A stretch of DNA of 64,000 bases from Chlorobiaceae bacterium. Lineage in GTDB: Bacteria; Bacteroidota; Chlorobiia; Chlorobiales; Chlorobiaceae. Under the pieces are notes generated by a model. It was not told where the DNA came from and searched no databases. It worked only from the letters and a program-made list of their open reading frames with translations. Below, one piece after another: positions 1-64,000 of the stretch (positions are counted from its first letter, which is position 1; each line of letters opens with the position of its first letter). The translations under genes were made by a program, and so were the position numbers. The DNA is taken from the NCBI GenBank assembly GCA_013334965.1, contig JAAXWO010000008.1, positions 62,001-126,000 on the forward strand, written 5' to 3'.

Positions 1-2
1 CA

Positions 3-179
3 GTCGGCCCGAACCTGTCAAACGTCGGCAATCGCCTGTTACCAGGCTTTATCTTCAAGCATCTTGAGAATTCACGGAAGTTCAAGTCGGATATCGTCGA
101 ACCGAATTACGGCTTTACAGAACGCGAAAGAGTTCTCTTGACAAACTTTTTGATGACCCTGAAACTCAGTGCCAAGTGA
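3..179 (+). CDS. C-terminal end of a c-type cytochrome (partial)
   Basis: An open frame enters from the left edge and ends at TGA 177-179. Its readable 58 residues start VGPNLSNVGNRLLPGF and end FLMTLKLSAK. The GP-L--VG-R pattern followed by a hydrophobic helix before the end is what class I cytochrome c domains show after the heme motif (axial-ligand loop and C-terminal helix). The CXXCH motif itself would lie outside the window. The stop overlaps the next ATG by one base (TGATG), so it is probably cotranscribed with the cytochrome lipoprotein gene that follows. The identity of the whole protein cannot be seen. Confidence 0.6.
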   Translation, partial: VGPNLSNVGNRLLPGFIFKHLENSRKFKSDIVEPNYGFTERERVLLTNFLMTLKLSAK

Positions 180-628
180 TGAAAACAAAAGTATCAATCA
201 GCAAATTCGCCCTTTTCGCCGCAATCCCCGCGCTTATGCTCGCGGGGTGCGGCAAACCGCAGGGCAAGGCAGGGAAAGTTATCGCAAAAGGCGGGTCGGC
301 TGACTCTCTGGCTGCCGCCGAGGCCAATGCGAACCTGCCTTTCGATGTAAAGGAAGGCAAACGCCTGTTTTCCCACTACTGTTCGGTATGCCACGGGGAG
401 ACCGGTGATGGAACAGGTCAATATTATGGTTCTTCACTGCAGCCTTCGCCAGCTAATTTCACCGACAAGGCTTTCATGAAAAACATGACAGATGAGTCCC
501 TGACCAAATCCATCACTGGTGGTTCTGCATCTGTCGGAAAATCAAACATGTGTCCTCCATGGGGAAAAACGTTTGAAAGCGATGAAATCGAGTGTCTGGT
601 CGCATATGTAAAAACATTTTCTAAATAA
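179..628 (+). CDS. c-type cytochrome lipoprotein
   Basis: The 149-residue product starts with a lipoprotein signal: basic N-end, hydrophobic stretch, and lipobox LAGC with Cys24. One CSVCHG heme motif follows a short linker, so this is a monoheme class I cytochrome c anchored by lipid to a membrane facing the periplasm. A likely Met ligand lies in NMCPPWG near the C-end, followed by the usual amphipathic helix. An extra Cys sits next to that Met and another lies in the last helix (IECLVAYV), which could form a disulfide. A GTG at 176 is also in frame, but ATG 179 overlaps the upstream stop and gives a better signal peptide. Partner and substrate are unknown. Confidence 0.88.
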   Translation: MKTKVSISKFALFAAIPALMLAGCGKPQGKAGKVIAKGGSADSLAAAEANANLPFDVKEGKRLFSHYCSVCHGETGDGTGQYYGSSLQPSPANFTDKAFMKNMTDESLTKSITGGSASVGKSNMCPPWGKTFESDEIECLVAYVKTFSK

Positions 629-779
629 TGAGTTAATCTGAGGAACTGCAACATGCGGTAGTGTTGTTATTATCGCTGTATTGTGACCAGATGCATGATT
701 GCTTATATTTTAGAAATTTCAAGTTCAGGGTAATTCCAGTACGCTTATCTATTAAAAACATCAACAGCAAGGAGTAAGT

Positions 780-1370
780 ATGAAAAGTGGATTTTTGAAA
801 ACTGCACTTATGGTGGCAGGCCTTGGATTCGTATCTACAAACGCTTTTGCAGGAACAGTAACTGGAACGGTTGACGCTTCCAATCCAAAATTCAAGAAAG
901 ACGCCGTTGTATACCTTAAGGGTGTAAAGGGTCCTCTTGCACCGAAAAAAGCTGTAGTCGATCAGAAGAACCTGGTGTTCATTCCTCATGTTCTTGCAGT
1001 GCCGACCGGTTCTACCGTCGATTTCAAGAACAGCGACAAGGTGAACCATAACATTTTCTCTGCTGACGTCTGCAAAAAGTTCAACCTCGGAACATACAAT
1101 CCCGGTATGTCCAAGGCTGTTGTCTTTGACAAGCCTTGCATCGTGAACCTCCTCTGCAACGTCCACTCTGAGATGTCCGGTTATGTTGTCGTCGTCGACA
1201 GCAACTACTCCGCTGTAACCGGCGCAGACGGCAAATTCACCATCAGCAACGTTCCCGCCGGCACCTATGAAATCACGGCATGGAGCGAGAAGCTGAAACC
1301 AGTTGGGACAACAACGGTTACCGTCGCTGACGCCGGTACAGCAACAGCTGCCATCAAGCTCGCGAAGTAA
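780..1370 (+). CDS. Periplasmic cupredoxin with C-terminal carboxypeptidase-regulatory-like domain
   Basis: The 196-residue product has a clear signal peptide cleaved after NAFA (about residue 24). Residues 25-135 form a cupredoxin-like domain with candidate copper ligands His90 (VNHNIF), Cys126, His129 and Met132 in CNVHSEM. Residues about 140-196 look like a small beta-sandwich (GADGKFTISNVPAGTYEITAW), typical of carboxypeptidase regulatory-like or CnaB-like domains. It is probably a periplasmic blue-copper electron carrier or copper-binding protein; such proteins are sometimes named methylamine-utilisation-like. RBS GGAG lies 7 bases before ATG. A terminator follows at 1394-1436, so it ends its own transcript. 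Confidence 0.85.
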   Translation: MKSGFLKTALMVAGLGFVSTNAFAGTVTGTVDASNPKFKKDAVVYLKGVKGPLAPKKAVVDQKNLVFIPHVLAVPTGSTVDFKNSDKVNHNIFSADVCKKFNLGTYNPGMSKAVVFDKPCIVNLLCNVHSEMSGYVVVVDSNYSAVTGADGKFTISNVPAGTYEITAWSEKLKPVGTTTVTVADAGTATAAIKLAK

Positions 1371-1393
1371 CCTGTTTACGGTTATACCGATTA

Positions 1394-1436
1394 AAACCAT
1401 GAACCATGCAGAAATGCCGGTTCATGGTTTTTTTTT
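1394..1436 (+). terminator. Rho-independent terminator after the cupredoxin gene
   Basis: An 11-bp perfect stem (1394-1404 with 1420-1430) has a 15-base loop and runs into nine T residues (1428-1436). Confidence 0.85.
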
Positions 1437-1825
1437 GTCTTTTTTTTCATTGAAATGATCCTGCTCGATGTATCCTGGGTTGCCCCACCCTCTTCGATCG
1501 TATATTTTCAGGACTCATTGCGGTTTATGTCGATTAATCACGAATCATTCAGGTGTATTATTTGATAGAATTACATCTCTTGCCGATACGAATGGTAACA
1601 GATGCTTGAGCGGCATATATCTTCGTTACCTTGCATAACCATTCATAGTCGATCTTCGATCCATATATGATGTACAACGATGACCTCAGATGCAATGCCT
1701 GATTATCCGTGAGCAAAAAGCATGTCAGTTTCGCATGGTTATCTTTGAAAGAACTGGAGTTGTCCGTGCCGGTCAACGCGCAAATTCATATCTGAATCAA
1801 CTATCATCATGAAGGATATATAAGT
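1437..1825. other. Intergenic stretch before the DUF3570 gene
   Basis: About 390 bases with no convincing gene. The longest open frames lack an RBS and domain-like sequence. It presumably carries the promoter for the gene at 1826. Confidence 0.5.
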
Positions 1826-3046
1826 ATGATGAAGGTATCGCATGCAAAATTGACCGTTATAAGCGCCATAATGGCATCCGCATCAATAATGCTTCCTTTT
1901 TCAAATAACGTACTTGCTGAATCGGCACCTGAACAGGGCGTCTTCAGTATGAAATACCTGAATTACCATGATAGCCAGACCGGAGACAACGCCCAAACGG
2001 CAGGGATGACAAGGGATCGTATCAACGTCAACGCTCTGTCGTTCATGGGAATGGTGCCGATTGCCGGAAAATGGTCAGTGAACGCATCGTTTATCGAAGA
2101 CTCCATAACAGGGGCATCTCCGGCATACCACTCTTCAGGTTTTCCATCCAAAAGCGCACAGCAAGACGCGGCTTCCGGAGCATCGGGTGAACTTCGGCAT
2201 GCTGGTGACGTGACGCTGACCCGGTATTTTTCGAGAGGCACCATCGGTCTTGGCGGCAGCTACTCCCAGGAGTCTGATTACATATCCAGGGGAGCGTCGC
2301 TGCAGGGAACGCTTTCGAGCGAGAACAGGAATACCACCTATATGCTCGGTGTCGCCTGCAACAGCGACACCATCGACCTGAACAAACCGGCCGTCGTTTT
2401 ATCGAAACAGCGTGAGGTTCCAGGCAGAAAAAAGGTCTATTCCGGGCTGTTTGGCGTCACCCGGGTACTCTCAAAAAATGATATTCTCCAGCTGAATTTC
2501 GGATATGTCGATGGACAGGGCTATTACTCCGACCCATACAAGGATCCCGACCTACGGCCTGACAATCGGCACATCTATACGGTTGTGACTCGACTTAACC
2601 ATCACTTCGATGGTCCGGACGGAACAGCCCGGTTATCTTATCGATATTATTCTGATACTTTCGGGGTCAGGGCGCATACATTGGGCGCTGAATATGTACA
2701 ACCGTTGCCGAACGGGTGGGTGGTGACTCCGCTGGTAAGGTTTCATTCCCAAAGTGCAGCCGATTTCTATATCCCGGCAGGAGCTGAAGAGCTGGCAAAC
2801 CCGTCTAACCCAACAACGCCCCAGCCAAATACACCCTTTTATTCAGAAGACCAGAGACTTTCAGCTTTTGGAGCCTTAAGTTACGGGATGAAGATAAGCA
2901 AGGAGCTTGGACGAAGCTGGCTTGCCGACGTCAGGTATGAGCATTATCAGCAGCGATATGGCTGGTGTATCAATGGCCATGGCGATCCTGGTGTGGCGAC
3001 TTTCAACATTAGGGATTTCCAGCTCGGATTATCGCGTAAATTATAA
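1826..3046 (+). CDS. DUF3570-type outer-membrane beta-barrel protein
   Basis: The 406-residue product has a signal peptide cleaved around residue 31 (NNVLA). The mature part is a run of amphipathic beta strands with aromatic girdles, as in outer-membrane barrels (for example GTIGLGGSYSQESDY and NDILQLNFGYVDGQGYY). Length and strand pattern fit the DUF3570 family, which as I recall often sits beside apbE and thioredoxin-like genes. The same arrangement follows here (ApbE 45 bases downstream, then DsbD). RBS GAAGGA precedes the tandem ATG; the second ATG at 1829 is equally possible. Its biochemical function is unknown. Confidence 0.75.
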   Translation: MMKVSHAKLTVISAIMASASIMLPFSNNVLAESAPEQGVFSMKYLNYHDSQTGDNAQTAGMTRDRINVNALSFMGMVPIAGKWSVNASFIEDSITGASPAYHSSGFPSKSAQQDAASGASGELRHAGDVTLTRYFSRGTIGLGGSYSQESDYISRGASLQGTLSSENRNTTYMLGVACNSDTIDLNKPAVVLSKQREVPGRKKVYSGLFGVTRVLSKNDILQLNFGYVDGQGYYSDPYKDPDLRPDNRHIYTVVTRLNHHFDGPDGTARLSYRYYSDTFGVRAHTLGAEYVQPLPNGWVVTPLVRFHSQSAADFYIPAGAEELANPSNPTTPQPNTPFYSEDQRLSAFGALSYGMKISKELGRSWLADVRYEHYQQRYGWCINGHGDPGVATFNIRDFQLGLSRKL

Positions 3047-3090
3047 GTGCATTACTATGGTGGAACAGGATTTCTGCAATAAAATCTGAG

Positions 3091-3978
3091 ATGTACATGT
3101 ATCGGGTAGGATTCAGGGCCATGGGGAGCAGTTGCGAAATCGTAATTGCCTCTATCGGGAAAAAAGAGGCTAAGGCTATCGCTGCTCTCGGGATAAAGGA
3201 GGTAGAAAGAATCGAAAGAAAGTATTCACGATATCTTGCCGGAAGCGTCGTTTCAGAAATCAATGGTTCAGCAGCAAAGGATTGGGTAGAATGTGACGAA
3301 GAGACATGCGCTCTTCTCGACTATGCCGATCTGCTCTATCGAAGCAGCGGCGGGTTATTTGACATTACGTCGGGTGTGCTTCGCAAGGTATGGGATTTCG
3401 ACAGGGAAGATGTCCCCCATCCCGAAACGTTGTTTCCAATCCTTAAGCTCATCGACTGGCAGCAGGTCGAGAGAAAAGGGAGTGCGGTAAGGCTGACGGT
3501 CGCCGGTATGCAATTGGATTTCGGCGGTATCGGCAAGGAGTACGCTGCCGACTCTGCTGCGGCGATACTTCACGAAAAAGGGATAATGCACGGTTATGTG
3601 AACCTTGCCGGCGATATCAGGGTGATCGGCCCCAAGCCTGACGGAACGCCATGGATAATAGGAATCAGGGACCCACGCAATGGTGAAAGGATGATCGCAT
3701 CGATACCGGTCATCAGCGGTGCGCTGGCTACCAGCGGCGATTACGAACGATACTTTGAGGCAGATGGACGGAGGTACTGCCATATTCTCAATCCGGTTAC
3801 CGGATATCCCGTAACCTTCTGGCGCTCGGTAACGGTCCTCGCCCCGCTTGCAACGACTGCTGGCAGTTGTACGACCATAACGATGCTCAAGGAGTCTGAA
3901 GGGCTGAACTATCTTAAGAAGTCCGGGATGAGGTTCCTTGCTGTCGATCAGTCAGGTAAAATCTATCACAATGATTGA
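3091..3978 (+). CDS. apbE: FAD:protein FMN transferase (ApbE family)
   Basis: The 295-residue product matches ApbE throughout: an RAMGS start motif, the FGGIGKEYA nucleotide-binding segment, GALATSGDYER, and HILNPVTGYP near the C-end. ApbE attaches FMN covalently to Ser/Thr of target flavoproteins such as NqrB/RnfG-type subunits. Most homologues are periplasmic lipoproteins, but from this ATG there is no signal peptide or lipobox. Either this is a cytoplasmic form or the true start is not where expected; no better upstream start is visible in the 44 bases after the DUF3570 stop. The end overlaps or abuts the start of dsbD, so the genes are probably one operon. Confidence 0.93.
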   Translation: MYMYRVGFRAMGSSCEIVIASIGKKEAKAIAALGIKEVERIERKYSRYLAGSVVSEINGSAAKDWVECDEETCALLDYADLLYRSSGGLFDITSGVLRKVWDFDREDVPHPETLFPILKLIDWQQVERKGSAVRLTVAGMQLDFGGIGKEYAADSAAAILHEKGIMHGYVNLAGDIRVIGPKPDGTPWIIGIRDPRNGERMIASIPVISGALATSGDYERYFEADGRRYCHILNPVTGYPVTFWRSVTVLAPLATTAGSCTTITMLKESEGLNYLKKSGMRFLAVDQSGKIYHND

Positions 3979-5851
3979 CTCTGGATTCATGATCAAACAA
4001 TCCCTCCGGGGTATTGTCTCTGCCATCGGCCTGTTCCTTGTGCTTTGCATCGGTTCCATTTCGGCCAATGCCGGAGAGTTTCTGGATCCCGAACAGGCGT
4101 TCAGGGTCAGTGCGAAACTGGGCGGCAACAACTCGGTAGCCGTTCAGTGGCAGATTGCCAAAGGTTACAAGCTCTATCGCGACCAGGTCAAGGTCGGCGT
4201 CGAAAGCGGTGACGCCAAGCTGAAAGCCCCGGTCATGCCTGCCGGCATCACGATCGTCGACCCGACGACGAATGAAAAGGTGGCGATCTACCACGATCGT
4301 CTCGCCATCAACGTGCCGATCGTGAAAGCGTCCGGCCCGTTCAAGCTGAAGGTCGAATACCAGGGATGCGCCGAGGACGGCCTCTGCTATCCTCCGATGA
4401 ACCGCGTATTCACGATCGATCCGGGCAAATCGGCGTCATTGGCGTCGCAAACGGCTCAGGACGGCGGATCGGCCGGTGTTCAGTCCGCACCACCGGTTCC
4501 TGTGTCGGCTGGCACTGCCGCGGCTTCGCCTGCGTCTGCCACGGAAAAACGAGGGGGAGACGATCTGTCTCTGGCAAGGGCTACCCTTGAGGGAGGGAGT
4601 CTGTGGAAAATCTCGCTGGCGTTTCTGGTGTTCGGCCTTCTGCTCTCCTTTACCCCCTGTGTGCTTCCGATGGTTCCGATCCTGTCGTCGATCATCGTCG
4701 GCGAAGGTGAGGTGACCCGCGCCAAAAGCTTCCTTATGGCGTTGGCCTACTGCCTCGGCATGGCGCTGGTCTACACCTCGTTGGGCGTTGCCGCCGGTCT
4801 CGCCGGTGAAGGGCTTGCCGGTGCGCTGCAGAAGCCGTGGGTTCTGGTGATGTTCGCCCTGCTCCTGGTGCTGCTGTCGCTGTCGATGTTCGACGTCTAC
4901 CAGTTGCAGATTCCTGCTTCGCTGCAGACCCGGCTGAACAAGACCACCGGAAACCTGAAGGGAGGGCGGTTCGCGGGAGTGTTCTTCATGGGCGCCATCT
5001 CTGCGCTGATCGTCGGGCCTTGCGTCGCCGCGCCGCTCGCCGGAACGCTGGTGTATATCAGCCAGACAAAGGATGTGGTGATCGGCGGTCTGGCGCTGTT
5101 TTCGATGGCCATGGGCATGAGCGTTCCGCTGCTGCTGATCGGTCTGTCGGCCGGCAGCCTGCTGCCGAAGGCCGGCGCATGGATGATCGGGGTGAAGTAT
5201 GTGTTCGGCCTGTTGCTTATTGCCGTGGCGATCTGGATGGTATCTCCGGTTCTTCCTGCCCAGGCGGTCATGGTCGGATGGGGCGCCCTGGCGATCCTGT
5301 GTGCGGTATTTGCGGGTCTGTTCAGCGCATCGGCTGAAAAAGCGACCATATCCGGCAAGTTCACCAAGGCGCTGGGCCTGCTGCTCTTCGTGATCGGGGT
5401 GCTGGAGGTGATCGGCGCAGCATCAGGGGGGACCAACGCGCTTGAACCGCTTTCGGGTCTGCATGCCTCGTCGGGATCTCCGGCTGCAGAAAGTGGGAAG
5501 CTGGCATTCAAAAGGATCAGGACGCTCGAAGAGCTTGATCGGGAGCTGAAATCGTCAGGCAAGCCGGTGATGCTCGATTTTTATGCTGACTGGTGCGTGG
5601 CGTGCAAGGAGATGGAGAAGTTCACCTTCAGCGATCCGAAGGTAAAGGCTGGACTTGAAGGGTTCACGCTCCTGCAGGTTGACGTGACAGCCAATAGTGC
5701 TGACGACCGTGAGCTGATGAAACGTTTCGGCCTCTTCGGTCCTCCCGGAATCATCTTCTTCGACAAATCAGGAAAAGAGGTCAAAGAGAACAGGGTCGCA
5801 GGATTCATCGATGCGAATGCCTTCCTGGCTCACCTTGAAACGTCCAGATAA
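3971..5851 (+). CDS. dsbD: Thiol:disulfide interchange protein DsbD
   Basis: This is a full three-domain DsbD of about 626 residues. After a signal peptide (ending ISANA) comes the periplasmic alpha domain with the Cys pair in GCAEDGLCYPP. The membrane domain has about eight helices and the paired redox cysteines in TPCVLPMVP and GPCVAAPLAG. The C-terminal thioredoxin-like gamma domain carries WCVACK. It moves electrons from cytoplasmic thioredoxin to periplasmic thiols, serving disulfide isomerisation and cytochrome c maturation, which suits the cytochrome genes upstream. Start is ATG 3971 (8-base overlap with apbE) or ATG 3989; an open frame extends further to 3938 but reads inside apbE. 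A strong terminator follows. Confidence 0.95.
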   Translation: MIDSGFMIKQSLRGIVSAIGLFLVLCIGSISANAGEFLDPEQAFRVSAKLGGNNSVAVQWQIAKGYKLYRDQVKVGVESGDAKLKAPVMPAGITIVDPTTNEKVAIYHDRLAINVPIVKASGPFKLKVEYQGCAEDGLCYPPMNRVFTIDPGKSASLASQTAQDGGSAGVQSAPPVPVSAGTAAASPASATEKRGGDDLSLARATLEGGSLWKISLAFLVFGLLLSFTPCVLPMVPILSSIIVGEGEVTRAKSFLMALAYCLGMALVYTSLGVAAGLAGEGLAGALQKPWVLVMFALLLVLLSLSMFDVYQLQIPASLQTRLNKTTGNLKGGRFAGVFFMGAISALIVGPCVAAPLAGTLVYISQTKDVVIGGLALFSMAMGMSVPLLLIGLSAGSLLPKAGAWMIGVKYVFGLLLIAVAIWMVSPVLPAQAVMVGWGALAILCAVFAGLFSASAEKATISGKFTKALGLLLFVIGVLEVIGAASGGTNALEPLSGLHASSGSPAAESGKLAFKRIRTLEELDRELKSSGKPVMLDFYADWCVACKEMEKFTFSDPKVKAGLEGFTLLQVDVTANSADDRELMKRFGLFGPPGIIFFDKSGKEVKENRVAGFIDANAFLAHLETSR

Positions 5852-5878
5852 GACACAGCTCACGCCATTGTCCGGTTT

Positions 5879-5922
5879 ATAAAAAAAGCTGACTCAGGTA
5901 ACTGTTGAGTCAGCTTTTTTTA
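5879..5922. terminator. Bidirectional terminator between dsbD and the convergent membrane-protein gene
   Basis: An A-rich left arm (about 5881-5896) pairs with a right arm ending in seven Ts (5906-5921), the core being gctgactca/tgagtcagc. A and T runs on both sides suit the convergent genes. Confidence 0.9.
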
Positions 5923-5971
5923 TAAACGAACGGTTATGGTGACAGCCTCGAGCTCCGTAATAACATCCCCG

Positions 5972-6550
5972 TCAATTGAACAACGAGAACTTGACGTTCA
6001 TGATCATGGTAAAGTCTACAATCGAATGAAGGATAATGACGGTTCGAAGATCGCGGTACCAGAAAAAAGCGAGAGCCCAGCTGCTGGCGATCATGAGCTG
6101 GACAGGCATGAAAAATGGCTTGAGCGGGCTTGTCTGAACGACGTGGGTAGGAAGGATATCAAGCCAGAAAAACCTATGGATGATTCCGCTGTAGATCATG
6201 AAGAAAACAAATCCTGTGATAAACTTCGCCCACTGGTTGGCAGTGAATCTGCCAGCAAGATTTTCACCCAGCCTGAAGAACGCGTAGAAATAGAATGTTT
6301 CCGCCACACCGTTGCCAATGCTGAAGATCAGGACGCTCAGCGGATCTACCGGTCTTCCGCCATCTGAGGTTGAGTTGGTGTAGACATAAGCGTTGATTGC
6401 AAGGATCACAACAGAGAAAACCAGCAAAAGGGTTCGTCTGGTGTCGAATTTAGTGTCAAAGGTAAAGATGTCCTTGCGGAAAAAGAACAGGCCTATGGCA
6501 ACCGCAAGGGCCCAATAGGCGTAAACCATCAAAGATACTGAAGTTGCCAT
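5972..6550 (-). CDS. Polytopic membrane protein, CPBP-protease-like
   Basis: The 192-residue product has about five or six hydrophobic helices. Three short motifs resemble the CPBP (Abi) intramembrane protease pattern: an E..x..R element (ETFYFYAFFR), FxxxH-like MIYSGIIH, and HSIVDF near the C-end. The first motif has one Glu rather than the usual EE pair, so activity is uncertain. It starts 20 bases after lipA ends on the same strand and is probably cotranscribed with it. If the CPBP reading is wrong, it is a membrane protein of unknown function. Confidence 0.6.
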   Translation of the reverse strand: MATSVSLMVYAYWALAVAIGLFFFRKDIFTFDTKFDTRRTLLLVFSVVILAINAYVYTNSTSDGGRPVDPLSVLIFSIGNGVAETFYFYAFFRLGENLAGRFTANQWAKFITGFVFFMIYSGIIHRFFWLDILPTHVVQTSPLKPFFMPVQLMIASSWALAFFWYRDLRTVIILHSIVDFTMIMNVKFSLFN

Positions 6551-6570
6551 GGTGAAGTCGGGTTTGGATT

Positions 6571-7455
6571 TTATGAAACAGGTTCGGTTGGGCTGAACGC
6601 TTCGGCATGATAAGAGCTGCGCACGAAAGGAGCTGACTGGACATGCCTGAATCCGGCCTGCAGCGCAAATGAACGATATGATTCAAACTCGTCAGGCGTA
6701 ACGTAACGACTGACGGGAAGATGGGAGGCCGTAGGCTGCAGATATTGTCCGATGGTCACCATATCGCATCCGGATTGCCTCAGATCGAGAAGCGATGCTT
6801 CGACCTCCTGTGCAGTTTCACCCATCCCGACCATCATGCCCGACTTGGTGGCGAGCCTGAACTCGCGCTTTGCCCGGTCAATGATGGAAAGTGAGGTGGC
6901 ATAGCTGGCCTGCGGACGAACTTGCCTGTAGAGCGAGGGAACCGTTTCGATGTTATGGTTCAGAACCTCCGGACCTTCAGACATAACCAGGTCCAGAGCC
7001 TCGGCGCTTCCATTGAAGTCAGGGATAAGGCATTCGATGCTGACTGCAGGATTCTCGGCTCGAATTGCCCTGACGGTCTCCGCCCAGTGGCTGGCCCCTC
7101 CGTCAGAAAGATCATCACGGTTGACGCTGGTCAGGACGGCATGCCTCAGCTTCATCGATTTTACAGCCTCAGCAATCCTTGCCGGTTCAAGGGGATCTGG
7201 AAGTGACGGGCGTGAGTCGGTTGCAACTGCGCAGAACCGGCACGTTCTGGTGCATACGTTTCCGAGCAACAGGAACGTTGCCGTGCCTTTCGACCAGCAC
7301 TCATGCAGGTTAGGGCACATAGCCGAACGGCAGACGGTATGCAGGCTGTGGCGGGTAAGCAGTTGCCTGGTCGAGGCGAACGACGAGCCCGTGGTCAATT
7401 TGATCTTCAGCCAATCCGGCTTCGGGCCTGGACCAGATTCCATAAAGGTTTTCAA
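6571..7455 (-). CDS. lipA: Lipoyl synthase
   Basis: The 294-residue radical-SAM enzyme inserts two sulfurs into protein-bound octanoyl groups. Both iron-sulfur motifs are visible: CX4CX5C (Cys42, Cys47, Cys53 in [12 protein letters not shown]) for the auxiliary sacrificial cluster, and CX3CX2C (Cys68, Cys72, Cys75 in CTRTCRFC) for the radical SAM cluster. The conserved C-terminal RSSYHAE segment is present. Met5 is an alternative start. Targets in a green sulfur bacterium would include 2-oxoacid dehydrogenase or glycine cleavage proteins; those genes are not in this window. Confidence 0.95.
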
Positions 7456-7798
7456 TACAGCTTGTTATGAAACGTTCTGCGCAATATAGCTATTCCTCAA
7501 GATTCGTTTTCAATTCCATGGATTTTTTCCCGCCAACACATCACAGCCTGGGTTTTAAAAAACCGAAAATCATCTACATGAATGATGCAGATTGAAGAGC
7601 GGTTTTCTCCAATTAATGTATGATTTCAGTATGTTTAACAAGTTATGCATTGTAATCCCATACAAGATTCCATGCAAAAAGCATGAAATTGCCCCTTATG
7701 CAGAAGGAGAGATCAGAATCAGGTTATCTTTGTGAATGGTGCAATATCCCGGAACTGTTTTCCGTTGACATTCCCATTATTAACAAATCCAACAAGTC
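7456..7798. other. Divergent intergenic region between lipA and the cupin/export operon
   Basis: 343 bases, AT-rich, no convincing gene. It presumably carries promoters in both directions. Confidence 0.5.
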
Positions 7799-8281
7799 AT
7801 GAAGAGAGCAGCATTTGTTGTCGCGTTTCTTCTTTCCCTTTCGCTGCCTTATACAGCGAAGGCTGACAGTTACGCAAATGTCAAGGTCGACAAACTTCTC
7901 GTTTCTTCGACCACCTACACCGGGCAGAAGCTTACGTATAACGATACGGCTGATCCGGAAGTGACCGCCCTTATCGTCCACTTCCCGCCTGGTGGCTCGA
8001 CCGGGTGGCACAAACATCCGATTCCGGTTTATGCCTACATTCTCGACGGCGAACTGACGATCAACATGAAAGATGGTTCGTCTTACCATTTCAAAAAAGG
8101 GGAGGTCGTCCTCGAAGTCATGAACACCCTGCATAACGGCGTCAATACCGGCGACAGGGAGACCACGCTGATGGTATTCTACAGCGGGACAACCGGCATG
8201 CCGAACGTCATTAAAGAAAACGTATCCGATACCGCTGCAACTCCGAAAAACACGAAAGACCAAACGCTACCCAAACCATGA
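7799..8281 (+). CDS. Secreted cupin-domain protein
   Basis: The 160-residue product has a signal peptide ending TAKA. A single cupin barrel is marked by GWHKHPIPVYAYILDGEL (motif 1) and GEVVLEVMNTLHNGVN (motif 2). Three His ligands are present, but the usual motif-1 Glu is replaced by Tyr, which changes the metal site. The stop TGA overlaps the ATG of the HlyD-type gene (ATGA), so the two are translationally coupled. Its substrate is unknown; coupling suggests a periplasmic role with the exporter. Confidence 0.85.
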   Translation: MKRAAFVVAFLLSLSLPYTAKADSYANVKVDKLLVSSTTYTGQKLTYNDTADPEVTALIVHFPPGGSTGWHKHPIPVYAYILDGELTINMKDGSSYHFKKGEVVLEVMNTLHNGVNTGDRETTLMVFYSGTTGMPNVIKENVSDTAATPKNTKDQTLPKP

Positions 8282-9183
8282 ACCTCCGATTGTCCAGAGC
8301 GGCTGTTTCCCTGATGCTGGGTGCGGGGATCTTTTCGATTTCCGGTTGCGGTCAGAATGACCGATCGGACGGTTATGGAAATTTCGAAGCTACGGAAATC
8401 GTGGTTTCGTCCGAAGCTGCCGGAAAGCTGGTTCGATACGATGTCGAGGAGGGAAAGAAATTCAATAAAGATGAAGTGGCCGCAGTGGTCGACACCACAC
8501 AGCTCGATCTGAACAGGAAACAGTTGAACGCAGAACTCAGGGCCCTTGTCAGCCAGAGACCATCCATCGCAGCTGAAGCCGCAGTATACAGGCAGCAGCG
8601 CATGAACATCCAGCAAGACCTTGATCGCTATTCCCGACTGGTGCGTGAGGGAGCCGTACCAGCAAAGCGGCTGGAGGAGATCGAAGACCAGGCGCATGTA
8701 ATCGATCGCCAGATCGGAGCTGTCAATTCGAAAACTCCAGGCGTCGTCTCGCAGGCTGAGTCGATCGCGGCCCAGATCGGCAAGCTGGACGACCAGATAA
8801 CCAAAAGCATCGTGCGAAACCCGGTTCAGGGTATAGTACTTGCAAAATATGCCGAACCAGGCGAAGTGGTCACCTACGGCAAGCCGCTCTACAGGATCGC
8901 CGATACAGGGCTCATGTACCTGCGCGTTTACCTGTCAGGCGCCCAGCTCTCCCAGGTCCGTATCGGACAGGAGGTCAAGGTGCTCATCGACGCAGGAAAG
9001 CCTGCCGGAAAAAGCATGAAGGGAAAAGTCACCTGGATATCAGACAAAGCCGAATTCACGCCGAAGATCATCCAGACCCGGGAGGACCGGGTCAATATGG
9101 TCTATGCCGTCAAGGTGCTCGTGGGCAATCCTGACGGCCTGCTGAAGATCGGCATGCCCGGCGAAATCCTTTTCAAACCCTGA
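8278..9183 (+). CDS. HlyD-family periplasmic adaptor (membrane fusion lipoprotein)
   Basis: The 301-residue product begins with a lipoprotein signal ending ISGC. The split biotinyl-lipoyl-like domain flanks a long helical hairpin (about residues 75-175, rich in Q, R, E, A), followed by a beta-barrel domain. This matches YbhG/YhiI-type adaptors that join an inner-membrane ABC exporter to an outer-membrane TolC channel. It is first of five export genes with overlapping or 0-8 base junctions. No tolC-like gene lies nearby. Confidence 0.9.
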   Translation: MNLRLSRAAVSLMLGAGIFSISGCGQNDRSDGYGNFEATEIVVSSEAAGKLVRYDVEEGKKFNKDEVAAVVDTTQLDLNRKQLNAELRALVSQRPSIAAEAAVYRQQRMNIQQDLDRYSRLVREGAVPAKRLEEIEDQAHVIDRQIGAVNSKTPGVVSQAESIAAQIGKLDDQITKSIVRNPVQGIVLAKYAEPGEVVTYGKPLYRIADTGLMYLRVYLSGAQLSQVRIGQEVKVLIDAGKPAGKSMKGKVTWISDKAEFTPKIIQTREDRVNMVYAVKVLVGNPDGLLKIGMPGEILFKP

Positions 9184-9191
9184 AACAGATC

Positions 9192-10127
9192 ATGAATCCG
9201 GCCGTAACCACCGAAAACCTCTCGAAACGTTTTGGAAAGGTCGAGGCGCTCAGGGGGATCAGTTTTTGTGTTCCGGAAGCTGAACTGTTCGGCCTCATAG
9301 GGGCCGATGGGGCGGGGAAGACCACCCTGTTCCGCATCCTGGCGACTCTTATACTTCCTGATGCCGGAAACGCATCCCTTCTCGGGCTTGATACGGTCAA
9401 ATCGTATCGTGCGATCAGGACGCGGATCGGATACATGCCGGGACGTTTTTCACTCTATCAGGACCTCAGCGTCGAAGAAAACCTCAACTTCTTCGCCACC
9501 GTTTTCGGCACGACCGTCAAAGAGAACTACGAACTGATCAGGGATATCTACGTTCAGCTCGAACCGTTCCGCTCCCGCCGAGCCGGGCAGCTCTCCGGGG
9601 GCATGAAACAGAAGCTCGCCCTATGCTGTGCGCTGGTGCACCGCCCGGAACTGCTGCTGCTTGATGAACCGACCACAGGCGTCGACGCCGTATCGAGACA
9701 GGAGTTCTGGCAGATGCTCGGTCGGCTGAAACAGCAGGGAATCACCATTCTCGTTTCGACGCCATACATGGACGAAGCATCGCTCTGCGACCGGGTGGCG
9801 TTCCTGCAGGAGGGACGGGTACTGGCCATCGACACTCCGACAGGCATCACTACGCTATTCAGAAAACCGCTGTTCGCCGTTCGCTCACGTGATAAACATC
9901 GGTTGATAACCAAACTGCGTACCTACGAACACGCGGCTTCGGTCTTTGCATTCGGCGATTCTGTCCACTACACCGATCTCCGTCAATCGCCTGAGCCGCA
10001 TGAACTCAAGGCGTGGCTGAAGACTGAAGGATTTGACGATGCCGAGGCGGAACCAGTAAAGCCTGGCATCGAAGATACCTTCATGGCGCTGATGGAGTCG
10101 GGCGAGTCCCCGGAGGAGAACTCCTGA
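9192..10127 (+). CDS. ABC exporter ATPase 1
   Basis: 311 residues. Walker A is GADGAGKTT, the signature LSGGMKQKLALC is intact, and Walker B is LLLLDEPTTGVD. The switch-region His expected before YMDEA is replaced by Pro (STPYMDEA). It resembles one half of YbhF/RbbA-type double ATPases; here the halves are separate genes. It ends with TGATG, overlapping ATPase 2 by one base. It is predicted to form a heterodimer with ATPase 2 and power the two permeases downstream. Confidence 0.92.
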   Translation: MNPAVTTENLSKRFGKVEALRGISFCVPEAELFGLIGADGAGKTTLFRILATLILPDAGNASLLGLDTVKSYRAIRTRIGYMPGRFSLYQDLSVEENLNFFATVFGTTVKENYELIRDIYVQLEPFRSRRAGQLSGGMKQKLALCCALVHRPELLLLDEPTTGVDAVSRQEFWQMLGRLKQQGITILVSTPYMDEASLCDRVAFLQEGRVLAIDTPTGITTLFRKPLFAVRSRDKHRLITKLRTYEHAASVFAFGDSVHYTDLRQSPEPHELKAWLKTEGFDDAEAEPVKPGIEDTFMALMESGESPEENS

Positions 10128-10870
10128 TGCCTGAACCGGTCATCCATACTGAAAAGCTTTCGAAGCGCTTCGGGAGCTTCACCGCCGTGGACGAAATTTC
10201 CTTCAGCGTCTCAGCTGGCGAAATCTTCGGATTCCTCGGGGCGAACGGAGCGGGAAAGACAACGGCCATGAAAATGCTGACCGGACTTCTTGCCCCCACC
10301 TCAGGCCAGGCGACCGTGGCAGGATTTGATGTTTACCGTCAGTCGGAGGAGATCAAAAGAAACATCGGCTATATGAGCCAACGATTCTCCCTTTACGACG
10401 ACCTGACGCCACGGGAGAACATCCGGTTTTTCGGTGGCATTTACGGACTCGGCAAAGCAGAAATCACGGCAAAATGCGATCAGATGCTGGAATCCCTGGA
10501 GCTTGTCAAGGTAAGGGATTCACGGCTCTCATCGCTACCGCTCGGCTGGAAGCAGAAACTCGCTTTTTCGGTCGCCCTCCTTCATGAACCGAAACTGGTG
10601 TTTCTGGACGAACCGACCGGTGGCGTTGATCCGGTAACCCGTAGACGTTTCTGGGATCTCATATACAAAGCAGCATCAGACGGGATAACTGTTTTTGTTA
10701 CAACGCATTATATGGATGAAGCCGAATACTGCGACCGTGTATCGATCATGGTTGACGGCAAAATCGCAGCACTTGACACCCCTGAGGCACTCAAGGGATC
10801 GTTCGGGACAGCCACCATGAACGACCTGTTCATAAAACTTGCCCGGCCTGCTATAAGGAGCGGGGAATGA
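10127..10870 (+). CDS. ABC exporter ATPase 2
   Basis: 247 residues. Walker A is GANGAGKTTAMKML, Walker B LVFLDEPTGGVD, and the switch His is present (TTHYMDEAEYCDR). The signature is degenerate, LPLGWKQKLAFS in place of LSGGQ; as I recall this form is common in YbhF/RbbA-like ATPases. The defects of the two ATPases are complementary, so a heterodimer would have one consensus ATP site and one degenerate site. It overlaps the first permease gene by four bases. Confidence 0.92.
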   Translation: MPEPVIHTEKLSKRFGSFTAVDEISFSVSAGEIFGFLGANGAGKTTAMKMLTGLLAPTSGQATVAGFDVYRQSEEIKRNIGYMSQRFSLYDDLTPRENIRFFGGIYGLGKAEITAKCDQMLESLELVKVRDSRLSSLPLGWKQKLAFSVALLHEPKLVFLDEPTGGVDPVTRRRFWDLIYKAASDGITVFVTTHYMDEAEYCDRVSIMVDGKIAALDTPEALKGSFGTATMNDLFIKLARPAIRSGE

Positions 10871-11973
10871 AGCGATTCATCGGATTCGTCAGGAAGGAGT
10901 TCTTCCACATCATGCGTGACCGAAGAACGGCTGCCATCCTTTTCGGAATGCCCATCCTTCAGTTGCTGTTGTTCGGCTTTGCGATCCGTAACGAGATCAC
11001 CGAAGTCAGGACAGGCATCCTTGATCTTTCGCATGATGTCGTAACACAGGAGCTGACCGACAAAATTTTCTCATCAGGGACCTTTGTCGCTTCAGGGGTA
11101 CTGAACAACGGCAAGGAGACCGGCCCGGCGTTCGCTTCCGGAAAAATGAACGAAGTGGTAGTTTTCGAATCCGGGTTCGCCGGGAACCTTCAACGGGACG
11201 GCACTGCGCAGATGCAGGTCATTACTGACGGTTCTGACCCGAATGTATCAAGGATCATCACCGGATATACGGAGTCGGTCGTCAGGGAGTTCCTCGTCGA
11301 AAAGGCTGAATCGACGGGAACGGCGCAAGGGGTCGAAGCTGTGCCTGTCATGATGTTCAATTCTGCGCTCAAAAGCGTCTATCTGTTCGTTCCTGGCCTG
11401 ATGGCGATGATCCTGATGCTGGTTTCGGCCCTGATGACCTCCATCAGCATAACCCGTGAAAAAGAGAGCGGAACAATGGAGCTCCTGCTCGTCTCCTCAC
11501 TGAAACCTGTGCAGGTTATTATCGGCAAGGTTGTCCCTTACCTTCTGCTTTCGTTCGTCAACGTCATCACCGTCCTGGCGCTTGCGTTCCTGGTGTTCGG
11601 AGTGCCTTGCCGGGGCAGCATCGCGCTTCTGTTGGGAGAATCACTGCTGTTCATCATGACGGCCCTCTCCCTTGGCATCCTGATTTCGAGCATAACCAAT
11701 TCGCAGCAGGTAGCCATGATGATATCCCTGGCTGGCCTGCTTATGCCCACCGTCCTGCTTTCGGGGTTCATCTTTCCGATCACCAGCATGCCGTTGCCCC
11801 TGCAGGTGATCAGCAACATCATTCCTGCCAGATGGTACCTGGTGATCGTCAGGGGCATCATGCTCAAGGGGGCTGGCATTGGCGTCCTGTGGCAAGAAAC
11901 GCTTGTGCTCGTCTTCATGTCCCTGCTTTTCATGACGGTAAGCGTCCGTAAATTCAGCGAACGTCTGCAATGA
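10867..11973 (+). CDS. ABC-2 type permease 1 of the exporter
   Basis: 368 residues with the YbhS/YhhJ layout: one N-terminal helix after a basic start (RKEFFHIMRDRRTAA), a periplasmic domain of about 140 residues, then five helices. The conserved TREKESGTMELLLVSSLKP segment lies between the second and third helices. It overlaps its neighbours by four bases on both sides, indicating a single translationally coupled operon. Confidence 0.92.
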   Translation: MKRFIGFVRKEFFHIMRDRRTAAILFGMPILQLLLFGFAIRNEITEVRTGILDLSHDVVTQELTDKIFSSGTFVASGVLNNGKETGPAFASGKMNEVVVFESGFAGNLQRDGTAQMQVITDGSDPNVSRIITGYTESVVREFLVEKAESTGTAQGVEAVPVMMFNSALKSVYLFVPGLMAMILMLVSALMTSISITREKESGTMELLLVSSLKPVQVIIGKVVPYLLLSFVNVITVLALAFLVFGVPCRGSIALLLGESLLFIMTALSLGILISSITNSQQVAMMISLAGLLMPTVLLSGFIFPITSMPLPLQVISNIIPARWYLVIVRGIMLKGAGIGVLWQETLVLVFMSLLFMTVSVRKFSERLQ

Positions 11974-13127
11974 AAAGCATGCCTAAAGACTATCTGCAAC
12001 CGATGAGGATCGTCGTGCATCTGCTCAGGAAAGAGTTCATCCAGATCTTTCATAACAAGGGGATGCTGCCGCTTATTTTCGTCATGCCCTTCATACAGCT
12101 CGTCATCCTGTCAAATGCGGCCACATTCGATGTAGCCCAGGTACCGTTCCACCTTCAGGACTACGACCGAACGCCGCTTTCTGAACATCTGGTAAAAAGA
12201 TTCACATCGACAGGATATTTCAGGATGACAGGGGAGTCATCCAGGCAGGATAAAGGTATCGACGCGCTTATCAGTCGTGAGGCCGACATGGTAATCGTCA
12301 TACCACGAGAGTTCGAAAAGGAGATGATCAATAGCGGACATGCTCGCATCCAGCTGGTCATCAACGCTGAAGACGGTTTTAACGCCGGGGTTGTCAGGGG
12401 TTACGCGTATGAAATTATTTCTTCGTTCAACCGGGACATCAAACGGTTGCTGCCGCAAATGTCGAGCCCGGCAACTGTTCAACCCAACATCGAGATCCGA
12501 TCATCGGGGTGGTACAACCCCGAACTTGTCTATTCGGAATATATGGTTCCGGGTGTGCTGGTCGTGCTGGTGACCATCATCGGACTTTTTCTTTCTGCGA
12601 TGAATGTCGTACGGGAAAAGGAGATCGGCACGATCGACCAGATCAACGTGACACCTATAAAACGCTGGCAGTTCATCACAGGTAAGTTGTTTCCATTCCT
12701 TGTCATAGGGCTTGGAGAACTGACGGTTGGGCTCCTGATCGCAAGAGTTGCATTCCATGTGCCGATGCTTGGCTCATATGCACTGATCTACTTCGTTGCC
12801 ACGATCTATCTGCTTGTCGTACTGGGGATGGGACTCCTGATCTCAACAACGACTGACACCCAGCAACAGGCGATGTTCATCGCCTGGTTCTTTACCGTGA
12901 TCTTTATCCTGTTGAGCGGACTTTTCACCCCGATAGAAAGCATGCCTCACTGGGCACAGAACCTCACGCAACTAAATCCGATCAGGCATTTCGTGGATAT
13001 CATCCGGCGCATTATGCTGAAAGGATCGGTAATTGAAGAGATACTCGTGCCACTGGGCATCCTCAGCGTCCAGTCTGCAGTGATGCTTACGCTTGCCATC
13101 GTGCGATACAGAAAAATATCAGCATAG
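11970..13127 (+). CDS. ABC-2 type permease 2 of the exporter
   Basis: 385 residues, a paralogue of the preceding permease (RKEFIQIFHNKGMLPL start, VREKEIGTIDQINVTPIKR). With HlyD, two ATPases and permease 1 it completes a YbhGFSR-like exporter, a family linked to efflux of organic compounds or cations. The last gene of the operon; ATG at 11970 overlaps the upstream stop (ATGA), and an internal Met at about residue 12 is an alternative start. Substrate cannot be read from sequence. Confidence 0.92.
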   Translation: MKSMPKDYLQPMRIVVHLLRKEFIQIFHNKGMLPLIFVMPFIQLVILSNAATFDVAQVPFHLQDYDRTPLSEHLVKRFTSTGYFRMTGESSRQDKGIDALISREADMVIVIPREFEKEMINSGHARIQLVINAEDGFNAGVVRGYAYEIISSFNRDIKRLLPQMSSPATVQPNIEIRSSGWYNPELVYSEYMVPGVLVVLVTIIGLFLSAMNVVREKEIGTIDQINVTPIKRWQFITGKLFPFLVIGLGELTVGLLIARVAFHVPMLGSYALIYFVATIYLLVVLGMGLLISTTTDTQQQAMFIAWFFTVIFILLSGLFTPIESMPHWAQNLTQLNPIRHFVDIIRRIMLKGSVIEEILVPLGILSVQSAVMLTLAIVRYRKISA

Positions 13128-13207
13128 TGGGTGTCATGAGGATTCGATCCGACATAAAGACTCAACGTAACAATTTCCGGAAGGAGAATTCTTGCCACAC
13201 AAATAAC

Positions 13208-13229
13208 TTTACATAATTTATATTATACA
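13208..13229 (+). repeat. 22-bp inverted repeat, left copy
   Basis: This copy pairs in inverted orientation with 13895-13916: 21 of 22 bases match and 18 are continuous (13208-13225). The core is itself an imperfect palindrome of ATAAT/ATTAT half-sites. Either a pair of operators or the ends of a small element about 709 bases long. Confidence 0.7.
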
Positions 13230-13395
13230 ACATATCTGACAAAAGACAGCGAAAGGAATAATTGAGCTTTATGCTGTATTTCAACCGCCCTGAAGATTCT
13301 GGCATCAACCTGTTCTTCTCCCTCGGGAACTTAGGCAAGCAGAATGCTTCCGTTCCTGAACACCTCCTTTGTATCAATCAACGCGTCAATCGCGG

Positions 13396-13521
13396 TTATT
13401 TTCCGTTCAACTCGAAAATCTTCCTGCCGTTTCCGGGTACAACCGGATCGACCATGAACTGATATATCAACCCGAAGGTCGCAAACAAGATTACGATACT
13501 CGCACCACCAGGTATCGTCAT
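13396..13521 (-). CDS. Candidate 41-residue single-helix membrane protein
   Basis: Not recognised. The ORF reads ATG 13521 to TAA 13396. A good ribosome site (GAGGA, eight bases upstream on the minus strand) precedes it. The peptide starts MTIPGGASIVILFATFGLIY, one hydrophobic helix of about 18 residues, and continues with a polar tail containing DPVVPGNGRK and ending ELNGK. That is the layout of small accessory subunits of membrane complexes. It lies alone inside the inverted repeats. No family is claimed; conservation in other Chlorobi would decide. Confidence 0.5.
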   Translation of the reverse strand: MTIPGGASIVILFATFGLIYQFMVDPVVPGNGRKIFELNGK

Positions 13522-13894
13522 ATTTCTGTCCTCAGAGCGTTTTATTTCTCGAATACAGGTAATGCGATATCATCATTCATCACCGTACTGATGTTCCATG
13601 AGGCGTTATGCAGACAACTCGAAAATACGATCGCTTGCCTTGTTCATGCCGCTCGCCATGAGCTGATCTTTCCTGGGGCCCATTTCTGACAGCCAGTAAC
13701 TTGACATAAGGTCGAATGTGACGCGCTCCATCAAACAGATGTGCCACCGATATCGCCAGCGACCGACTCTTTAACAAAGCCATCCGGCGACATAAAATTA
13801 ACAACAATGTCCTTTGTCATGAATACGCATCAACATGATCGCCAAGGCCGCACACCACATATATCATATATACTCACCCCTTGCCGCCAGCGGA

Positions 13895-13916
13895 TTGCAT
13901 AATATAAATTATGTAA
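13895..13916 (-). repeat. 22-bp inverted repeat, right copy
   Basis: Inverted partner of 13208-13229, with one mismatch at position 13898. It lies about 105 bases before the CsoR-like palindrome and 296 bases before the rhodanese start. Confidence 0.7.
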
Positions 13917-14020
13917 TTAATGCACATTACAGCCTTTTCTATACATATACGACAAACATCAGCTCCATCAGATCAGTGTGAAAATAAACTATTGCTCCTT
14001 TCCTGATATTTGTTAGATTA

Positions 14021-14039
14021 TATACCCATACGGGGTATA
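14021..14039 (+). promoter_or_regulatory. CsoR/CstR-like operator upstream of the rhodanese gene
   Basis: A perfect dyad, tataccc-atacg-gggtata, with GC tracts flanked by AT. This is the type of site bound by CsoR/RcnR-family repressors (copper-sensing CsoR, persulfide-sensing CstR), whose operators have TACC...GGTA with C/G runs. The next gene downstream is a rhodanese, a typical CstR-controlled function. No CsoR-family gene lies in the window. Spacing to the rhodanese ATG is 172 bases. Confidence 0.55.
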
Positions 14040-14211
14040 GGTATTGTACACAACAAACCGATCGATGTCCTATATGGATCTCCCCTTGCCATTCAGTAAT
14101 AAAATAAACTGCCTCTCATCCCCTTCGATTCGGCGCAGGCAATCCGATACAAGAGACCTATGGCTTGACATGAGAAGCAGGTGAGCGAGAAATAGTCATA
14201 AATCATATAGC

Positions 14212-14583
14212 ATGAACAAGACACGTGAAGTCAGCCCCAGCGCTGCACTCGCAATGATAAAAAAAGGCGCATTGCTTGTCGATGTACGTGAACCATCTGA
14301 AATTGAAAGAAAAGCATTCGATGTTCCCGACATCATGTCGATTCCGTTACGCGAAATTGAAAAACGATACAAGGAAATCCCCGCCAACCGTCAGGTAATT
14401 CTCGCCTGTCGAAGCGGAAATCGCAGTTTGATGGCGCTCCAGGTCCTGATGAGCAAAGGACACCGGAAAGCGGTCAGCATGCAATCGGGAATTTCCGGAT
14501 GGTCACGGGCTGAACTCCCAATCAGACAAAAGCAGACTCAACATTCATTCTCATGGTTATTGCGGCTTTTTCACAAGAAATGA
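14212..14583 (+). CDS. Single-domain rhodanese (sulfurtransferase)
   Basis: 123 residues with one rhodanese domain (residues about 5-105): VDVREPSEIE near the start and the active-site loop ACRSGNRS, whose Cys carries the persulfide. There is no signal peptide, so it is cytoplasmic; the C-end is basic and may touch the membrane. It would move sulfane sulfur between carriers, a plausible job in a sulfide oxidiser. The CsoR/CstR-like palindrome upstream suggests control by persulfide or copper. Confidence 0.92.
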   Translation: MNKTREVSPSAALAMIKKGALLVDVREPSEIERKAFDVPDIMSIPLREIEKRYKEIPANRQVILACRSGNRSLMALQVLMSKGHRKAVSMQSGISGWSRAELPIRQKQTQHSFSWLLRLFHKK

Positions 14584-14594
14584 AATAGGCAACG

Positions 14595-15290
14595 CTATAC
14601 GACGGCGCCGAACATCTTGCCGACACCCGCAGTGATCGCCATTGCGAGAGCGCCCCAGAAGGCGACTCGCATCGAACCATTAACAATGGATGCTCCTCCA
14701 GCATAAGCCGCAGTCCCCCCCAGAACGACCAAAGTTACAAGCGTTGTCACCGTGGAAATTTCGGCAACAAGGGTCGAGGGAGCCAGAAACGCAGCTGCAA
14801 TCGGAATGATCGCTCCCGCGACAAAAGATATCGCTGAGGAAATTGCGGCCTGGATAGGGCGTGCCCGCAACGTCTCAGTAATGCCAAGCTCATCGCGGGC
14901 ATGGGCCCCAAGGGCATCAACCGACATAAGCTTTTCTGCCACTCGCCTGGCCAGCGGCTCATCGAGTCCCCGACTCACGTAGATGGATGTCAGCTCATTC
15001 AGTTCAAGTTCAGGTTCAGTAATCAATTCACGCTTTTCCCGCTCGATATCAGCGCTTTCGGTATCGGCCTGAGACTGGACCGAAACATACTCCCCTGCCG
15101 CCATAGACATTGCACCGGCTACCATTCCAGCTACACCCGTCAGCAGAATACTGTCATGAGAGGCTCCTGCAGCAGCGACACCAATGACAAGACTTGATAC
15201 CGAAATGGTTCCGTCATTTGCACCGAGTACCGCAGCCCGAAGCCATCCGATCCTGTCCGATCTGTGTGATTCCTTATGAATGCGAGACAT
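14595..15290 (-). CDS. VIT1/CCC1-family metal transporter
   Basis: 231 residues. The hallmark first helix GANDGTISVSSLVIGV, then GMVAGAMSMAAGEYVSVQSQAD, a charged cytoplasmic domain (residues about 75-140, ESADIEREKRELI), and three more helices. VIT/CCC1 proteins move Fe2+ or Mn2+ across membranes, usually out of the cytoplasm. It converges with the rhodanese gene (11 bases apart), so it is not cotranscribed with it. Confidence 0.92.
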   Translation of the reverse strand: MSRIHKESHRSDRIGWLRAAVLGANDGTISVSSLVIGVAAAGASHDSILLTGVAGMVAGAMSMAAGEYVSVQSQADTESADIEREKRELITEPELELNELTSIYVSRGLDEPLARRVAEKLMSVDALGAHARDELGITETLRARPIQAAISSAISFVAGAIIPIAAAFLAPSTLVAEISTVTTLVTLVVLGGTAAYAGGASIVNGSMRVAFWGALAMAITAGVGKMFGAVV

Positions 15291-15602
15291 TTGTATGATC
15301 TCCCTTTTTGTAACTAAAAAAACCAGACTGACCCCCGTGCAATTTCAACCTCAGAAAGTCTTGTCGCTATCTACGGTCATGATTTGAGACGTCGTACTCC
15401 ATCAATGGCTTTTGACATAGAAAAGATTAATGAGCCTGATGGTTTTGCCTGAAAACGACCTGGGCAAAAGGCAGCATAAACAAGAAAGAGGCATACGGTC
15501 CAATCCTGAGATAGAAATATCTTCAAGAATAGACCATATGCCTCACACACGCCACACAAACCACACCACACCACGCTAACCACACAAACTACTCAACGTC
15601 AA
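15291..15602. other. Gap between VIT-type and barrel genes
   Basis: 312 bases, no gene seen. It contains a long hairpin (15488-15544) and a low-complexity CA-rich run (about 15541-15592). Presumably it includes the promoter of the VIT-type gene. Confidence 0.5.
15488..15544 (-). terminator. Probable terminator of the beta-barrel gene
   Basis: A 13-bp stem with one mismatch (15488-15500 with 15532-15544) encloses a smaller hairpin (agata/tatct). On the minus strand the stem is followed by a T-rich stretch. It lies 58 bases beyond the stop of the barrel gene. The T-run is imperfect, so it may instead be a stability or processing hairpin. Confidence 0.45.
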
Positions 15603-16208
15603 TCAGAAGTAGTAGTGAGCACCAAGAGCTATGGCAATACCGTTAAGGTCGATATCTATATCGCCTACATTTGCATCATTCGTGTAATCGATATGATGGA
15701 ACTTGTAGCCGACTTCGAAATTGAATCCGAGCTCAGGAATTTCAGCAAAACTGAACTCTGATCCGATAAGCGGGTTAACGACATAAACGCCGACATCACC
15801 AGGCGTTCCAACTCCGTCTGCTTCAAGGTTGATACTTCCAAGTCCGCCCTCGATGCCTACATAGAAACGGCTGTGAGGCTTGACGACGGGTGAAAACATA
15901 ACCTTGGCCGTACCGAGCAATAAATCTCCGTCCAATTTGTTGGCGATGAAATTAATGCCGGAAACAGTGGCGTTGCCATAGAAAAAATTCACTTCCGCGG
16001 CGACATTGTTGTTAACCCAATACCGACCACTAAGGCCCTGCAGGATACTACCTCCGAAAATGCCTTCATAACCAAGCCCGACCTTGCCCGCATTTGGACC
16101 ATTTGAAGCTTCTGCGGCAATAGCGGTCGTGCCTGAGCCAAAAACGAAAGAAGCGGCAAGACATACCGATGCAATTGCCGCTTTGTTCTTCATGATGATT
16201 TTTTTCAT
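15603..16208 (-). CDS. Small outer-membrane beta-barrel protein
   Basis: 201 residues. A signal peptide ends around AIAA (residues 1-32). The mature 170 residues are alternating beta strands ending in the aromatic ALGAHYYF, the usual C-terminal signature of outer-membrane barrels recognised by BAM; an eight-strand barrel is plausible. Function unknown. The ATG at 16193 (Met6) is an alternative start. Confidence 0.75.
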   Translation of the reverse strand: MKKIIMKNKAAIASVCLAASFVFGSGTTAIAAEASNGPNAGKVGLGYEGIFGGSILQGLSGRYWVNNNVAAEVNFFYGNATVSGINFIANKLDGDLLLGTAKVMFSPVVKPHSRFYVGIEGGLGSINLEADGVGTPGDVGVYVVNPLIGSEFSFAEIPELGFNFEVGYKFHHIDYTNDANVGDIDIDLNGIAIALGAHYYF

Positions 16209-16390
16209 GATGTAACGTGTTTAATGATTGTTAAGACAAAGTCAAAACACCGCAACACTACATCAAAAATATAAATGAAATATACTTCAACTGCAACTAC
16301 GCTGAATAAGAGCGTATTTTATCGGCAATTAGAGCCCTGCATCATGAAATTTGCCGTAGTCGTCAATGAACCCCGAGCTCCAATGCACAA

Positions 16391-16702
16391 TCAATCCAGT
16401 CGATGATCCCCCTCGACCAGCTTTGTCGTATTCTCGGCGATGCGGAACGTCGCCACGAGTGCTTCCAGCACAAGCCTTGCTGCCAGGGTCAGAAGTATAA
16501 AAAAGACTGGAGAGAGCAGGATGCTCAGAATTCCTCGCACAAAATCTTCGCGAATCACCGCAATGCCGCTACCGATCATGCCAAGAGCTGTAAACCCTGC
16601 AAAAGCGATCCCGATAATGTAGAGATACTTGATGATCTGGAGCGTAATGAACTCTTTGAACGAAAAGTCGAATAGTTTATTGAAAAAGTGTCCTTTGTCC
16701 AT
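16391..16702 (-). CDS. DUF4282-type small membrane protein
   Basis: 103 residues. A short soluble start (FFNKLFDFSFKEFIT) is followed by two hydrophobic helices separated by a short loop, then an amphipathic tail (residues 80-103). This matches the DUF4282 family of unknown function. It stands alone between the barrel gene and an oxidoreductase on the other strand. Confidence 0.8.
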   Translation of the reverse strand: MDKGHFFNKLFDFSFKEFITLQIIKYLYIIGIAFAGFTALGMIGSGIAVIREDFVRGILSILLSPVFFILLTLAARLVLEALVATFRIAENTTKLVEGDHRLD

Positions 16703-17088
16703 GAATTTTCTCCATTAGGTTTTACGGCTGAACAGAAATATCGCCATACGGAATCGACAACCACAAAGATCATTTCGTTATGTCGTATTCAAAAGGGTAT
16801 CAATCCGCATCAGCTTGAGGTAATATCAAGTAAAAGCGTAGTTAAAATGTAACAGGAAATACTTATTACCTCAAAATCCTTTCGGTCTGAGCATGCGATT
16901 TGGCGAAGGCAAATGAAGCGCTCAAGGGCTTTATGCTGATTGAGGAACTCAATGCCTTACTGTAGCGGTTCTTTTAGTTACAACGTTCAGATATCTGTTC
17001 TTTTTTACTCCCCTGTTTATCTCCCCGGTGCACGACAAGTCTGAACCGCATATGCATGACCTTTATGTAACTTTCAAATATTCCTGCC
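16703..17088. other. Divergent intergenic region with an 11-bp inverted repeat
   Basis: 386 bases. The only structure noticed is an inverted repeat at 16815-16825 and 16864-16874 (ttgaggtaata / tattacctcaa), 38 bases apart. A short open stretch ending at about 16967 (ANEALKGF...LNALL) looks protein-like but lacks a start and may be a gene remnant. Confidence 0.45.
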
Positions 17089-17979
17089 ATGTACTACGTC
17101 ATTACCGGTTCATTGGGTCATATAGGCAAACCGCTCGCAACTCAACTCGTTAAAGAGGGGCATTCGGTTACGGTGGTCAGCAGCAATACAGACAGAATCA
17201 AAGAGATTGAAGAGATAGGAGCCAGGTCGGCTATCGGATCAGTAGCGAATTCAAGCTTTCTCTCCGAGACGTTCAAAGGTGCTGACGGGGTTTTTACGAT
17301 GGTGCCCCCGAACTTCGGCAGCAACGACTGGAAAGGTTTCATCGGCGGCATCGGCAGGCATTATGTCATTGCGATAAAGGCTTCAGGCGTCAAACATGTC
17401 GTAAATCTCAGCAGCATCGGGGCGCATATGCGCGAGGGTTGCGGCCCGGTAAGCGGACTGTACCGAGTGGAGAAGGCATTTGATGAGCTACATGGAGTGA
17501 ACGTACGGCATCTGCGTGCAGCGTTTTTCTATACCAATTTCCTCAACAGCATCGGCACAATCAGGCAACAGGGTATCATGACCGGCAATTACGGCAGACA
17601 CGCCCCTCTGGTATTGGTTCACCCGACGGATGTTGCCGACGCCGCAGCGAGGGAACTTCAGGATCCTTCATTCATGGGAAAGGGATTCAGGTATATCGCA
17701 AGCGATGAGAAGGAGACTGACGAAATCGCCGCGATGATCGGTCAGGCAGTCGGAAAACCTGATTTAAAGTGGGTAGATCTTTCGGACAAGGAGATGTCGG
17801 AAGGAATGACCAGGGCTGGAATGCCAGAAGAGATCGTCAGGAACTATGTTGAAATGGGAGCCGCCATGCGAAGCGGAGAGATGACCTCCGATTATGAAGC
17901 CCATCGACCTGTTCTTGCCGGATGGAGAAGCTTTGACAGGTTTGTGCCGGAATTTGCAGCGGCCTATAACGCTACGTAA
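17089..17979 (+). CDS. NmrA-like NAD(P)-binding oxidoreductase
   Basis: 296 residues with an atypical-SDR Rossmann fold: YVITGSLGHIGKPLATQLV at the N-end is the GxxGxxG dinucleotide loop, followed by HSVTVVSSNTDR. It lacks a classical YxxxK pair. NmrA/QOR2-like proteins act as quinone reductases or redox sensors. It converges with the SDR gene on the other strand. Substrate not predictable. Confidence 0.85.
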   Translation: MYYVITGSLGHIGKPLATQLVKEGHSVTVVSSNTDRIKEIEEIGARSAIGSVANSSFLSETFKGADGVFTMVPPNFGSNDWKGFIGGIGRHYVIAIKASGVKHVVNLSSIGAHMREGCGPVSGLYRVEKAFDELHGVNVRHLRAAFFYTNFLNSIGTIRQQGIMTGNYGRHAPLVLVHPTDVADAAARELQDPSFMGKGFRYIASDEKETDEIAAMIGQAVGKPDLKWVDLSDKEMSEGMTRAGMPEEIVRNYVEMGAAMRSGEMTSDYEAHRPVLAGWRSFDRFVPEFAAAYNAT

Positions 17980-17983
17980 TGAG

Positions 17984-18721
17984 CTAAAATAACCTCAGGT
18001 AAGCCGACTCGGGCAACAATTTCAGGATCCAGGCGATGAGTCGCCAGCGCCTGGTGATGTAGGCATGCATCATCCGACGCTCAAGAGCATCATGGATCTG
18101 GCGGGCGGCTTTTTCAGGGCTTGCGACCCAGAACAGCCCATCCCCTTGCGCCATCGGGGTATCGACGAAGCCCGGGCTTATGTCTGTCACATGAATAGGC
18201 TTGCCTGAGCGGTACGCTCGATGCCTGAGGCCTTGAAGGTAATTCGAAACAAACGCCTTGGATGCGCAATAAGCTGGCGCACTCCCGCCCCTGATGCCGG
18301 CAATTGACGATATTGCGGCGAGATGGCCATAACCCTGACGTTCAAACAGCGTCATGGCCGCATGGGCTATGGCGGCAAAGCCTTCCACGTTCGTCCTGAT
18401 GGTTTCCAACTCCTTTTCCCATGGTAATTCAGGATCGATATGCCCTGTCCCGGCAGCGATGATAACCAGATCGACATAGCTCATCTTTTCGGCAAGCGCT
18501 TCGAAACTGGTTCTGGCAAGGGCTGAATCGTCAAGATCCATCAGTTGTGTTATCGTATTCGACGAGAGCTCTTTTTCAAGGCATTTCAGACGCTCTTCGT
18601 TTCTTCCGGTCAAACCCAACGACCATCCTTGCTGGGCATATATTCTGGCAAGGCTGCCGGCAATGGATGATGTCGCACCAACGATAATCACTCGTTTCCC
18701 ATTGGGGAACCTCGTGCTCAT
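17984..18721 (-). CDS. Short-chain dehydrogenase/reductase
   Basis: 245 residues, classical SDR: glycine-rich VGATSSIAGSLARIYA, the catalytic Ser region AAISSIAGIRGG, and YCASK (YxxxK). A hydrophobic C-terminal stretch (WRLIAWILKLLPESAYLRL) suggests membrane contact. It overlaps the upstream phosphate acyltransferase gene by four bases (ATGA), so the two are cotranscribed. Substrate unknown. Confidence 0.92.
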   Translation of the reverse strand: MSTRFPNGKRVIIVGATSSIAGSLARIYAQQGWSLGLTGRNEERLKCLEKELSSNTITQLMDLDDSALARTSFEALAEKMSYVDLVIIAAGTGHIDPELPWEKELETIRTNVEGFAAIAHAAMTLFERQGYGHLAAISSIAGIRGGSAPAYCASKAFVSNYLQGLRHRAYRSGKPIHVTDISPGFVDTPMAQGDGLFWVASPEKAARQIHDALERRMMHAYITRRWRLIAWILKLLPESAYLRLF

Positions 18722-19704
18722 TTGATTCGTCCTTCACTTCGTGCTTTTGCGATCAGCACAGCCATCGCACATGAGAGCAGCCTTGTACGAAGCCTGTCGG
18801 CGCGGCTGGTGAGAATGATGGGGATTCGGGCACCCATGACGATACCAGCGGCATCCGCGTTATCGATGAATGTCAGCTGCTTGGCGAGGATGTTTCCTGC
18901 CTCGATGTCGGGTGTCAGAAGGATGTCGGGGTCTCCTGCTACGGTTGATAAGATATGTTTGTTGTCAGCCGCTGTCCTGTCGATTGCGTTGTCGAAAGCG
19001 AGCGGGCCGTCGATAACGCAGTCGGCGATCTGGCCCCGTTCGGCCATTTTGCACAATGCGGCGGCATCGATCGTTGCCTGCATTTTTGGGTTGATGAGTT
19101 CGATGGCCGCAAGCACCGCAATCTTCGGCAATCGTTCTTCGCGGCACAATGAGCGCCATACGTCGACCGCGTTCCGGCAGATATCGGCTTTGGCAAGAAG
19201 GTCTGGAGCGATGTTCACTACGGCATCGGTGACAATGAACCATTTGTGGTATCCGGCCGCATCCATGACGTAGGAGTGCGAGAGTCTTCGCCCCCGGCAG
19301 AGACCCGAACCCGGTGCGACGATGGGGGCAAGCATTTCGTCGGTATGGAGGGAGCCCTTCATGATCGCATGTATCTGGTCAGTGAAGGCCAGCTCGACAG
19401 CTTTTTCGGCGGCGGCATGACTGTGGGGGACATCGACGATCTGCCATGCGGAGAGATCGATTCCGGCAGTTGCCGCGGCCTCCCGGATGCGATCGTATGG
19501 GCCGACCAGCACCGGTGTGATCAGGTTTTCCCTGAAGGCTTCAGCCGCAGCTTCGAGAGCATTGGCGTCGACAGGATGCACGACAGCCGTTATGAGGGGG
19601 GGCAAGGACGCACATGCGTTCATCACCTCATGGTAACGGTCATGGGTATGAATCTGGATTTCAGGCGGTTCGTCACCTGCAAATGCGTGAATCGAGTCGG
19701 TCAT
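18718..19704 (-). CDS. Phosphate acetyl/butyryltransferase family protein
   Basis: 328 residues resembling the Pta/Ptb acyltransferase domain (often annotated as bifunctional enoyl-CoA hydratase/phosphate acetyltransferase, here without the hydratase part). Visible family features are AIMKGSLHTDEML, GRRLSHSYVMD, the segment DCVIDGPLAFDNAI, and GDPDILLTPDIEAGN. It would interconvert acyl-CoA and acyl phosphate. Cotranscribed with the SDR gene. Confidence 0.88.
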   Translation of the reverse strand: MTDSIHAFAGDEPPEIQIHTHDRYHEVMNACASLPPLITAVVHPVDANALEAAAEAFRENLITPVLVGPYDRIREAAATAGIDLSAWQIVDVPHSHAAAEKAVELAFTDQIHAIMKGSLHTDEMLAPIVAPGSGLCRGRRLSHSYVMDAAGYHKWFIVTDAVVNIAPDLLAKADICRNAVDVWRSLCREERLPKIAVLAAIELINPKMQATIDAAALCKMAERGQIADCVIDGPLAFDNAIDRTAADNKHILSTVAGDPDILLTPDIEAGNILAKQLTFIDNADAAGIVMGARIPIILTSRADRLRTRLLSCAMAVLIAKARSEGRIK

Positions 19705-19930
19705 GGCATTTCTGGTATAGTTGGAAATGCTTGTGCTTTGTGAGCTCTCCTGATTGAAACATGGAGCAATAGAAATGTAAGGCTTTTAACTGTCTGTTGG
19801 ATTAAACCCCGACGGAGGCCGGAGCGTAAATTCACTTTTTGGCAAGGGGTGTGCGTGAACCGCCCTTACATGAAAACGATGGGAAAAAATAATCGTGTTC
19901 CGGAAATCCAGTCCCGGGCTATCCATGAAA

Positions 19931-19966
19931 ACAGGAAAAGCAGGCGGTTAGGCCTGCTTTTCCTGT
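19931..19966 (-). terminator. Terminator after aclA
   Basis: A perfect 15-bp stem (19931-19945 with 19952-19966) and a six-base loop, with Ts after the stem on the minus strand. It lies 22 bases beyond the aclA stop. Confidence 0.85.
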
Positions 19967-19988
19967 TTCAGTCTTGAAATCCCATCCC

Positions 19989-21821
19989 TTACTTCTTGTC
20001 GGGGACAGGACGTTCCGGTTTTACCGCGTAGTTGATCAGGTAGTCGTAGAGCCTTATCAGACGGGCGTTCTGGTTGTTCTGGTCGATCCAGTGGCCTATC
20101 ATGCCGATCGTGCGGGCCAGGACGAAGAACCCGTTGAGCGAATGCTCCGGGAAATCCAGGTCCATAAGGATACAGCCGATGGTGCCGTCGACATTCAGGA
20201 TAAGGTTGTCCTTCTTTGCTGTCGTAATCTTCTGGACTTCGAGAGCAAAGTCGAGACACGGCGTATGGAGCGTCGTATGGTTTTTCACGTAATCGACGAG
20301 GTAACTCACACGCTTGTCCGGGTTCTTGAGGCTTTTGACCCTGTGGCCGATACCGGGAACCGGTCCGACGTTATCCTTCATCCATGCAAGGAAGCCGGGG
20401 ATGTCGTTTGGGAACTCCTTGACGCCCATACGGAAGTACTTGCCGGCGTTGGTCACGGCACCGCCGAAACGGGGGCCGATCATGGTCATGCCTGCAGATA
20501 CGGCCTGAGGCATATCGATGCCTGCGCAGGCTGCGATGATAGAACCGAAAGCGCCGGATACGGCCGGGCCATGGTCGGCTGAGATCATGATGATACGCTT
20601 GATGATCTCGGACTCTTCGCGGGTCGGGAGCTTCTTGTTCCAGAGAAGGCCGATGACATCCTCGATGCCGTAACCTTTCTCGCAAAGCTCTGAAGCCGCA
20701 TAGCCGCTATAGCGCGGTTCTTCGCCGCGATCGTCGGAAATGGTGGTGCGGATGAGCGGTTCGACGACCACTTCACCCTGTCTCATGACCTCCTGGACGC
20801 TCGGAGGAAGCTGTGGCAGCACCGCTTCGTCGAGTTCCGGTTCCGGCTTGATGTCGCCGCTGGCGAGAAGCTCCTGGTAAACCTGCTTGATGGCTTTGCT
20901 CAGGCCGCCGAAGGTGTCGGGAACCAGTGCGCCTGCTTCGCGGAGCGCGTTCATCTTGGAGCGGGCTGAACCTGCGCCTTTTTTGCCTTCCTTGGCGCCG
21001 GCATGGCCGAATTTCATGCCCTGGGGAAGAACTTCCTGGCAGGTTCCGCCGATCGCGGCGATCAGCCTGATGCGTCTTTTTTCAGCACCAAGCCATTCCG
21101 CAGCTTCCTCTTCGAGGCTTCCTCCGACCTCGCCGACCATGACGACCGCCTTGGTTTCAGGATCCTTCTCGAACATTTCGAGGTAGGTTACGAAATCGGT
21201 GCCGGGATAGGAGTCTCCGCCGATGGCCACAGCCGTCGTCACACCGTTTCCGTTCTGTGCGCAAAGCCACATGGCTTCGTTGGAAAGGCCGCCGGATTTG
21301 GTGAGTACGCCGAAAGAACCTGATCTGTAAAGGTTACAGAGCTTAAGGTTCTTGAATTCGCCGCCGATCACGCCGAGGCGACACTCGCCAGCAGACATGA
21401 TGCCGATCGACGATGGGCCGTTAAAGATCTTGCCATGCTCTACGGCAAGCTTTTTCAGGCGCTTGGCGTCCTTTTCGGGGATGCCTTCGGTGATCATGGA
21501 GATCAGCTTGATGTTCGGGGATTCGATCGCCTCTTTGGCGGCCTGGTAACCCCTCGACGCACCGATGTAGATCAATGCGGTATTGATCTCCGGGTGCTCC
21601 TGGATTGCGGGAGTCAGCGTTGAATAGACGGTAACGTTCTTGAGTTCGCCACCGCGGAAAATTTCTTTCTGCTGGCCGGCTTCAGGCGGATAGACGAACG
21701 CCTGTACGGTCAGCGGACGGTTGATCAGGAAGTCGAACTGGGCCATGCGTTTTGCCGCATTGACACCGGCTACGCCGCCTATGATGACCGCCCGAGTATC
21801 TTTATTAGCGAGAATGCTCAC
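19989..21821 (-). CDS. aclA: ATP-citrate lyase, large (catalytic) subunit
   Basis: 610 residues. The N-terminal part resembles succinyl-CoA synthetase alpha, with the phosphohistidine loop GMKFGHAGAKEGK. The C-terminal part is citrate-synthase-like (SADHGPAVSGAFGSIIAA, GPRFGGAVTNAGKYF, PGIGHRVKSLKNPD). With AclB it cleaves citrate to acetyl-CoA and oxaloacetate using ATP and CoA, closing the reductive TCA cycle for CO2 fixation. The two-subunit form and order aclB-aclA are as known from Chlorobium. Separated by 61 bases from aclB on the same strand. Confidence 0.97.
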   Translation of the reverse strand: MSILANKDTRAVIIGGVAGVNAAKRMAQFDFLINRPLTVQAFVYPPEAGQQKEIFRGGELKNVTVYSTLTPAIQEHPEINTALIYIGASRGYQAAKEAIESPNIKLISMITEGIPEKDAKRLKKLAVEHGKIFNGPSSIGIMSAGECRLGVIGGEFKNLKLCNLYRSGSFGVLTKSGGLSNEAMWLCAQNGNGVTTAVAIGGDSYPGTDFVTYLEMFEKDPETKAVVMVGEVGGSLEEEAAEWLGAEKRRIRLIAAIGGTCQEVLPQGMKFGHAGAKEGKKGAGSARSKMNALREAGALVPDTFGGLSKAIKQVYQELLASGDIKPEPELDEAVLPQLPPSVQEVMRQGEVVVEPLIRTTISDDRGEEPRYSGYAASELCEKGYGIEDVIGLLWNKKLPTREESEIIKRIIMISADHGPAVSGAFGSIIAACAGIDMPQAVSAGMTMIGPRFGGAVTNAGKYFRMGVKEFPNDIPGFLAWMKDNVGPVPGIGHRVKSLKNPDKRVSYLVDYVKNHTTLHTPCLDFALEVQKITTAKKDNLILNVDGTIGCILMDLDFPEHSLNGFFVLARTIGMIGHWIDQNNQNARLIRLYDYLINYAVKPERPVPDKK

Positions 21822-21882
21822 GGTTCAATCAGTTTAGTAATTTACTATATACTTGAATTAAAAGACGATATGGGTAAAGTCC

Positions 21883-23079
21883 TCAGGACTTCATTGCCAG
21901 ATCGACGATATCGGTCATCGGCATGCTGCGGTCGTAGACATGGATGTCAAATCCTTCTTCCTGCAGCTTCCTGATTGCGGCAAGGCCCTGAGCTTCGTTC
22001 GGTCCTCCCCTGCGTACCCAGATCTTGACATTTTCGAGGTATCCCTTCGACTTGCTGTCGCGGAACCCGTTGATGATGCCGCTGAAGGTTGCGCGCACGT
22101 CGGTGAAGTTGGCGATTGCGCCGCCGACGATGATGTGCTTGATGTTCGGCAGCTTGCAGATGGTTTCGGTCAAAGCCTCTACAGCCCAGTCGGCCGGATC
22201 ACCGGAATATTCGGCATAGTTGGCGATGGTTCCGCCCCTTGCCACTACGGCATCGGCATAGAATACCGAGGCGCCGCCGCCTGCTGTCAGCAGTGCGACT
22301 TCCCCACCGGGAACTTCGACGAACTTTACTGAGCCCTTGATCCTGGAGTCGATATCCATGATCTGCTGTTCAGCTTCGGTAAACGGACGACCGATTTCGG
22401 AAACCGGCTTGAAATCCCAGTCCGGATGACGGAAACGGGCATCCCAGTCAATGTTCATGACCGCGTCGAGAGCGGCGAAACGCATGTCGCTCTTGCGGAT
22501 GACCAACGGATTGATCTCAATCGACTGGGCGTCCTCGTTGTCGAAACAGAGTACGAGGCGTGAAGTGATTTTGCCGACGCGTTCGGCGATCTCGCCTTCA
22601 AAACCGGCTTCAAGAGCCAATTCCGTAAGACGTTCGACAGATGGGTTCTCATCGAGAGGAATGAACATACGTTTGACCGTATCCCAGTTCTCTTCGATGT
22701 CGACGCCGCCTTTCCTTGACAGGAGCAGTTCGGAACCGTCCTTGTTGCCGATGATGGAGACGTAATACTCCTCATCGTGTTCAAGCTGCTCGGCGACAAT
22801 GACCTGACGTACTTCGGCTGTGCCGATTTTGGTGCCGATCATCTCCTTCGAGGCAGCGATCGCTTCGTCAAGGTTCAGTCCGATTTTAACAAGGCCGAGT
22901 TTCCAACGGCCGCCGATAGCCTCGTGGGCTTTAACGACCAGTTTTGATTCTCGCAGCCATTTATTAGCTTCGCCAAGCTGTGAAAGACGGTTAGGGTCCA
23001 TGATCACAACATAATTGGGCACAGGAATGCCCCATTTGTTGAATAATTTCATGGCAGGCCCTTCAAGGATTTTAGCCAT
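21883..23079 (-). CDS. aclB: ATP-citrate lyase, small (ATP-grasp) subunit
   Basis: 398 residues, homologous to succinyl-CoA synthetase beta and the N-terminal part of animal ACLY. Visible segments are KLFNKWGIPVPNYVV at the start, VVKAHEAIGGRWKLGLV (ATP-grasp), EINPLV, and GGGASVFYADAVVA. It binds ATP and CoA in the AclAB complex. The start is ATG 23079 (RAKILEG-like N-end MAKILEGPAMK). The 141 bases to lgt on the other strand presumably carry the acl promoter. Confidence 0.96.
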   Translation of the reverse strand: MAKILEGPAMKLFNKWGIPVPNYVVIMDPNRLSQLGEANKWLRESKLVVKAHEAIGGRWKLGLVKIGLNLDEAIAASKEMIGTKIGTAEVRQVIVAEQLEHDEEYYVSIIGNKDGSELLLSRKGGVDIEENWDTVKRMFIPLDENPSVERLTELALEAGFEGEIAERVGKITSRLVLCFDNEDAQSIEINPLVIRKSDMRFAALDAVMNIDWDARFRHPDWDFKPVSEIGRPFTEAEQQIMDIDSRIKGSVKFVEVPGGEVALLTAGGGASVFYADAVVARGGTIANYAEYSGDPADWAVEALTETICKLPNIKHIIVGGAIANFTDVRATFSGIINGFRDSKSKGYLENVKIWVRRGGPNEAQGLAAIRKLQEEGFDIHVYDRSMPMTDIVDLAMKS

Positions 23080-23220
23080 GCCTCTATGAATTTATGTTAT
23101 GGGTAATTGCGCGGAAAGATGAGTGCAACATCAATATATAATTATATTCATTTAGCTTCCAAGCCTCTGGGGGTAGTCAACGTCACAAAAACTCCATAAA
23201 AACCACTAAAAAGTCGCATA

Positions 23221-24066
23221 ATGATCGATTTTCCTGCCTGGTGGCAACATCTTCCATCGTCGATGAATCCGGTTATTTTCACGTTGGGCGGAATTTCAAT
23301 ACGCTGGTACGGCATGATGTACGTCATCGCGTTCGCAATTGTTTACCTGCTTTCCAGGTACAGGATCGATGCCGAAAAGCTGCCGTTCGACAAGTCGTTT
23401 CCAGGGGATGCGCTCACCTGGGTGATGGGGGGCGTGCTTCTTGGAGGAAGAATCGGCTATATACTTTTTTACGGCTTCCAGGGGTTTCTTGCCGATCCGC
23501 TGGGCACGCTCCTGCCGATAGGCACAGCAGCCGGCGGGTGCCGGTTTTCCGGAATTTCCGGAATGTCCTACCATGGCGGGGTCATCGGCGTAGTCATCGC
23601 CATGGCGCTGTTCAGCAGGAAAAGCGGTAAAAGCTTCCTTGAGACGTTCGACCTGTTGATTCCCGCGGTACCGCTCGGGTACACCTTCGGACGACTCGGC
23701 AATTTCATCAACGGAGAGCTTTACGGAAGGATGACGGATGCTGCTATCGGCATGTATTTTCCTGAAGCGCCCGGATCCGGTCTTCGGCACCCATCCCAGC
23801 TGTATGAAGCGTTTTTCGAAGGAATCGTGCTGTTCATCGTCCTCTGGACGCTCCGCAAACGCTCTCCCTATGCCGGTTTTCTTTCCGGCATCTACCTTAT
23901 CGGATACGGAACCGTCAGGTTTTTCATCGAGTTTTTCCGTGAGCCGGACGCACAGCTCGGGTTCGTGTTCCTGAACTTTTCGATGGGACAGGTGCTCTGT
24001 TTTCTCATGATTGCAGCCGGGGCAGGCATACTGGTCGGAGCAAAAAGGTCAGCGCCGAGCAAGTAA
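23221..24066 (+). CDS. lgt: Prolipoprotein diacylglyceryl transferase
   Basis: 281 residues, seven membrane helices. Lgt motifs present are SIRWYGMMYV, SYHGGVIG, the signature GRLGNFINGELYGR, and HPSQLYEA. It moves diacylglycerol from phosphatidylglycerol to the lipobox Cys of prelipoproteins; likely clients in this window are the cytochrome lipoprotein (179) and the HlyD-type adaptor (8278). Confidence 0.96.
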   Translation: MIDFPAWWQHLPSSMNPVIFTLGGISIRWYGMMYVIAFAIVYLLSRYRIDAEKLPFDKSFPGDALTWVMGGVLLGGRIGYILFYGFQGFLADPLGTLLPIGTAAGGCRFSGISGMSYHGGVIGVVIAMALFSRKSGKSFLETFDLLIPAVPLGYTFGRLGNFINGELYGRMTDAAIGMYFPEAPGSGLRHPSQLYEAFFEGIVLFIVLWTLRKRSPYAGFLSGIYLIGYGTVRFFIEFFREPDAQLGFVFLNFSMGQVLCFLMIAAGAGILVGAKRSAPSK

Positions 24067-24099
24067 CAGCTCCTCCCCTGCTTCCGAAGCAGCCCCGTC

Positions 24100-24653
24100 G
24101 AACGATGAGCATGACGATCAGTGAGCTCATGGATGTAGATCCCACGAGCAGAAGTATCTCAGGCCCAAGGAGGATCGTCCTTCATCAGTGCCATGCGCTG
24201 CTTCTGGCCGACAGAGAGCTTCAGTGCGGAGTGATCGAGGATGATCTCCGGGAGTTAAAACTGTTCAAGCTTCGATTACGGTCGGTCGGTCGACAGTAGG
24301 CGCCTCGTCTTGCTGGAATCGAAGGTAAACGGCGGAAGAAGGTTCTCGGCAATGGCTCCCTCAATCATCATGGGTACCTGGGCGAGGTAACTTGTTTAAG
24401 TCTTGAGCGCCGAAGGCCTTAGAGAACCGAGAGGTTCGCCCCTTAAAAGGATCTGACCCGAGTGGATCGGTTGGATACTGCAGATCAACCTCAATATGGT
24501 CGACTTGCCGAAACCGGATGCTCCCCGAATGATGGTGAAATCTCCCTTTTGAACACCGAGGTCAAGATGCTCCAACAGAAAAGGCCTGACTTGTGATGCC
24601 CCATCATAAGCAACGCTGATATCGCGGAGTTCGAGGAGCATCGACATGAACAT
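24100..24653 (-). pseudogene. Decayed ABC transporter ATPase (FetA/YbbL-like)
   Basis: The first 85 codons (24653-24396) are intact and include Walker A GASGFGKSTILRL; they end at an in-frame TAA (24396-24398). Beyond it the same frame still reads like the family: YLAQVPMMIEGAIAENLLPP (Q-loop region) and then LSVGQKQRMAL (signature). It is broken by TAA, TAA and TGA and by one frameshift, after which RTILLGPEILLLVGSTS follows where RTLLLGPEILLLDEPTS would be expected. The Walker B acidic residues are lost. A partner permease (FetB/YbbM type) is not present. Clearly a relic. Confidence 0.85.
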
Positions 24654-24670
24654 TTACAGGTTCCCGACCT

Positions 24671-25324
24671 TTATCCCTTTTGCCCCAACGAAGCCTTCCG
24701 CAAAAAAAGAACACCGCAAAGGGCTACGACGACAAGGCCTGCAAGCCATATCATGAGACTGAACTCCCTGCCGCCAGCGTACATGTTCCATGCTCCGAAT
24801 GCGAAAAAGATGACCGATGCTCCTATCTTGATGGCGTTTTCAGGCAACTGTTTACCCATAATCCTGCCGACGACGACGGCAAGTCCGTCAGAGACAACCA
24901 TCCCGACCGTTGAACCGAGCCATACAGGAAGGAATGGATAGGTGGTCGCAAGGCTGATGGTCGAGAGCATGGTCTTGTCTCCGAGCTCGGCCATGAAAAA
25001 GGTGGAAAAGACAAGCCAGAAAGGGTTGACACCGGTTTTGCAGGTTCCTTCATCATCATCAAGACTGTCACCCCTCAGGGTCCAGAACCCGAAGGCGATA
25101 AAGGAGATGCCCGCCACAAAGGTAATCCAGTCGTGAGGCAGCAGGCCTCCCATCACCCAACCGATACCTGCCGAAAAGACATGGACGGCAAGAGTGGCCC
25201 AGAAAATGCCCGAAAGAACTACGCGAGTATTGTAGCATGTCGCAAGGGTCAGTGCCACAAGCTGCGTCTTGTCGCCGAGTTCGGCAAGAAAAATCATTCC
25301 AAGGGAGAGCCAGAACGCATACAT
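24671..25324 (-). CDS. GDT1/TMEM165-family (UPF0016) cation transporter
   Basis: 217 residues, six helices in two repeats, each carrying the ELGDKT motif ([15 protein letters not shown] and [15 protein letters not shown]). Family members (MneA, GDT1) export Mn2+ or exchange Ca2+. No yybP-ykoY riboswitch-like leader was recognised in the 91 bases upstream. Confidence 0.93.
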
Positions 25325-25415
25325 ATCGATGGGGATGGTATTACAGAGAGCAATTGTTGCCGGGCGAAAAATATCTCAAAGCCCGGCATTCTCCAAAAAC
25401 CTCCCATTCCGGCAT

Positions 25416-25901
25416 TCAGTCGTGAATGGTCCTGACGAGCAACGAAACGTCTATCCCTTTCTGACGAAGCACTTCAAGCATACGCATGTAGATTTCATCA
25501 TCCGGATACGGCGTCCTCGAAAGCACCCAGCATCGCGTTCGGGATGGATTGGTGACCAGGGCCCATGAGTAATCATCAGCCAGGCCGATCACCCAGTAAT
25601 CGCCCTTGAATAACCTGAAGAAGGTGACGACAAGCCTGGCGTTACCGCTACCTTCAACAGGAACTGCCGTCGCCTTTACAGAGACACTCCTTCCGTTCTT
25701 CCTGCAGGAGTTCCTTACGAGCACTCGACCGCCGCCGGGTTCAAGGGTATACTCGGCTTTCGTGTTGGTACATCCCATCTGTCGTTTGACGGGAATGGCG
25801 GCGACCTCATACCATGTGCCGCAATATTTCTGAACGTCGACATGGGGAACGGTTTCCGGTCCGGGCAGTTCTGGTTTTCTGCGAAAGATATTCGTGAACA
25901 T
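25416..25901 (-). CDS. Bacterial lipocalin (Blc-like)
   Basis: 161 residues. The lipocalin start motif GTWYEVA follows VDVQKYC, and the later YWVIGLADDYSWALVTNPSR and CWVLSRTP segments match Blc proteins that bind fatty acids or lysophospholipids. Most Blc proteins are outer-membrane lipoproteins; this one begins MFTNIFRRKPELPGPE with no signal peptide, so it may be cytoplasmic or have an unseen start. Confidence 0.9.
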   Translation of the reverse strand: MFTNIFRRKPELPGPETVPHVDVQKYCGTWYEVAAIPVKRQMGCTNTKAEYTLEPGGGRVLVRNSCRKNGRSVSVKATAVPVEGSGNARLVVTFFRLFKGDYWVIGLADDYSWALVTNPSRTRCWVLSRTPYPDDEIYMRMLEVLRQKGIDVSLLVRTIHD

Positions 25902-26084
25902 GACGAGTTTTCCTGACGGTGAATTGAATCTGTATCAACACCAACAGCCGCGGGCATCCAGAAGTTCATTCTGTCACCTCCCGAAGACGATGAGAGCATG
26001 AATACATTGCTATTGTCGCTGTTTTTTGATAGCATTGAAGGCGCTCATCCAACTTGAACGTCCAGATACCTGAATCACACCCTT

Positions 26085-26531
26085 ATGCTTACCATCCGAA
26101 TTGCCGAAAAAAGGGATATTGAGGCTTGTGCCCGTCTGCTCGGCATCCTGTTCAGTCAGGAGCTGGAGTTTACGCCAGATGTCAGGAAGCAGGAGTCGGG
26201 CATTGAAATGATCATCGGAAATCCATCGGCAGGCACAATCCTTGTATGCGAAAACGACGGCGAAATCGTCGCCATGGTCACCCTGCTTACGCTGGTAAGC
26301 ACTGCCCTTGGGCGTGAAGTCGTGCTACTCGAAGACATGGTCGTATCGCCGGAATCCAGGAACCAGGGCATTGGCTCAAAGTTGGTTGATCATGCCTGCG
26401 ACTGGGCGCGGGATCATGGATATGGACGCATTACCCTCCTGACCGACGGGGACAACGACTCCGCACACCGCTTCTATTCCAGGAAAGGGTTTTCGCGTTC
26501 ACAGATGGCCGTGTTCAGAAAAATGCTCTAA
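26085..26531 (+). CDS. GNAT-family N-acetyltransferase
   Basis: 148 residues with the GNAT core: [20 protein letters not shown] is the beta4-alpha3 acetyl-CoA pyrophosphate loop (RNQGIG), and [11 protein letters not shown] is the usual C-terminal motif B. Substrate unknown. First of three genes ending in two rubredoxins. Confidence 0.92.
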
Positions 26532-26551
26532 CATCAATCGCAACCCGAAGC

Positions 26552-26761
26552 ATGATGAACGAAAACATGGACAAGCAGAAACAAACGGATTATCCGGCAT
26601 GGATGTGTGTTGAGTGCGGTTACGTTTACGACCCGGCCGAAGGAGATCCCGACTGGAACATCCGACCCGGCGTGCCTTTCGAAGAGCTTCCTGATGATTG
26701 GCGCTGCCCTGTCTGCAACGCATCAAAAGGGCAGTTCAAAATGTTCGATGCCCAGCTCTGA
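26552..26761 (+). CDS. Rubredoxin 1
   Basis: 69 residues. Both Cys pairs for the Fe(SCys)4 site are visible: [11 protein letters not shown] and [10 protein letters not shown]. The fold motif [20 protein letters not shown] lies between them. A 16-residue N-terminal extension precedes the rubredoxin domain; Met6 could also start it. It is a cytoplasmic one-electron carrier, possibly for oxygen or superoxide detoxifying enzymes. Confidence 0.95.
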
Positions 26762-26806
26762 CGCCCCCCCGATGACGCTTTATCAATACACAAAAACCCC
26801 ATCATT

Positions 26807-26971
26807 ATGGAACAATGGAGATGCACGATATGCGGATATGTTTACAATCCTGAAACAGGAGACCCCGACGAGGGAATTCCGGCAGGGACAGCCTTCGAAT
26901 CGATTCCCGAAAGCTGGTCATGCCCGGTGTGCGGAGTCGGAAAGGACGATTTCAGGAATATCGAATCCTGA
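26807..26971 (+). CDS. Rubredoxin 2
   Basis: 54 residues, the canonical rubredoxin size, 45 bases after rubredoxin 1. Ligand pairs CTICGYVYNP and SCPVCGVGKDDF. The two proteins share the core (YVY-P--GDPD---P-G--FE--P--W-CPVC) but differ clearly, so this is an older duplication and not a recent repeat. It converges with the LolC/E-type gene on the other strand. Confidence 0.95.
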   Translation: MEQWRCTICGYVYNPETGDPDEGIPAGTAFESIPESWSCPVCGVGKDDFRNIES

Positions 26972-26980
26972 GACGCAGGA

Positions 26981-28231
26981 TCAGTCGAGCTTGCTGTCCA
27001 GGGATTTGCTCGTGGCGATGGTGGCTGCCTTGCCGGCAGGATAAAGGCTGACCAGAAGGCAGAGGAGAACGGTCGAAACCCCTACGACCAGGAAATCCAA
27101 CGTTTTCATGCTGACTGGATAAGCAGAGATGATGAACGCGCTTTTGGAAGGAAGCTGGACGAACCCGTAGAGCTCCTGCGCACGGCAGATGCACCAGGCG
27201 ACGACCGATCCTGTCGCAGTCCCGACCAGGCCGGTAAGGGCTCCCTCCACGATGAAAATAGTCATGAACTGAGGCCGTTCCATACCCAGGCAGCGCAGGT
27301 AGAACAGCTCACGTCGCTTGTCGATGACGGTCATGGCCAGTGAACCCGCAAGGCTGAGCAGCGCGACCATGATCACCAGCATCAGGACGCTGAAACTGGA
27401 CCACTTTTCAAGCTGCATGACCGCAAACATGTCGCGGCGCTTTTCCTGGAGCGTCCTTACCTGGAATTGACCTTCGAGGTGGTTGGTCGCGACCCACTTG
27501 CGAAGATTCCGCTCAAGTCCTTCGTCGGACTCCCCTTTTCTCGCATGGATATCGATGCCGGAGTATCGACCTTCGTCAAGCAGCAGTATGTTCTGCGCCA
27601 TCGAGACAGGCGTGAGCACATAACGGTCATCAAAAATTTTCTGGAGCGAAAAGAGAGAGCCTATCCCGGTATCGCTCATTGAAAGCGCCGGCAGCAGATA
27701 TGGCTCCGAAAGCGACTGAAGCCCCACGGAGATCAGTTCAGGGCTGAAAAGGCGAACCTGCCGCTCTGGATAAAGGCCAAGCCGTGATGCGAGCACTGTC
27801 CCTACCGAAACGGTGCTTTCACTGAAGTAGGGTTCGTTGTGTCGCGTCTCCTTCCTGAGCCGTTCATGTCCTGCATCGGTAAGCCCCTTGACAACGACCA
27901 GCTCGCTGCGCCCCGAGGTCGTCAGTATGGCCTGCCCTTCAGCGAATGGCTGAGCCCATCCGACGCCATCGATCTTTCTTATTGAGGCCAAAAGGGAATC
28001 TGAAACCATCATCGAGCGCCCCTGGGCCGCCACGAGCTGTACGGGGCTCTCGATCGTCACGAAAAGGTCCCTTGCCAGTTTCTGGAAACCGTTGAGCACG
28101 CTCATCACGACAAGCAGGGTCGAGACCCCGATGATGATGCCTCCCAGGCTTATGCCTGAAATGATGTTGATGACCCTGAACCGCTTACGGGCGAAACTGT
28201 AGCGACCCGCTATCCAGAAACCTGTTTTCAT
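26981..28231 (-). CDS. LolC/LolE-type ABC permease (A)
   Basis: 416 residues with the FtsX/MacB-type layout: N-terminal helix (residues about 20-45, [19 protein letters not shown]), a large periplasmic domain of about 200 residues, then three helices. The start [20 protein letters not shown] is typical of LolC/E, which extract lipoproteins from the inner membrane. No LolD ATPase gene is beside it. A paralogue lies at 29079-30347. Confidence 0.9.
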
Positions 28232-28343
28232 CGATCAATCTTGTTGCCTGTTCCCATAAATCTCTTTTCACCTGTTCTGTTCATTGCAACCCGGCAACAA
28301 ACGCCTGGAAGCTGATACCCTTGATCGCCGTTGTTTGCCGGCC

Positions 28344-28976
28344 TTAATGCTTCATCCCTCTCACCGTTGCAAGGATCAATGCCTCGATACCGAGCATGCC
28401 ACCGAAAAGATGGTTGAGTGAGCGTTGTTGCCTGGGCGTTTGCAGCAACCCCACTATTCTGGAAGCAAAACCTGCATAAGCGGCCAGGATAGTGAAATCG
28501 ATCAGGCACATGCTTATAGCCATAAGCAGATACTGTTTAAGCAACGGCCGACCTGAATCAAGGAACTGAGGCAATATCGCAAGAATGAATATCAGCGCTT
28601 TCGGATTGCTGGCATTGACTGAAAACCCTCGTAAAACGAGCGTTATCGGCCGAATCCGCTGAAAACCTGCACTCTTTTCTGGCACTTCTGAGGGCTTGGC
28701 GAACCATAACTTCCCCCCAAGATAAAGCAGATAGAGTACGCCAAGCCACTTGATCGTGGTAAATGCCGGTTGGGAGGCCGCCAGAAGTGCTCCCAAGCCG
28801 GCGGCAACCGCTGCGACCTGCAATATCAGGGCAAGTTGCAATCCTGCGACATGCCATATCCCCGAACGGAGCCCGTAATTCACTCCGGCAGACATTGTGG
28901 TGATGGTGCTTGCTCCAAGCGTGAGGCTTGAAACCAAAACAACCATGCAAAAACCCAACCACGTTTCAATGGTCAT
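28344..28976 (-). CDS. LysE/RhtB-family amino-acid exporter
   Basis: 210 residues from ATG 28976, the usual family size. Six helices; the conserved segment GFSVNASNPKALIFILAILP and the N-terminal helix with TLGASTIT. The frame is open further upstream to 29078, but that extra part is polar and not family-like. It lies between the two LolC/E-type permeases on the same strand and probably exports amino acids such as homoserine, threonine or lysine. Confidence 0.9.
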   Translation of the reverse strand: MTIETWLGFCMVVLVSSLTLGASTITTMSAGVNYGLRSGIWHVAGLQLALILQVAAVAAGLGALLAASQPAFTTIKWLGVLYLLYLGGKLWFAKPSEVPEKSAGFQRIRPITLVLRGFSVNASNPKALIFILAILPQFLDSGRPLLKQYLLMAISMCLIDFTILAAYAGFASRIVGLLQTPRQQRSLNHLFGGMLGIEALILATVRGMKH

Positions 28977-29078
28977 AACGAATGTATTAACAATCCTTCT
29001 CTTCGGAGAGACGCAACGCCCGAAACAAGGCGTCAAGGCATAAAACAACGATGAAATTCCCCGCCCCCGCAATATCAC

Positions 29079-30347
29079 TCATACGCCCAGCGCTGTGCCG
29101 GGTTTCAGGGATGCTGCGACCCGTGAAGGAATAAATGCGAACAATATGGTGAGCACGGCCACACCGCAGGATACGACAAGGTAATCCATCGGGTTGATCA
29201 TGATCGGGACATGCTTGATGAAATAGCTCTTTTCGGGTAATGTGATCAGGTGAAAATGTTGCTCGAAAAGCGACAACCCAAGGGCGATCAGGTTGCCGGT
29301 TCCAATGCCGACCAGCGAGATCATGAATGCCTGACCCATGAAAACCGCACTGATGCTGCCCGGCTTCAGGCCGAGAGCCGAAAGCATGCCGATCTCTCTC
29401 GTTTTTTCGATGATCAGCACCAGAAGCGTCGAAATGATATTGAACACGGCTACGACCGTGATGGTGATGACCAGGAGCGGCATGATGTTTTTCTGGAGCT
29501 TCAGCCACTCGAAGAGGTTGGCATAACGCTCGTAGACGGTGTAGGTGTAAAAAGGATACCCGAGTTTGCGGGATGCGGTTTCCGATAGCGTCCGGAGGTT
29601 GCGCAGATCGTCGACGTTGGCTTCATAACCTGAAATCAGTCCGGGGTTGTAGACGCCCTGCAGCCTTTTCAGGCCTGCGAAAGCCACGACATCGTCAAAG
29701 CCTTCAGTAAGACCTGTTTCATATATTCCGGCGACCTTTGCCACCTGGAGATCGAGCCCGGAAAGAAGCTGGACGATGCTCTCTGTCCCGGCGATGTGGC
29801 CTGGCCCCCCTTTGCCACCTATGCCGACAACCATAACCCTGTCCCCCGTTTTCACACCCATGCTTTCAGCCATCGACTTTCCGAGCAGAAGAGGCAACGG
29901 GCCCTCTTCATCAGACTGAACCGCCCATGATGTGGCACGCTCCTTGCCAAGGAATCTGGCGGACTCTTCCGGAGTGATTCCCCTGATGACGGCAGGAACG
30001 ATCGAACCACCCTCACCACGAGTTTTTCCCCTGCTCCTGAGCATGACGTTCATCTCAAGGAATGGCGAAACGGAGACGATCCCCGGAATGCTCTTCAGCG
30101 ACTGAATGTCGTGACGTGTTTCAGGAAACAGCCGCTCCTCGGGCTGCCTCACCTGCATGTGCGAAGTGAACCTGATAAGCTTGCCCTCGATGACGGAAGC
30201 GAATCCGTTGACGATCGAGAGGGTGAGAATCAGTGCCGCCGTGCCTACGGCGATGCCGAGGATCGAGGCCAGCACGATAAAGGTGGGTTTCGAAAGCGAC
30301 CGCTGCTTGAAAGCGAACCGGCGCGCTATGTAAAACTCGGTTTTCAT
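29079..30347 (-). CDS. LolC/LolE-type ABC permease (B)
   Basis: 422 residues, same architecture as the gene at 26981: FYIARRFAFKQRSLSKPTFIV, helix 1 (residues about 24-48), periplasmic domain, and three C-terminal helices including MPLLVITITVVAVFNIIST and EKTREIGMLSALGLKPG. It would pair with permease A as a LolC-LolE-like heterodimer, or each could be a homodimer. Start ATG 30347. Confidence 0.9.
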   Translation of the reverse strand: MKTEFYIARRFAFKQRSLSKPTFIVLASILGIAVGTAALILTLSIVNGFASVIEGKLIRFTSHMQVRQPEERLFPETRHDIQSLKSIPGIVSVSPFLEMNVMLRSRGKTRGEGGSIVPAVIRGITPEESARFLGKERATSWAVQSDEEGPLPLLLGKSMAESMGVKTGDRVMVVGIGGKGGPGHIAGTESIVQLLSGLDLQVAKVAGIYETGLTEGFDDVVAFAGLKRLQGVYNPGLISGYEANVDDLRNLRTLSETASRKLGYPFYTYTVYERYANLFEWLKLQKNIMPLLVITITVVAVFNIISTLLVLIIEKTREIGMLSALGLKPGSISAVFMGQAFMISLVGIGTGNLIALGLSLFEQHFHLITLPEKSYFIKHVPIMINPMDYLVVSCGVAVLTILFAFIPSRVAASLKPGTALGV

Positions 30348-30526
30348 TCAGGAGCAGCAGATTAAGTCGCGTTCACGCATGTTGTTCGCTCATCCTGCAA
30401 TTTGCTGAAAACACAAGCGACGTTGCAGATCGGAAAAAGCCTGCCGGATTGACAGGAGAGAAATATAAGGATTTCGTTTACCCATCAAAGGCTCCTGACA
30501 GGCATCCCCAAACTTGATTGTCGCCG

Positions 30527-31222
30527 CTACATGCCAAGAAAGGCCTTCTTGACATCATGGTTCTCCAGCAGCTCTTTTCCTGTGCCGCTCAGCACGATCC
30601 TGCCGGTTTCAATGACGAATCCCCTGTCGCTGATCCTGAGTGACTGGTAAACGTTCTGTTCGACGATGAGAATCGTAACCCCGCTCTTCCGGATCTCCGT
30701 AATCGCATTGAACACAATTTCGGTGAAGAGCGGTGAAAGCCCCAGGCTTGGTTCGTCGAGAAGCAACAGTTTCGGGTTACCCATCAATCCACGGCCGATG
30801 GCAAGCATCTGCTGTTCGCCACCGGACATGGTGCCTCCGAGCTGTTTTTTGCGTTCTGCCAGTCTCGGGAAAAGGGCAAAAACGTTTTCGAGGTTCTTCT
30901 GATAGGTTTTCTGCTGCAGGAAGGCGCCCATCTTCAGGTTTTCGATGACAGTCATTTCAGGAAAAATCTTTCTTCCTTCAGGCACGTGCACGATGCCGCG
31001 CTTGACTATGGCGTGGGCTGGCAGGAAATTAATCTCCTCGCCGTTGCAGATAATTGAGCCGTTTGATTTGACAATGCCAGAGATGGCGTTCAGGAGCGTG
31101 GTTTTACCTGCGCCGTTGCTACCGACGACAGATACGATCGATCCCTTTTCGATCGACAGGAAAATCTCGCGAAGAACGGGCATTTCACCGTATCCGGCAC
31201 ACAGCTCTTTGATCTTAAGCAT
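30527..31222 (-). CDS. livF: Branched-chain amino-acid type ABC transporter ATPase LivF
   Basis: 231 residues from ATG 31222 (MLKIKELCAGYGEMPVLRE). The frame is open further upstream but that part lies inside livG. Walker A GSNGAGKTTLLNA, signature MSGGEQQMLAIGRGL, Walker B LLLLDEPSLGLSP, and the C-terminal VETGRIVLSGTGKELL are LivF-like. Overlaps livG by eight bases; last gene of the importer. Confidence 0.93.
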   Translation of the reverse strand: MLKIKELCAGYGEMPVLREIFLSIEKGSIVSVVGSNGAGKTTLLNAISGIVKSNGSIICNGEEINFLPAHAIVKRGIVHVPEGRKIFPEMTVIENLKMGAFLQQKTYQKNLENVFALFPRLAERKKQLGGTMSGGEQQMLAIGRGLMGNPKLLLLDEPSLGLSPLFTEIVFNAITEIRKSGVTILIVEQNVYQSLRISDRGFVIETGRIVLSGTGKELLENHDVKKAFLGM

Positions 31223-31946
31223 TTGAGCTCCCTCCGCCGAGGTATGCTGCGATGACCTCCGGATTGGCGGTAATCTCAACGGGCGTTCCTTCCGCAAGTT
31301 TTTCTCCTGAACTCAGCACGACGATGTTGTCGCATATCGAAGTTACCGCCTTCATGTCGTGTTCGATAAAGACAATCGTCACTCCACGCTCCCTGAGTGT
31401 CCTGATGATTCCAAGGATGATCCCTGTCTCCGTCTTGTTCAGGCCGCCGCAGATCTCATCCAGAAGGAGCATTTTCGGACTCGTAGCCATTACCCTTGCG
31501 AGTTCAAGCTTTTTTTTCAGCCCTATGGGAAGAGAGCCTGCGAGTTTCCCTGCGTAGTTTTCAAGACCGACGACCAGCAACTCTTGCCTTGCAATGGTTT
31601 CCGCTTTTCGAAGGGCTCCGGTCGATGCAAAGGCCCCGACCATGACATTTTCAAGCACAGTCATGTTGCTCATGGGCTTCACCCTTTGCCATGTGCGGGC
31701 CATGCCGAGGCGACAGACCTGATCAGGCCGTTTCCTGTTGATGTTAAGGCCGTTGAAAACGATATCACCGGAGGTGACGGGATAATAGCCGGCAATACAG
31801 TTGAAAAGGGTCGTCTTGCCGGCCCCGTTGGGACCGATAAGACCGCAAATCTGTTTTTCCTCCACAGCAAAAGAGACCTCCGAAACGGCGACGTTGCCGC
31901 CGAAATGCTTGCTGACGTTATCGATACAGAGCAGTTTCCGGGTCAT
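31215..31946 (-). CDS. livG: Branched-chain amino-acid type ABC transporter ATPase LivG
   Basis: 243 residues from ATG 31946, which has a strong RBS (GGAGGGGG) and overlaps the livM stop (ATGA). Walker A GPNGAGKTTLFNC; signature LPIGLKKKLELARVMA and Walker B LLLLDEICGGLNKTE show the LivG/LptB-type variant of the signature. Pairs with LivF. Confidence 0.93.
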   Translation of the reverse strand: MTRKLLCIDNVSKHFGGNVAVSEVSFAVEEKQICGLIGPNGAGKTTLFNCIAGYYPVTSGDIVFNGLNINRKRPDQVCRLGMARTWQRVKPMSNMTVLENVMVGAFASTGALRKAETIARQELLVVGLENYAGKLAGSLPIGLKKKLELARVMATSPKMLLLDEICGGLNKTETGIILGIIRTLRERGVTIVFIEHDMKAVTSICDNIVVLSSGEKLAEGTPVEITANPEVIAAYLGGGSSNA

Positions 31947-32941
31947 TTCCCCCTCCTCAGCAGTCCAAGAATCCCTTTGGGCAGATAGAGGATGCAAAGC
32001 ACGGTTATGATTCCATAGACCAGTACATGCGCATGCGCAAGCCCATCCTTGAAAAACATTCCGATCGGAGATGTTTCCGACACGATGCCAATCCTGACCA
32101 TCGCATCCCCAAGAACGTTCGAACGAAGCATCTCGGCCAGGGGCACGAGAAGCGCGGCGCCGAGCAGGGGCCCCCAGAGCGTTCCGACTCCGCCGATGAT
32201 GGCGGTCAGCAGGATCTCTATTGAAAGTCGAAGATCGAGAACTGCGGTGGTATCGATAAAACGGATGTACAGTGCGTAGATGCTCCCGACGACAGAAGTC
32301 AATGCCGCAGAAATGAGCAGGGCCTTGTTTTTGTAGTAGGCGATGTTGATGGCGAGCGACGCTGCGGCATCCTGGTCTTCACGGATCGCCTGCAGGTAAT
32401 ATCCCGTCCTTGTTCTTCGAAGGTAAGCTGTGATGCCGAGCGTCACGACCAGGCAGCTGAGCATGCCATAGTAAAAAGGATTCTTGCTGTTCAGGTCTAG
32501 TCCGAGAAATGCCACATCGCTCAGGAGGATCCCCTGCGCACCTCCGGTAAAATCAAGATTCAGCACCGTCAGCCTGACGATCTCGGCGACGGCGATCGAC
32601 GCCAGTGCGAAATAATGGCCCTTGAGCCTGAAAACGATACTGCCGGTTACCAGTGCGATGAGGCTGGATACAACAATTCCTGTCGCCATGCCGACGAGCG
32701 GATTTGTGTTGAACACCGAAAGCATGATCATGGTGGAATAGGCGCCAGCGCCGAAATATGCGGCATGGCCGAAGCTGAACTGGCCTGCGTATCCTCCGAC
32801 GATGTTCCAGGCTGAAGCGAGCGTCGCCATCATGAGTAAGGTGATCAGGATGCCCGTAACGTAAGGGTTGTCCCCGATCAGAAGCGGAAGCGCAATGGCT
32901 GCAACGACAAGAAACGCTGATGCAATAGCCTGTTTCATCAT
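31943..32941 (-). CDS. livM: Branched-chain amino-acid type ABC permease LivM
   Basis: 332 residues with about ten helices. Family segments LASAWNIVGGYAGQFSFGHA, RSLVLDLR-like (TAVLDLRLSIEILLTAIIGG) and GTLWGPLLGAALLVPL are visible. It pairs with LivH in the membrane. Overlaps livH by four bases. Confidence 0.93.
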   Translation of the reverse strand: MMKQAIASAFLVVAAIALPLLIGDNPYVTGILITLLMMATLASAWNIVGGYAGQFSFGHAAYFGAGAYSTMIMLSVFNTNPLVGMATGIVVSSLIALVTGSIVFRLKGHYFALASIAVAEIVRLTVLNLDFTGGAQGILLSDVAFLGLDLNSKNPFYYGMLSCLVVTLGITAYLRRTRTGYYLQAIREDQDAAASLAINIAYYKNKALLISAALTSVVGSIYALYIRFIDTTAVLDLRLSIEILLTAIIGGVGTLWGPLLGAALLVPLAEMLRSNVLGDAMVRIGIVSETSPIGMFFKDGLAHAHVLVYGIITVLCILYLPKGILGLLRRGK

Positions 32942-33807
32942 TGATCTCCCTTTTTGCCGAACAGCCCCTGGGGACGGAACAGGAGTACGGCAAGGAACAG
33001 CACGAAAACCACGACATCTTTCCAGTCTGACGACAGATATACTGATGAAAGGGCTTCGACGACACCGATGATCAGTCCGCCGACGGTGGCGCCGACGACT
33101 GAGCCAAGCCCGCCGAGCACGCAGATCGTGAAGGCTTTCAGCAGGAAACTGTGGCCGGCCAGGGGGTGGATATAATAGGTCGGTGCGATCAGTGCGCCTG
33201 CCGCAGCAGCCAGCGCAGTTCCGATACCGAACGCAATGGCGGTGATTCGGGAAACATTGATACCCATGAGCTGGGCCGCTTCCCTGTTCTGGCTTGTTGC
33301 CCGCAGCGCCATCCCAGTCCTGGTTCCGGAAAGAAAAAGATAGAGAAGGGCTGTAATTCCGCAGGTGATGATAAACGACAGCAGCAATGGAACAGATACC
33401 GAAACATCCCTGAAAACGGTGAATGAGCTGCTCGAATAGGAGGTGGTCAGGATTCTGGGATCACTGGTGAACGCAAGAAGCGCGGAATTGCTCATGATCA
33501 GCCCAAGCCCTATGGTCAGCAATATCTGGTTCTGATGGGGATGATGGATCACCCGGTTGATGAAAACCTTCTCGAGAACATATCCGAACATGAACGCGAG
33601 AGGAATAATCAGCACGAGCGAAAGATAGGGATCGATATTGAGCAGGGTGAACGCGAAGTAAGCCAGATACATCCCAAGCATCATCAGGTCGCCGTGGGCG
33701 AAATTGCTGACGTTCATGACGCCGAAAACCATGGACATCCCCATGCCTGCAAGAGCATAGACTCCCCCAGTCAGTAATCCGGAAATCAGGGATTGAAGAA
33801 ACAGCAT
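32938..33807 (-). CDS. livH: Branched-chain amino-acid type ABC permease LivH
   Basis: 289 residues from ATG 33807 (MLFLQSLISGLLTGGVYALA). The frame continues upstream to 33873, but the family homology and first helix start here. Segments MVFGVMNVSNFAHGDLMMLG and GLGSVVGATVGGLIIGVVE are characteristic. Length fits LivH and is shorter than the fused UrtB of urea transporters. Confidence 0.92.
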   Translation of the reverse strand: MLFLQSLISGLLTGGVYALAGMGMSMVFGVMNVSNFAHGDLMMLGMYLAYFAFTLLNIDPYLSLVLIIPLAFMFGYVLEKVFINRVIHHPHQNQILLTIGLGLIMSNSALLAFTSDPRILTTSYSSSSFTVFRDVSVSVPLLLSFIITCGITALLYLFLSGTRTGMALRATSQNREAAQLMGINVSRITAIAFGIGTALAAAAGALIAPTYYIHPLAGHSFLLKAFTICVLGGLGSVVGATVGGLIIGVVEALSSVYLSSDWKDVVVFVLFLAVLLFRPQGLFGKKGDQ

Positions 33808-33881
33808 CGTGTGAGTAGCTGAGAGTGACAACGATTGTGACCGGAATTCCGGCAACCGGAACGAATATAGCATGATGAGGC

Positions 33882-33923
33882 TAAAAAAACAGGGCGCTTC
33901 ATGAGAACCATGCGAGCGCCCTG
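33882..33923 (-). terminator. Terminator between livK and livH
   Basis: A perfect 9-bp stem (33890-33898 with 33915-33923) followed on the minus strand by seven or eight Ts. It lies just after livK and before livH, so it probably lowers read-through and keeps the binding protein in excess of the membrane parts. Confidence 0.85.
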
Positions 33924-33951
33924 CCCGAAACAGATTTAACTTTGCGGCATC

Positions 33952-35115
33952 TCAACGCCGGAAGGGATACACGATATTCTTTTTGCTGAACTGTGCAGGA
34001 TAGACGGTCTCATAGGAGCCGTTCTGGATCTGCTGCACCAGCATGGAGTGGTTGTTCTGGTTGGTGAAACCGGAATAGTCCGAAAACCTTACCGGCCCCA
34101 TGATGCCGTTCCAGCTCCCGTTTTTCAACGTAGTTCTGAGCTTGACGGGATCTTCGGTTTTCGATGCCGTCTCGATCATGATCCGCATCGCCTCGTATGC
34201 GCAGGCAGCATGATATGAGGGCTCCTTTCCGAACCTTGCCTTGTAACGCTTCCCGAAATCCGATGCACCGGGCCAGTTGACGTCATCGGTCCACTGCGTG
34301 GCAGAAACCACCAGATTGGAAATATCCTTCTGCTGGGCGAATTGCGCTGTGGTATATCCTGCGCCTGCGCCGAGGAACGCTTTTGGTGAAAGGCCGATCT
34401 CTTTGGCCTGGCGCATCAGCAGGATCGCATCGGCATCATAGGATACAAGGAATACCAGATCCGGATTGGCGGCCTTGACCTTTGCAAGCGTAGCCCGGTA
34501 ATCCGGCTGCCCCTGCTGGTACTTTTCGTTGGCGACCTCTTTCAGTCCCATGGAGAGAGCGTTTTCCTGGGCAGTCTTTACGGTCGACACCCCAAAATCG
34601 TTTGCCGCATAGACATAGGCTATGGTTTTCGGCTTGAAGTCAGCAACTGCCTTCATGAGGACAAGCGAATAAACGTTTGCCGGCGCGTTGAGACGAAAGA
34701 CGTTCCTGTAGCCTTTCATGGTGATCTCCTCTTTGGCGGCTGCAGGCACGAGGATCGGCACATTGTACTGGTCGGCGCGCGATGCGACGACGTTCGCGCT
34801 GCCTGATGTATAGGGTCCGACAACGCCGATCACCCTATCCCGGGTCACGAGCTTTTCATAGGCCGCAAGGGCGTTTTTGGGGTCGCCGCCGTCATCCTCC
34901 CTGACGACCGTTACGGCATATCCCTTTGCGGTCATATCATCGACCGCCATGGCTGCTCCGTTGGTGAGGTTTTCACCGATCTGCGCCTCCTTGCCGGTAA
35001 TCGAGTTGATGAAGCCGAGCTTCACCGGCCTTGCAGCGTTGGCCGACAGGGGAAACAGGGACAAGGCAGCTACAGCAATTGAAAGAAGCTTTTGATTCAT
35101 AATCGCGTTCTTCAT
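33952..35115 (-). CDS. livK: Branched-chain amino-acid type substrate-binding protein
   Basis: 387 residues. Signal peptide ends SANA (about residue 27). Type I periplasmic binding protein of the LivK/ANF-receptor kind: VKLGFINSITGKEAQIGENLTNG, VIGVVGPYTSGSANVVA and KPKTIAYVYAANDFG. It is soluble in the periplasm and delivers substrate to LivHM. The ligand could be branched-chain or other amino acids, or amides; sequence does not decide. Met6 is an alternative start. Confidence 0.9.
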   Translation of the reverse strand: MKNAIMNQKLLSIAVAALSLFPLSANAARPVKLGFINSITGKEAQIGENLTNGAAMAVDDMTAKGYAVTVVREDDGGDPKNALAAYEKLVTRDRVIGVVGPYTSGSANVVASRADQYNVPILVPAAAKEEITMKGYRNVFRLNAPANVYSLVLMKAVADFKPKTIAYVYAANDFGVSTVKTAQENALSMGLKEVANEKYQQGQPDYRATLAKVKAANPDLVFLVSYDADAILLMRQAKEIGLSPKAFLGAGAGYTTAQFAQQKDISNLVVSATQWTDDVNWPGASDFGKRYKARFGKEPSYHAACAYEAMRIMIETASKTEDPVKLRTTLKNGSWNGIMGPVRFSDYSGFTNQNNHSMLVQQIQNGSYETVYPAQFSKKNIVYPFRR

Positions 35116-35403
35116 TTTGTTGTTGAATCAGGCATGAACTGAATAAATTGATGAATACGAGATGTCGTTTGTCGATGCACCGCTGCTTATCGGCAGAATA
35201 ACGGCTGATCTCCAGCAGCATGAACAACGAACAAGTCGAAAAGCAGGAGCGTTTCGCCCGGTTGAACAGACGCTACCCTGCTAAAAAGTAAATTCATTAA
35301 GCCAGAGCGCGAATCACCGTGAGCGTATAATTTACGCATTATCCCCAAAAACACAATCATCTTTTGTTTTGACTCCCGACTGATTCATTCAGTGCGGCGA
35401 CGC

Positions 35404-36681
35404 TCATTCAGATTCGCAGGCCTTCAGGGGAACGCAGTAGGCAACAACCTTGTTCCGTCCCCCCGCCTTGGCTTCGTAGAGCGCATGATCGGCATTGTTG
35501 ATCAGAGAATACCAGTCGCCCGCGTCATCCGGCCATGTGGCGACCCCGATGCTGACCGTCAACTGTCCGCCCGGCTGGTTGTGCTCATGTTCGAACGGCT
35601 CTGCGCTTATGACCTGCCGAAGCCTTTCGGAGATCTCCATGGCAACATTCCTGTCGGTGTTCGGAAACAGCACGGCGAACTCTTCGCCGCCGAACCTTGA
35701 GGGAATATCGGTAATCCGGCACTCCTGCTTGATGATTTCGGCCATCCGGGACAGTACCCGATCTCCTGCTATATGGCCGAAACGGTCATTGTATCGCTTG
35801 AAATGGTCGATATCGATCATTGCCAGCGAGATATCAGTTCCAAACCTCTTGGCGCGTTCAACATCGATGATGAGATGCTCCTTGAAATGACGGTAATTAT
35901 AGAGGCTGGTTTTTTCATCGCGGATGTAGATCTCGTCGAGTTTCTTGTTCTTCTCCTCGATGTCGCGGCAAAGTCCCGCAACGGACTCGGTGACATAACG
36001 TATTTCAGGGGATGGGTCCGGATCCGTCAGGATATTTCTGGCGGCTTCGGCAGTATCATGCACGCTTTCCGGAATGTTTTTGTTGAGCTGCGTCAGGCGA
36101 TGTGCAAGCAGATGAAGAGGAAGAAGAGAGTGTCGGTAGTTTGATACAAGAAGCCTGCTCTCGGTCACTACGATGATTGCCAGCAACACGATCATGAAAA
36201 CGAGGTACATGTGGAGGTTCGTAATGATCGATGCGCTCCCTTTGCTGATTCTGCCTGTCGTCCTTGAAATCATCTCGTCCATGTCGAGGATCATGATCTG
36301 AAGCTCCTCGACGCTTAAAGATCCGGAAGCCGGTGTCTTGCCCTGCAACCATCCGGCCACAGCGCTTCCCTGCCGGATATCACCGCTTCGGCCGATTTCG
36401 GCGAACCGGACACGTTCGAACCTGAGCCTCGCCTGAAGCTGCTGAGACCTGCCCGCAGCAATTCGCTTGTCCTGCAACTGCTCATTTATTGTCGTTATGG
36501 CGCTTCGGCACTCCACCAGCTTCATGTAAAGGGCCTGATCATCGGTAACCATTCGTAGCTGGGCAGACTGGTACTGCCCGAACCAGCCTGTTCCGGCTAT
36601 GGCGAGCAGCAATGCGGCCACACCGGTAATAATCGTCAGCCTGAAAGTGGCCTGTCCGTCAGGTTCCTGTTCCTTGTTCAT
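35404..36681 (-). CDS. Membrane-bound diguanylate cyclase (GGDEF)
   Basis: 425 residues from ATG 36681, four bases after the upstream gene; an in-frame upstream start would overlap that gene by about 115 bases. N-terminal helix (residues about 15-35), a periplasmic helical region of about 110 residues, a second helix (LVFMIVLLAIIVVTE), a HAMP-like linker, then GGDEF. The active site reads GGEEF, and the product-inhibition site RITD lies exactly five residues before it, so both activity and feedback are predicted intact. It makes c-di-GMP. Confidence 0.93.
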   Translation of the reverse strand: MNKEQEPDGQATFRLTIITGVAALLLAIAGTGWFGQYQSAQLRMVTDDQALYMKLVECRSAITTINEQLQDKRIAAGRSQQLQARLRFERVRFAEIGRSGDIRQGSAVAGWLQGKTPASGSLSVEELQIMILDMDEMISRTTGRISKGSASIITNLHMYLVFMIVLLAIIVVTESRLLVSNYRHSLLPLHLLAHRLTQLNKNIPESVHDTAEAARNILTDPDPSPEIRYVTESVAGLCRDIEEKNKKLDEIYIRDEKTSLYNYRHFKEHLIIDVERAKRFGTDISLAMIDIDHFKRYNDRFGHIAGDRVLSRMAEIIKQECRITDIPSRFGGEEFAVLFPNTDRNVAMEISERLRQVISAEPFEHEHNQPGGQLTVSIGVATWPDDAGDWYSLINNADHALYEAKAGGRNKVVAYCVPLKACESE

Positions 36682-36685
36682 GTAT

Positions 36686-37630
36686 TTACTTGAGAATGAT
36701 GGTGCGGACAGGCTGTTCATAAGGAGCCATATCGCCCCGTTCAAAAAGCTTCTGCCCCTCCCTTGCAAGCCATGCTCCAAAACCGGTAGCTGGAGGGTCA
36801 AACGGATCGTAAAGGTAATAGACGATCGTCGAGAGAGGATATTGACCGGAGTAAACAGTTGCCGGTGAGGCCGTCACCGGATCACTCCCGGGAGTTTCCG
36901 AAACAGGCACTGCCTTAATGGACTGGCTGTCGCCGCCGGTACGCAGTGCCTGCGCATAGGCAGGAAGGGTCACGATCGCAACTGCTTGCCGGTCATTACG
37001 GACACGTGAGAACAGGGCTTGTTCATCAGCGACGGCAGTGGCAGACAGCTGGCCGGACCGATCAAACAGCATTGCGGACAGAACCATACGGGCGCGGAGA
37101 TCGGTTCCGTCAAGGCAGGCGACGATCTTGCCCGGTCTGCCGCCCAGCTCTTTCCAGTCGGAAACCTTTCCCGAGAATATTCCCTTAAGCCCGTCCTTCG
37201 ATATGGATCGAACCGGATTGTCCCTGTTGACGATGAGCACAAGGGCGTTTCGCGCGATCGGCTGTCGCCTGACAGGACGCTTGAGGGAAACCAGGACAGA
37301 GTCTTCCTGACGTGAAGGTGATCCTTCGATGATCGCTGCACCGACATGGCGCCGCAGAAGCTGCATAACCGGAGGCAGGGACGTTTCCGATGAAAACCTG
37401 ACAGCGGCACCCGGATAGTGTTCAGTAAAAACACGAGCCTGGATTTCCGCGACAGGTAACAACGAACGGTCAACGGCGACAGTCACCGAACCCCTGACAG
37501 GCGTCGTGCCGGAGAGCATCGAAACCGGGGATCTTTCAGGCGCAGAGGGACGCATCCACATCCAGACAGGCACAATGATGCCTGCGGCAAGGACAAAAGC
37601 AAGCGCTATGTTTCGGATCCTGTTGTTCAT
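36686..37630 (-). CDS. PstS-like periplasmic binding protein
   Basis: 314 residues. N-terminal hydrophobic segment (residues 8-26) is a signal peptide or anchor. The rest is a type II periplasmic binding fold of the PstS kind (GLKGIFSGKVSDWKELGG is the typical motif; YPLSTIVYYLYDP near the end). No pst permease genes lie nearby. The four-base spacing to the diguanylate cyclase suggests it senses a ligand, perhaps phosphate, for that enzyme. Confidence 0.8.
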   Translation of the reverse strand: MNNRIRNIALAFVLAAGIIVPVWMWMRPSAPERSPVSMLSGTTPVRGSVTVAVDRSLLPVAEIQARVFTEHYPGAAVRFSSETSLPPVMQLLRRHVGAAIIEGSPSRQEDSVLVSLKRPVRRQPIARNALVLIVNRDNPVRSISKDGLKGIFSGKVSDWKELGGRPGKIVACLDGTDLRARMVLSAMLFDRSGQLSATAVADEQALFSRVRNDRQAVAIVTLPAYAQALRTGGDSQSIKAVPVSETPGSDPVTASPATVYSGQYPLSTIVYYLYDPFDPPATGFGAWLAREGQKLFERGDMAPYEQPVRTIILK

Positions 37631-37753
37631 ACTTTTAGGCTGATCGCTTCATTACAGATAAAGATAGAGAAAAAAAGAACATGGCGTCAATCATGCAGAC
37701 GAGTCACGAAAATGAAAATTGATCGTTTTCCCTTTCGAAAATAAACCTGAATT

Positions 37754-37787
37754 CAGTAATATATTCGCCTGTTTGGATATTTATTCA
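37754..37787 (+). promoter_or_regulatory. Candidate ArgR binding region (ARG boxes) before argC
   Basis: 37774-37787 reads TGGATATTTATTCA, one mismatch from the TGAAT-WWWW-ATTCA core of ARG boxes. A weaker second half-site pattern (ATATATTCG at 37759-37767) lies six bases upstream, close to the normal tandem spacing. It sits 26 bases before the argC start, and argR is in the same operon. Confidence 0.45.
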
Positions 37788-37813
37788 TTTTGTTGAATTC
37801 GAGCGAAAAAGCC

Positions 37814-38827
37814 ATGGACCAGAATAAAAGAGTTACCGCCTCGATCATCGGAGCTTCAGGATATTCGGGAGCCGAACTGGTCGGACTGCTCATGAGGCAC
37901 CCCAAAGTGGCAATCGAAGAGATCTATGCCCATACACAGGCTGGAAAACACTTTTCGGACCTTTATCCCGCCATACACTGCGACAAGGTGTTCCAGGCGT
38001 ATTCCGGCCAGTACGGAAGCGACATATATTTTCTTGCCCTGCCCCATGGCGAAGCCCTGCAGATCATCCCCGGCTTGCTTGCCGCCGGAAAAACGGTCAT
38101 CGACCTCTCAGGCGATTTCAGGCTCAAAAGCATCGCTGAGCACAGGAAATTCTATGGCGGAGAGAAACCGGAAGGCGCTTTCCTGCAATACGGCATGCCG
38201 GAACTCTTTGGCGACGACATCGCAGCAGCAACCGCAATAAGCAATCCAGGATGCTATGCGACAAGCATCATTCTCGGCCTGGCTCCCCTGTTCAGGGATA
38301 ATGCGCCGGGTATGGCAGTGGAGTCTGTGAACGTCACGGCGGTTTCAGGCATCTCTGGAGCCGGAAGAAGCTCGAAAACAGAACTCTCCTTTTCTGAGAT
38401 GAGCGGCAACATGAGGGCCTACAAGGTGGGCGCGCACCAGCATACGCCCGAAATCATGCAGGCGCTCGGCAGCTCAGCGGAAAACCCCGGATTCAGGTTC
38501 GTCTTCACGCCAATGATAGCCCCATATGTCAGGGGCATCTATTCGGTGCTTAACGTCCGCCTCTCTTCCAGGGTCGACATGGAATCGATACGTACGCACT
38601 ACAGGAAGTTCTATGCCCAGGCACCCTTTGTCAGACTGAGGGACGGAGTCACAGAGGTGCGCCACGTGGCCCATACCAATTTCTGCGACATCAGCCTTGC
38701 CTGGGAAGACGACGGTTCGCTGGTCATCATCACGGCCATCGACAACCTGGTCAAGGGAGCCGCGGGCCAGGCAGTCCAGAACATGAACCTGATGCTCGGC
38801 TTCGAAGAGACGACAGCATTGCTTTAA
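37814..38827 (+). CDS. argC: N-acetyl-gamma-glutamyl-phosphate reductase
   Basis: 337 residues from ATG 37814; the frame opens at TTG 37790 but homology begins after [21 protein letters not shown] is the NADP-binding loop, and SNPGCYATS carries the catalytic Cys. It reduces N-acetylglutamyl phosphate to the semialdehyde, third step of arginine synthesis. First gene of argC-J-B-F-R-G. Confidence 0.96.
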
Positions 38828-38848
38828 TCAGAAACCTATTCATTCAGC

Positions 38849-40132
38849 GTGGAACCATTCGAAAAAACAGCTTCGGCAATACAAAACCTTTCCGGCAGGA
38901 GTTCCTGGCCGCAAGGCGTGACGCCCATAATTCCCGGCGATACGCAGACCGAACCGTTCTGGCCTGCAGGATTTGTCCTGTCGGGCATCAACTCGGGGAT
39001 CAAGCCTGTCCGCAAGGACCTCATGCTGCTCCTGAGCGAGACCCCTGCAAGCACGGCCTCCGTCTTTACGACCAACCTCTGCTGCGCGGCCCCGGTCGAC
39101 CTTTCAAGGTCCAACCTTGCAGCCACGTCGGGTCTGATGAGGGCGGTGATCTGCAACAGCGGCAACGCGAACGCAGCCACGGGAACACAGGGAATGCAGG
39201 ACGCCATGCGCATGGCCTCCGACACCGCCACAGCATTCGATCTCAAACCGGAGGAGGTGCTCGTCGCCTCGACGGGCGTAATCGGCCAGCTTATGCCGAC
39301 GGCAAAAATCTCGGCCGCCATGCCGCTCCTCGAAACCTCTTCGGGAAGCGACTGCTGGCGGGATGCCGCCGAAGCGATCATGACCACCGATACGTTTCCC
39401 AAGGCTTTCGGCGTCGATGTCGCCCTGTCGGGAGGTACCGCAAGGATTACCGGCATTGCAAAAGGCTCGGGGATGATCTGCCCGAACATGGCCACCATGC
39501 TGGCCTTCCTCGCCACTGACGCATCGATCGAACCGTCGCTCCTGCAGGAGCTCCTTTCCGCAGCAAACGCGGTAAGCTTCAACGCCATCACGGTCGACGG
39601 AGACACCAGCACCAACGACATGGCGGCAATCATGGCGAGCGGACGCGGCCCAAAGGTTCTTCGCGGCAGCGACGACGCCACCCTTTTCGGTGAGGCGCTC
39701 AGGTCGGTCATGACCATGCTCGCCCAGTTGATCGTCATCGACGGTGAAGGAGCCACAAAGTTCGTCGAAATCAGTATCCAGGGTGCGACATCGGACGACG
39801 AGGCACGCATGGCGGCCATGACCGTTGCCAACTCGCCGCTCGTCAAGACCGCAATCCACGGAGAAGATGCGAACTGGGGCAGGATCATCGCAGCCGTCGG
39901 ACGCTCGGGTGCTTCATTCGTGCAGGAGGAGCTCTCTGTCTGTTTCGACTCCGAACCGATCCTGAAACCGGGACTCGATGCCAGGTTCTCCGAAGAGGAG
40001 GCCAAAAAGATCATGTCGAAGGAGGCGTTCACCATCACGGTCACGCTGGGCAAAGGTCCCGGAAGAGCTGTCGTATGGACCTGCGACCTCAGTAAACGTT
40101 ATATCGAAATCAACGGCAGCTACAGAAGCTGA
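38849..40132 (+). CDS. argJ: Glutamate N-acetyltransferase / amino-acid acetyltransferase
   Basis: 427 residues with a GTG start at 38849, 21 bases after argC. The self-cleavage region [17 protein letters not shown] contains the Thr nucleophile (ATML) that separates alpha and beta chains. ArgJ recycles the acetyl group from N-acetylornithine to glutamate; no argE or argA is present in the cluster, which fits the cyclic pathway. Whether it also uses acetyl-CoA cannot be told from sequence alone. argD is not in this window. Confidence 0.95.
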
Positions 40133-40164
40133 CCGGATACCGTCACCATTCACCACCAATTGCC

Positions 40165-41085
40165 ATGAAACAATCGTGCAGTGAATTTCGCCCGGCAGGG
40201 AAAAAAGGCCCTCAGCAGGCCATTGGCCAGGTGCTTATCGAGGCGCTGCCATATATCAGGAAGTTTGAAGGCAAAACCTTCGTCATAAAATATGGCGGAG
40301 CCGCCATGAAGGAGGAGGGTCTCAGAAACACCTTCGCCCAGAACGTCACCCTGCTCAGGAAGGTCGGCATAAACGTCGTCCTGGTCCACGGCGGAGGGGA
40401 CGCAATTACGAAAACTTCCGCCCGGCTCGGGCTGGAGACCACTTTCGTTCACGGCAGGCGCGTCACCGACAAGGAGACGGTCGACGTGATTCAGATGACC
40501 CTTGCCGGCAAGGTCAATCAGGACATCGTCCGCCTGATCAGCGATCACGGCGGCAAGGCAGTCGGAGTCAGCGGGCTCGATGCCGATCTGATCCAGGCCG
40601 TACCGTCACCGAACGCCGCTCAGCTCGGCCTGGTCGGCGAGGTTACCGATATCAATACCTCCTATATCGACCTGCTCTGCAACGCGGGGCTGATTCCGGT
40701 CATCGCCCCCATCGGATTCGACGGCGAAGGCAACATCTACAACATCAACGCCGATGACGCCGCGAGCAGCATCGCCCTTGCGCTCAAGGCCGAAAAGCTC
40801 ATCTACGTGAGCGACGTGGAGGGCGTCAGGGTCGGCGACTGCATCCTGAAAACGCTCTGCAAGTACGATGCGGCCGACTTCATCGAAAACGGCACCATTT
40901 CGGGCGGCATGATCCCCAAGGTTCTTTCGGCATACCTGACGCTCGACGGAGGCGTCCGGAAGGTACACCTGATCGATGGAAAACAGACCCACTCCCTGCT
41001 GCTCGAAATCTTCACCGACGAAGGCGTAGGCACGCAGTTTGTCATCGAAAACGAACATGAACCATTACAACAGGAAAAAGCATAA
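40165..41085 (+). CDS. argB: Acetylglutamate kinase
   Basis: 306 residues, amino-acid kinase fold: [10 protein letters not shown] near the start, [10 protein letters not shown], and the C-terminal [20 protein letters not shown]. The N-terminal extension (about 25 residues before the core) is the kind found in arginine-inhibited hexameric forms. It phosphorylates N-acetylglutamate. TAATG overlap with argF. Confidence 0.96.
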
Positions 41086-42098
41086 TGAGCCAGCATCAGT
41101 CAACCCAAACTCGTAAACGCGACTTTCTCGGTTTTACCGGACTGGATGCCGGCAAGATCATCGAACTCTTCGACTATTCGCTTCATATCAAGCAGCAGCG
41201 CTTTGCCGACAGGGAGAGCGACGGGTTCAAGCCGATCCGCAACAAGACCGTCGCTATGATCTTCAGCAAGCCCTCGCTCCGCACAAGGGTCTCCTTTGAA
41301 CTCGGCGTCTATGAGCTTGGCGGCCACGCCATCAGCCTCGAAGGGAAGGCGATCGGCGTCGGAGAACGCGAGTCGGTCGAGGATATCGCCAAACTTCTTT
41401 CCCGGTATAACGATGCGATCGTCGCACGGCTTCACGAGCACGAGATCATCGAAACCCTTGCAGCGAATGCCGACATTCCGGTCATCAATGCGCTTACCGA
41501 CCTTTCGCACCCCTGCCAGGTGCTGGCAGACGCCTTTACGCTCTACGAAAAAGGGCTGTGGCACGAGGGAATCAAGGTGGTGTTCGTCGGCGATGGCAAC
41601 AACGTGGCCAACTCCTGGATCGAACTGGCCGGCATCCTCCCCTTCCACTTTGTGCTTGCCTGCCCTCCCGGCTACATGCCCGATGAAAACCTTCTGAAGC
41701 AGGCGCGCAGCAACGCCAAAGGAACCATAGAAATCCTGCATGACCCGTTCGAAGCCGTAAAGGGTGCCGATGTGCTCTATACCGACGTATGGACAAGCAT
41801 GGGACAGGAGGAGGAAATGGCTGAACGGCTCAGGATCTTCAAGGATTTCCAGATCAATCAAACCCTTCTCAAGGCAGCCGCACCAGGCGCGGTCGTCATG
41901 CACTGCATGCCGGCACACCGCGGACAGGAGATCAGCGCAGAGGTGATGGACGGCCCTCAGTCGATCATCATCGATGAGGCAGAAAACCGCCTGCACGTCC
42001 AGAAAGCGCTGATGGTGAAGCTCATGAACCACGACGAATACAGGAAATTCCACCTGACGCACCGCCTCAAGAACGCGGCAAACCGCCTGAAATCCTGA
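41085..42098 (+). CDS. argF: Ornithine carbamoyltransferase
   Basis: 337 residues. Carbamoyl-phosphate loop FSKPSLRTRVSFE (usually STRTR, here SLRTR), HPCQVLAD, and HCMPAHRG with the catalytic Cys that binds ornithine. Converts ornithine to citrulline. ATG overlaps the argB stop. The Ser-Leu-Arg-Thr-Arg variant occurs in some bacterial OTCases. Confidence 0.95.
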   Translation: MSQHQSTQTRKRDFLGFTGLDAGKIIELFDYSLHIKQQRFADRESDGFKPIRNKTVAMIFSKPSLRTRVSFELGVYELGGHAISLEGKAIGVGERESVEDIAKLLSRYNDAIVARLHEHEIIETLAANADIPVINALTDLSHPCQVLADAFTLYEKGLWHEGIKVVFVGDGNNVANSWIELAGILPFHFVLACPPGYMPDENLLKQARSNAKGTIEILHDPFEAVKGADVLYTDVWTSMGQEEEMAERLRIFKDFQINQTLLKAAAPGAVVMHCMPAHRGQEISAEVMDGPQSIIIDEAENRLHVQKALMVKLMNHDEYRKFHLTHRLKNAANRLKS

Positions 42099-42108
42099 GT
42101 CGGACATC

Positions 42109-42555
42109 ATGAACAAAACCCTCAGGCAAAGAAAAATACGGGAACTTGTGGAAAGCCATGAGGTTTCCGGTCAGCAGGAGCTGTTGGGACTGCTCGAAAA
42201 ATCCGGCATCAGCGTCGCCCAGGCAACGCTGTCGAGGGATTTCGCGGATATGGGCATCGTGAGGACGCGAAACGCCAACGGTTACCGGCTCGTCGTGCCC
42301 GATGACTCTTCCGAGGACATCATCAAGGGGCTGGTCGGCATGGAGGTGCTTTCTGTCAGCGCCAACGAAACGTCGATCATCATCAGGACACTGCCGGGAC
42401 GGGCTCACGGAGTCGGCTCGTTCCTTGACGGGCTCAGGAGCCCTGAAATCCTCGGCACCATAGCCGGAGACGACACGGTGCTCGTCATTCCTTCGACGAT
42501 AAGGCAAATATCGTCCATCAAATCATATATTCAGAAAAGCCTCTCACAACCATGA
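42109..42555 (+). CDS. argR: Arginine repressor ArgR
   Basis: 148 residues. N-terminal winged helix (residues 1-70, with [21 protein letters not shown] as the recognition region, broken here at 21 letters only by description) and C-terminal arginine-binding domain ([19 protein letters not shown], then [12 protein letters not shown]). It forms arginine-bound hexamers that bind ARG boxes. Being inside the operon it should control its own synthesis through the candidate site before argC. Confidence 0.95.
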
Positions 42556-42571
42556 AAACCAGTATCGAAGA

Positions 42572-43777
42572 ATGAGCAAGGAAAAAATTGCGATCGCCTA
42601 TTCCGGCGGTCTCGACACCTCAGTCATGATCAAGTGGCTGAAAGACAAATACCAGGGCGCAGATATCGTCGCCGTCACTGGCAACCTCGGTCAGACCAAG
42701 GAGATCGAAAACCTTGAATCCAAAGCCATTGCGACCGGAGCCTCCTCTTTCCATTTCGTCGACCTCCGCAAGCAGTTCGTCGAAGAGTACATCTGGAGGG
42801 CACTCAAGGCAGGCGCTCTCTATGAAGACGTCTACCCGCTCGCCACGGCGCTGGGCCGTCCGTTGCTCGCCAAGGCGCTTGTCGATGTCGCCCTCGAAGA
42901 GGGTTGCACGATGCTTGCCCACGGCTGCACCGGCAAAGGCAACGACCAGGTGCGTTTCGAGGTGACCTTCGCTTCCCTCGCCCCGCAGCTTAAGGTGCTC
43001 GCTCCGCTTCGCGAATGGGAGTTCACCTCGCGTGAAGCTGAAATCGCCTATGCAATGGAACACAACATCCCCGTATCGGCGACCAAAAAGAGCCCTTACT
43101 CAATCGATGAGAACATCTGGGGCATCAGCATCGAGTGCGGCGTTCTCGAAGATCCCATGGTTGCTCCTCCGGAAGATGCCTTCCAGATCACCGTTTCGCC
43201 TGAAAAGGCCCCGGACAAACCTACCGTTGTCGACATCGAGTTCATCGAAGGCGTTCCTGTGGCGCTTGACGGACGGCAGATGAGCGGCCTCGACATGATC
43301 GTCAGGCTCAACGAGCTCGGCGCAATGAACGGCGTCGGACGTCTCGACATGGTTGAAAACCGCGTCGTAGGCATCAAGTCAAGGGAGATCTACGAAGCTC
43401 CGGCAGCCACGATCCTTCACTTCGCCCATCGCGAACTCGAAAGGCTTACGCTTGAGAAATCGGTGTTCCAGTACAAAAAGAACATCAGCCAGGACTATGC
43501 GAACATCATCTACAACGGCACCTGGTTCTCGCCGATGCGCAACGCCCTCGACGCATTCGTCAACGAAACGCAGAAACCGGTAACCGGTCTTGTAAGGATC
43601 AAGCTCTACAAGGGTTCGATGTCACTGCTGGGCAGGAATTCACCGAACTCCCTCTACAACGAGGAACTCGCGACCTACACCGAAGCCGATACCTTCAACC
43701 ACAAAGCGGCCGCAGGGTTTATCCACATCTATGGCCTCGGCGTAAAAACCTTCAATCAGGTCAACGCAGGGAAATAA
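42572..43777 (+). CDS. argG: Argininosuccinate synthase
   Basis: 401 residues. The PP-loop [15 protein letters not shown] at residues 9-23 and the conserved [15 protein letters not shown] identify it. It joins citrulline and aspartate with ATP. Last gene of the first arginine operon; a strong terminator follows 34 bases later. Confidence 0.97.
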
Positions 43778-43810
43778 GAACCGCGTTGCCTTGATGCCTC
43801 AAACAGAAAA

Positions 43811-43846
43811 AGCCGTCCCGGCGTGAAAACCGGGACGGCTTTTTTT
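43811..43846 (+). terminator. Terminator after argG
   Basis: A perfect 11-bp GC-rich stem (43811-43821 with 43830-43840), eight-base loop and a T run to 43847. Confidence 0.92.
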
Positions 43847-43888
43847 CATACAGATCGACTTGAAACCGCTCGTGCGACGAGGAATCGC

Positions 43889-44221
43889 TCATCTATTGAT
43901 GATGATGACATCTCCACGAGGCGGAGGCGGAGGAGGAGCATACCGCCTATACTGTCTGTTCTTGAGCCTCTGCCGATCGAGTTTTACCTCCTCCTGATAA
44001 AGCCTCAGTCGCTCCTGCTCAGTCTTCTCCTGCTCCCGCCTGATTTTGGCATCTTCCTGCAGCTCAAGCTTTTCCATGTTCTGATCATGCTGGCGCTGCT
44101 GGATGTCCAGCTGCTCCTGGTCCTTCTGGCGCCAGAATTCAGCATCGGCATAGGATGCCTGCGTCGTAACGGCCATCATGCCGACAAATGCCGCGAAAGG
44201 TAATATGCCCAGCTTCTTCAT
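43889..44221 (-). CDS. Exported charged coiled-coil protein, unknown function
   Basis: 110 residues from ATG 44221 (MKKLGILPFAAFVGMM, signal peptide ending around SYADA). The frame is open to 44281 but the upstream part is not signal-like. Mature part is a run rich in Q, E, R, K and D (about residues 28-90, predicted coiled coil), then PPPPPP and a hydrophobic end DVIIINR. Not recognised. Last gene of a four-gene exported block on the minus strand. Confidence 0.75.
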   Translation of the reverse strand: MKKLGILPFAAFVGMMAVTTQASYADAEFWRQKDQEQLDIQQRQHDQNMEKLELQEDAKIRREQEKTEQERLRLYQEEVKLDRQRLKNRQYRRYAPPPPPPRGDVIIINR

Positions 44222-44270
44222 CGTTGTTCCCCCCGAAAATAATGTTAATGGTTGATGCCGCCCATACTCC

Positions 44271-44891
44271 TTAAACACCAAGCCCGTCTGCGGCCTTTTG
44301 CGCGTTCGATACGTCCACGTTGTTGGCAGAGAGGTATTTGAACAATTTTCCGGTCGTGGATACGGACGTGGATACGACAGCCGGGAGATTATTTATCAGG
44401 TAGAGCACACCGGGGGCGTCGAAGATTCCGATCGCTTTCACGTCGATTCTCGAAAGTGAACCCACCAGTTTAGAGGTCCTTGAAACCGCGATCGCATATC
44501 TGAGGGCGCCTTCGGTCGCGAGTCTCTTCTGGTGATCGTCCAGGGGACGGTTCTCCTCCATGATATGATTGAGGCTCTCGTCCAGTTCCCTGCCCATTCT
44601 TGCCTTTTCCTCGTTCGAGGCCTTTTTGGCATCTCCGTTCTGCACGAAATCGATCGTCGCCTGTCTGGCAGCCAACTCCTCTTTACCGGCGATTGCCTGA
44701 ATAAGAAGAACTTGTGCGTCAAGGTAAAGATCGAGAGCGACGCTGCAATCGAAAACGACCTGCCTGACGTTTGATCGGTCGCCACTGCTACCGGTCACCT
44801 GAAGAATACCGGACAAGCCCGGAAATGCCATGGCACTCTGTTGCGGGATGAACAACGAACAGAGAATGATCGGCAAATATCTTGATTTCAT
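44271..44891 (-). CDS. Exported protein of unknown function
   Basis: 206 residues. Signal peptide ends AMAF (about residue 22). The mature part is mainly helical, with one Cys (FDCSVALDLYLDAQVLLIQA) and a Val/Ser-rich region near the end (NLPAVVSTSVSTTGKLF). No recognised family. Spacing 29 bases to the upstream gene and 49 to the next. Confidence 0.8.
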   Translation of the reverse strand: MKSRYLPIILCSLFIPQQSAMAFPGLSGILQVTGSSGDRSNVRQVVFDCSVALDLYLDAQVLLIQAIAGKEELAARQATIDFVQNGDAKKASNEEKARMGRELDESLNHIMEENRPLDDHQKRLATEGALRYAIAVSRTSKLVGSLSRIDVKAIGIFDAPGVLYLINNLPAVVSTSVSTTGKLFKYLSANNVDVSNAQKAADGLGV

Positions 44892-44920
44892 GTGCTTACT
44901 CCCGTTAATTCTCCTGTTGG

Positions 44921-45697
44921 TTATCGGACGCCCTTGGCATTCAGTTGCTCAGTGAGAGTAATGGCGGTTTCCTTTGCTGCGATGATCAATGCATTACGGC
45001 TTGCGACGCTCTGGTCGGGCCCAAGGCCGGAAAACTGGATCGGCCCAACAGACCCGATTTTCCTGGGTATCATCGGGTAAATGTCCCACAATTGGGCACG
45101 AACAGAAACATAGACCCGCTTGTTTCCGGTAACGGGGTCGACGTCGTTGAGGCCGATATCGATGGTGCCGACTGCGAAATAGCGAACATTGCACTTCCTG
45201 GCTGCCGAAAAGACCTTGCTCCTGACCTGTGCGCTCATATCATCGGTCGTGGCGAACGCGGATTGGATCACCTTCGGGTCAGGACCTCCTCCGTTGATCA
45301 TGACATCCTCATATGCGCCATACTCAATCCCTGCATTGGTCAGAACCTCACCCATTGCCGCGTCGATATCCTGTGAGCTTGTCACTGAATATCTGACCTC
45401 ATCCTCTTTCCTTACCGTGGTGCCGCCAATGGTGACCCGCTGCTTGCCCGTTACGAGCCCCACCCTTCCCGGTGCCGTATTCACCTGCTCCCTGAAGTCG
45501 GTCCTGGTGTCGTCATGCTGAATGACCGAAGAGGTTTTCCGGGCAAGAAACAGGAAAGAAAACAGTGACCCTTCAGACCTCATCGGCATACCCACGGACG
45601 GCGGGGTGCCCCGGTCATCATAATAGGGATCTCCAGCAAAGGCCTGGTTTCCGAAGGCCATAGCCATACTCAGGATCAGCAGTGATTTGTACCTCAT
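44921..45697 (-). CDS. Exported protein resembling CsgG/FlgT-type domains
   Basis: 258 residues. Signal peptide ends QAFA (residue 21). A segment in the second half, KCNVRYFAVGTIDIGLNDVD then VYVSVRAQLWDI, resembles the assembly-ATPase-independent CsgG/FlgT-like fold in which a conserved G-T beta strand is followed by a strand of V-V-R-x-W/D type. The similarity is weak and by eye. Fifteen bases after the gene at 45713 on the same strand. Unknown function; likely periplasmic or outer-membrane associated. Confidence 0.75.
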   Translation of the reverse strand: MRYKSLLILSMAMAFGNQAFAGDPYYDDRGTPPSVGMPMRSEGSLFSFLFLARKTSSVIQHDDTRTDFREQVNTAPGRVGLVTGKQRVTIGGTTVRKEDEVRYSVTSSQDIDAAMGEVLTNAGIEYGAYEDVMINGGGPDPKVIQSAFATTDDMSAQVRSKVFSAARKCNVRYFAVGTIDIGLNDVDPVTGNKRVYVSVRAQLWDIYPMIPRKIGSVGPIQFSGLGPDQSVASRNALIIAAKETAITLTEQLNAKGVR

Positions 45698-45712
45698 ACT
45701 CTGCTCGCTTTT

Positions 45713-46942
45713 TTATTTTAATTGACCAAAAATTCTGGATGCGTCCCGGAAAACTCCTTCAGCTTCGGCCCCTCTTGAGGCTGACTCCTTCAACCAGCGG
45801 GCATCGGGCCCGGAAAACTGTTTCGAAGTTTCGTCTATCAGTGCGAATGTCGTTTTCCTGTACTGCGGCCAATCATCGATCCTGGGATTGTATCTCTTTG
45901 CGAGAGTGATGATCTGGGTGTTGTAGATATTCTCATTGAGAACGGTAGCGGAGGCGGAGACATCCGTCATTTTTATGGTTCCCAATACCCTGTAGATCTT
46001 CTGCCAGGAGCTCTGCTCTTCGACTGTGGTCCCCCGGAACGCCCTGACGGTAAAATCGACCGTAAAATCAGGAGACGGAAGATTCAGGCTGAAGGTGTTC
46101 CCGTCTGCGAATCTCATCGGCATGACCCTGCCGACAGCTTCGCCGGGGCTCCAGGGAACGATAGGCACGCTGTTGTTCGTGGCGATCGACGTTTCGAGTT
46201 CATTGGCAAGCAGATTGGCAAAAGCCCTGGGATTGATACGCTCATCATTGAGTTTTGTCAAGGCTTCCGGTTCGAAATCGATATGTTTGACCTGAAGGTG
46301 TTTGTTGTAATAATCCCTGATCTTCAGCTCGGCAAATCTGTCCAGCCACAGATCGAATGGATTGATACCGAGATTATTGGTGAGGTAGATTGTCCGGAAC
46401 AACTCAAGAACCTCACTCTCTGTCAATCTGCCCCTGACGATCTCGGAATATTTAAGTCGGACAGGATATGCTGCGATCAACTGTTTCGTCTTCCGGTCGA
46501 AAGCCAGGACGTTGAAGTTCAGGCGCAGATACATGACGAGCTGGTCCTGAAGCTCTATATATTCGATGTTTTCATAGGAAAGGGCAAAAGCCACGGTTAC
46601 CTGGCTACCCCGACCCAACCTGCCAAGGTCGGTACTCAACCGGGCATCCAGGTCAGGACGTGATTTTATTTTTTCGTTGAATACCTTGTTCAGCAATGGT
46701 TGGCCGTTGGCATCCCTGATCTGCTCAACCCTGGCGCTATAGGGATAGAGATCATTGCGATTTTCATAATTGCCCGAAAACGCAAAGCCCGCAAAAAGAA
46801 GCTTTTCATCAGCTTGACCCAGTCGTGGCATCAGCATGACGAAAAGCATTGATGCTGTCGTTATGGCGGCAAATGGAAAATGAATGCTTTTGAATAAGCG
46901 ATGCGAACGATGGCCGGCAAGGTAGAAAATCTTTCTTTGCAT
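45713..46942 (-). CDS. Large exported protein of unknown function, first of the block
   Basis: 409 residues from ATG 46942; an open frame extends to 46972. A long basic start precedes a hydrophobic segment (ITTASMLFVMLMPRLGQA), a signal peptide or anchor. The mature part has mixed strands and helices with no Cys or known motif. Stretches such as DLGRLGRGSQVTVAFALSYE and DPHLQVKHIDF-like segments look like periplasmic mixed-fold modules. Not recognised. It heads the four-gene block lying between argG and argH. Confidence 0.75.
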   Translation of the reverse strand: MQRKIFYLAGHRSHRLFKSIHFPFAAITTASMLFVMLMPRLGQADEKLLFAGFAFSGNYENRNDLYPYSARVEQIRDANGQPLLNKVFNEKIKSRPDLDARLSTDLGRLGRGSQVTVAFALSYENIEYIELQDQLVMYLRLNFNVLAFDRKTKQLIAAYPVRLKYSEIVRGRLTESEVLELFRTIYLTNNLGINPFDLWLDRFAELKIRDYYNKHLQVKHIDFEPEALTKLNDERINPRAFANLLANELETSIATNNSVPIVPWSPGEAVGRVMPMRFADGNTFSLNLPSPDFTVDFTVRAFRGTTVEEQSSWQKIYRVLGTIKMTDVSASATVLNENIYNTQIITLAKRYNPRIDDWPQYRKTTFALIDETSKQFSGPDARWLKESASRGAEAEGVFRDASRIFGQLK

Positions 46943-47499
46943 AATGATCGAACAAATAAGCGTGACAATCACAAGAAAGGTGACATGCAGGGGCGGGACT
47001 ATAAATACTGCACGTACTACTGATACAGATCACAAAAAAAAGCATCAACTGAAGTAATCAAGTACTACCTGTAATTGTAGCTATAATCCATGTAATATTC
47101 AAACACCATAGTCTCCGACAACCCCTCCTGCCGACCTGAACACCTCCCATAACAATGCGCTATTTCTTTATCCTGAATGTATCTGACACCTGCCGACGGC
47201 ATTGAAGCCCTCGATAGATATGCCTATATGTTTTATATACACAGCATCCGCATACAACATCAGCTCCTGACAAAGACAGATACACACTCATATACTTTTC
47301 TGATAGGGAGCGTAATCGTGTGTCGAACGTTATGATATCTTGGGCTTGCGCTTTATTACTTAAAGATCTTTGCTGCCTTATAAAAGAAAACGAAAGATCA
47401 CGTACGGATGGAGTTCGTGATTTGCTGATTGTATTATGTATCTTCCAGCAAAAGTTTCAAGGGCCGGGCCCGTGCAACCAATCAATCCATCAGCGTACC
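46943..47499. other. Divergent intergenic region before argH
   Basis: About 557 bases between the exported block and argH. A reading frame runs from 47320 into argH without a stop, but its residues are not argH-like and it has no clear RBS. No ARG box near consensus was found. It should hold promoters for both directions. Confidence 0.5.
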
Positions 47500-48888
47500 A
47501 TGTCCAAAAACAAGGAACTCCTCTGGCAAAGCCGGTTTTCGCAGCCATTCGACCAGGAAGCTCTCCGTTTTTCATCATCTGTCCACGTCGACGGGCTTCT
47601 TTACCGTGAAGACATCCAGGGCTCGATCGCCCATGCGACCATGCTGGCCGAAGAGGGCATTATTTCAACAGAAGAGTCTGTCGAGATTGTCCGCGGCCTG
47701 AAAGCCGTCGAAGAGGAACTCACATCGGGAGCACTCGTCCCGGTCTGGGAAGACGAGGATATTCATACGGTCATAGAGAACCGTCTCAAGGAGCTGATCG
47801 GGCCTGCTGCCGGGAAGCTTCACTCCGGAAGGAGCAGGAACGACCAGGTGGCTACAGACACTCGCCTCTACCTGCGAAAGAACATCGACAACATGCTCGT
47901 TCAGCTCGGACTGATGCAGTCGACGCTTCTGGAAAAAGCTGAACGGTACCGTAAAACCATCATGTTCGGCTATACGCACATGCAGCGAGCCCAGCCGATG
48001 TCTGCCGGCCACTATTACATGGCCTGGCACTCGATGTTCGGGCGTGACGCCAGCCGACTTTCCGATCTCAGGAAAAGAGCCAACGTCTCCCCTCTCGGCG
48101 CTGCAGCATTCGCAGGAAGCACCTTACCCCTGAATACGGCTCGTTCAGCCGAGCTTCTCGGATTCGAAGCGGTATTCACCAACAGTATAGACGCCGTCAG
48201 CGACAGGGATCTGGTCATCGAGTTCGTCTCGGCCTGTTCGGTCATCATGATGCACCTTTCGAGGTTTTCCGAGGATGTCATCCTCTGGAGTACGGCCGAG
48301 TTCAACTACCTTGAAATAAGCGACGCTTTCGCTACCGGCTCATCCATCATGCCGCAGAAAAAGAATGCCGACATCGCCGAACTGGTAAGAGGAAAAACCG
48401 GAAGGGTGTACGGCAATCTCATGAACCTTCTGACCATCATGAAGGGGCTTCCGCTCTCCTACAACCGGGACATGCAGGAAGACAAACCTCCTCTTTTCGA
48501 CACGGCTGAAACCACTGCACAGAGCCTTTCGATCTTCAGGAGAATGATTGAAAACACATGGCTTAACGAAGAACACCTGGCAAAACTGACTGCCGAGGAC
48601 CTGAGCCTTGCCACAGAAATCGCTGAATACCTGGTAAAAAAACAGATACCGTTCCGCGATGCACACAGGATAACCGGCAAAATCGTAGCCTATGCGCTTG
48701 AGCAGGGTAAAACCCTTCCGACCATCAGCCTCGATGAGTACCTCACCTTCTCCGACGCTTTCGGCCAGGATATCTATGACGACCTGAAACCCGATGCGAG
48801 CGTCAACTCCAAGAAAACCGCAGGAAGCTGTTCATTCCGTTCTGTCGAGGAACAGATCGCCAGCGCCAAGAACGCCGTAAACAAATAA
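47500..48888 (+). CDS. argH: Argininosuccinate lyase
   Basis: 462 residues from ATG 47500 ([20 protein letters not shown]). Fumarase/aspartase superfamily signature [19 protein letters not shown] with the catalytic Ser; [17 protein letters not shown] and YTHMQRAQP are also visible. It splits argininosuccinate to arginine and fumarate, last step of the pathway. Separated from argG by 3.7 kb of unrelated genes on the other strand. Confidence 0.96.
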
Positions 48889-48913
48889 GGGCACCCATCC
48901 CTGAGTGCCCTTT
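48887..48913 (+). terminator. Probable terminator after argH
   Basis: An 8-bp stem (48887-48894 with 48905-48912) begins inside the stop codon. The T run is short, so termination may be partial. It lies between convergent genes. Confidence 0.5.
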
Positions 48914-48935
48914 CGGATTATTTTCCACCAACAGC

Positions 48936-51101
48936 CTACCTGATTTGTGCAGCCGGCTTCGCCGGTTGCGCGGCTGGTGCCGCAGGCTTCACGAGTTGCG
49001 GAACTGGCGCTGCAGGAGGATGGGCTTCGCGCACCACAAGATCAGCCATAATGCCTGCGGCCTGTTCAAGGATGAAGTCTGTCTTCTTCTTTTTACCGGT
49101 CTTGATGTTACTGTCTCCCCAACTCTCCTGGATTCGCTTCAGTGTCTGGTTTTCAGTCTTGAACGTTGTCTCGGCCAACGAAACGCTCTTTTTTTGCCGG
49201 ATGTGGTTCAGGGTCGTCAAGTCGCTGAGGTATGACTGGTAAAGTTTGTCCTGTGAAGACCGCTCCTCGAAATCCTTCTTCATCGCAGCGATATCCTCCC
49301 TGGTGATCGAGTTCGGGGGAACGGTATAGTTTGCCTTTGAAATGGTGGTCCAGGGCAAACTGCTCGTATAGGTATCCTCGCCGACAACCTCGGGATCAAT
49401 CATGGAAGGCAGTACGATATCGGGCAGCACACCGATATGCTGGGTACTTCCACCGGAAATACGATAAAACTTGGCGATGGTAAGTTTAAGCTGACCGAGA
49501 TCGGGTTGCTTCATGAACAGGCTGAAAGGCCTCTGGATCGTGACGATGCTTTGGACCGTGCCCTTGCCGAAAGTACGGTCACCGACGATGAGGCCCCGGC
49601 CATAATCCTGGATCGCCGCGGCAAAGATTTCTGATGCCGAGGCGCTGTAACGATTGACAAGTACAGTCAGCGGACCGCTGTAGAGGACCCGGTTGTCGTC
49701 ATCCTTCAGCACCGTCTTTCCTCCGAGCGCATTGCTGACCTGTACGACCGGTCCTTCGCCTATAAACAGTCCAGTCACGTTGACCGCCTCTTCAAGGGAG
49801 CCGCCGCCGTTTTCCCGAAGGTCGATGATGATTCCCTCGACACGCTCGCGATTGAGTTCATTGAGAATTTTCGTGACGTCCTTCGATGTGCTGTTATAGT
49901 CCTTTTTCTGCAGCTTCTCGCCTTCAAAATCGAGATAGAACGAAGGTATCACGATCACGCCGATCTTGTGTCCGTTCTGGAAAACGATCTTTTTCTGCGC
50001 GGCCTGTTCCTGGAGATCAACCTTGGCCCTCACCAGTGTAATCACACGGGCAGGCCCCTTGTTCGCCTGGCTGGCAGGCAGGATCTTCAGTCTTACAACC
50101 GTTCCCTTACGCCCTCTTATCTTCTTCACGACATCGTTGATGCGCCATCCGATCACATCGATGATCTCCCCGGAACTTCCCTGTCCGACGCCGACGATCC
50201 GGTCTCCCTTTTTCAGCTGATTGCTCCTGAACGCCGGGCCGCCGGGAATGATCTCGTTCACGACGGTGAATTCGTTCTCCATCTGCAGCTTTGCCCCGAT
50301 CCCTTCGAGGGAACGGCTCATGTCGATCTGGAAATTTTCGTATTCGTCCGGCGAAAAATAGCTCGTATGTGGATCAAACGATGTCGTAACGGCATACATG
50401 TAAGCCTGGAATGCATCATCAGGCTTCTGCTGGTCAAGCAGCTTCAGACGGTTGGTGTAGCTCTTTAACAGGTTCGTCTCAATGTTCTTGCCCTTCTCCC
50501 CGGAAAACTTCATGTTCAGGTACTGGTATTTCAGCTCTTTGCGCCAAAGTTCCTGCAACTCTGCGCGGTCAGCTGGCCAGGGAGATTTCTTGCGATCAAG
50601 CTCCAGGGTCTCCTGTACCTTGAAATTGAATTTGGCGGTTTTCAGGGTGGTGATCATGAACTGCAGCTTCTCCCTGGCACGATCAAGAAAAAGGTTGTAG
50701 ATCGTGAATCCGCCCGCAGGCCTTCCGGCGATCAGGTCATCGTCTATATGGACGCCGACATCCTTTCTGAGACGATCGACCTCAGTGGCTGTGAAATAGC
50801 TTCGGGTATTGTCGAGATTATCGAGATACCGATTGAATATCTGCTGTGAAAGCGAATCGTTGGCAGGTACCTTCCTGTAATGGTTCTGGGTAAGGTATTG
50901 GGCGATATATCGAGAGGCCTCCTCTTGTGTGGGAGTTGGTTTCAGGGCCTTCGATTCGCTTTTTGCGAAAAGTTCACCTGACTGACTCCCCGCGATTAGG
51001 ATCAAAAGGAAGAAGAACAGAACCGGGTAGAGTGCTGCACGAGTTTGTTTCATGGGAGAAAGATGACGCTTTTGAGGATTCAGGTTACTTTGAATTCGCA
51101 T
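48936..51101 (-). CDS. prc: Tail-specific (C-terminal processing) protease
   Basis: 721 residues. Signal peptide after an N-terminal Met-rich region (ALYPVLFFFLLILIAGS); ATG 51053 is an alternative start that removes 16 residues. Then an N-terminal helical domain, a PDZ domain (ADRIVGVGQGS-like GDRIVGVGQGSSGE), and the S41 core with the catalytic Ser in YSASASEIFAAA and Lys in FGKGTVQ. The C-terminal region matches long Prc/Tsp proteases. The last 35 residues are a low-complexity Pro/Ala/Lys tail. It trims periplasmic proteins; in Chlorobi it could mature envelope or chlorosome-linked proteins, which is inference. Confidence 0.93.
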   Translation of the reverse strand: MRIQSNLNPQKRHLSPMKQTRAALYPVLFFFLLILIAGSQSGELFAKSESKALKPTPTQEEASRYIAQYLTQNHYRKVPANDSLSQQIFNRYLDNLDNTRSYFTATEVDRLRKDVGVHIDDDLIAGRPAGGFTIYNLFLDRAREKLQFMITTLKTAKFNFKVQETLELDRKKSPWPADRAELQELWRKELKYQYLNMKFSGEKGKNIETNLLKSYTNRLKLLDQQKPDDAFQAYMYAVTTSFDPHTSYFSPDEYENFQIDMSRSLEGIGAKLQMENEFTVVNEIIPGGPAFRSNQLKKGDRIVGVGQGSSGEIIDVIGWRINDVVKKIRGRKGTVVRLKILPASQANKGPARVITLVRAKVDLQEQAAQKKIVFQNGHKIGVIVIPSFYLDFEGEKLQKKDYNSTSKDVTKILNELNRERVEGIIIDLRENGGGSLEEAVNVTGLFIGEGPVVQVSNALGGKTVLKDDDNRVLYSGPLTVLVNRYSASASEIFAAAIQDYGRGLIVGDRTFGKGTVQSIVTIQRPFSLFMKQPDLGQLKLTIAKFYRISGGSTQHIGVLPDIVLPSMIDPEVVGEDTYTSSLPWTTISKANYTVPPNSITREDIAAMKKDFEERSSQDKLYQSYLSDLTTLNHIRQKKSVSLAETTFKTENQTLKRIQESWGDSNIKTGKKKKTDFILEQAAGIMADLVVREAHPPAAPVPQLVKPAAPAAQPAKPAAQIR

Positions 51102-51355
51102 CTCTATAACCGATTACTAGTTCAATATATTATATTACAAAACATGCTATCTGCATAACATGTTTCTGTGTGATTGTCAAAAAAGTCACTGCTTCTTGCT
51201 TTTGGACACCGCTATTTTGTCGTAAGCGTTTCGATTTGGTAGGATCAGTGCAGAGGACTGGGGATTACAACCTCCGGATGAAGACTCGATCAAACGCAAC
51301 AAAAACAGGTAGCGATGGCCTTTATTCCCTAACAAAGTCAAATGGAGAGCTATTT

Positions 51356-52327
51356 ATGAAGAATTTCACCAGTTACAAAGAGCTGGGACTGGTCAACAGC
51401 CGTGATATGTTTGCAAAGGCTGTTACGGGCGGTTACGCAATACCTGCATACAATTTCAATAATCTCGAACAGCTCCAGGCAATCATCATGGCTTGCGTGG
51501 AGACCTCTTCGCCGGTAATCCTGCAGGTATCCAAAGGCGCCCGCAGCTATGCAAACCAGACCCTCCTGCGCCATCTGGCCGCCGGAGCAGTCGAATATGC
51601 CGCCGAACTCGGCAAATCAGTGCCGATCGTACTTCACCTCGATCATGGCGACAGCTTCGAACTCTGCAAGGACTGCATCGAAACCGGTTTTTCCTCAGTC
51701 ATGATCGACGGCTCGCACCTCAGCTATGAAGAGAACGTGAAACTTACCCGCCAGGTTGTCGAATACGCACATCAGCATGACGTGACGGTCGAAGGTGAAC
51801 TCGGCGTGCTGGCAGGCATCGAAGACGATGTCCATGCCGCCCACCACACCTACACCGAACCGGACCAGGTCGAGGATTTCGTCAGCAAGACCGGCGTTGA
51901 CAGCCTCGCTATCGCAATCGGCACCTCGCACGGCGCATTCAAGTTCAAACCCGGCGAAGAGCATGAGATCAGGCTCGACATCCTTGCTGAAATCGAAAAG
52001 CGTATTCCCGGCTTCCCGATCGTCCTGCACGGCGCATCCTCGGTTCCGCAGGAGCTCGTCCAGATGATCAACGCCCATGGCGGCAAACTCAAGGACGCTG
52101 TAGGCATCAGCGAAGAGCAGCTGAGGGCTGCTGCACGCTCGGCCGTCTGCAAAATCAACATCGATTCCGACGGCAGGCTCGCCATGACTGCTGCGATCCG
52201 CAAGGTGCTGGACGAAAAGCCGGAAGAGTTCGACCCGAGAAAATATCTGGGTCCGGCCCGTGACTCACTCAAGCAGCTTTACATCCACAAGATCGTAAAC
52301 GTGCTTGGCTCCAACGGCAAAGCCTGA
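51356..52327 (+). CDS. fba: Fructose-bisphosphate aldolase, class II
   Basis: 323 residues from ATG 51356 (MKNFTSYKELGLVNSRDMF), which has RBS GGAGAG eight bases before it. The frame is open from 51170 but those residues are not homologous. Zinc ligands in HLDHG, the segment SSVMIDGSHLSYEEN, and GTSHGAFKF and VLHGASSVP are class II marks. It makes fructose 1,6-bisphosphate in gluconeogenesis downstream of reductive TCA carbon fixation. Confidence 0.95.
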   Translation: MKNFTSYKELGLVNSRDMFAKAVTGGYAIPAYNFNNLEQLQAIIMACVETSSPVILQVSKGARSYANQTLLRHLAAGAVEYAAELGKSVPIVLHLDHGDSFELCKDCIETGFSSVMIDGSHLSYEENVKLTRQVVEYAHQHDVTVEGELGVLAGIEDDVHAAHHTYTEPDQVEDFVSKTGVDSLAIAIGTSHGAFKFKPGEEHEIRLDILAEIEKRIPGFPIVLHGASSVPQELVQMINAHGGKLKDAVGISEEQLRAAARSAVCKINIDSDGRLAMTAAIRKVLDEKPEEFDPRKYLGPARDSLKQLYIHKIVNVLGSNGKA

Positions 52328-52369
52328 GAATCTGAACTGAGAGCACTGTAGAGCGCCTCTCCGCGTCAT

Positions 52370-52418
52370 CTGACAAAGCAAAATGGCTACCTGAAAAGGT
52401 GGCCTTTTGCTTTGTCAG
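52370..52418. terminator. Bidirectional terminator between fba and the convergent amidohydrolase
   Basis: A long hairpin: ctgacaaagcaaaa (52370-52383) pairs with ttttgctttgtcag (52405-52418), and the inner GC part ggctacc/ggtggcc has one wobble. A run on one side, T run on the other, so it can work for both genes. Confidence 0.85.
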
Positions 52419-52518
52419 ACGGAGAATACGTCAGTTTTACGATCTGTGCGCGCCGAACTTGTCGGAATGAACCCCGGCGCTACCGCCGCTGAACTCAATG
52501 GGTCAACAACGTTCGCGT

Positions 52519-53736
52519 TCAAAGAAAATAACGCAACGCGAGATAGCTCATCATCCCCATACCGGTCTGGAGGGCCTTTTCATCAGGATCGAATGTCGAA
52601 GAGTGAAGGTTGTTGCCTGTTGTGTCACTCTTCATTCCGGTACCGATCTGCCAGAAGCTTCCCGGACACTCTTTCAGATAGTAAGCAAAATCCTCGGCGG
52701 TCATCAACGGTTCGGATTTAAGCACATGAGCTTCTCCAAGAAACTCTTTTCCCGCTTTCCATGCCAGGTCGGTCATCTCCGGATCGTTGAACAGCACAGG
52801 ATAGCCTGTCTTGATATTGACTTCAGCTTCGACATCGAAAGCATCCGCAACCTGACTGACAGTTCTTTCCAGCCTCTCGTGCAGAAGTGAACGAAGATCT
52901 TCGTTCATGGTCCTCATGGTACCTGCCATGGTCACCTTGCCGGGAATGACGTTCGTCGTGTGCCCGCCGTTGATCGATGCGATCGAGACCACTGCGGACT
53001 CGTGTGGAGGAGCGACCCGGCTGACCAGATGCTGAAGGGCGGTAATGATATGAGCCGATGCGACGATGGGGTCACGGGTCTTGTGTGGCGCAGACGCATG
53101 ACCACCCTGACCTTTTACCATGATGTTGAGTTCATCTGCCGCCGCCATGAAACTGCCCTTGCACAAAGCGATGCTGCCGCTTTCGACGCTTGGAAAACAG
53201 TGTTGACCGAAGATTGCAACGGGTTTGTACTTTTCCAGAAGACCGGCTTCGATCATCGGCTTTGCCCCGCCGGGGGCTTTTTCTTCGGCAGGCTGGAAAA
53301 TCAGGAGTACGTCTCCCTTCAGTTCATCACGCATCCGTGAGAGAATTGCGGCTGTACCGAGCAGCATTGCCGTATGCATGTCGTGTCCGCACGCGTGCAT
53401 ACACCCCTCCTGGGTAGAGCAGTAATCATGCGAATTCTCCTCCTGAAGCTGCAACGCATCGATATCGGCTCTCAAGGCCACCATCTTCCGTTCTCCTCCT
53501 TTCGGGGCACCGGTTCCTCGCAGGATTGCTACGATACCGGTTTCCAGAAGCTGCGGTTCGGCTTCTATGCCGAGACCTGCGAGATAGTCCCTGACGAATT
53601 CGGTGGTATGAAACTCCTGGTAAGCGAGTTCCGGATGCTGATGAATATGACGCCGGAGCCTTACGACTTCCGGATACAACTCCTGCGCAGCCTGTCGGAC
53701 TCTGGCTGCAATGTCACTGAATACTTCTCTCTGCAT
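52519..53736 (-). CDS. M20-family amidohydrolase (N-acyl amino acid hydrolase type)
   Basis: 405 residues. Metal ligands: HACGHDMHTAMLLG, EEKAPGGAKPMIEAG, and a later His-containing GQHCFP segment, as in AmhX/hippurate hydrolase M20D proteins. The dimerisation domain lies at about residues 190-300. It would hydrolyse N-acyl or N-acetyl amino acids in the cytoplasm. It is not an argE, since argJ recycles the acetyl group here; a salvage role is possible. Confidence 0.92.
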   Translation of the reverse strand: MQREVFSDIAARVRQAAQELYPEVVRLRRHIHQHPELAYQEFHTTEFVRDYLAGLGIEAEPQLLETGIVAILRGTGAPKGGERKMVALRADIDALQLQEENSHDYCSTQEGCMHACGHDMHTAMLLGTAAILSRMRDELKGDVLLIFQPAEEKAPGGAKPMIEAGLLEKYKPVAIFGQHCFPSVESGSIALCKGSFMAAADELNIMVKGQGGHASAPHKTRDPIVASAHIITALQHLVSRVAPPHESAVVSIASINGGHTTNVIPGKVTMAGTMRTMNEDLRSLLHERLERTVSQVADAFDVEAEVNIKTGYPVLFNDPEMTDLAWKAGKEFLGEAHVLKSEPLMTAEDFAYYLKECPGSFWQIGTGMKSDTTGNNLHSSTFDPDEKALQTGMGMMSYLALRYFL

Positions 53737-54330
53737 AAAATATGTCTGTCTTATGGGCCTGCGGAGGTCTGAGGCGCCCGTTGAAGATCATGTAAATAGT
53801 GATGACCCGTCTCGACATCGCATAATTACAAAACAACTTATAAAAAACAGGTCATCCGCACGGCACAAATAATCTCACAAATCCCCGTTAAATTGTTATC
53901 GAGTAAAAATATACCGTAAATCGCGCAAAAAGCCACCGGCAATGAACATGCCAGCCGGATGAAGGCCCCATGGGCATCACGATATCCCGATACCATCGTT
54001 CGCACTGGAAACGGATTACAGAACCCGCTTCGGCATTGCGAGTATGATGCTGCGTCATGCTCGACTCCTCGCCTGGATCGCGATATCATCTGAAGGATAA
54101 TGCCGGTTCAGGGTGATACTGTTTTTCTGGTTCAGGTCATGAGGTCGCCTTGTGCGGAGTAGTGCAATCAACCCAGAAGGCACTAAAAGAAAAAAACCCG
54201 GATCACCTGGGTTATCTTGCCGTAACGACTCCTGAATTACCGGGGCGGCAAACGACGACACCGGGTTCTTGCAGATGTTTACGAAACGGCCAGGCCTCTC
54301 TTTTTCGTCATTGGCAGAATCTAGTCACCG
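53737..54330. other. Gap between amidohydrolase and SpoIIAA-like genes
   Basis: 594 bases, no convincing gene. Open frames on the minus strand (53838-54089 and 54055-54261) lack RBS and protein-like order. Contains the terminator at 54190-54213. The part near 53740 should hold the amidohydrolase promoter. Confidence 0.5.
54190..54213 (-). terminator. Terminator of the ppk-rpiB-cytochrome operon
   Basis: On the minus strand aacccagg...ccggg-type arms (54206-54213 with 54195-54201, one bulge) run into seven Ts. It lies about 120 bases beyond the last gene. Confidence 0.7.
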
Positions 54331-54748
54331 TCACAGCAACCAGGCGGTAGCTTCAGAAAAGTCCTGGAATATCCTGATCGGATAAGGAAGACGTTCTGCT
54401 TCGGATGAAAACATCACCCCCATGGCATTATGCAGGTAGTCAGCAGTCAGCATGGCGGTTTTGGCCCTTGTTGCTTTTAACGGATAATGGGTGCGGATAA
54501 AACTGACCAGGGGTTTAATACCGGAGTGAGAGAAATCACACTCGCATCCGACAAATACCCACAGATCGTTCTTTACAGGGTAATCTGCCAGGGAGGCCTT
54601 CTCCCTGAAAGCGCCGAGGAGATCATCTTCCACGACCTTTCCTGAAAAGAGAACACGAATACAGGTGTCCGGATTATCGATCGTGCAGATCTTTGGTTCA
54701 CCGATTTTGAAAAATGTCGAACAACACCGTGGACCGGTCGGGAATCAT
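54331..54748 (-). pseudogene. SpoIIAA/STAS-like protein gene with a one-base frameshift
   Basis: ATG 54748 overlaps the cytochrome stop (ATGA), as elsewhere in this operon, but the frame stops after 16 codons. The next frame continues as protein-like sequence with no ATG/GTG until GTG 54633 (100 codons left). Removing one base from the A5 run at 54710-54714 (T5 on the coding strand) joins them into about 138 residues: MIPDRSTVLFDIFKIGEPKI, then IRVLFSGKVVEDDLLGAFRE, ending IRIFQDFSEATAWLL. The SGKV-x4-LL pattern and a final FxDxxEAxxWL match SpoIIAA-like proteins. It could be a mutation, a sequencing error or slippage. Confidence 0.7.
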
Positions 54749-55092
54749 TTCAAACTGAGAATCCATTGAACAAGAGCCAGCGCGTCTTCATCGTTCACGT
54801 TACCGGCATGCATGGGCATGGAACCCCAAACCCCTACCCCGCCGTTTATAACCTTGTCTACCAATTTGCTTTCTACGGCTGTATCCCCTGCGTACTTCCT
54901 GGCGATCGTATTAAACGCGGGACCAACCACCTTGACTCCGCTTACCTGGTGACAGGCAAAACATCCTTTGGAATCAGCCAGTGCAGACTGGTCTTCAGCC
55001 AGGGCGCTGCTTGAAGCCATACATCCAATCGCGACCAACAGGAAAACTGCGGCATTTCTCATAATCCATACCATTTTGTTATACGCGGTCAC
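54745..55092 (-). CDS. Periplasmic monoheme cytochrome c
   Basis: 115 residues. Signal peptide ends SALA; heme motif CFACHQ, then VVGPAFNTIARKYAGD, Met ligand in WGSMPMHAG, and a C-terminal helix (DEDALALVQWILSLK). Class I cytochrome of the c-551/c-552 type. Start at 55092 overlaps the CBS gene stop (ATGA); internal Mets at residues 7 and 11 could also serve. Likely a soluble electron carrier in the periplasm. Confidence 0.9.
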   Translation of the reverse strand: MTAYNKMVWIMRNAAVFLLVAIGCMASSSALAEDQSALADSKGCFACHQVSGVKVVGPAFNTIARKYAGDTAVESKLVDKVINGGVGVWGSMPMHAGNVNDEDALALVQWILSLK

Positions 55093-55769
55093 ATATCCAT
55101 GTACCGAAGGAACTCGAGCGCTTTTTCGCGAAGCTCGTCATATCCTGAATCCGGAAACGGTGAGTGGTATCTGATAAGGTAACCGTACTTCTCCATGTTC
55201 CTGATCAACCGGAAAAAATCATGGGTAACAACCCTGAAAAAGAGAATCTGGCCTTCACCGTCAACTCCGGAAGGCCATGCGGTGAAACTGATGATCGATG
55301 CGTCGTTCTTTTCGATCGTATCGATGAGTTCGGATAGTTTTGCTCCTATCGGAGGCACCTCGATTTCGAGAGTCGAGCTGCCGTCCCCGGAATGAAAACG
55401 GGCAGCAAGAAAACCAAGGATCCCCCTTTGGGAAACCACTCCGGCATAACGCCCCTGGTCATCGACAATCGGCACGATATCGCTTTTGATTTCCGCCAAT
55501 GCCCGGAGCTTTTCAAAAAGCTGCTCATCAGGGGCGAATACAGGAACGACATCGAGTTCGGCGGGATCAAGCGCCGATTTGGCTGAAGGCCACCCTTTCC
55601 TGCCGGTCATCAGCCCGGCAAGGGATACCATGCCGACATAACGTTGGTCAGCATCGATAACCGGAGCAAAAGCCATGCCCCCCTCAACCAGCCTTCTGGC
55701 TACCTGAGCGGCAGGTTCATCGAGTGAAACCACCGGGTGGTTTTTCTCGATCAGGGATGCAAACGTCAT
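55089..55769 (-). CDS. Protein with two CBS domains
   Basis: 226 residues from ATG 55769; a GTG at 55775, immediately after the rpiB stop, is an alternative. Two CBS domains at residues about 10-60 and 70-125 (RYVGMVSLAGLM and RYAGVVSQRGILGFLA mark the two), then a C-terminal ACT-like/uncharacterised part (residues about 135-226). It may sense adenine nucleotides. Partner unknown; in an operon with polyphosphate kinase. Confidence 0.9.
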   Translation of the reverse strand: MTFASLIEKNHPVVSLDEPAAQVARRLVEGGMAFAPVIDADQRYVGMVSLAGLMTGRKGWPSAKSALDPAELDVVPVFAPDEQLFEKLRALAEIKSDIVPIVDDQGRYAGVVSQRGILGFLAARFHSGDGSSTLEIEVPPIGAKLSELIDTIEKNDASIISFTAWPSGVDGEGQILFFRVVTHDFFRLIRNMEKYGYLIRYHSPFPDSGYDELREKALEFLRYMDM

Positions 55770-55775
55770 GCCCAC

Positions 55776-56210
55776 TCAGCAGCAAGGTTCGATTTTATCT
55801 ATCCGGCGCTGGTGGCGACCGCCCTCAAACTCTGCGGAAAACCAGCTTTCAAGAATTTTCCCTATTGCATCCATATCGTTGTAACGGGCCGAAAAGCAAA
55901 GCACGTTGGCATTGTTATGCTGTCTTGCGAGAGCGGCAAATTCCGGTCCGCAGACAAGCGCTGCCCTTACGCCGTTGACTTTGTTGGCCGCGATGGAAAC
56001 CCCGATGCCCGTGCCGCACATAAGGATCCCCTGATCGACCTGGCCTTTGGATACGGCTTCAGCCACCTTCCGTGCATAATCTGGGTAATCGACAGAGTCT
56101 TCCGAATATGGCCCCATATCCTCGAAGGTATGCCCGTGGCCGTCAAGCCATGAGAGGACGTTTTTCTTCATTTCATACCCTGCGTGGTCGCTCGCTACTG
56201 CAATGTTCAT
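55776..56210 (-). CDS. rpiB: Ribose-5-phosphate isomerase B
   Basis: 144 residues. [11 protein letters not shown] at the start, [18 protein letters not shown] (catalytic Cys) and the C-terminal helix are RpiB marks. It interconverts ribose 5-phosphate and ribulose 5-phosphate. Overlaps ppk by four bases (ATGA). Confidence 0.95.
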
Positions 56211-58345
56211 AATCCGTTGACTTTTGTTTTGATGTTTTTTTTCCTACGAGGAGATTGCCGCATAAAATAACGCTGGCTGTCGATTCCAGTGCGGCCATGC
56301 CGTTTCCGTCTTGAAAATGTCCCGTCCGCGTTCATCTCCCACGATTTGACATTATCGCTCAGGATCATCTCGAGATCTGCCTTCACCGACTCTACCAGGC
56401 GTCTGTCGACGACCGGAAAAATCGTCTCTACGCGCTTGTCGAGGTTTCGCGGCATGAAATCCGCGCTTCCGAGAAACAGCTCTGCCGTGCCGCCATTGTT
56501 AAAGCAATAAACCCTGCTGTGTTCGAGGAACCTTCCGATGACACTTATCACCCGTATGTTCTCGCTGACGCCGGGCATCCCGGGCTTCAGGCAGCAGATG
56601 CCGCGGATAATCAGGTCGATCCTGACCCCGGCGACGGAAGCGCCATACAACGCACTGATGATCTCTTCGTCAACAAGGGCATTCATCTTGAGCACGATTC
56701 GACCGCAGCCTTCCCGTTTCTGCCAGTCCACCTCACGCTGGATCATCTCCATAATCCGTTTCCGGGTATTGACTGGCGAGACGATCAGCGACCTGTATTT
56801 CCTGTTCTTGGAATATCCGGTAAGGGAGTTGAAGAGTTCGGAAACATCGTCGGCAAGTGCCCGGTTGGTCGTAAAGTAACTGTAATCGGTATATATCTTG
56901 GCTGTAACCGGATTGTAGTTTCCGGTACCGAGATGCAGGTAGTGGCAAAGCCTGCCATGCTCCCGACGGACGATCAATGTAAGCTTCGCATGGGTCTTCA
57001 GGCCCGGCAAACCATAGACGACGTGTGCGCCGACATCTTCGAGCGCCCTTGCCCAAACGATGTTGTTCTCTTCGTCAAACCGGGCCTTGAGTTCGACGAG
57101 CACTGCGACCTGCTTTCCCTGCTCGACAGCGAACATCAACGCCTCAACAACCGGCGAGTTGCTTCCGATCCTGTAGAGGGTCTGCTTGATCGACAGGACA
57201 TCGGGATCCCTGGCTGCCTGCCAGACAAGATCGACGACCGGATTGAACGAATCGTAAGGATGGTGCAGCAGCACGTCTTGCGCTCGAAGCGCAGAAAAAA
57301 TGTTCGGCCTGGCTTCCATAGGATTGCTGGGCACGAACGGCTCGTCCTTCAGCTCGGGCCGGTCGATCTTCAGAAGCTCGATGACGGAGCTCATTCCAAG
57401 CACGCCTCCGATCTCATAGACATTCCGCTCATAAACCTCCAGGTTGTTCATGAGCAGCTTCCGGATCGAAACGGGCATATCGGGTGTGATGTCGAGCCGC
57501 ACGACCTTGCCGTAGCGACGTGACCTGATTCCCTGTTCGATGCTTTCCAGCAGGTCGCCCGCCTCGTCCTCCTCAATCTCGATATCCGCATCGCGAATGA
57601 TCCGGAACGGATGGCACTGCATGATCCTCATCTTCGGGAAAAGCTGTGACAGGTTGTGCTCGATCAGCTCCTCCAGCCACATCAGGCGAATACGGTCATC
57701 TTCGAAATCAAGCCCCTGGACTTCATCCAGCCTGAGTATCCTCGGAAGGATTCCCGGCACCTTGACACGGGCGAATTTTTCCGTACCGCTCTCTTCGTCC
57801 TTGAGTTCGATGGCCAGATTCAGCGACAGGTTTGACATGAACGGGAACGGATGCCCCGTATCGAAGGCAAGCGGCGTCAGCACCGGATAGATCTCCTCCC
57901 TGAAATAGTCCTGGAGAATCGACTGCTGCGATGGAGAGAGCATGGAGGCGCTGATGAACTCGATGCCCCTCTTCTCGAGTTCAGGACAGATATCCTGGAA
58001 AAAGCAGTCATTACGCTGCTGTAGATGTTCGATCACCCGTTGCCGAATTTTCTCGACCGTTTCCAGAGGGGTCAGGCCGTCAACCGTACGATCCATGATG
58101 CCGGCGGCGCACTGCTCGTCGAGACCGGCGACCCTGATCATGAAAAACTCATCGAGATTCGAACTGAATATGGAAACGAACTTTACCCGTTCAAGCAGAG
58201 GATGGGAGCCATCATCGATTGCCTCCTGAAGCACACGTTGGTTGAAGTCCATCCAACTGAGCTCCCTGTTCACATAGTGGGAAGGGTCATGCATGGCTGG
58301 CACGACAGTTGCAACCGCCAAGGTCCTGGATTCACCGTTCTTCAT
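56207..58345 (-). CDS. ppk1: Polyphosphate kinase 1
   Basis: 712 residues from ATG 58345, which overlaps the cycloligase stop (ATGA); an in-frame start six codons earlier exists. [17 protein letters not shown] and [17 protein letters not shown] at the N-end, [31 protein letters not shown] with the phosphorylated His region, [19 protein letters not shown] and the second HKD-like site [11 protein letters not shown] are all present. It makes polyphosphate from ATP. Confidence 0.96.
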
Positions 58346-58947
58346 GCCCTCTTGATCAAGCAATTGACAATTTCTTTTTCAGTTACCACCACATCAAGGA
58401 GCTCGTCCCAGGGGTCGCAGGGAACCGATGGAACCTCCTGCAAATCAAAAGCCAACCCAATCCTTAACGGATGGATGCCACAGGCGGAAAGTGTCCCGAA
58501 AAAGCGGTCATACCAGCCCTTTCCATACCCGATACGTCCACCCCGTCTGTCAAATCCAACAAGAGGCACGATCACGGCATCGAAACGATCCTCATCCGAA
58601 AGAAGAAGCGGTTCCGGCACCGGCGAGCCTGGCGCGGATGCCTTGAAGCCCTGTCCTGCGGCATATCTGGCAGCAACCATCCGATCTCGATCAATATAAG
58701 GCAAGTACACCTCTTTCCGCTCAAGACAAAACCATTCAAGAAGCTCCCTCGTGGAAACTTCACGGGCCCGCTCAATTGAAACATAGCAGTGAATCCTCAC
58801 CGCCTTGTGTATCTCCGTCATCGTTTCCAGTCGTCGTTTGATTTCCCCGCTCATCCGGAGCCACTCATCCCCATCCATATCTTTACGCTTCTGGAGAAGT
58901 TCCGTTCTGATCGCACCCTTGCTTTTCGAATGTTGTGAAGAGATCAT
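58342..58947 (-). CDS. 5-formyltetrahydrofolate cyclo-ligase
   Basis: 201 residues. The conserved [11 protein letters not shown] loop and [14 protein letters not shown] identify the family, which closes 5-formyl-THF to methenyl-THF with ATP. First gene of the minus-strand operon that continues into ppk. Confidence 0.93.
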
Positions 58948-59364
58948 TACCTGAAACCCTGGTTAACGACGCAATACAGCAGGTCGCTGTTGCCGTGACC
59001 GAATGATACAAAATAATAAAACATAACGCGATAACGCAGTGCTGCGCCAATTGGATTCAAAACGGCCGATTGCGACCGTATATCAACCAGGGGTACAATC
59101 AGAGTGCAATCCCAGCGATTCAGGGCTTCCCGAAGCGACCTGACTACGTACAACCATGAGCCGGATCTGATAACAAATAGACGCCCCCTTATGTTAAATA
59201 GTATGGATTGTATTACATTACATGATAAAGGAGTTCCGCCCATGCGCAGGGCTCAGGTTGTTTTATTGAAATCTTACGGCTCAACCCTCTGGCGCCATTT
59301 TAACGCCACCGTGATTTTTTACATTTTTGTTTATTGTTTTATTAAATCATAACCATAGAAAACC
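58948..59364. other. Intergenic region before the chlorosome gene
   Basis: 417 bases. Contains a short ORF with a good RBS (59242-59352), listed separately, and otherwise no gene-like sequence. The minus-strand frame 58947-59243 looks like a chance open frame. Expected to carry promoters for fau-ppk and csm genes. Confidence 0.5.
59242..59352 (+). CDS. Possible 36-residue small membrane peptide
   Basis: ATG 59242 with RBS AAAGGAG eight bases upstream; peptide begins MRRAQVVLLKSYG and ends in a hydrophobic helix (ATVIFYIFVYCFIKS). The stop lies 12 bases before the CsmB/F-type gene. It may be a real small protein, a leader peptide, or chance. Not recognised. Confidence 0.3.
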   Translation: MRRAQVVLLKSYGSTLWRHFNATVIFYIFVYCFIKS

Positions 59365-59601
59365 ATGGCAAACGAATCAGCAGGCAGCAACGGCGTCTTT
59401 TCCGATCTTTTTGTAGCAGTTGGAGACCTCGCCCAGCAGGCAACCGACATCGTCGGTAGCGGCGTCAAGACAGTTTCAGATGCAGTAACTCCGATTGGAA
59501 ACGCATCAGTCCAGCTCTGCACCACCACGATCAACTCTGCGACCCAGCTTATCCAGAGCGTCACCCAGAGCATCACGACGGCACTTGCTCCGAAACAGTA
59601 A
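59365..59601 (+). CDS. Chlorosome envelope protein, CsmB/CsmF family
   Basis: 78 residues, mostly small, hydrophobic and polar (A, T, S, V, G, Q) with a basic end ALAPKQ, as in CsmB/CsmF of Chlorobaculum. Segments GVFSDLFVAVGDLAQQ and TTINSATQLIQSVTQ are typical. These proteins sit in the chlorosome lipid monolayer. Which of CsmB or CsmF cannot be told from sequence alone. No strong RBS is visible. A terminator follows immediately. Confidence 0.85.
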   Translation: MANESAGSNGVFSDLFVAVGDLAQQATDIVGSGVKTVSDAVTPIGNASVQLCTTTINSATQLIQSVTQSITTALAPKQ

Positions 59602-59621
59602 GAATCCCTTCGATTCTCATG

Positions 59622-59657
59622 AAGCGCTTTAGGCTCCGGCCAAAAGCGCTTTTTTTT
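59622..59657 (+). terminator. Terminator of the CsmB/F-type gene
   Basis: A 13-bp stem with one mismatch (59622-59634 with 59639-59651), then a run of eight Ts. Confidence 0.88.
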
Positions 59658-59776
59658 TATAGACTCGTTCCGATACGCGAACCGGGAGCTTCCTTGCTGA
59701 ACCGTATGGAAAAGGAGTCAGACGAAATAGATGAAGTTGATCAGGACAGGATAGCGCTATCTCATGATCGGGGGCA

Positions 59777-59810
59777 AAAAAAAACTGCATGAAGATTTCA
59801 TGCAGTTTTT
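59777..59810. terminator. Bidirectional terminator between the convergent chlorosome genes
   Basis: A perfect 11-bp stem (59783-59793 with 59797-59807) and three-base loop, with A run before and T run after. It probably terminates the csmE-like gene on the minus strand. Confidence 0.82.
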
Positions 59811-59872
59811 AAAGATTACGCCGAATAAACAGCGCAGATATCAATGTGTCTACAGTCTGCTATCAGGCAGTA

Positions 59873-60133
59873 TCAGGAGTCAAAGCGGCTCGTGATCTCC
59901 TTGGTCGGAGCAGCGTAACCTGAAACCTTCGGAGAACTTCCCCTGAGGCTTCCGCCTGCGCTTCCGCCATAAAGATAAGGATAGGCATTGGCGCCAAGCC
60001 GTTTTGTGGTCTTCCCGATGTTTTCCAGGGCATCACCGACTACCCACCAGTGACCATCGATAAAAACCTCGAGAAACCTACCGTAGGCTTCAGCTCCCTG
60101 TACAAACGCTCCCGATGCTCCGTTCATGGCCAT
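59873..60133 (-). CDS. csmE: Chlorosome protein of CsmA/CsmE family (bacteriochlorophyll a-binding type)
   Basis: 86 residues. Aligns by eye with CsmA: LEVFIDGHWWVVGDALENIG corresponds to the CsmA segment whose His (next to Trp) binds bacteriochlorophyll a in the baseplate; the His-Trp is kept. The tail after SLRGSS (PKVSGYAAPTK...) matches the C-terminal propeptide of CsmA. The extra residues and lack of csmC nearby favour CsmE over CsmA. Convergent with the CsmB/F gene. Confidence 0.85.
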   Translation of the reverse strand: MAMNGASGAFVQGAEAYGRFLEVFIDGHWWVVGDALENIGKTTKRLGANAYPYLYGGSAGGSLRGSSPKVSGYAAPTKEITSRFDS

Positions 60134-60597
60134 GTATCCCGTTAAGGGTTAATATTTTATTGTTGCTTGAAGATAAGCAAACGTGCCGTCAACACAAAAT
60201 TATTGTCCGGCTGTAAATTCATCGACCTGAAAACCATCAGCCTCCCCCCCATCACCTCAGGATTCCTTCACACGAGGATTTACAGACACTGGTTGCGGAT
60301 CGTAAACATTAAAGGCTCCGAAACGCTTCACTCCCGGCAAAGGCACCGTTGAAACCTGACTCTTTCATTCCCAGGATTCAATCGATGTTTCAACAATGAG
60401 GTCGCTCAAAACAATCTCTTTGCTATTTAAAGCTCTTTATATCACAAGCACCAGTCAACAAAAAAAACCTTGATGCAACTGGATACACAAAAGATCCTCC
60501 CTGGCGATACTGGGCGTCAGATGGTTGGATAGGTTGATGCAGAGCCTTAGATTTAATGGTTTACCGGAACTGTAAAACTCCCCCCGCCCTACCGATT
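60134..60597. other. Divergent intergenic region between chlorosome and FAA hydrolase genes
   Basis: 464 bases, no gene seen. The frame of the hydrolase is open from 60556, but homology starts at ATG 60598. AT-rich region near 60150 probably holds the csmE promoter. Confidence 0.5.
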
Positions 60598-61320
60598 ATG
60601 CCTGTATCTCTCAATCGAACTGCCATCGCCCCGTTTTCGATCTTCTGCGTCGGCAAGAACTATCCCGACCATGCACGCGAAATGGAGTCCTGGGAGAGTG
60701 GAAAAAATGGCGGCAAACCTGAATCGCATCAACAGGAACCGATCATTTTCATGAAGCCTGCCTCGGCGCTCTCGAACGACGGTACGACATCGATTCCAGT
60801 GTTCGAGGGTCAGCCTGTCAGTTCCTGCCTGCACTATGAGGCGGAGTTGGTGCTTCAGATCGGAACCGACGCTGAACAGACAAGCATTGAAGACGCGCCC
60901 GGCTTGATCAGCGGCTATGCCGCCGGCCTTGACATGACGCTGAGGGACGTGCAGCTACAGGCAAAAAAGGCCGGCAACCCATGGCTTAAAAGCAAAGGGT
61001 TCCGTCGGAGTGCGCTCGTCTCGAAATTCATGACTCCTGATTCCGCAGGATCGTGGAGCGACCTGTCGATATCGTTGCGCCTTGACGGCGCGCTTGTCCA
61101 GAGCTCCCCGGTTTCAAAAATGACCTTTTCACCGGCCTATCTGGTGCACTATTTGTCTTATATTTACGGACTGCGCGCAGGCGACCTCATCTTCACCGGA
61201 ACCCCTGCAGGAGTTGGAAGCGTGAGCCCCGGCAACCGGCTCGAAGCATCAATTGAAACCCGAGGCAAACATGACTCGCCTCCGATCGCACTCGTAACAC
61301 TCGAAGCTATCGTCTCCTGA
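60598..61320 (+). CDS. Fumarylacetoacetate-hydrolase-family protein
   Basis: 240 residues from ATG 60598. FCVGKNYPDHAREM near the start, the acidic metal ligands in HYEAELVLQIG and GLDMTLRD, and DLIFTGTPAGVGSVSPG are characteristic of small FAH hydrolases (acylpyruvase type). They cleave or decarboxylate 2-oxo diacids with Mg2+. Located 18 bases before pyrC and possibly cotranscribed. Confidence 0.93.
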   Translation: MPVSLNRTAIAPFSIFCVGKNYPDHAREMESWESGKNGGKPESHQQEPIIFMKPASALSNDGTTSIPVFEGQPVSSCLHYEAELVLQIGTDAEQTSIEDAPGLISGYAAGLDMTLRDVQLQAKKAGNPWLKSKGFRRSALVSKFMTPDSAGSWSDLSISLRLDGALVQSSPVSKMTFSPAYLVHYLSYIYGLRAGDLIFTGTPAGVGSVSPGNRLEASIETRGKHDSPPIALVTLEAIVS

Positions 61321-61338
61321 ACCATTTTTCCATAAAAC

Positions 61339-62658
61339 ATGAGCACTATTTTCCAGAACGCAAGGTTATTGAACCCGGCTGAAAACCTGGACACCATAGG
61401 ATCGATGAAAATCGGTGACGATGGCGTCATCGAGAAGATCGCAATCGGGCCCGATACGATCACTGCCCGAGAAGAGGATACCGTCATCAATCTGGACGGA
61501 AAGATCCTTGCGCCAGGATTGTTCGACATGCATTGCCATTTCAGGGAACCGGGACAGGAATACAAGGAGACCCTTGAATCCGGAGCGGCCGCAGCCGCAG
61601 CCGGAGGGTTCACCGGCGTTGCACTCATGCCGAACACCAAACCTGTCATCGACAGTCCGCTGGGCGTGGCATACATCCGTCACCACAGCGCCGGACTGCC
61701 GGTCGATCTGGAGGTCATCGGAGCGATGACCGTGGAAAGCCGTGGCGAAACGCTCGCGCCTTACGGCAAATACTGCTCTTACGGAGTCAAGGCTGTTTCG
61801 GACGACGGGACAGCCGTCCAGAACACTCAGATCATGAGGCTTGCAATCGAATATGCGGCCAATTTCGACCTGCTCCTGATCCAGCATGCCGAAGACAAGG
61901 ATCTTACCGCCGGCGGCATAATGAATGAGGGCACTTATTCAGCCATTCTCGGGCTCAAGGGCATCCCGGAAGTTGCCGAACCGATCATGATCGCCCGCGA
62001 CCTCCAGTTGCTCTCCTGGCTGAAAAAGCACAAGTTGAACGGCGCCATGCCGGAACCCCGCTACCATGTCGCCCATATAAGCACCGCAGCATCAGTCGAA
62101 CTGGTCCGTCATGCGAAAGCATCCGGCCTCAAGGTCACCTGTGAAGTCACCCCTCATCATTTCACCCTGTCCGATGAAGACCTTGCCAACGCGACAGACA
62201 AGGGGAACTACATCATGAAACCCCCGCTCGTATCGAGGGAGAACCAGGCTGCGCTCATCGAAGGACTCAGGGACGGCACCATCGACGCAATCGCAACCGA
62301 TCATGCACCTCATGCCAAACATGAAAAAGAGTGCCCGCCTGACCAGGCGTCGTTCGGCATCATCGGGCTCGAAACAGCTCTTGGCCTTACCATAAGCGAG
62401 CTGGTGGAAAAAAAGGTGGTTTCCCTGTTTCGCGCAGTCGAGCTGCTGTCAACAAACCCGAGGCGAATTCTCGGGCTGGAAAAGATCCTGTTCAAGGCCG
62501 GGGAAAAAGCAAACCTGTGCATCATCGATACAGAGTGCTCATGGACGGTAAACGAAGAGTCGTTCCGATCAAAATCAAGAAACACTCCTTTCATGGGCCG
62601 CACGCTTAAAGGCAAATCCATGGGCGTTTTTCACAACGGGAAACTCATGATGAACTAA
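61339..62658 (+). CDS. pyrC: Dihydroorotase
   Basis: 439 residues. Metal-site start FDMHCHFREPGQEYKET, GGFTGVALMPNTKPV, the HVAHIST zinc-ligand region, and DAIATDHAPHAKHEKECPPD near the C-end identify a class I dihydroorotase. It closes carbamoyl aspartate to dihydroorotate in pyrimidine synthesis. Confidence 0.95.
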   Translation: MSTIFQNARLLNPAENLDTIGSMKIGDDGVIEKIAIGPDTITAREEDTVINLDGKILAPGLFDMHCHFREPGQEYKETLESGAAAAAAGGFTGVALMPNTKPVIDSPLGVAYIRHHSAGLPVDLEVIGAMTVESRGETLAPYGKYCSYGVKAVSDDGTAVQNTQIMRLAIEYAANFDLLLIQHAEDKDLTAGGIMNEGTYSAILGLKGIPEVAEPIMIARDLQLLSWLKKHKLNGAMPEPRYHVAHISTAASVELVRHAKASGLKVTCEVTPHHFTLSDEDLANATDKGNYIMKPPLVSRENQAALIEGLRDGTIDAIATDHAPHAKHEKECPPDQASFGIIGLETALGLTISELVEKKVVSLFRAVELLSTNPRRILGLEKILFKAGEKANLCIIDTECSWTVNEESFRSKSRNTPFMGRTLKGKSMGVFHNGKLMMN

Positions 62659-62679
62659 ACGCATGATCAGGAAGCAACT

Positions 62680-62715
62680 AAAGGGCAAGTGAGTTTGTTC
62701 TTTGCCCTTTTTTTG
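62680..62715 (+). terminator. Terminator after pyrC
   Basis: A 9-bp stem (62680-62688 with 62702-62710) with a 13-base loop, then Ts to about 62715. Confidence 0.85.
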
Positions 62716-62780
62716 TTACTTTCCATATCTTTTAGCTGGATTTATAGCATAGCTTCAACCCAAAGTATTTCTGACACGAC

Positions 62781-62972
62781 ATGGCCAAGAAACAATCGTT
62801 CGGCGACAAGGCAAAAAAAGGCACTGCTGATTTCAAAGTTGCAAAACTGGTCTATTCAGTAAAGTCTGAAAAAACCAACGCATGGAAGTTCGTAGAGAAG
62901 AATGTCCGCATTCCAAACGGAGAAAATGAGCAGGACATCATCAAGAAAGCCATCAGCGAACACGGCAAATAA
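62781..62972 (+). CDS. Small basic protein of unknown function
   Basis: 63 residues, strongly basic (K-rich N-end MAKKQSFGDKAKKGTADFK), then VAKLVYSVKSEKTNAWKFVE and a short helix. Resembles small ribosome- or nucleic-acid-linked proteins (DUF4295-like in shape), but I do not claim the family. Terminated upstream by the pyrC hairpin, so it has its own promoter; TAA 62970-62972. Confidence 0.7.
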   Translation: MAKKQSFGDKAKKGTADFKVAKLVYSVKSEKTNAWKFVEKNVRIPNGENEQDIIKKAISEHGK

Positions 62973-63023
62973 TTGCTGTGTGAACAGCCTTCTGCTCCAC
63001 CGCTTATCGTTCATCTTCCACGC

Positions 63024-63827
63024 ATGACCGATCACCGATATCCTTCCCGGGACAACGCCTCCCGGGAATGGTTCGAAGACTGGTTCAGCAATCCACTCTA
63101 CCTGAAAGTCTACCATCACCGCGACAGCGCGGAGGCGGAACTTTGTGTAGAGACCATTCTGAGAATCACCGGCACACCGACCAATAGCCTCCGCCCGGTG
63201 CTTGACATCGCCTGCGGTGCGGGTCGTCACGCCATAGCAATGGCTCACCTCGGATTACAGGTAACGGCCAATGACCTTTCCGCCTTCCTCCTTGGCCTTG
63301 CAGAGAAAGAGGCCGAAAACAGAGGACTCGATATCGAATTCACCTGTTCCGATATGCGGAGCATCAGCCTTGAGCGTGAATTCGACCTCATTGTGCAGCT
63401 TTTCTCAAGCTTCGGATACTTCGAAACCGATGAAGAGGATCAGGCCGTTATAAGAAACGTTGCCGAAATGCTCAGTCCTGAAGGCTGGTATGTGCTCGAT
63501 CTCATCAATCCCCAATACCTCAAAAAGCACATTGTCCTCCGCACCGAAAAATCGGTCGACACTCTCTCGATCACCGAAGAGCGGGAACTGACGGACAGGA
63601 ACGTCTGTAAAACAATCACCATCAAGGACGTGAACGGTGATGAATGCTCTTACAGTGAATCGATGAGGCTATTCTCCCCTGCCGAAATATCAACGTTGCT
63701 GGAAAGTGAGAACCTGGAGGTAAAATTCATTGCCGGGGATTACAGGGGGCACGAATTCCAGGAGAACACGTCGCCGAGAATGATTCTGTTTACCCGCAAA
63801 AAGAGAAAGGCCCCAAACGTGCTTTAG
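63024..63827 (+). CDS. Class I SAM-dependent methyltransferase
   Basis: 267 residues from ATG 63024 (the frame opens at TTG 62973). Motif I VLDIACGAGRHAIAMAHLG, motif II/III TCSDMRSI and EFDLIVQLFSSFGYF, and the MLSPEGWYVLDLINP segment fit the Methyltransf_25/11 family. Substrate unknown. It follows the small basic gene by 51 bases. Confidence 0.9.
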   Translation: MTDHRYPSRDNASREWFEDWFSNPLYLKVYHHRDSAEAELCVETILRITGTPTNSLRPVLDIACGAGRHAIAMAHLGLQVTANDLSAFLLGLAEKEAENRGLDIEFTCSDMRSISLEREFDLIVQLFSSFGYFETDEEDQAVIRNVAEMLSPEGWYVLDLINPQYLKKHIVLRTEKSVDTLSITEERELTDRNVCKTITIKDVNGDECSYSESMRLFSPAEISTLLESENLEVKFIAGDYRGHEFQENTSPRMILFTRKKRKAPNVL

Positions 63828-63893
63828 CAATACGTTCGAGGCCCTTGAAGATCAGAGAGGCCAGCTTGTTGGCCCTCCTGTGCGCAGCAACAA

Positions 63894-64000
63894 TCAGTGC
63901 AGCAGTTTATTGTCGCGATACCATTCAAAGGTCCGCCTGACGGTTTTTTCATGGGGTTCGTAACGCATACCCAGCTCACGGCTTGCCTTTGAAGAGTCAA
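63894..64000 (-). CDS. C-terminal end of an NAD-dependent epimerase/dehydratase-like protein (partial)
   Basis: The frame enters from the right edge and stops at TGA 63894-63896. Its 34 visible residues (DSSKASRELGMRYEPHEK, then TVRRTFEWYRDNKLLH) match the C-end of extended SDRs such as HpnA or dihydroflavonol reductase-like enzymes, where DSSKA-RELG-P lies before a final helix. The active site is outside the window. Confidence 0.75.
   Translation of the reverse strand, partial: DSSKASRELGMRYEPHEKTVRRTFEWYRDNKLLH

Follow-up and report, generated by a model that had tools for sequence, protein, structure and literature searches.

What binds the perfect palindrome that lies upstream of a rhodanese gene in this member of the Chlorobiaceae, and to which signal does its regulator respond? 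Green sulfur bacteria live on sulfide. We analyzed the whole 64,000-nucleotide stretch of DNA that carries the palindrome (the window), the genome to which the window belongs, and the related genomes of the order. Judged from sequence, the palindrome is very probably the operator of a CstR-type repressor that would be released by reactive sulfur and would control both the rhodanese and its own operon.

The dyad, the rhodanese gene and the predicted promoter

The locus comprises the following features.

13992–13997, + strand: putative −35 element TTGCTC, recognized from the sequence, 29 bp upstream of the dyad
14021–14039, + strand: dyad TATACCC-ATACG-GGGTATA, core of the predicted CstR operator, recognized from the sequence and kept in relatives
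14021–14044, + strand: full conserved operator TATACC-N7-GGTATA-GGTAT (dyad plus third half-site), 24 bp, defined by alignment of sites
14045–14211, + strand: leader from the operator to the rhodanese start codon; no open reading frame of at least 60 aa in the gene direction is confined within it
14212–14583, + strand: single-domain rhodanese (sulfurtransferase) of 123 aa, the presumed target gene (PF00581, E 2.4e-11)

A preliminary description of the locus had reported a perfect TATACCC-N5-GGGTATA dyad, and this is indeed present (TATACCCATACGGGGTATA), with no mismatch in either arm; shuffled window sequence gave 0.01 dyad matches at two mismatches or fewer. The conserved element runs 5 bp further than the dyad, through GGTAT, to position 14044. 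The dyad had also been placed ahead of the rhodanese gene. It does lie upstream, but it is not adjacent: it begins 191 bp before the ATG, and the gene starts 173 bp past the dyad end. The encoded rhodanese carries its active-site Cys in a CRSGNR loop, and the catalytic Cys is present in all 80 aligned relatives.

Two neighboring features were also recorded. A VIT-family transporter gene (PF01988; 14595–15290, − strand) is convergent with the rhodanese gene, with 11 bp between them, and the same pairing occurs in genome G007. The gap at 13128–14010 was considered as the place of a second regulator gene; the only thing found there was a decayed RibD_C-like (dihydrofolate-reductase-type) gene copy with broken frames (13337–13730, − strand), whose DNA is 69% identical to an intact reading frame at the corresponding position of the closest relative (L071:1041–1679).

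The third half-site GGTAT directly follows the dyad, with at most one mismatch, at all 54 rhodanese sites and 69 of the 74 cstR sites identified in relatives (described below). The rhodanese sites point in the gene direction in 36 cases and against it in 18, and sites begin about 46 to 240 bp before the gene start. A TTG located 27–30 bp before the operator, corresponding to the putative −35 element of the window, accounts for 26 occurrences across the 36 same-direction rhodanese sites and 65 across the 69 cstR sites. An E. coli-type promoter scan flagged nothing on the + strand in this region of the window, TTGCTC included. Given a TTG about 28 bp upstream, the operator should cover the promoter, beginning near the −10 region and extending over the start point, a position suited to a repressor. 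Both the cstR genes and the sulfurtransferase genes thus appear to carry, at their predicted promoters, a TAC/GTA inverted repeat together with a G/C run.

A single predicted CstR-type repressor and its putative operon

The genome containing the window (2.48 Mb, 20 contigs, 99.7% complete) was scanned in full for the dyad at up to three mismatches. Two copies had no mismatch, none had one, and three had two. Altogether there were 48 matches per strand, compared to 55 for a reversed-pattern control, so the mismatch tail represents noise. The second perfect copy (TATACCCGTACGGGGTATA, G000:C7:37061–37079) lies on another contig, where it begins 55 bp before the ATG of a CsoR-family gene, with 70 bp between the end of the dyad and the PF02583 match. 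This gene, hereafter cstR, encodes the only CsoR-family protein found in the genome at E ≤ 1. Likewise, a search for the 24-bp extended operator at fewer than three mismatches returned the window site and the cstR site alone. The suggestion that the repressor gene lies outside the window was therefore correct, and the proposed search of the genome for CsoR-family genes and further palindromes led to one gene, closely preceded by a copy of the dyad. The absence of any CsoR-family protein, named there as grounds for rejecting the reading, thus does not apply.

The repressor is an 86-aa protein that scores 73.3 bits against PF02583 (E 2.2e-20; family cut-off 22.8), which places it in the CsoR family. 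Its residues Cys38, Asn63 and Cys67 form the signature C-x24-N-x3-C, as opposed to the copper-type C-x24-H-x3-C. Among solved structures, its nearest relative is 7mq1 (E 3e-10), which we take to be the CstR of S. pneumoniae, with InrS and the copper CsoRs ranking lower. Entry 7mq1 is filed under the name csoR; the accessible text of one study calls its partner entry, 7MQ2, CstR (PMC9774590). Both Cys residues, which are 29 apart and occupy the CsoR x and z positions, are invariant in 80 of 80 orthologues. Position y between them is Asn in 77 orthologues, Ser in two and Asp in one; among the solved proteins it is Asn in 7mq1 and His in 2hh7 and 4m1p (copper CsoRs) and in 5fmn (InrS). This His is a metal ligand, as established for M. 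tuberculosis CsoR. The own-genome repressor thus lacks the Cys-His-Cys Cu(I) site of copper sensors, with Asn replacing the ligand His, and a copper-type CsoR was for this reason set aside as the first choice. According to the accessible portions of the respective papers, the 29-residue spacing is also that of C31/C60 in S. aureus CstR (PMC9774590) and C39/C68 in Thermus thermophilus TTHA1953 (PMC10318464).

Downstream of cstR lies a putative operon with genes for a TolC-like channel (present in 69 of the loci compared), an RND pump (67), a 101-aa protein (48), an MBL-fold protein (56) and a CBS protein (54). The counts refer to 79 cstR loci (78 records plus the own genome, some ending at contig ends and four from outside the Chlorobi). 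The 101-aa protein (L006:10089–10394, on contig C7 of the own genome), encoded between the RND pump and MBL genes, has no Pfam or NCBIfam match. The solved relatives of the MBL protein include the human persulfide dioxygenase ETHE1, with glyoxalase II proteins close behind. It likewise gives a match to the Blh dioxygenase model, though its best NCBIfam score is with a glyoxalase II model. In four genomes (G036, G037, G057 and G060) the operator stands ahead of two sets of genes, OsmC and an SQR-like flavoprotein in one direction and a cytochrome c in the other, and in G065 it precedes OsmC and SQR-like genes. The own genome contains no close copy of this SQR-like target, the matches reaching 27–31% identity at most. 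Taken together, site positions and gene order predict that CstR controls genes for a rhodanese, an MBL protein or an SQR-like flavoprotein.

These data bear on whether the same repressor might instead respond to Cu(I) or another soft metal, with the operon serving metal efflux. PF02583 is named for metal-sensitive repressors, and the RND pump does reach 267 bits with TIGR00914, the model of the CusA/CzcA heavy-metal subfamily. However, a multidrug subfamily model fits the pump better (424 bits), the His that CsoR carries between its two Cys residues is Asn in 77 of 80 orthologues, and sulfur or redox genes make up the other predicted targets (rhodanese, ETHE1-like MBL protein, SQR-like flavoprotein and OsmC). 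We therefore consider a metal effector very unlikely.

Conservation of the predicted operator in the Chlorobiaceae

We surveyed 98 genomes of the order, 86 from the Chlorobiaceae and 12 from three other families, and took site and protein tallies from per-genome tables. PF02583 proteins were present in 82 of the 98 genomes, i.e., in 82 of the 86 Chlorobiaceae, whose records include Chlorobaculum, Chlorobium and Pelodictyon, and in none of the 12 others. Rhodanese orthologues were collected at E ≤ 1e-8. Seven rows, with matches that scored below 118 bits or stopped short of residue 115, were set apart as paralogues, and one match of 60.8 bits, about six lower-scoring rows and matches below 95 bits were left out. 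Sequences within 250 bp upstream of 73 rhodanese genes from 71 genomes, and of 80 cstR genes from 74 of the 82 genomes encoding a PF02583 protein, were compared with TATACC-N7-GGTATA, allowing two mismatches.

The dyad was present at 54 of the 73 rhodanese orthologues and at 74 of the 80 cstR genes; for 60 permuted half-site controls, the means were 0.48 and 1.25 and the maxima 4 and 28, respectively. Exact matches were obtained with a spacer of 7 alone. Together with the number of copies in the own genome, this family-wide conservation rules out a chance palindrome. Five of the 19 rhodanese genes without a proximal site have one about 530–560 bp upstream, ahead of the preceding gene, which raises the count to 59 of 73. 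In four of these five loci the intervening reading frame encodes a small, CxxCH-containing cytochrome c and an OsmC-like gene is divergent; in the fifth, G070, the intervening frame is overlain by a longer one. For the remaining 14 orthologues, seven of them from the window's own genus, none was found in the upstream sequence that was read, which extended to at most 2 kb. The family can thus do without control of the rhodanese. A tree of 80 rhodaneses requires 5 changes in site presence, compared to 18 for shuffled labels, which indicates that the site is kept or lost by clade. The preliminary description had named lack of conservation ahead of orthologous rhodaneses as the result that would count against it; these counts show that the dyad is conserved there, with the 14 exceptions.

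Six of the 80 cstR genes lack a site within 250 bp when up to two mismatches are allowed. In about ten genomes, a single predicted operator is shared by neighboring, divergent cstR and rhodanese genes. Tandem cstR duplicates, approximately 390–420 bp apart, occur at L262 (G072), L263 (G075), L267 (G070), L268 (G060) and L235 (G071), where the operator variants differ between the two copies.

We also asked whether the site is a property of a paralogous type of rhodanese, and this was rejected. The rhodanese paralogue of the own genome (G000:C2:55036) has no dyad within 700 bp, and of the seven lower-scoring rows only that of G044, which groups with site-bearing rows on the tree, has a site.

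The extended operator is present in 77 of the 98 genomes, all of them Chlorobiaceae, and in none of the 12 genomes from other families. In the whole set, 76 genomes have both the PF02583 protein and the extended site, six the protein only, one the site only and 15 neither, a count that is partly circular because most sites sit ahead of cstR itself. The pairing of CstR with this operator is a prediction, and the six genomes with a protein and no site (at two mismatches or fewer) and the one with a site and no protein would also be expected if some other transcription factor bound both the cstR and rhodanese promoters. Such a factor is extremely unlikely. Against it stand the autoregulatory position of the site, ahead of 74 of 80 cstR genes, and the lack of the extended site in the 12 genomes of other families, none of which has a PF02583 protein.

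Further homologues also argue against another factor. Two plasmid-borne Bacillaceae homologues of the Cys/Asn/Cys type lie in tusA/dsrE/MBL sulfur clusters, one of which includes a rhodanese, and TATACC-N6-GGTATA or near copies occur at promoters, both upstream of the regulator gene and immediately downstream of it. The half-site is that of the Chlorobiaceae and the spacer is one shorter (6 compared to 7). At the cut used, no such site was found for two other plasmid homologues, from Leuconostoc and Rhodococcus. Conversely, two genomes of the family, G026 and G049, encode a CsoR-family paralogue of the C-H-H type (L008 and L009) that may represent an RcnR- or FrmR-like system, and the palindrome just upstream of it is a different one, TATACT-N7-AGTATA. 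The half-site of the Bacillaceae Asn-type proteins and the separate palindrome of the C-H-H paralogue suggest that operator and regulator type go together. CstR homologues with 50–57% identity were also observed in contigs of Peregrinibacteria, Gracilibacteria and Magasanikbacteria (L286, L287 and L291), with TATACC-N7-GGTATA-like sites upstream at one to two mismatches.

The sister site ahead of the only CsoR-family gene, the CstR-type residues and the conservation of the site support the original reading of the dyad as an operator of the CsoR/CstR type, and point to a real, conserved CstR-type regulon.

Predicted response to reactive sulfur and comparison with known systems

The Cys/Asn/Cys signature, the targets with roles in sulfur handling and the CstR chemistry described in the accessible text of PMC9774590 lead us to infer that persulfide, and not Cu(I), is the effector. 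The model predicts DNA binding, repression and derepression by persulfide, as well as the functions of the pump and rhodanese. In the absence of reactive sulfur, CstR would occupy the 24-bp site, which is predicted to overlap the start region of the promoter of the rhodanese gene, and would thereby block transcription. Upon build-up of persulfide or polysulfide, Cys38 and Cys67 of neighboring subunits would be joined through sulfur, and the sulfur-linked CstR would leave the DNA. The rhodanese would then be produced along with the repressor operon, i.e., the TolC-like channel, the RND pump and the ETHE1-like MBL protein.

A CstR-like signature is no guarantee of persulfide sensing. As far as the accessible text reports, TTHA1953, which has the same Cys spacing, loses DNA binding through disulfide formation and is not released by NaHS (PMC10318464). 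The Chlorobiaceae repressor might similarly sense thiol oxidation or another electrophile, but we regard this as unlikely. Rhodanese, ETHE1-like MBL and SQR-like targets fit the handling of sulfane sulfur, a peroxide signal would presumably matter less to strict anaerobes, and both S. aureus CstR and Bacillus YrkD are described, in the text available, as responding to sulfane sulfur (PMC9774590; PMC9918477).

Several known systems can be compared with the one predicted here. Like the Chlorobiaceae protein, the CstR proteins of S. aureus, E. faecalis and S. pneumoniae belong to the CsoR family and have two Cys residues 29 apart, and that of S. pneumoniae (7mq1) shares the Asn. CstR control of rhodaneses is already known in Firmicutes (PMC9774590; PMC9918477; PMC5480029, as far as their accessible text extends), and in S. 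aureus it extends to the H2S oxidation system with SQR, likely the one operon that CstR controls there (accessible text of PMC5480029). As in cst operons, the Chlorobiaceae site is found at a rhodanese, an ETHE1-like MBL protein and, in some genomes, an SQR-like flavoprotein. In contrast to cst, the Chlorobiaceae operon includes a TolC-like channel and RND pump, the rhodanese gene mostly forms its own unit at another genomic location, and the operator combines a spacer of 7 with a third half-site. YrkD of Bacillus licheniformis is a CstR-like repressor, sensing sulfane sulfur, of a sulfur-oxidation cluster with two promoters; all genes of this system are in one cluster, and the accessible description mentions no RND pump (PMC9918477). 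The Bacillaceae loci homologous to YrkD carry the TATACC-N6-GGTATA-type sites, with a spacer of 6 compared to 7 in the Chlorobiaceae. TTHA1953 is also CstR-like with dispersed sulfur-oxidation targets, and recognizes TAC/GTA inverted repeats (TACNNTACNNNNGTANNGTA); it differs in spacing, in having no G or C run, in its Sox targets and in its lack of response to NaHS, to the extent that these are covered in the accessible text (PMC10318464).

The copper CsoRs, of M. tuberculosis and others, share the family fold and a G/C-rich dyad, but have His where the Chlorobiaceae protein has Asn. Their targets are copper genes.

The logic of CstR control is hence known, and the predicted operator geometry, the RND pump within the operon and the separate rhodanese unit are new here. 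Literature searches of titles and abstracts, with subscription papers mostly outside their scope, returned no persulfide-sensing repressor in green sulfur bacteria; a title and abstract search combining CstR, RND and sulfane sulfur also returned none. A CstR-type sensor coupled to an RND efflux pump would be unlike the cst operons as described in the accessible literature.

The predicted operator and its sensor can be named across the whole family, and the regulon is small and exact, with two sites in the genome containing the window. Reactive-sulfur sensing in a sulfide-dependent phototroph thereby becomes directly testable. The pairing of site and gene, kept over most of the family, is probably how these bacteria sense reactive sulfur. 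More speculatively, and with a probability that we rate as low, CstR may be a family-wide sensor of sulfane sulfur, with its own three-half-site operator type (TATACC-N7-GGTATA-GGTAT) and with an RND–TolC exporter plus rhodanese as its main output, forming a persulfide-triggered overflow valve that exports reactive sulfur or a carrier of it. If so, this export would possibly feed the extracellular sulfur that green sulfur bacteria deposit.

Follow-up and report, generated by a model that had tools for sequence, protein, structure and literature searches.

Within the 64,000-nt stretch of Chlorobiaceae DNA analysed here (the window), four genes for exported proteins separate argG from argH. Do these genes form a functional unit, does their place among arginine genes say anything about their role, and what could their products build? 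The original prediction saw an unrecognised block that might form an envelope structure or secretion complex in this lineage.

Genes, export signals and constraint

The block's first gene P1 (45713..46942, 409 aa), followed by P2 (44921..45697, 258 aa), P3 (44271..44891, 206 aa) and P4 (43889..44221, 110 aa), lies between argG (42572-43777) and argH (47500-48888). All four genes are on the minus strand and separated by gaps of 15, 29 and 49 bp, i.e., coordinates and spacing are as predicted. P1 and P3 represent undescribed families. The N-termini of all four proteins show a hydrophobic stretch and then a plausible cleavage site for signal peptidase I (GQA/DEK, AFA/GDP, AMA/FPG and SYA/DAE for P1, P2, P3 and P4, respectively), which makes the four predicted signal peptides plausible, and no lipobox was found in P1-P4; both calls come from a simple heuristic, not a dedicated predictor. 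The block holds no evident membrane anchor, pore, lipoprotein or substrate gene.

Between the convergent argG and P4 lies a perfect inverted repeat of 15 bp (43807..43844), which contains A/T runs and is a probable bidirectional terminator. At the other end, the divergent P1/argH region of 557 bp (46943..47499) likely holds the promoters of both genes. The count of promoter-like matches across the whole region 43700-47600 (8 vs. 4.3 +/- 1.9 expected) is not decisive.

We compared the block with its orthologues in a second Chlorobiaceae genome (G028, locus L012), to which P1-P4 are 74-84% identical. The dN/dS ratios are 0.10, 0.06, 0.06 and 0.14 for P1, P2, P3 and P4, compared with 0.04-0.05 for argG and argH in the same comparison; all ratios are rough, with synonymous sites near saturation. 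Judged by these low values, P1-P4 are real, constrained genes, and all four are intact and under strong purifying selection.

Searches of P1-P4 against Pfam, NCBIfam, PADLOC and PHROGs gave nothing above the curated or chance level; the weak low-complexity matches of P4 stayed below the cut-off. No catalytic family was found among these profiles, in accordance with the predicted lack of a recognised catalytic motif, nor did a match to any known family of established function turn up, which would have spoken against the original prediction. PDB sequence profiles returned nothing convincing for P1, P2 or P3, the best row being a short match of P2 to a transcriptional regulator (E 0.018). A defence or phage origin of the block was dismissed, given zero PADLOC or PHROGs matches.

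Genomic location and distribution

With regard to the arginine setting, we classified the argG-argH spacing by hand in 61 Chlorobiaceae genomes. The two genes are less than 1 kb apart in about 25 genomes and some 2-36 kb apart on one contig in 14, among them the two genomes that carry the block in this gap. In G030, whose argG (96% identity) makes it the nearest of the block-free relatives, the gap measures 265 bp. Reading twelve of the intervals (L073-L084) revealed unrelated cargo across genomes, i.e., PAS/GAF histidine kinases, a CHAT-TPR ATPase, a catalase-peroxidase, an AMP-ligase, an EcoO109I-type restriction enzyme, YdbH-like genes and RND-efflux genes. That is, the argG-argH gap (43778-47499 in the window) is an insertion hotspot across Chlorobiaceae. 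No clear direct repeats bounding an insertion were found in the window's interval.

The location is thus uninformative and the block's arginine setting incidental. An arginine-related role was discarded, since the gap holds unrelated cargo in relatives and the block is found elsewhere in a second genus. The interruption of the arg genes, on which the original prediction had remarked, is real, but insertions here are frequent across the family, and the synteny comparison proposed there yielded no arginine meaning. More generally, the hotspot calls for caution when function is inferred from this location.

Two further observations concern the same interval. In one relative (L079, 1745-4505), the gap contains genes for two small exported proteins and, after them, a YdbH-like gene of intermembrane phospholipid transport. 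In five block-free loci (L040, L042, L043, L044 and L045), TTGATAGTTGATAATGGATAA-like motifs flank the argG terminator in inverted orientation and are perhaps a small repeat element.

Within the family, P2 was found in 11/61 and P3 in 8/61 genomes, and P1-P2-P3-P4 occur in the same order in exactly the eight P3-bearing ones. In one of these (G039, locus L025), an antisense ORF takes the place of P2 in the ORF list, and the P2 match was found in the 61-genome search; P3 and P4 of G028 were located during the dN/dS comparison. A search of the phylum for P1 (148 genomes) matched family members only. In the P2 tree, the block copies of Chlorobiaceae form one clade (100/100). The block's genomic location differs between the two genera that carry it, which points to either transfer or differential loss.

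Beyond the phylum, P1-P2-P3 occur in the same order in Hellea (Alphaproteobacteria) as well as in Caballeronia and Cupriavidus metallidurans, where they lie on large replicons. Separate profile searches with P1 and P2 in the same 398 genomes matched 7 and 6 genomes, respectively, six of which are shared: Hellea and five further Pseudomonadota with P1-P2-P3. In the seventh P1 genome, the gene between P1 and P3 encodes 296 aa and gave no match to P2. That separate searches recover the same genomes and the same order is strong evidence that P1-P3 work together. By gene order and similarity, P1-P2-P3 is a co-conserved cassette in two phyla; an absence of co-conservation, which would have counted against the original prediction, was looked for and not observed.

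P2 fold, its neighbours and possible roles

The AlphaFold model of P2 was built on five sequences and has a mean pLDDT of 58. It is best over residues 108-258, with a pLDDT of 66-83 per 10-residue block over residues 111-258. Its top PDB rows nearly all belong to one fold class (TolB_N/CsgG/FlgT-M/LpoB), i.e., the TolB N-terminal domain (Z 10.3, 3.1 A, 126 residues), FlgT (Z 9.8, 3.7 A, 150 residues), CsgG (Z 9.3, 4.1 A, 140 residues), PelC (Z 8.9) and LpoB (Z 7.2), with HpaA and XCC0632 also among the best matches. Since Z values up to 1 apart were counted as ties, P2 is placed in the class and nearest to no single member. Taken together, model, Foldseek, VIA and alignment delimit a TolB_N/FlgT-M/CsgG-type domain at residues ~41-258, and the P2 core is predicted, with moderate model confidence, to have the TolB_N/FlgT-middle/CsgG/PelC/LpoB fold.

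The predicted resemblance of one protein to CsgG/FlgT-type domains is thereby borne out at the level of the modelled fold. At the sequence level, neither Pfam (E <= 1) nor PDB profiles nor profile-profile comparison matched P2 to CsgG or FlgT, such that the suggested CsgG/FlgT/LpoB/TolB profile search on its own came back empty. The profile-profile comparison, which covered P1, P2 and the CsgG-type fourth gene described below, rests on shallow alignments and gave no signal.

The first strand of the P2 fold is followed by a conserved insertion (residues ~61-107, about 45377-45517 in the window), in which a Gly-Gly pair is invariant. This region, examined for transmembrane beta-hairpins like the two per subunit that form the CsgG pore, was modelled with a pLDDT below 50. 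The insertion is longer in the proteobacterial forms.

CsgG and TolB_N share one Pfam clan (PMC3173608). At the outer membrane, PelC assembles into rings of 12 subunits (PMC12141448) and PqiC/XCC0632 into octameric ones (PMC10897342), and FlgT is part of the H-ring (PMC7693769). No oligomerisation is known for TolB (PMC3173608); ring formation is not shared by all proteins of this fold.

Less can be read from the other three proteins. The P1 model (pLDDT 45) is too poor for use and its structural matches are not significant. P1 as a relative of the flagellar P-ring was also considered and dropped, since the weak match (E 1.1) was gone with a wider alignment. P3 is probably helical, judging from its residues. 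P4 comprises a Pro-rich stretch, a conserved C-terminus (VIIINR in this genome, YIIVEP in the other genus) and a helix-like stretch of 68 residues free of Gly and Pro, 60% of which are E/K/R/Q. A coiled coil, as originally predicted, is unproven, because the hydrophobic residues lack heptad periodicity (7 vs. 7.2 in shuffles), such that only the charged helix-like stretch stands. Copies outside the Chlorobiaceae showed no P4. In the second genus, P4 is followed by a small gene with a lipoprotein-like product (L022 9245-9625; L025 5762-6163; L026 10071-10472), which is DUF3192 in L026 and perhaps a fifth operon member there.

The copies of the two phyla also differ in P2 itself and in what adjoins it. 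Proteobacterial P2 copies have an extra N-terminal domain of ~110 residues, which has no Pfam match and is lacking in Chlorobium P2; as a working hypothesis, it would dock on the neighbouring protein. In Cupriavidus and loci L059-L063, the fourth gene is of CsgG type with a lipoprotein-like N-terminus by eye, and those of L059-L063 are related to the Cupriavidus one. Caballeronia has a TolB_N/LpoB-like gene (sub-threshold score) upstream of the cassette, and the fourth gene of Hellea encodes a 282-aa exported protein with no Pfam match. The Chlorobium block has no adjoining CsgG-type gene and P4 in its place. Searching with PF03783, no CsgG-family gene was found anywhere in 5/8 block genomes, this genome included.

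The other three P2-bearing Chlorobiaceae (G010, G032 and G043) hold a distinct P2 clade without P1 and P3. Here, P2 is followed by CsgG-type genes in G010 and G032, with DUF6844 also present in G010, and by one weakly scoring CsgG/FlgT-like gene in G043. Clusters of this second lineage with CsgG-like and FlgT-like genes are found at L028 (3117-8051, also carrying the DUF6844 gene), L027 (3-4425) and L029 (6736-8791). Our literature search found no paper on DUF6844 and none useful on CsgG in Chlorobium.

Given these observations, we lean slightly towards reading the block as a small operon whose four exported products would assemble into a periplasmic, outer-membrane-facing complex around the TolB_N-fold P2. 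The operon would be horizontally mobile or repeatedly lost. P2 would be the likely scaffold, probably oligomeric, with P1 and P3 as constant partners. In Proteobacteria, the product of the CsgG-type gene that usually adjoins the cassette, often lipoprotein-like, may anchor the complex, while the Chlorobium version has P4 with its charged helix instead of the extra P2 domain plus CsgG-type gene. A role in envelope assembly or export, with a substrate and an anchoring partner, is what we infer for such a complex. Of the predicted lineage envelope structure or secretion complex, the exported, co-conserved unit stands; it is not limited to this lineage, given its presence in Pseudomonadota, and the complex itself is conjectural. 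The more specific proposal that P1-P2-P3 make up the core of an envelope apparatus not described before, i.e., a CsgG/FlgT-fold periplasmic ring without CsgG pore or flagellum, we hold to be possible rather than probable. In either form, the fold is one that recurs in outer-membrane rings and exporters, and the three-gene cassette, unnamed in Pfam/NCBIfam and found in two phyla, is a defined target for direct interaction tests.

An unlikely alternative is a true secretion complex, in which P2 forms a PelC/CsgG-like ring exporting a fibre or polysaccharide through an outer-membrane pore encoded elsewhere. The fold matches to PelC and CsgG are consistent with it, as are the CsgG-type gene beside the proteobacterial cassette and the CsgG-like, FlgT-like and DUF6844 genes next to the related P2 lineage of other Chlorobiaceae. 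Five of the eight block genomes, however, are without a CsgG-family gene, and the block has neither a lipobox nor a substrate-like gene.

We consider it even less probable that the proteins are monomeric periplasmic regulators tuning a cell-wall or outer-membrane enzyme in the manner of LpoB or TolB. Both share the P2 fold (Z 7.2 and 10.3) and act by binding partners, e.g., LpoB binds and activates PBP1b. On the other hand, the lipoprotein nature of LpoB and the beta-propeller of TolB are both missing from the block; in addition, its patchy spread (8/61 family genomes) speaks against a core role in the cell wall.

That the block is what remains, decayed and functionless, of a FlgOPT module of the flagellar H-ring type is very improbable and largely refuted by the dN/dS values of four intact genes under strong purifying selection. 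FlgT does rank with the best matches to the entire P2 domain, and Chlorobium P2 has lost or never had the N-terminal domain seen in related P2 proteins, but FlgI (PF02119, the sole flagellar gene searched) is absent from this genome while found in three controls, and no flagellar gene was recognised beside the cassette in relatives among the ORFs scanned.

Comparison with known systems

We finally relate the complex proposed around P2 to systems that share its fold. The middle domain of FlgT from the Vibrio H-ring (PDB 3w1e, 8z5n) resembles P2 residues 41-258 in its predicted fold, and a domain preceding the middle domain is also present in the long P2 forms. In contrast to FlgT, P2 has no PF16538/PF16539 match and ends with the TolB_N-type domain, and its partners P1 and P3 are not known from flagella. 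CsgG (PF03783; PDB 4uv2, 6lqh) shares the fold of its periplasmic domain, and CsgG-type genes lie beside related clusters. P2, however, shows no PF03783 match and no lipobox, and the block contains no further curli-type genes.

The outer-membrane rings of PelC and PqiC (XCC0632) are likewise similar in fold to P2, but they are made of lipoproteins with PelB or PqiB as partners, neither of which is present in the block. The N-terminal domain of TolB (PF04052) as well as LpoB (PF13036) are periplasmic and of the P2 fold, while P2 has no beta-propeller, lipobox or Pfam match. A further comparison is with the P2 cluster of other Chlorobiaceae (G010 and G032, partly G043), whose P2 is homologous at ~30-40% identity; it differs in having CsgG-type and, in G010, DUF6844 proteins instead of P1 and P3, and its P2 forms a separate clade.
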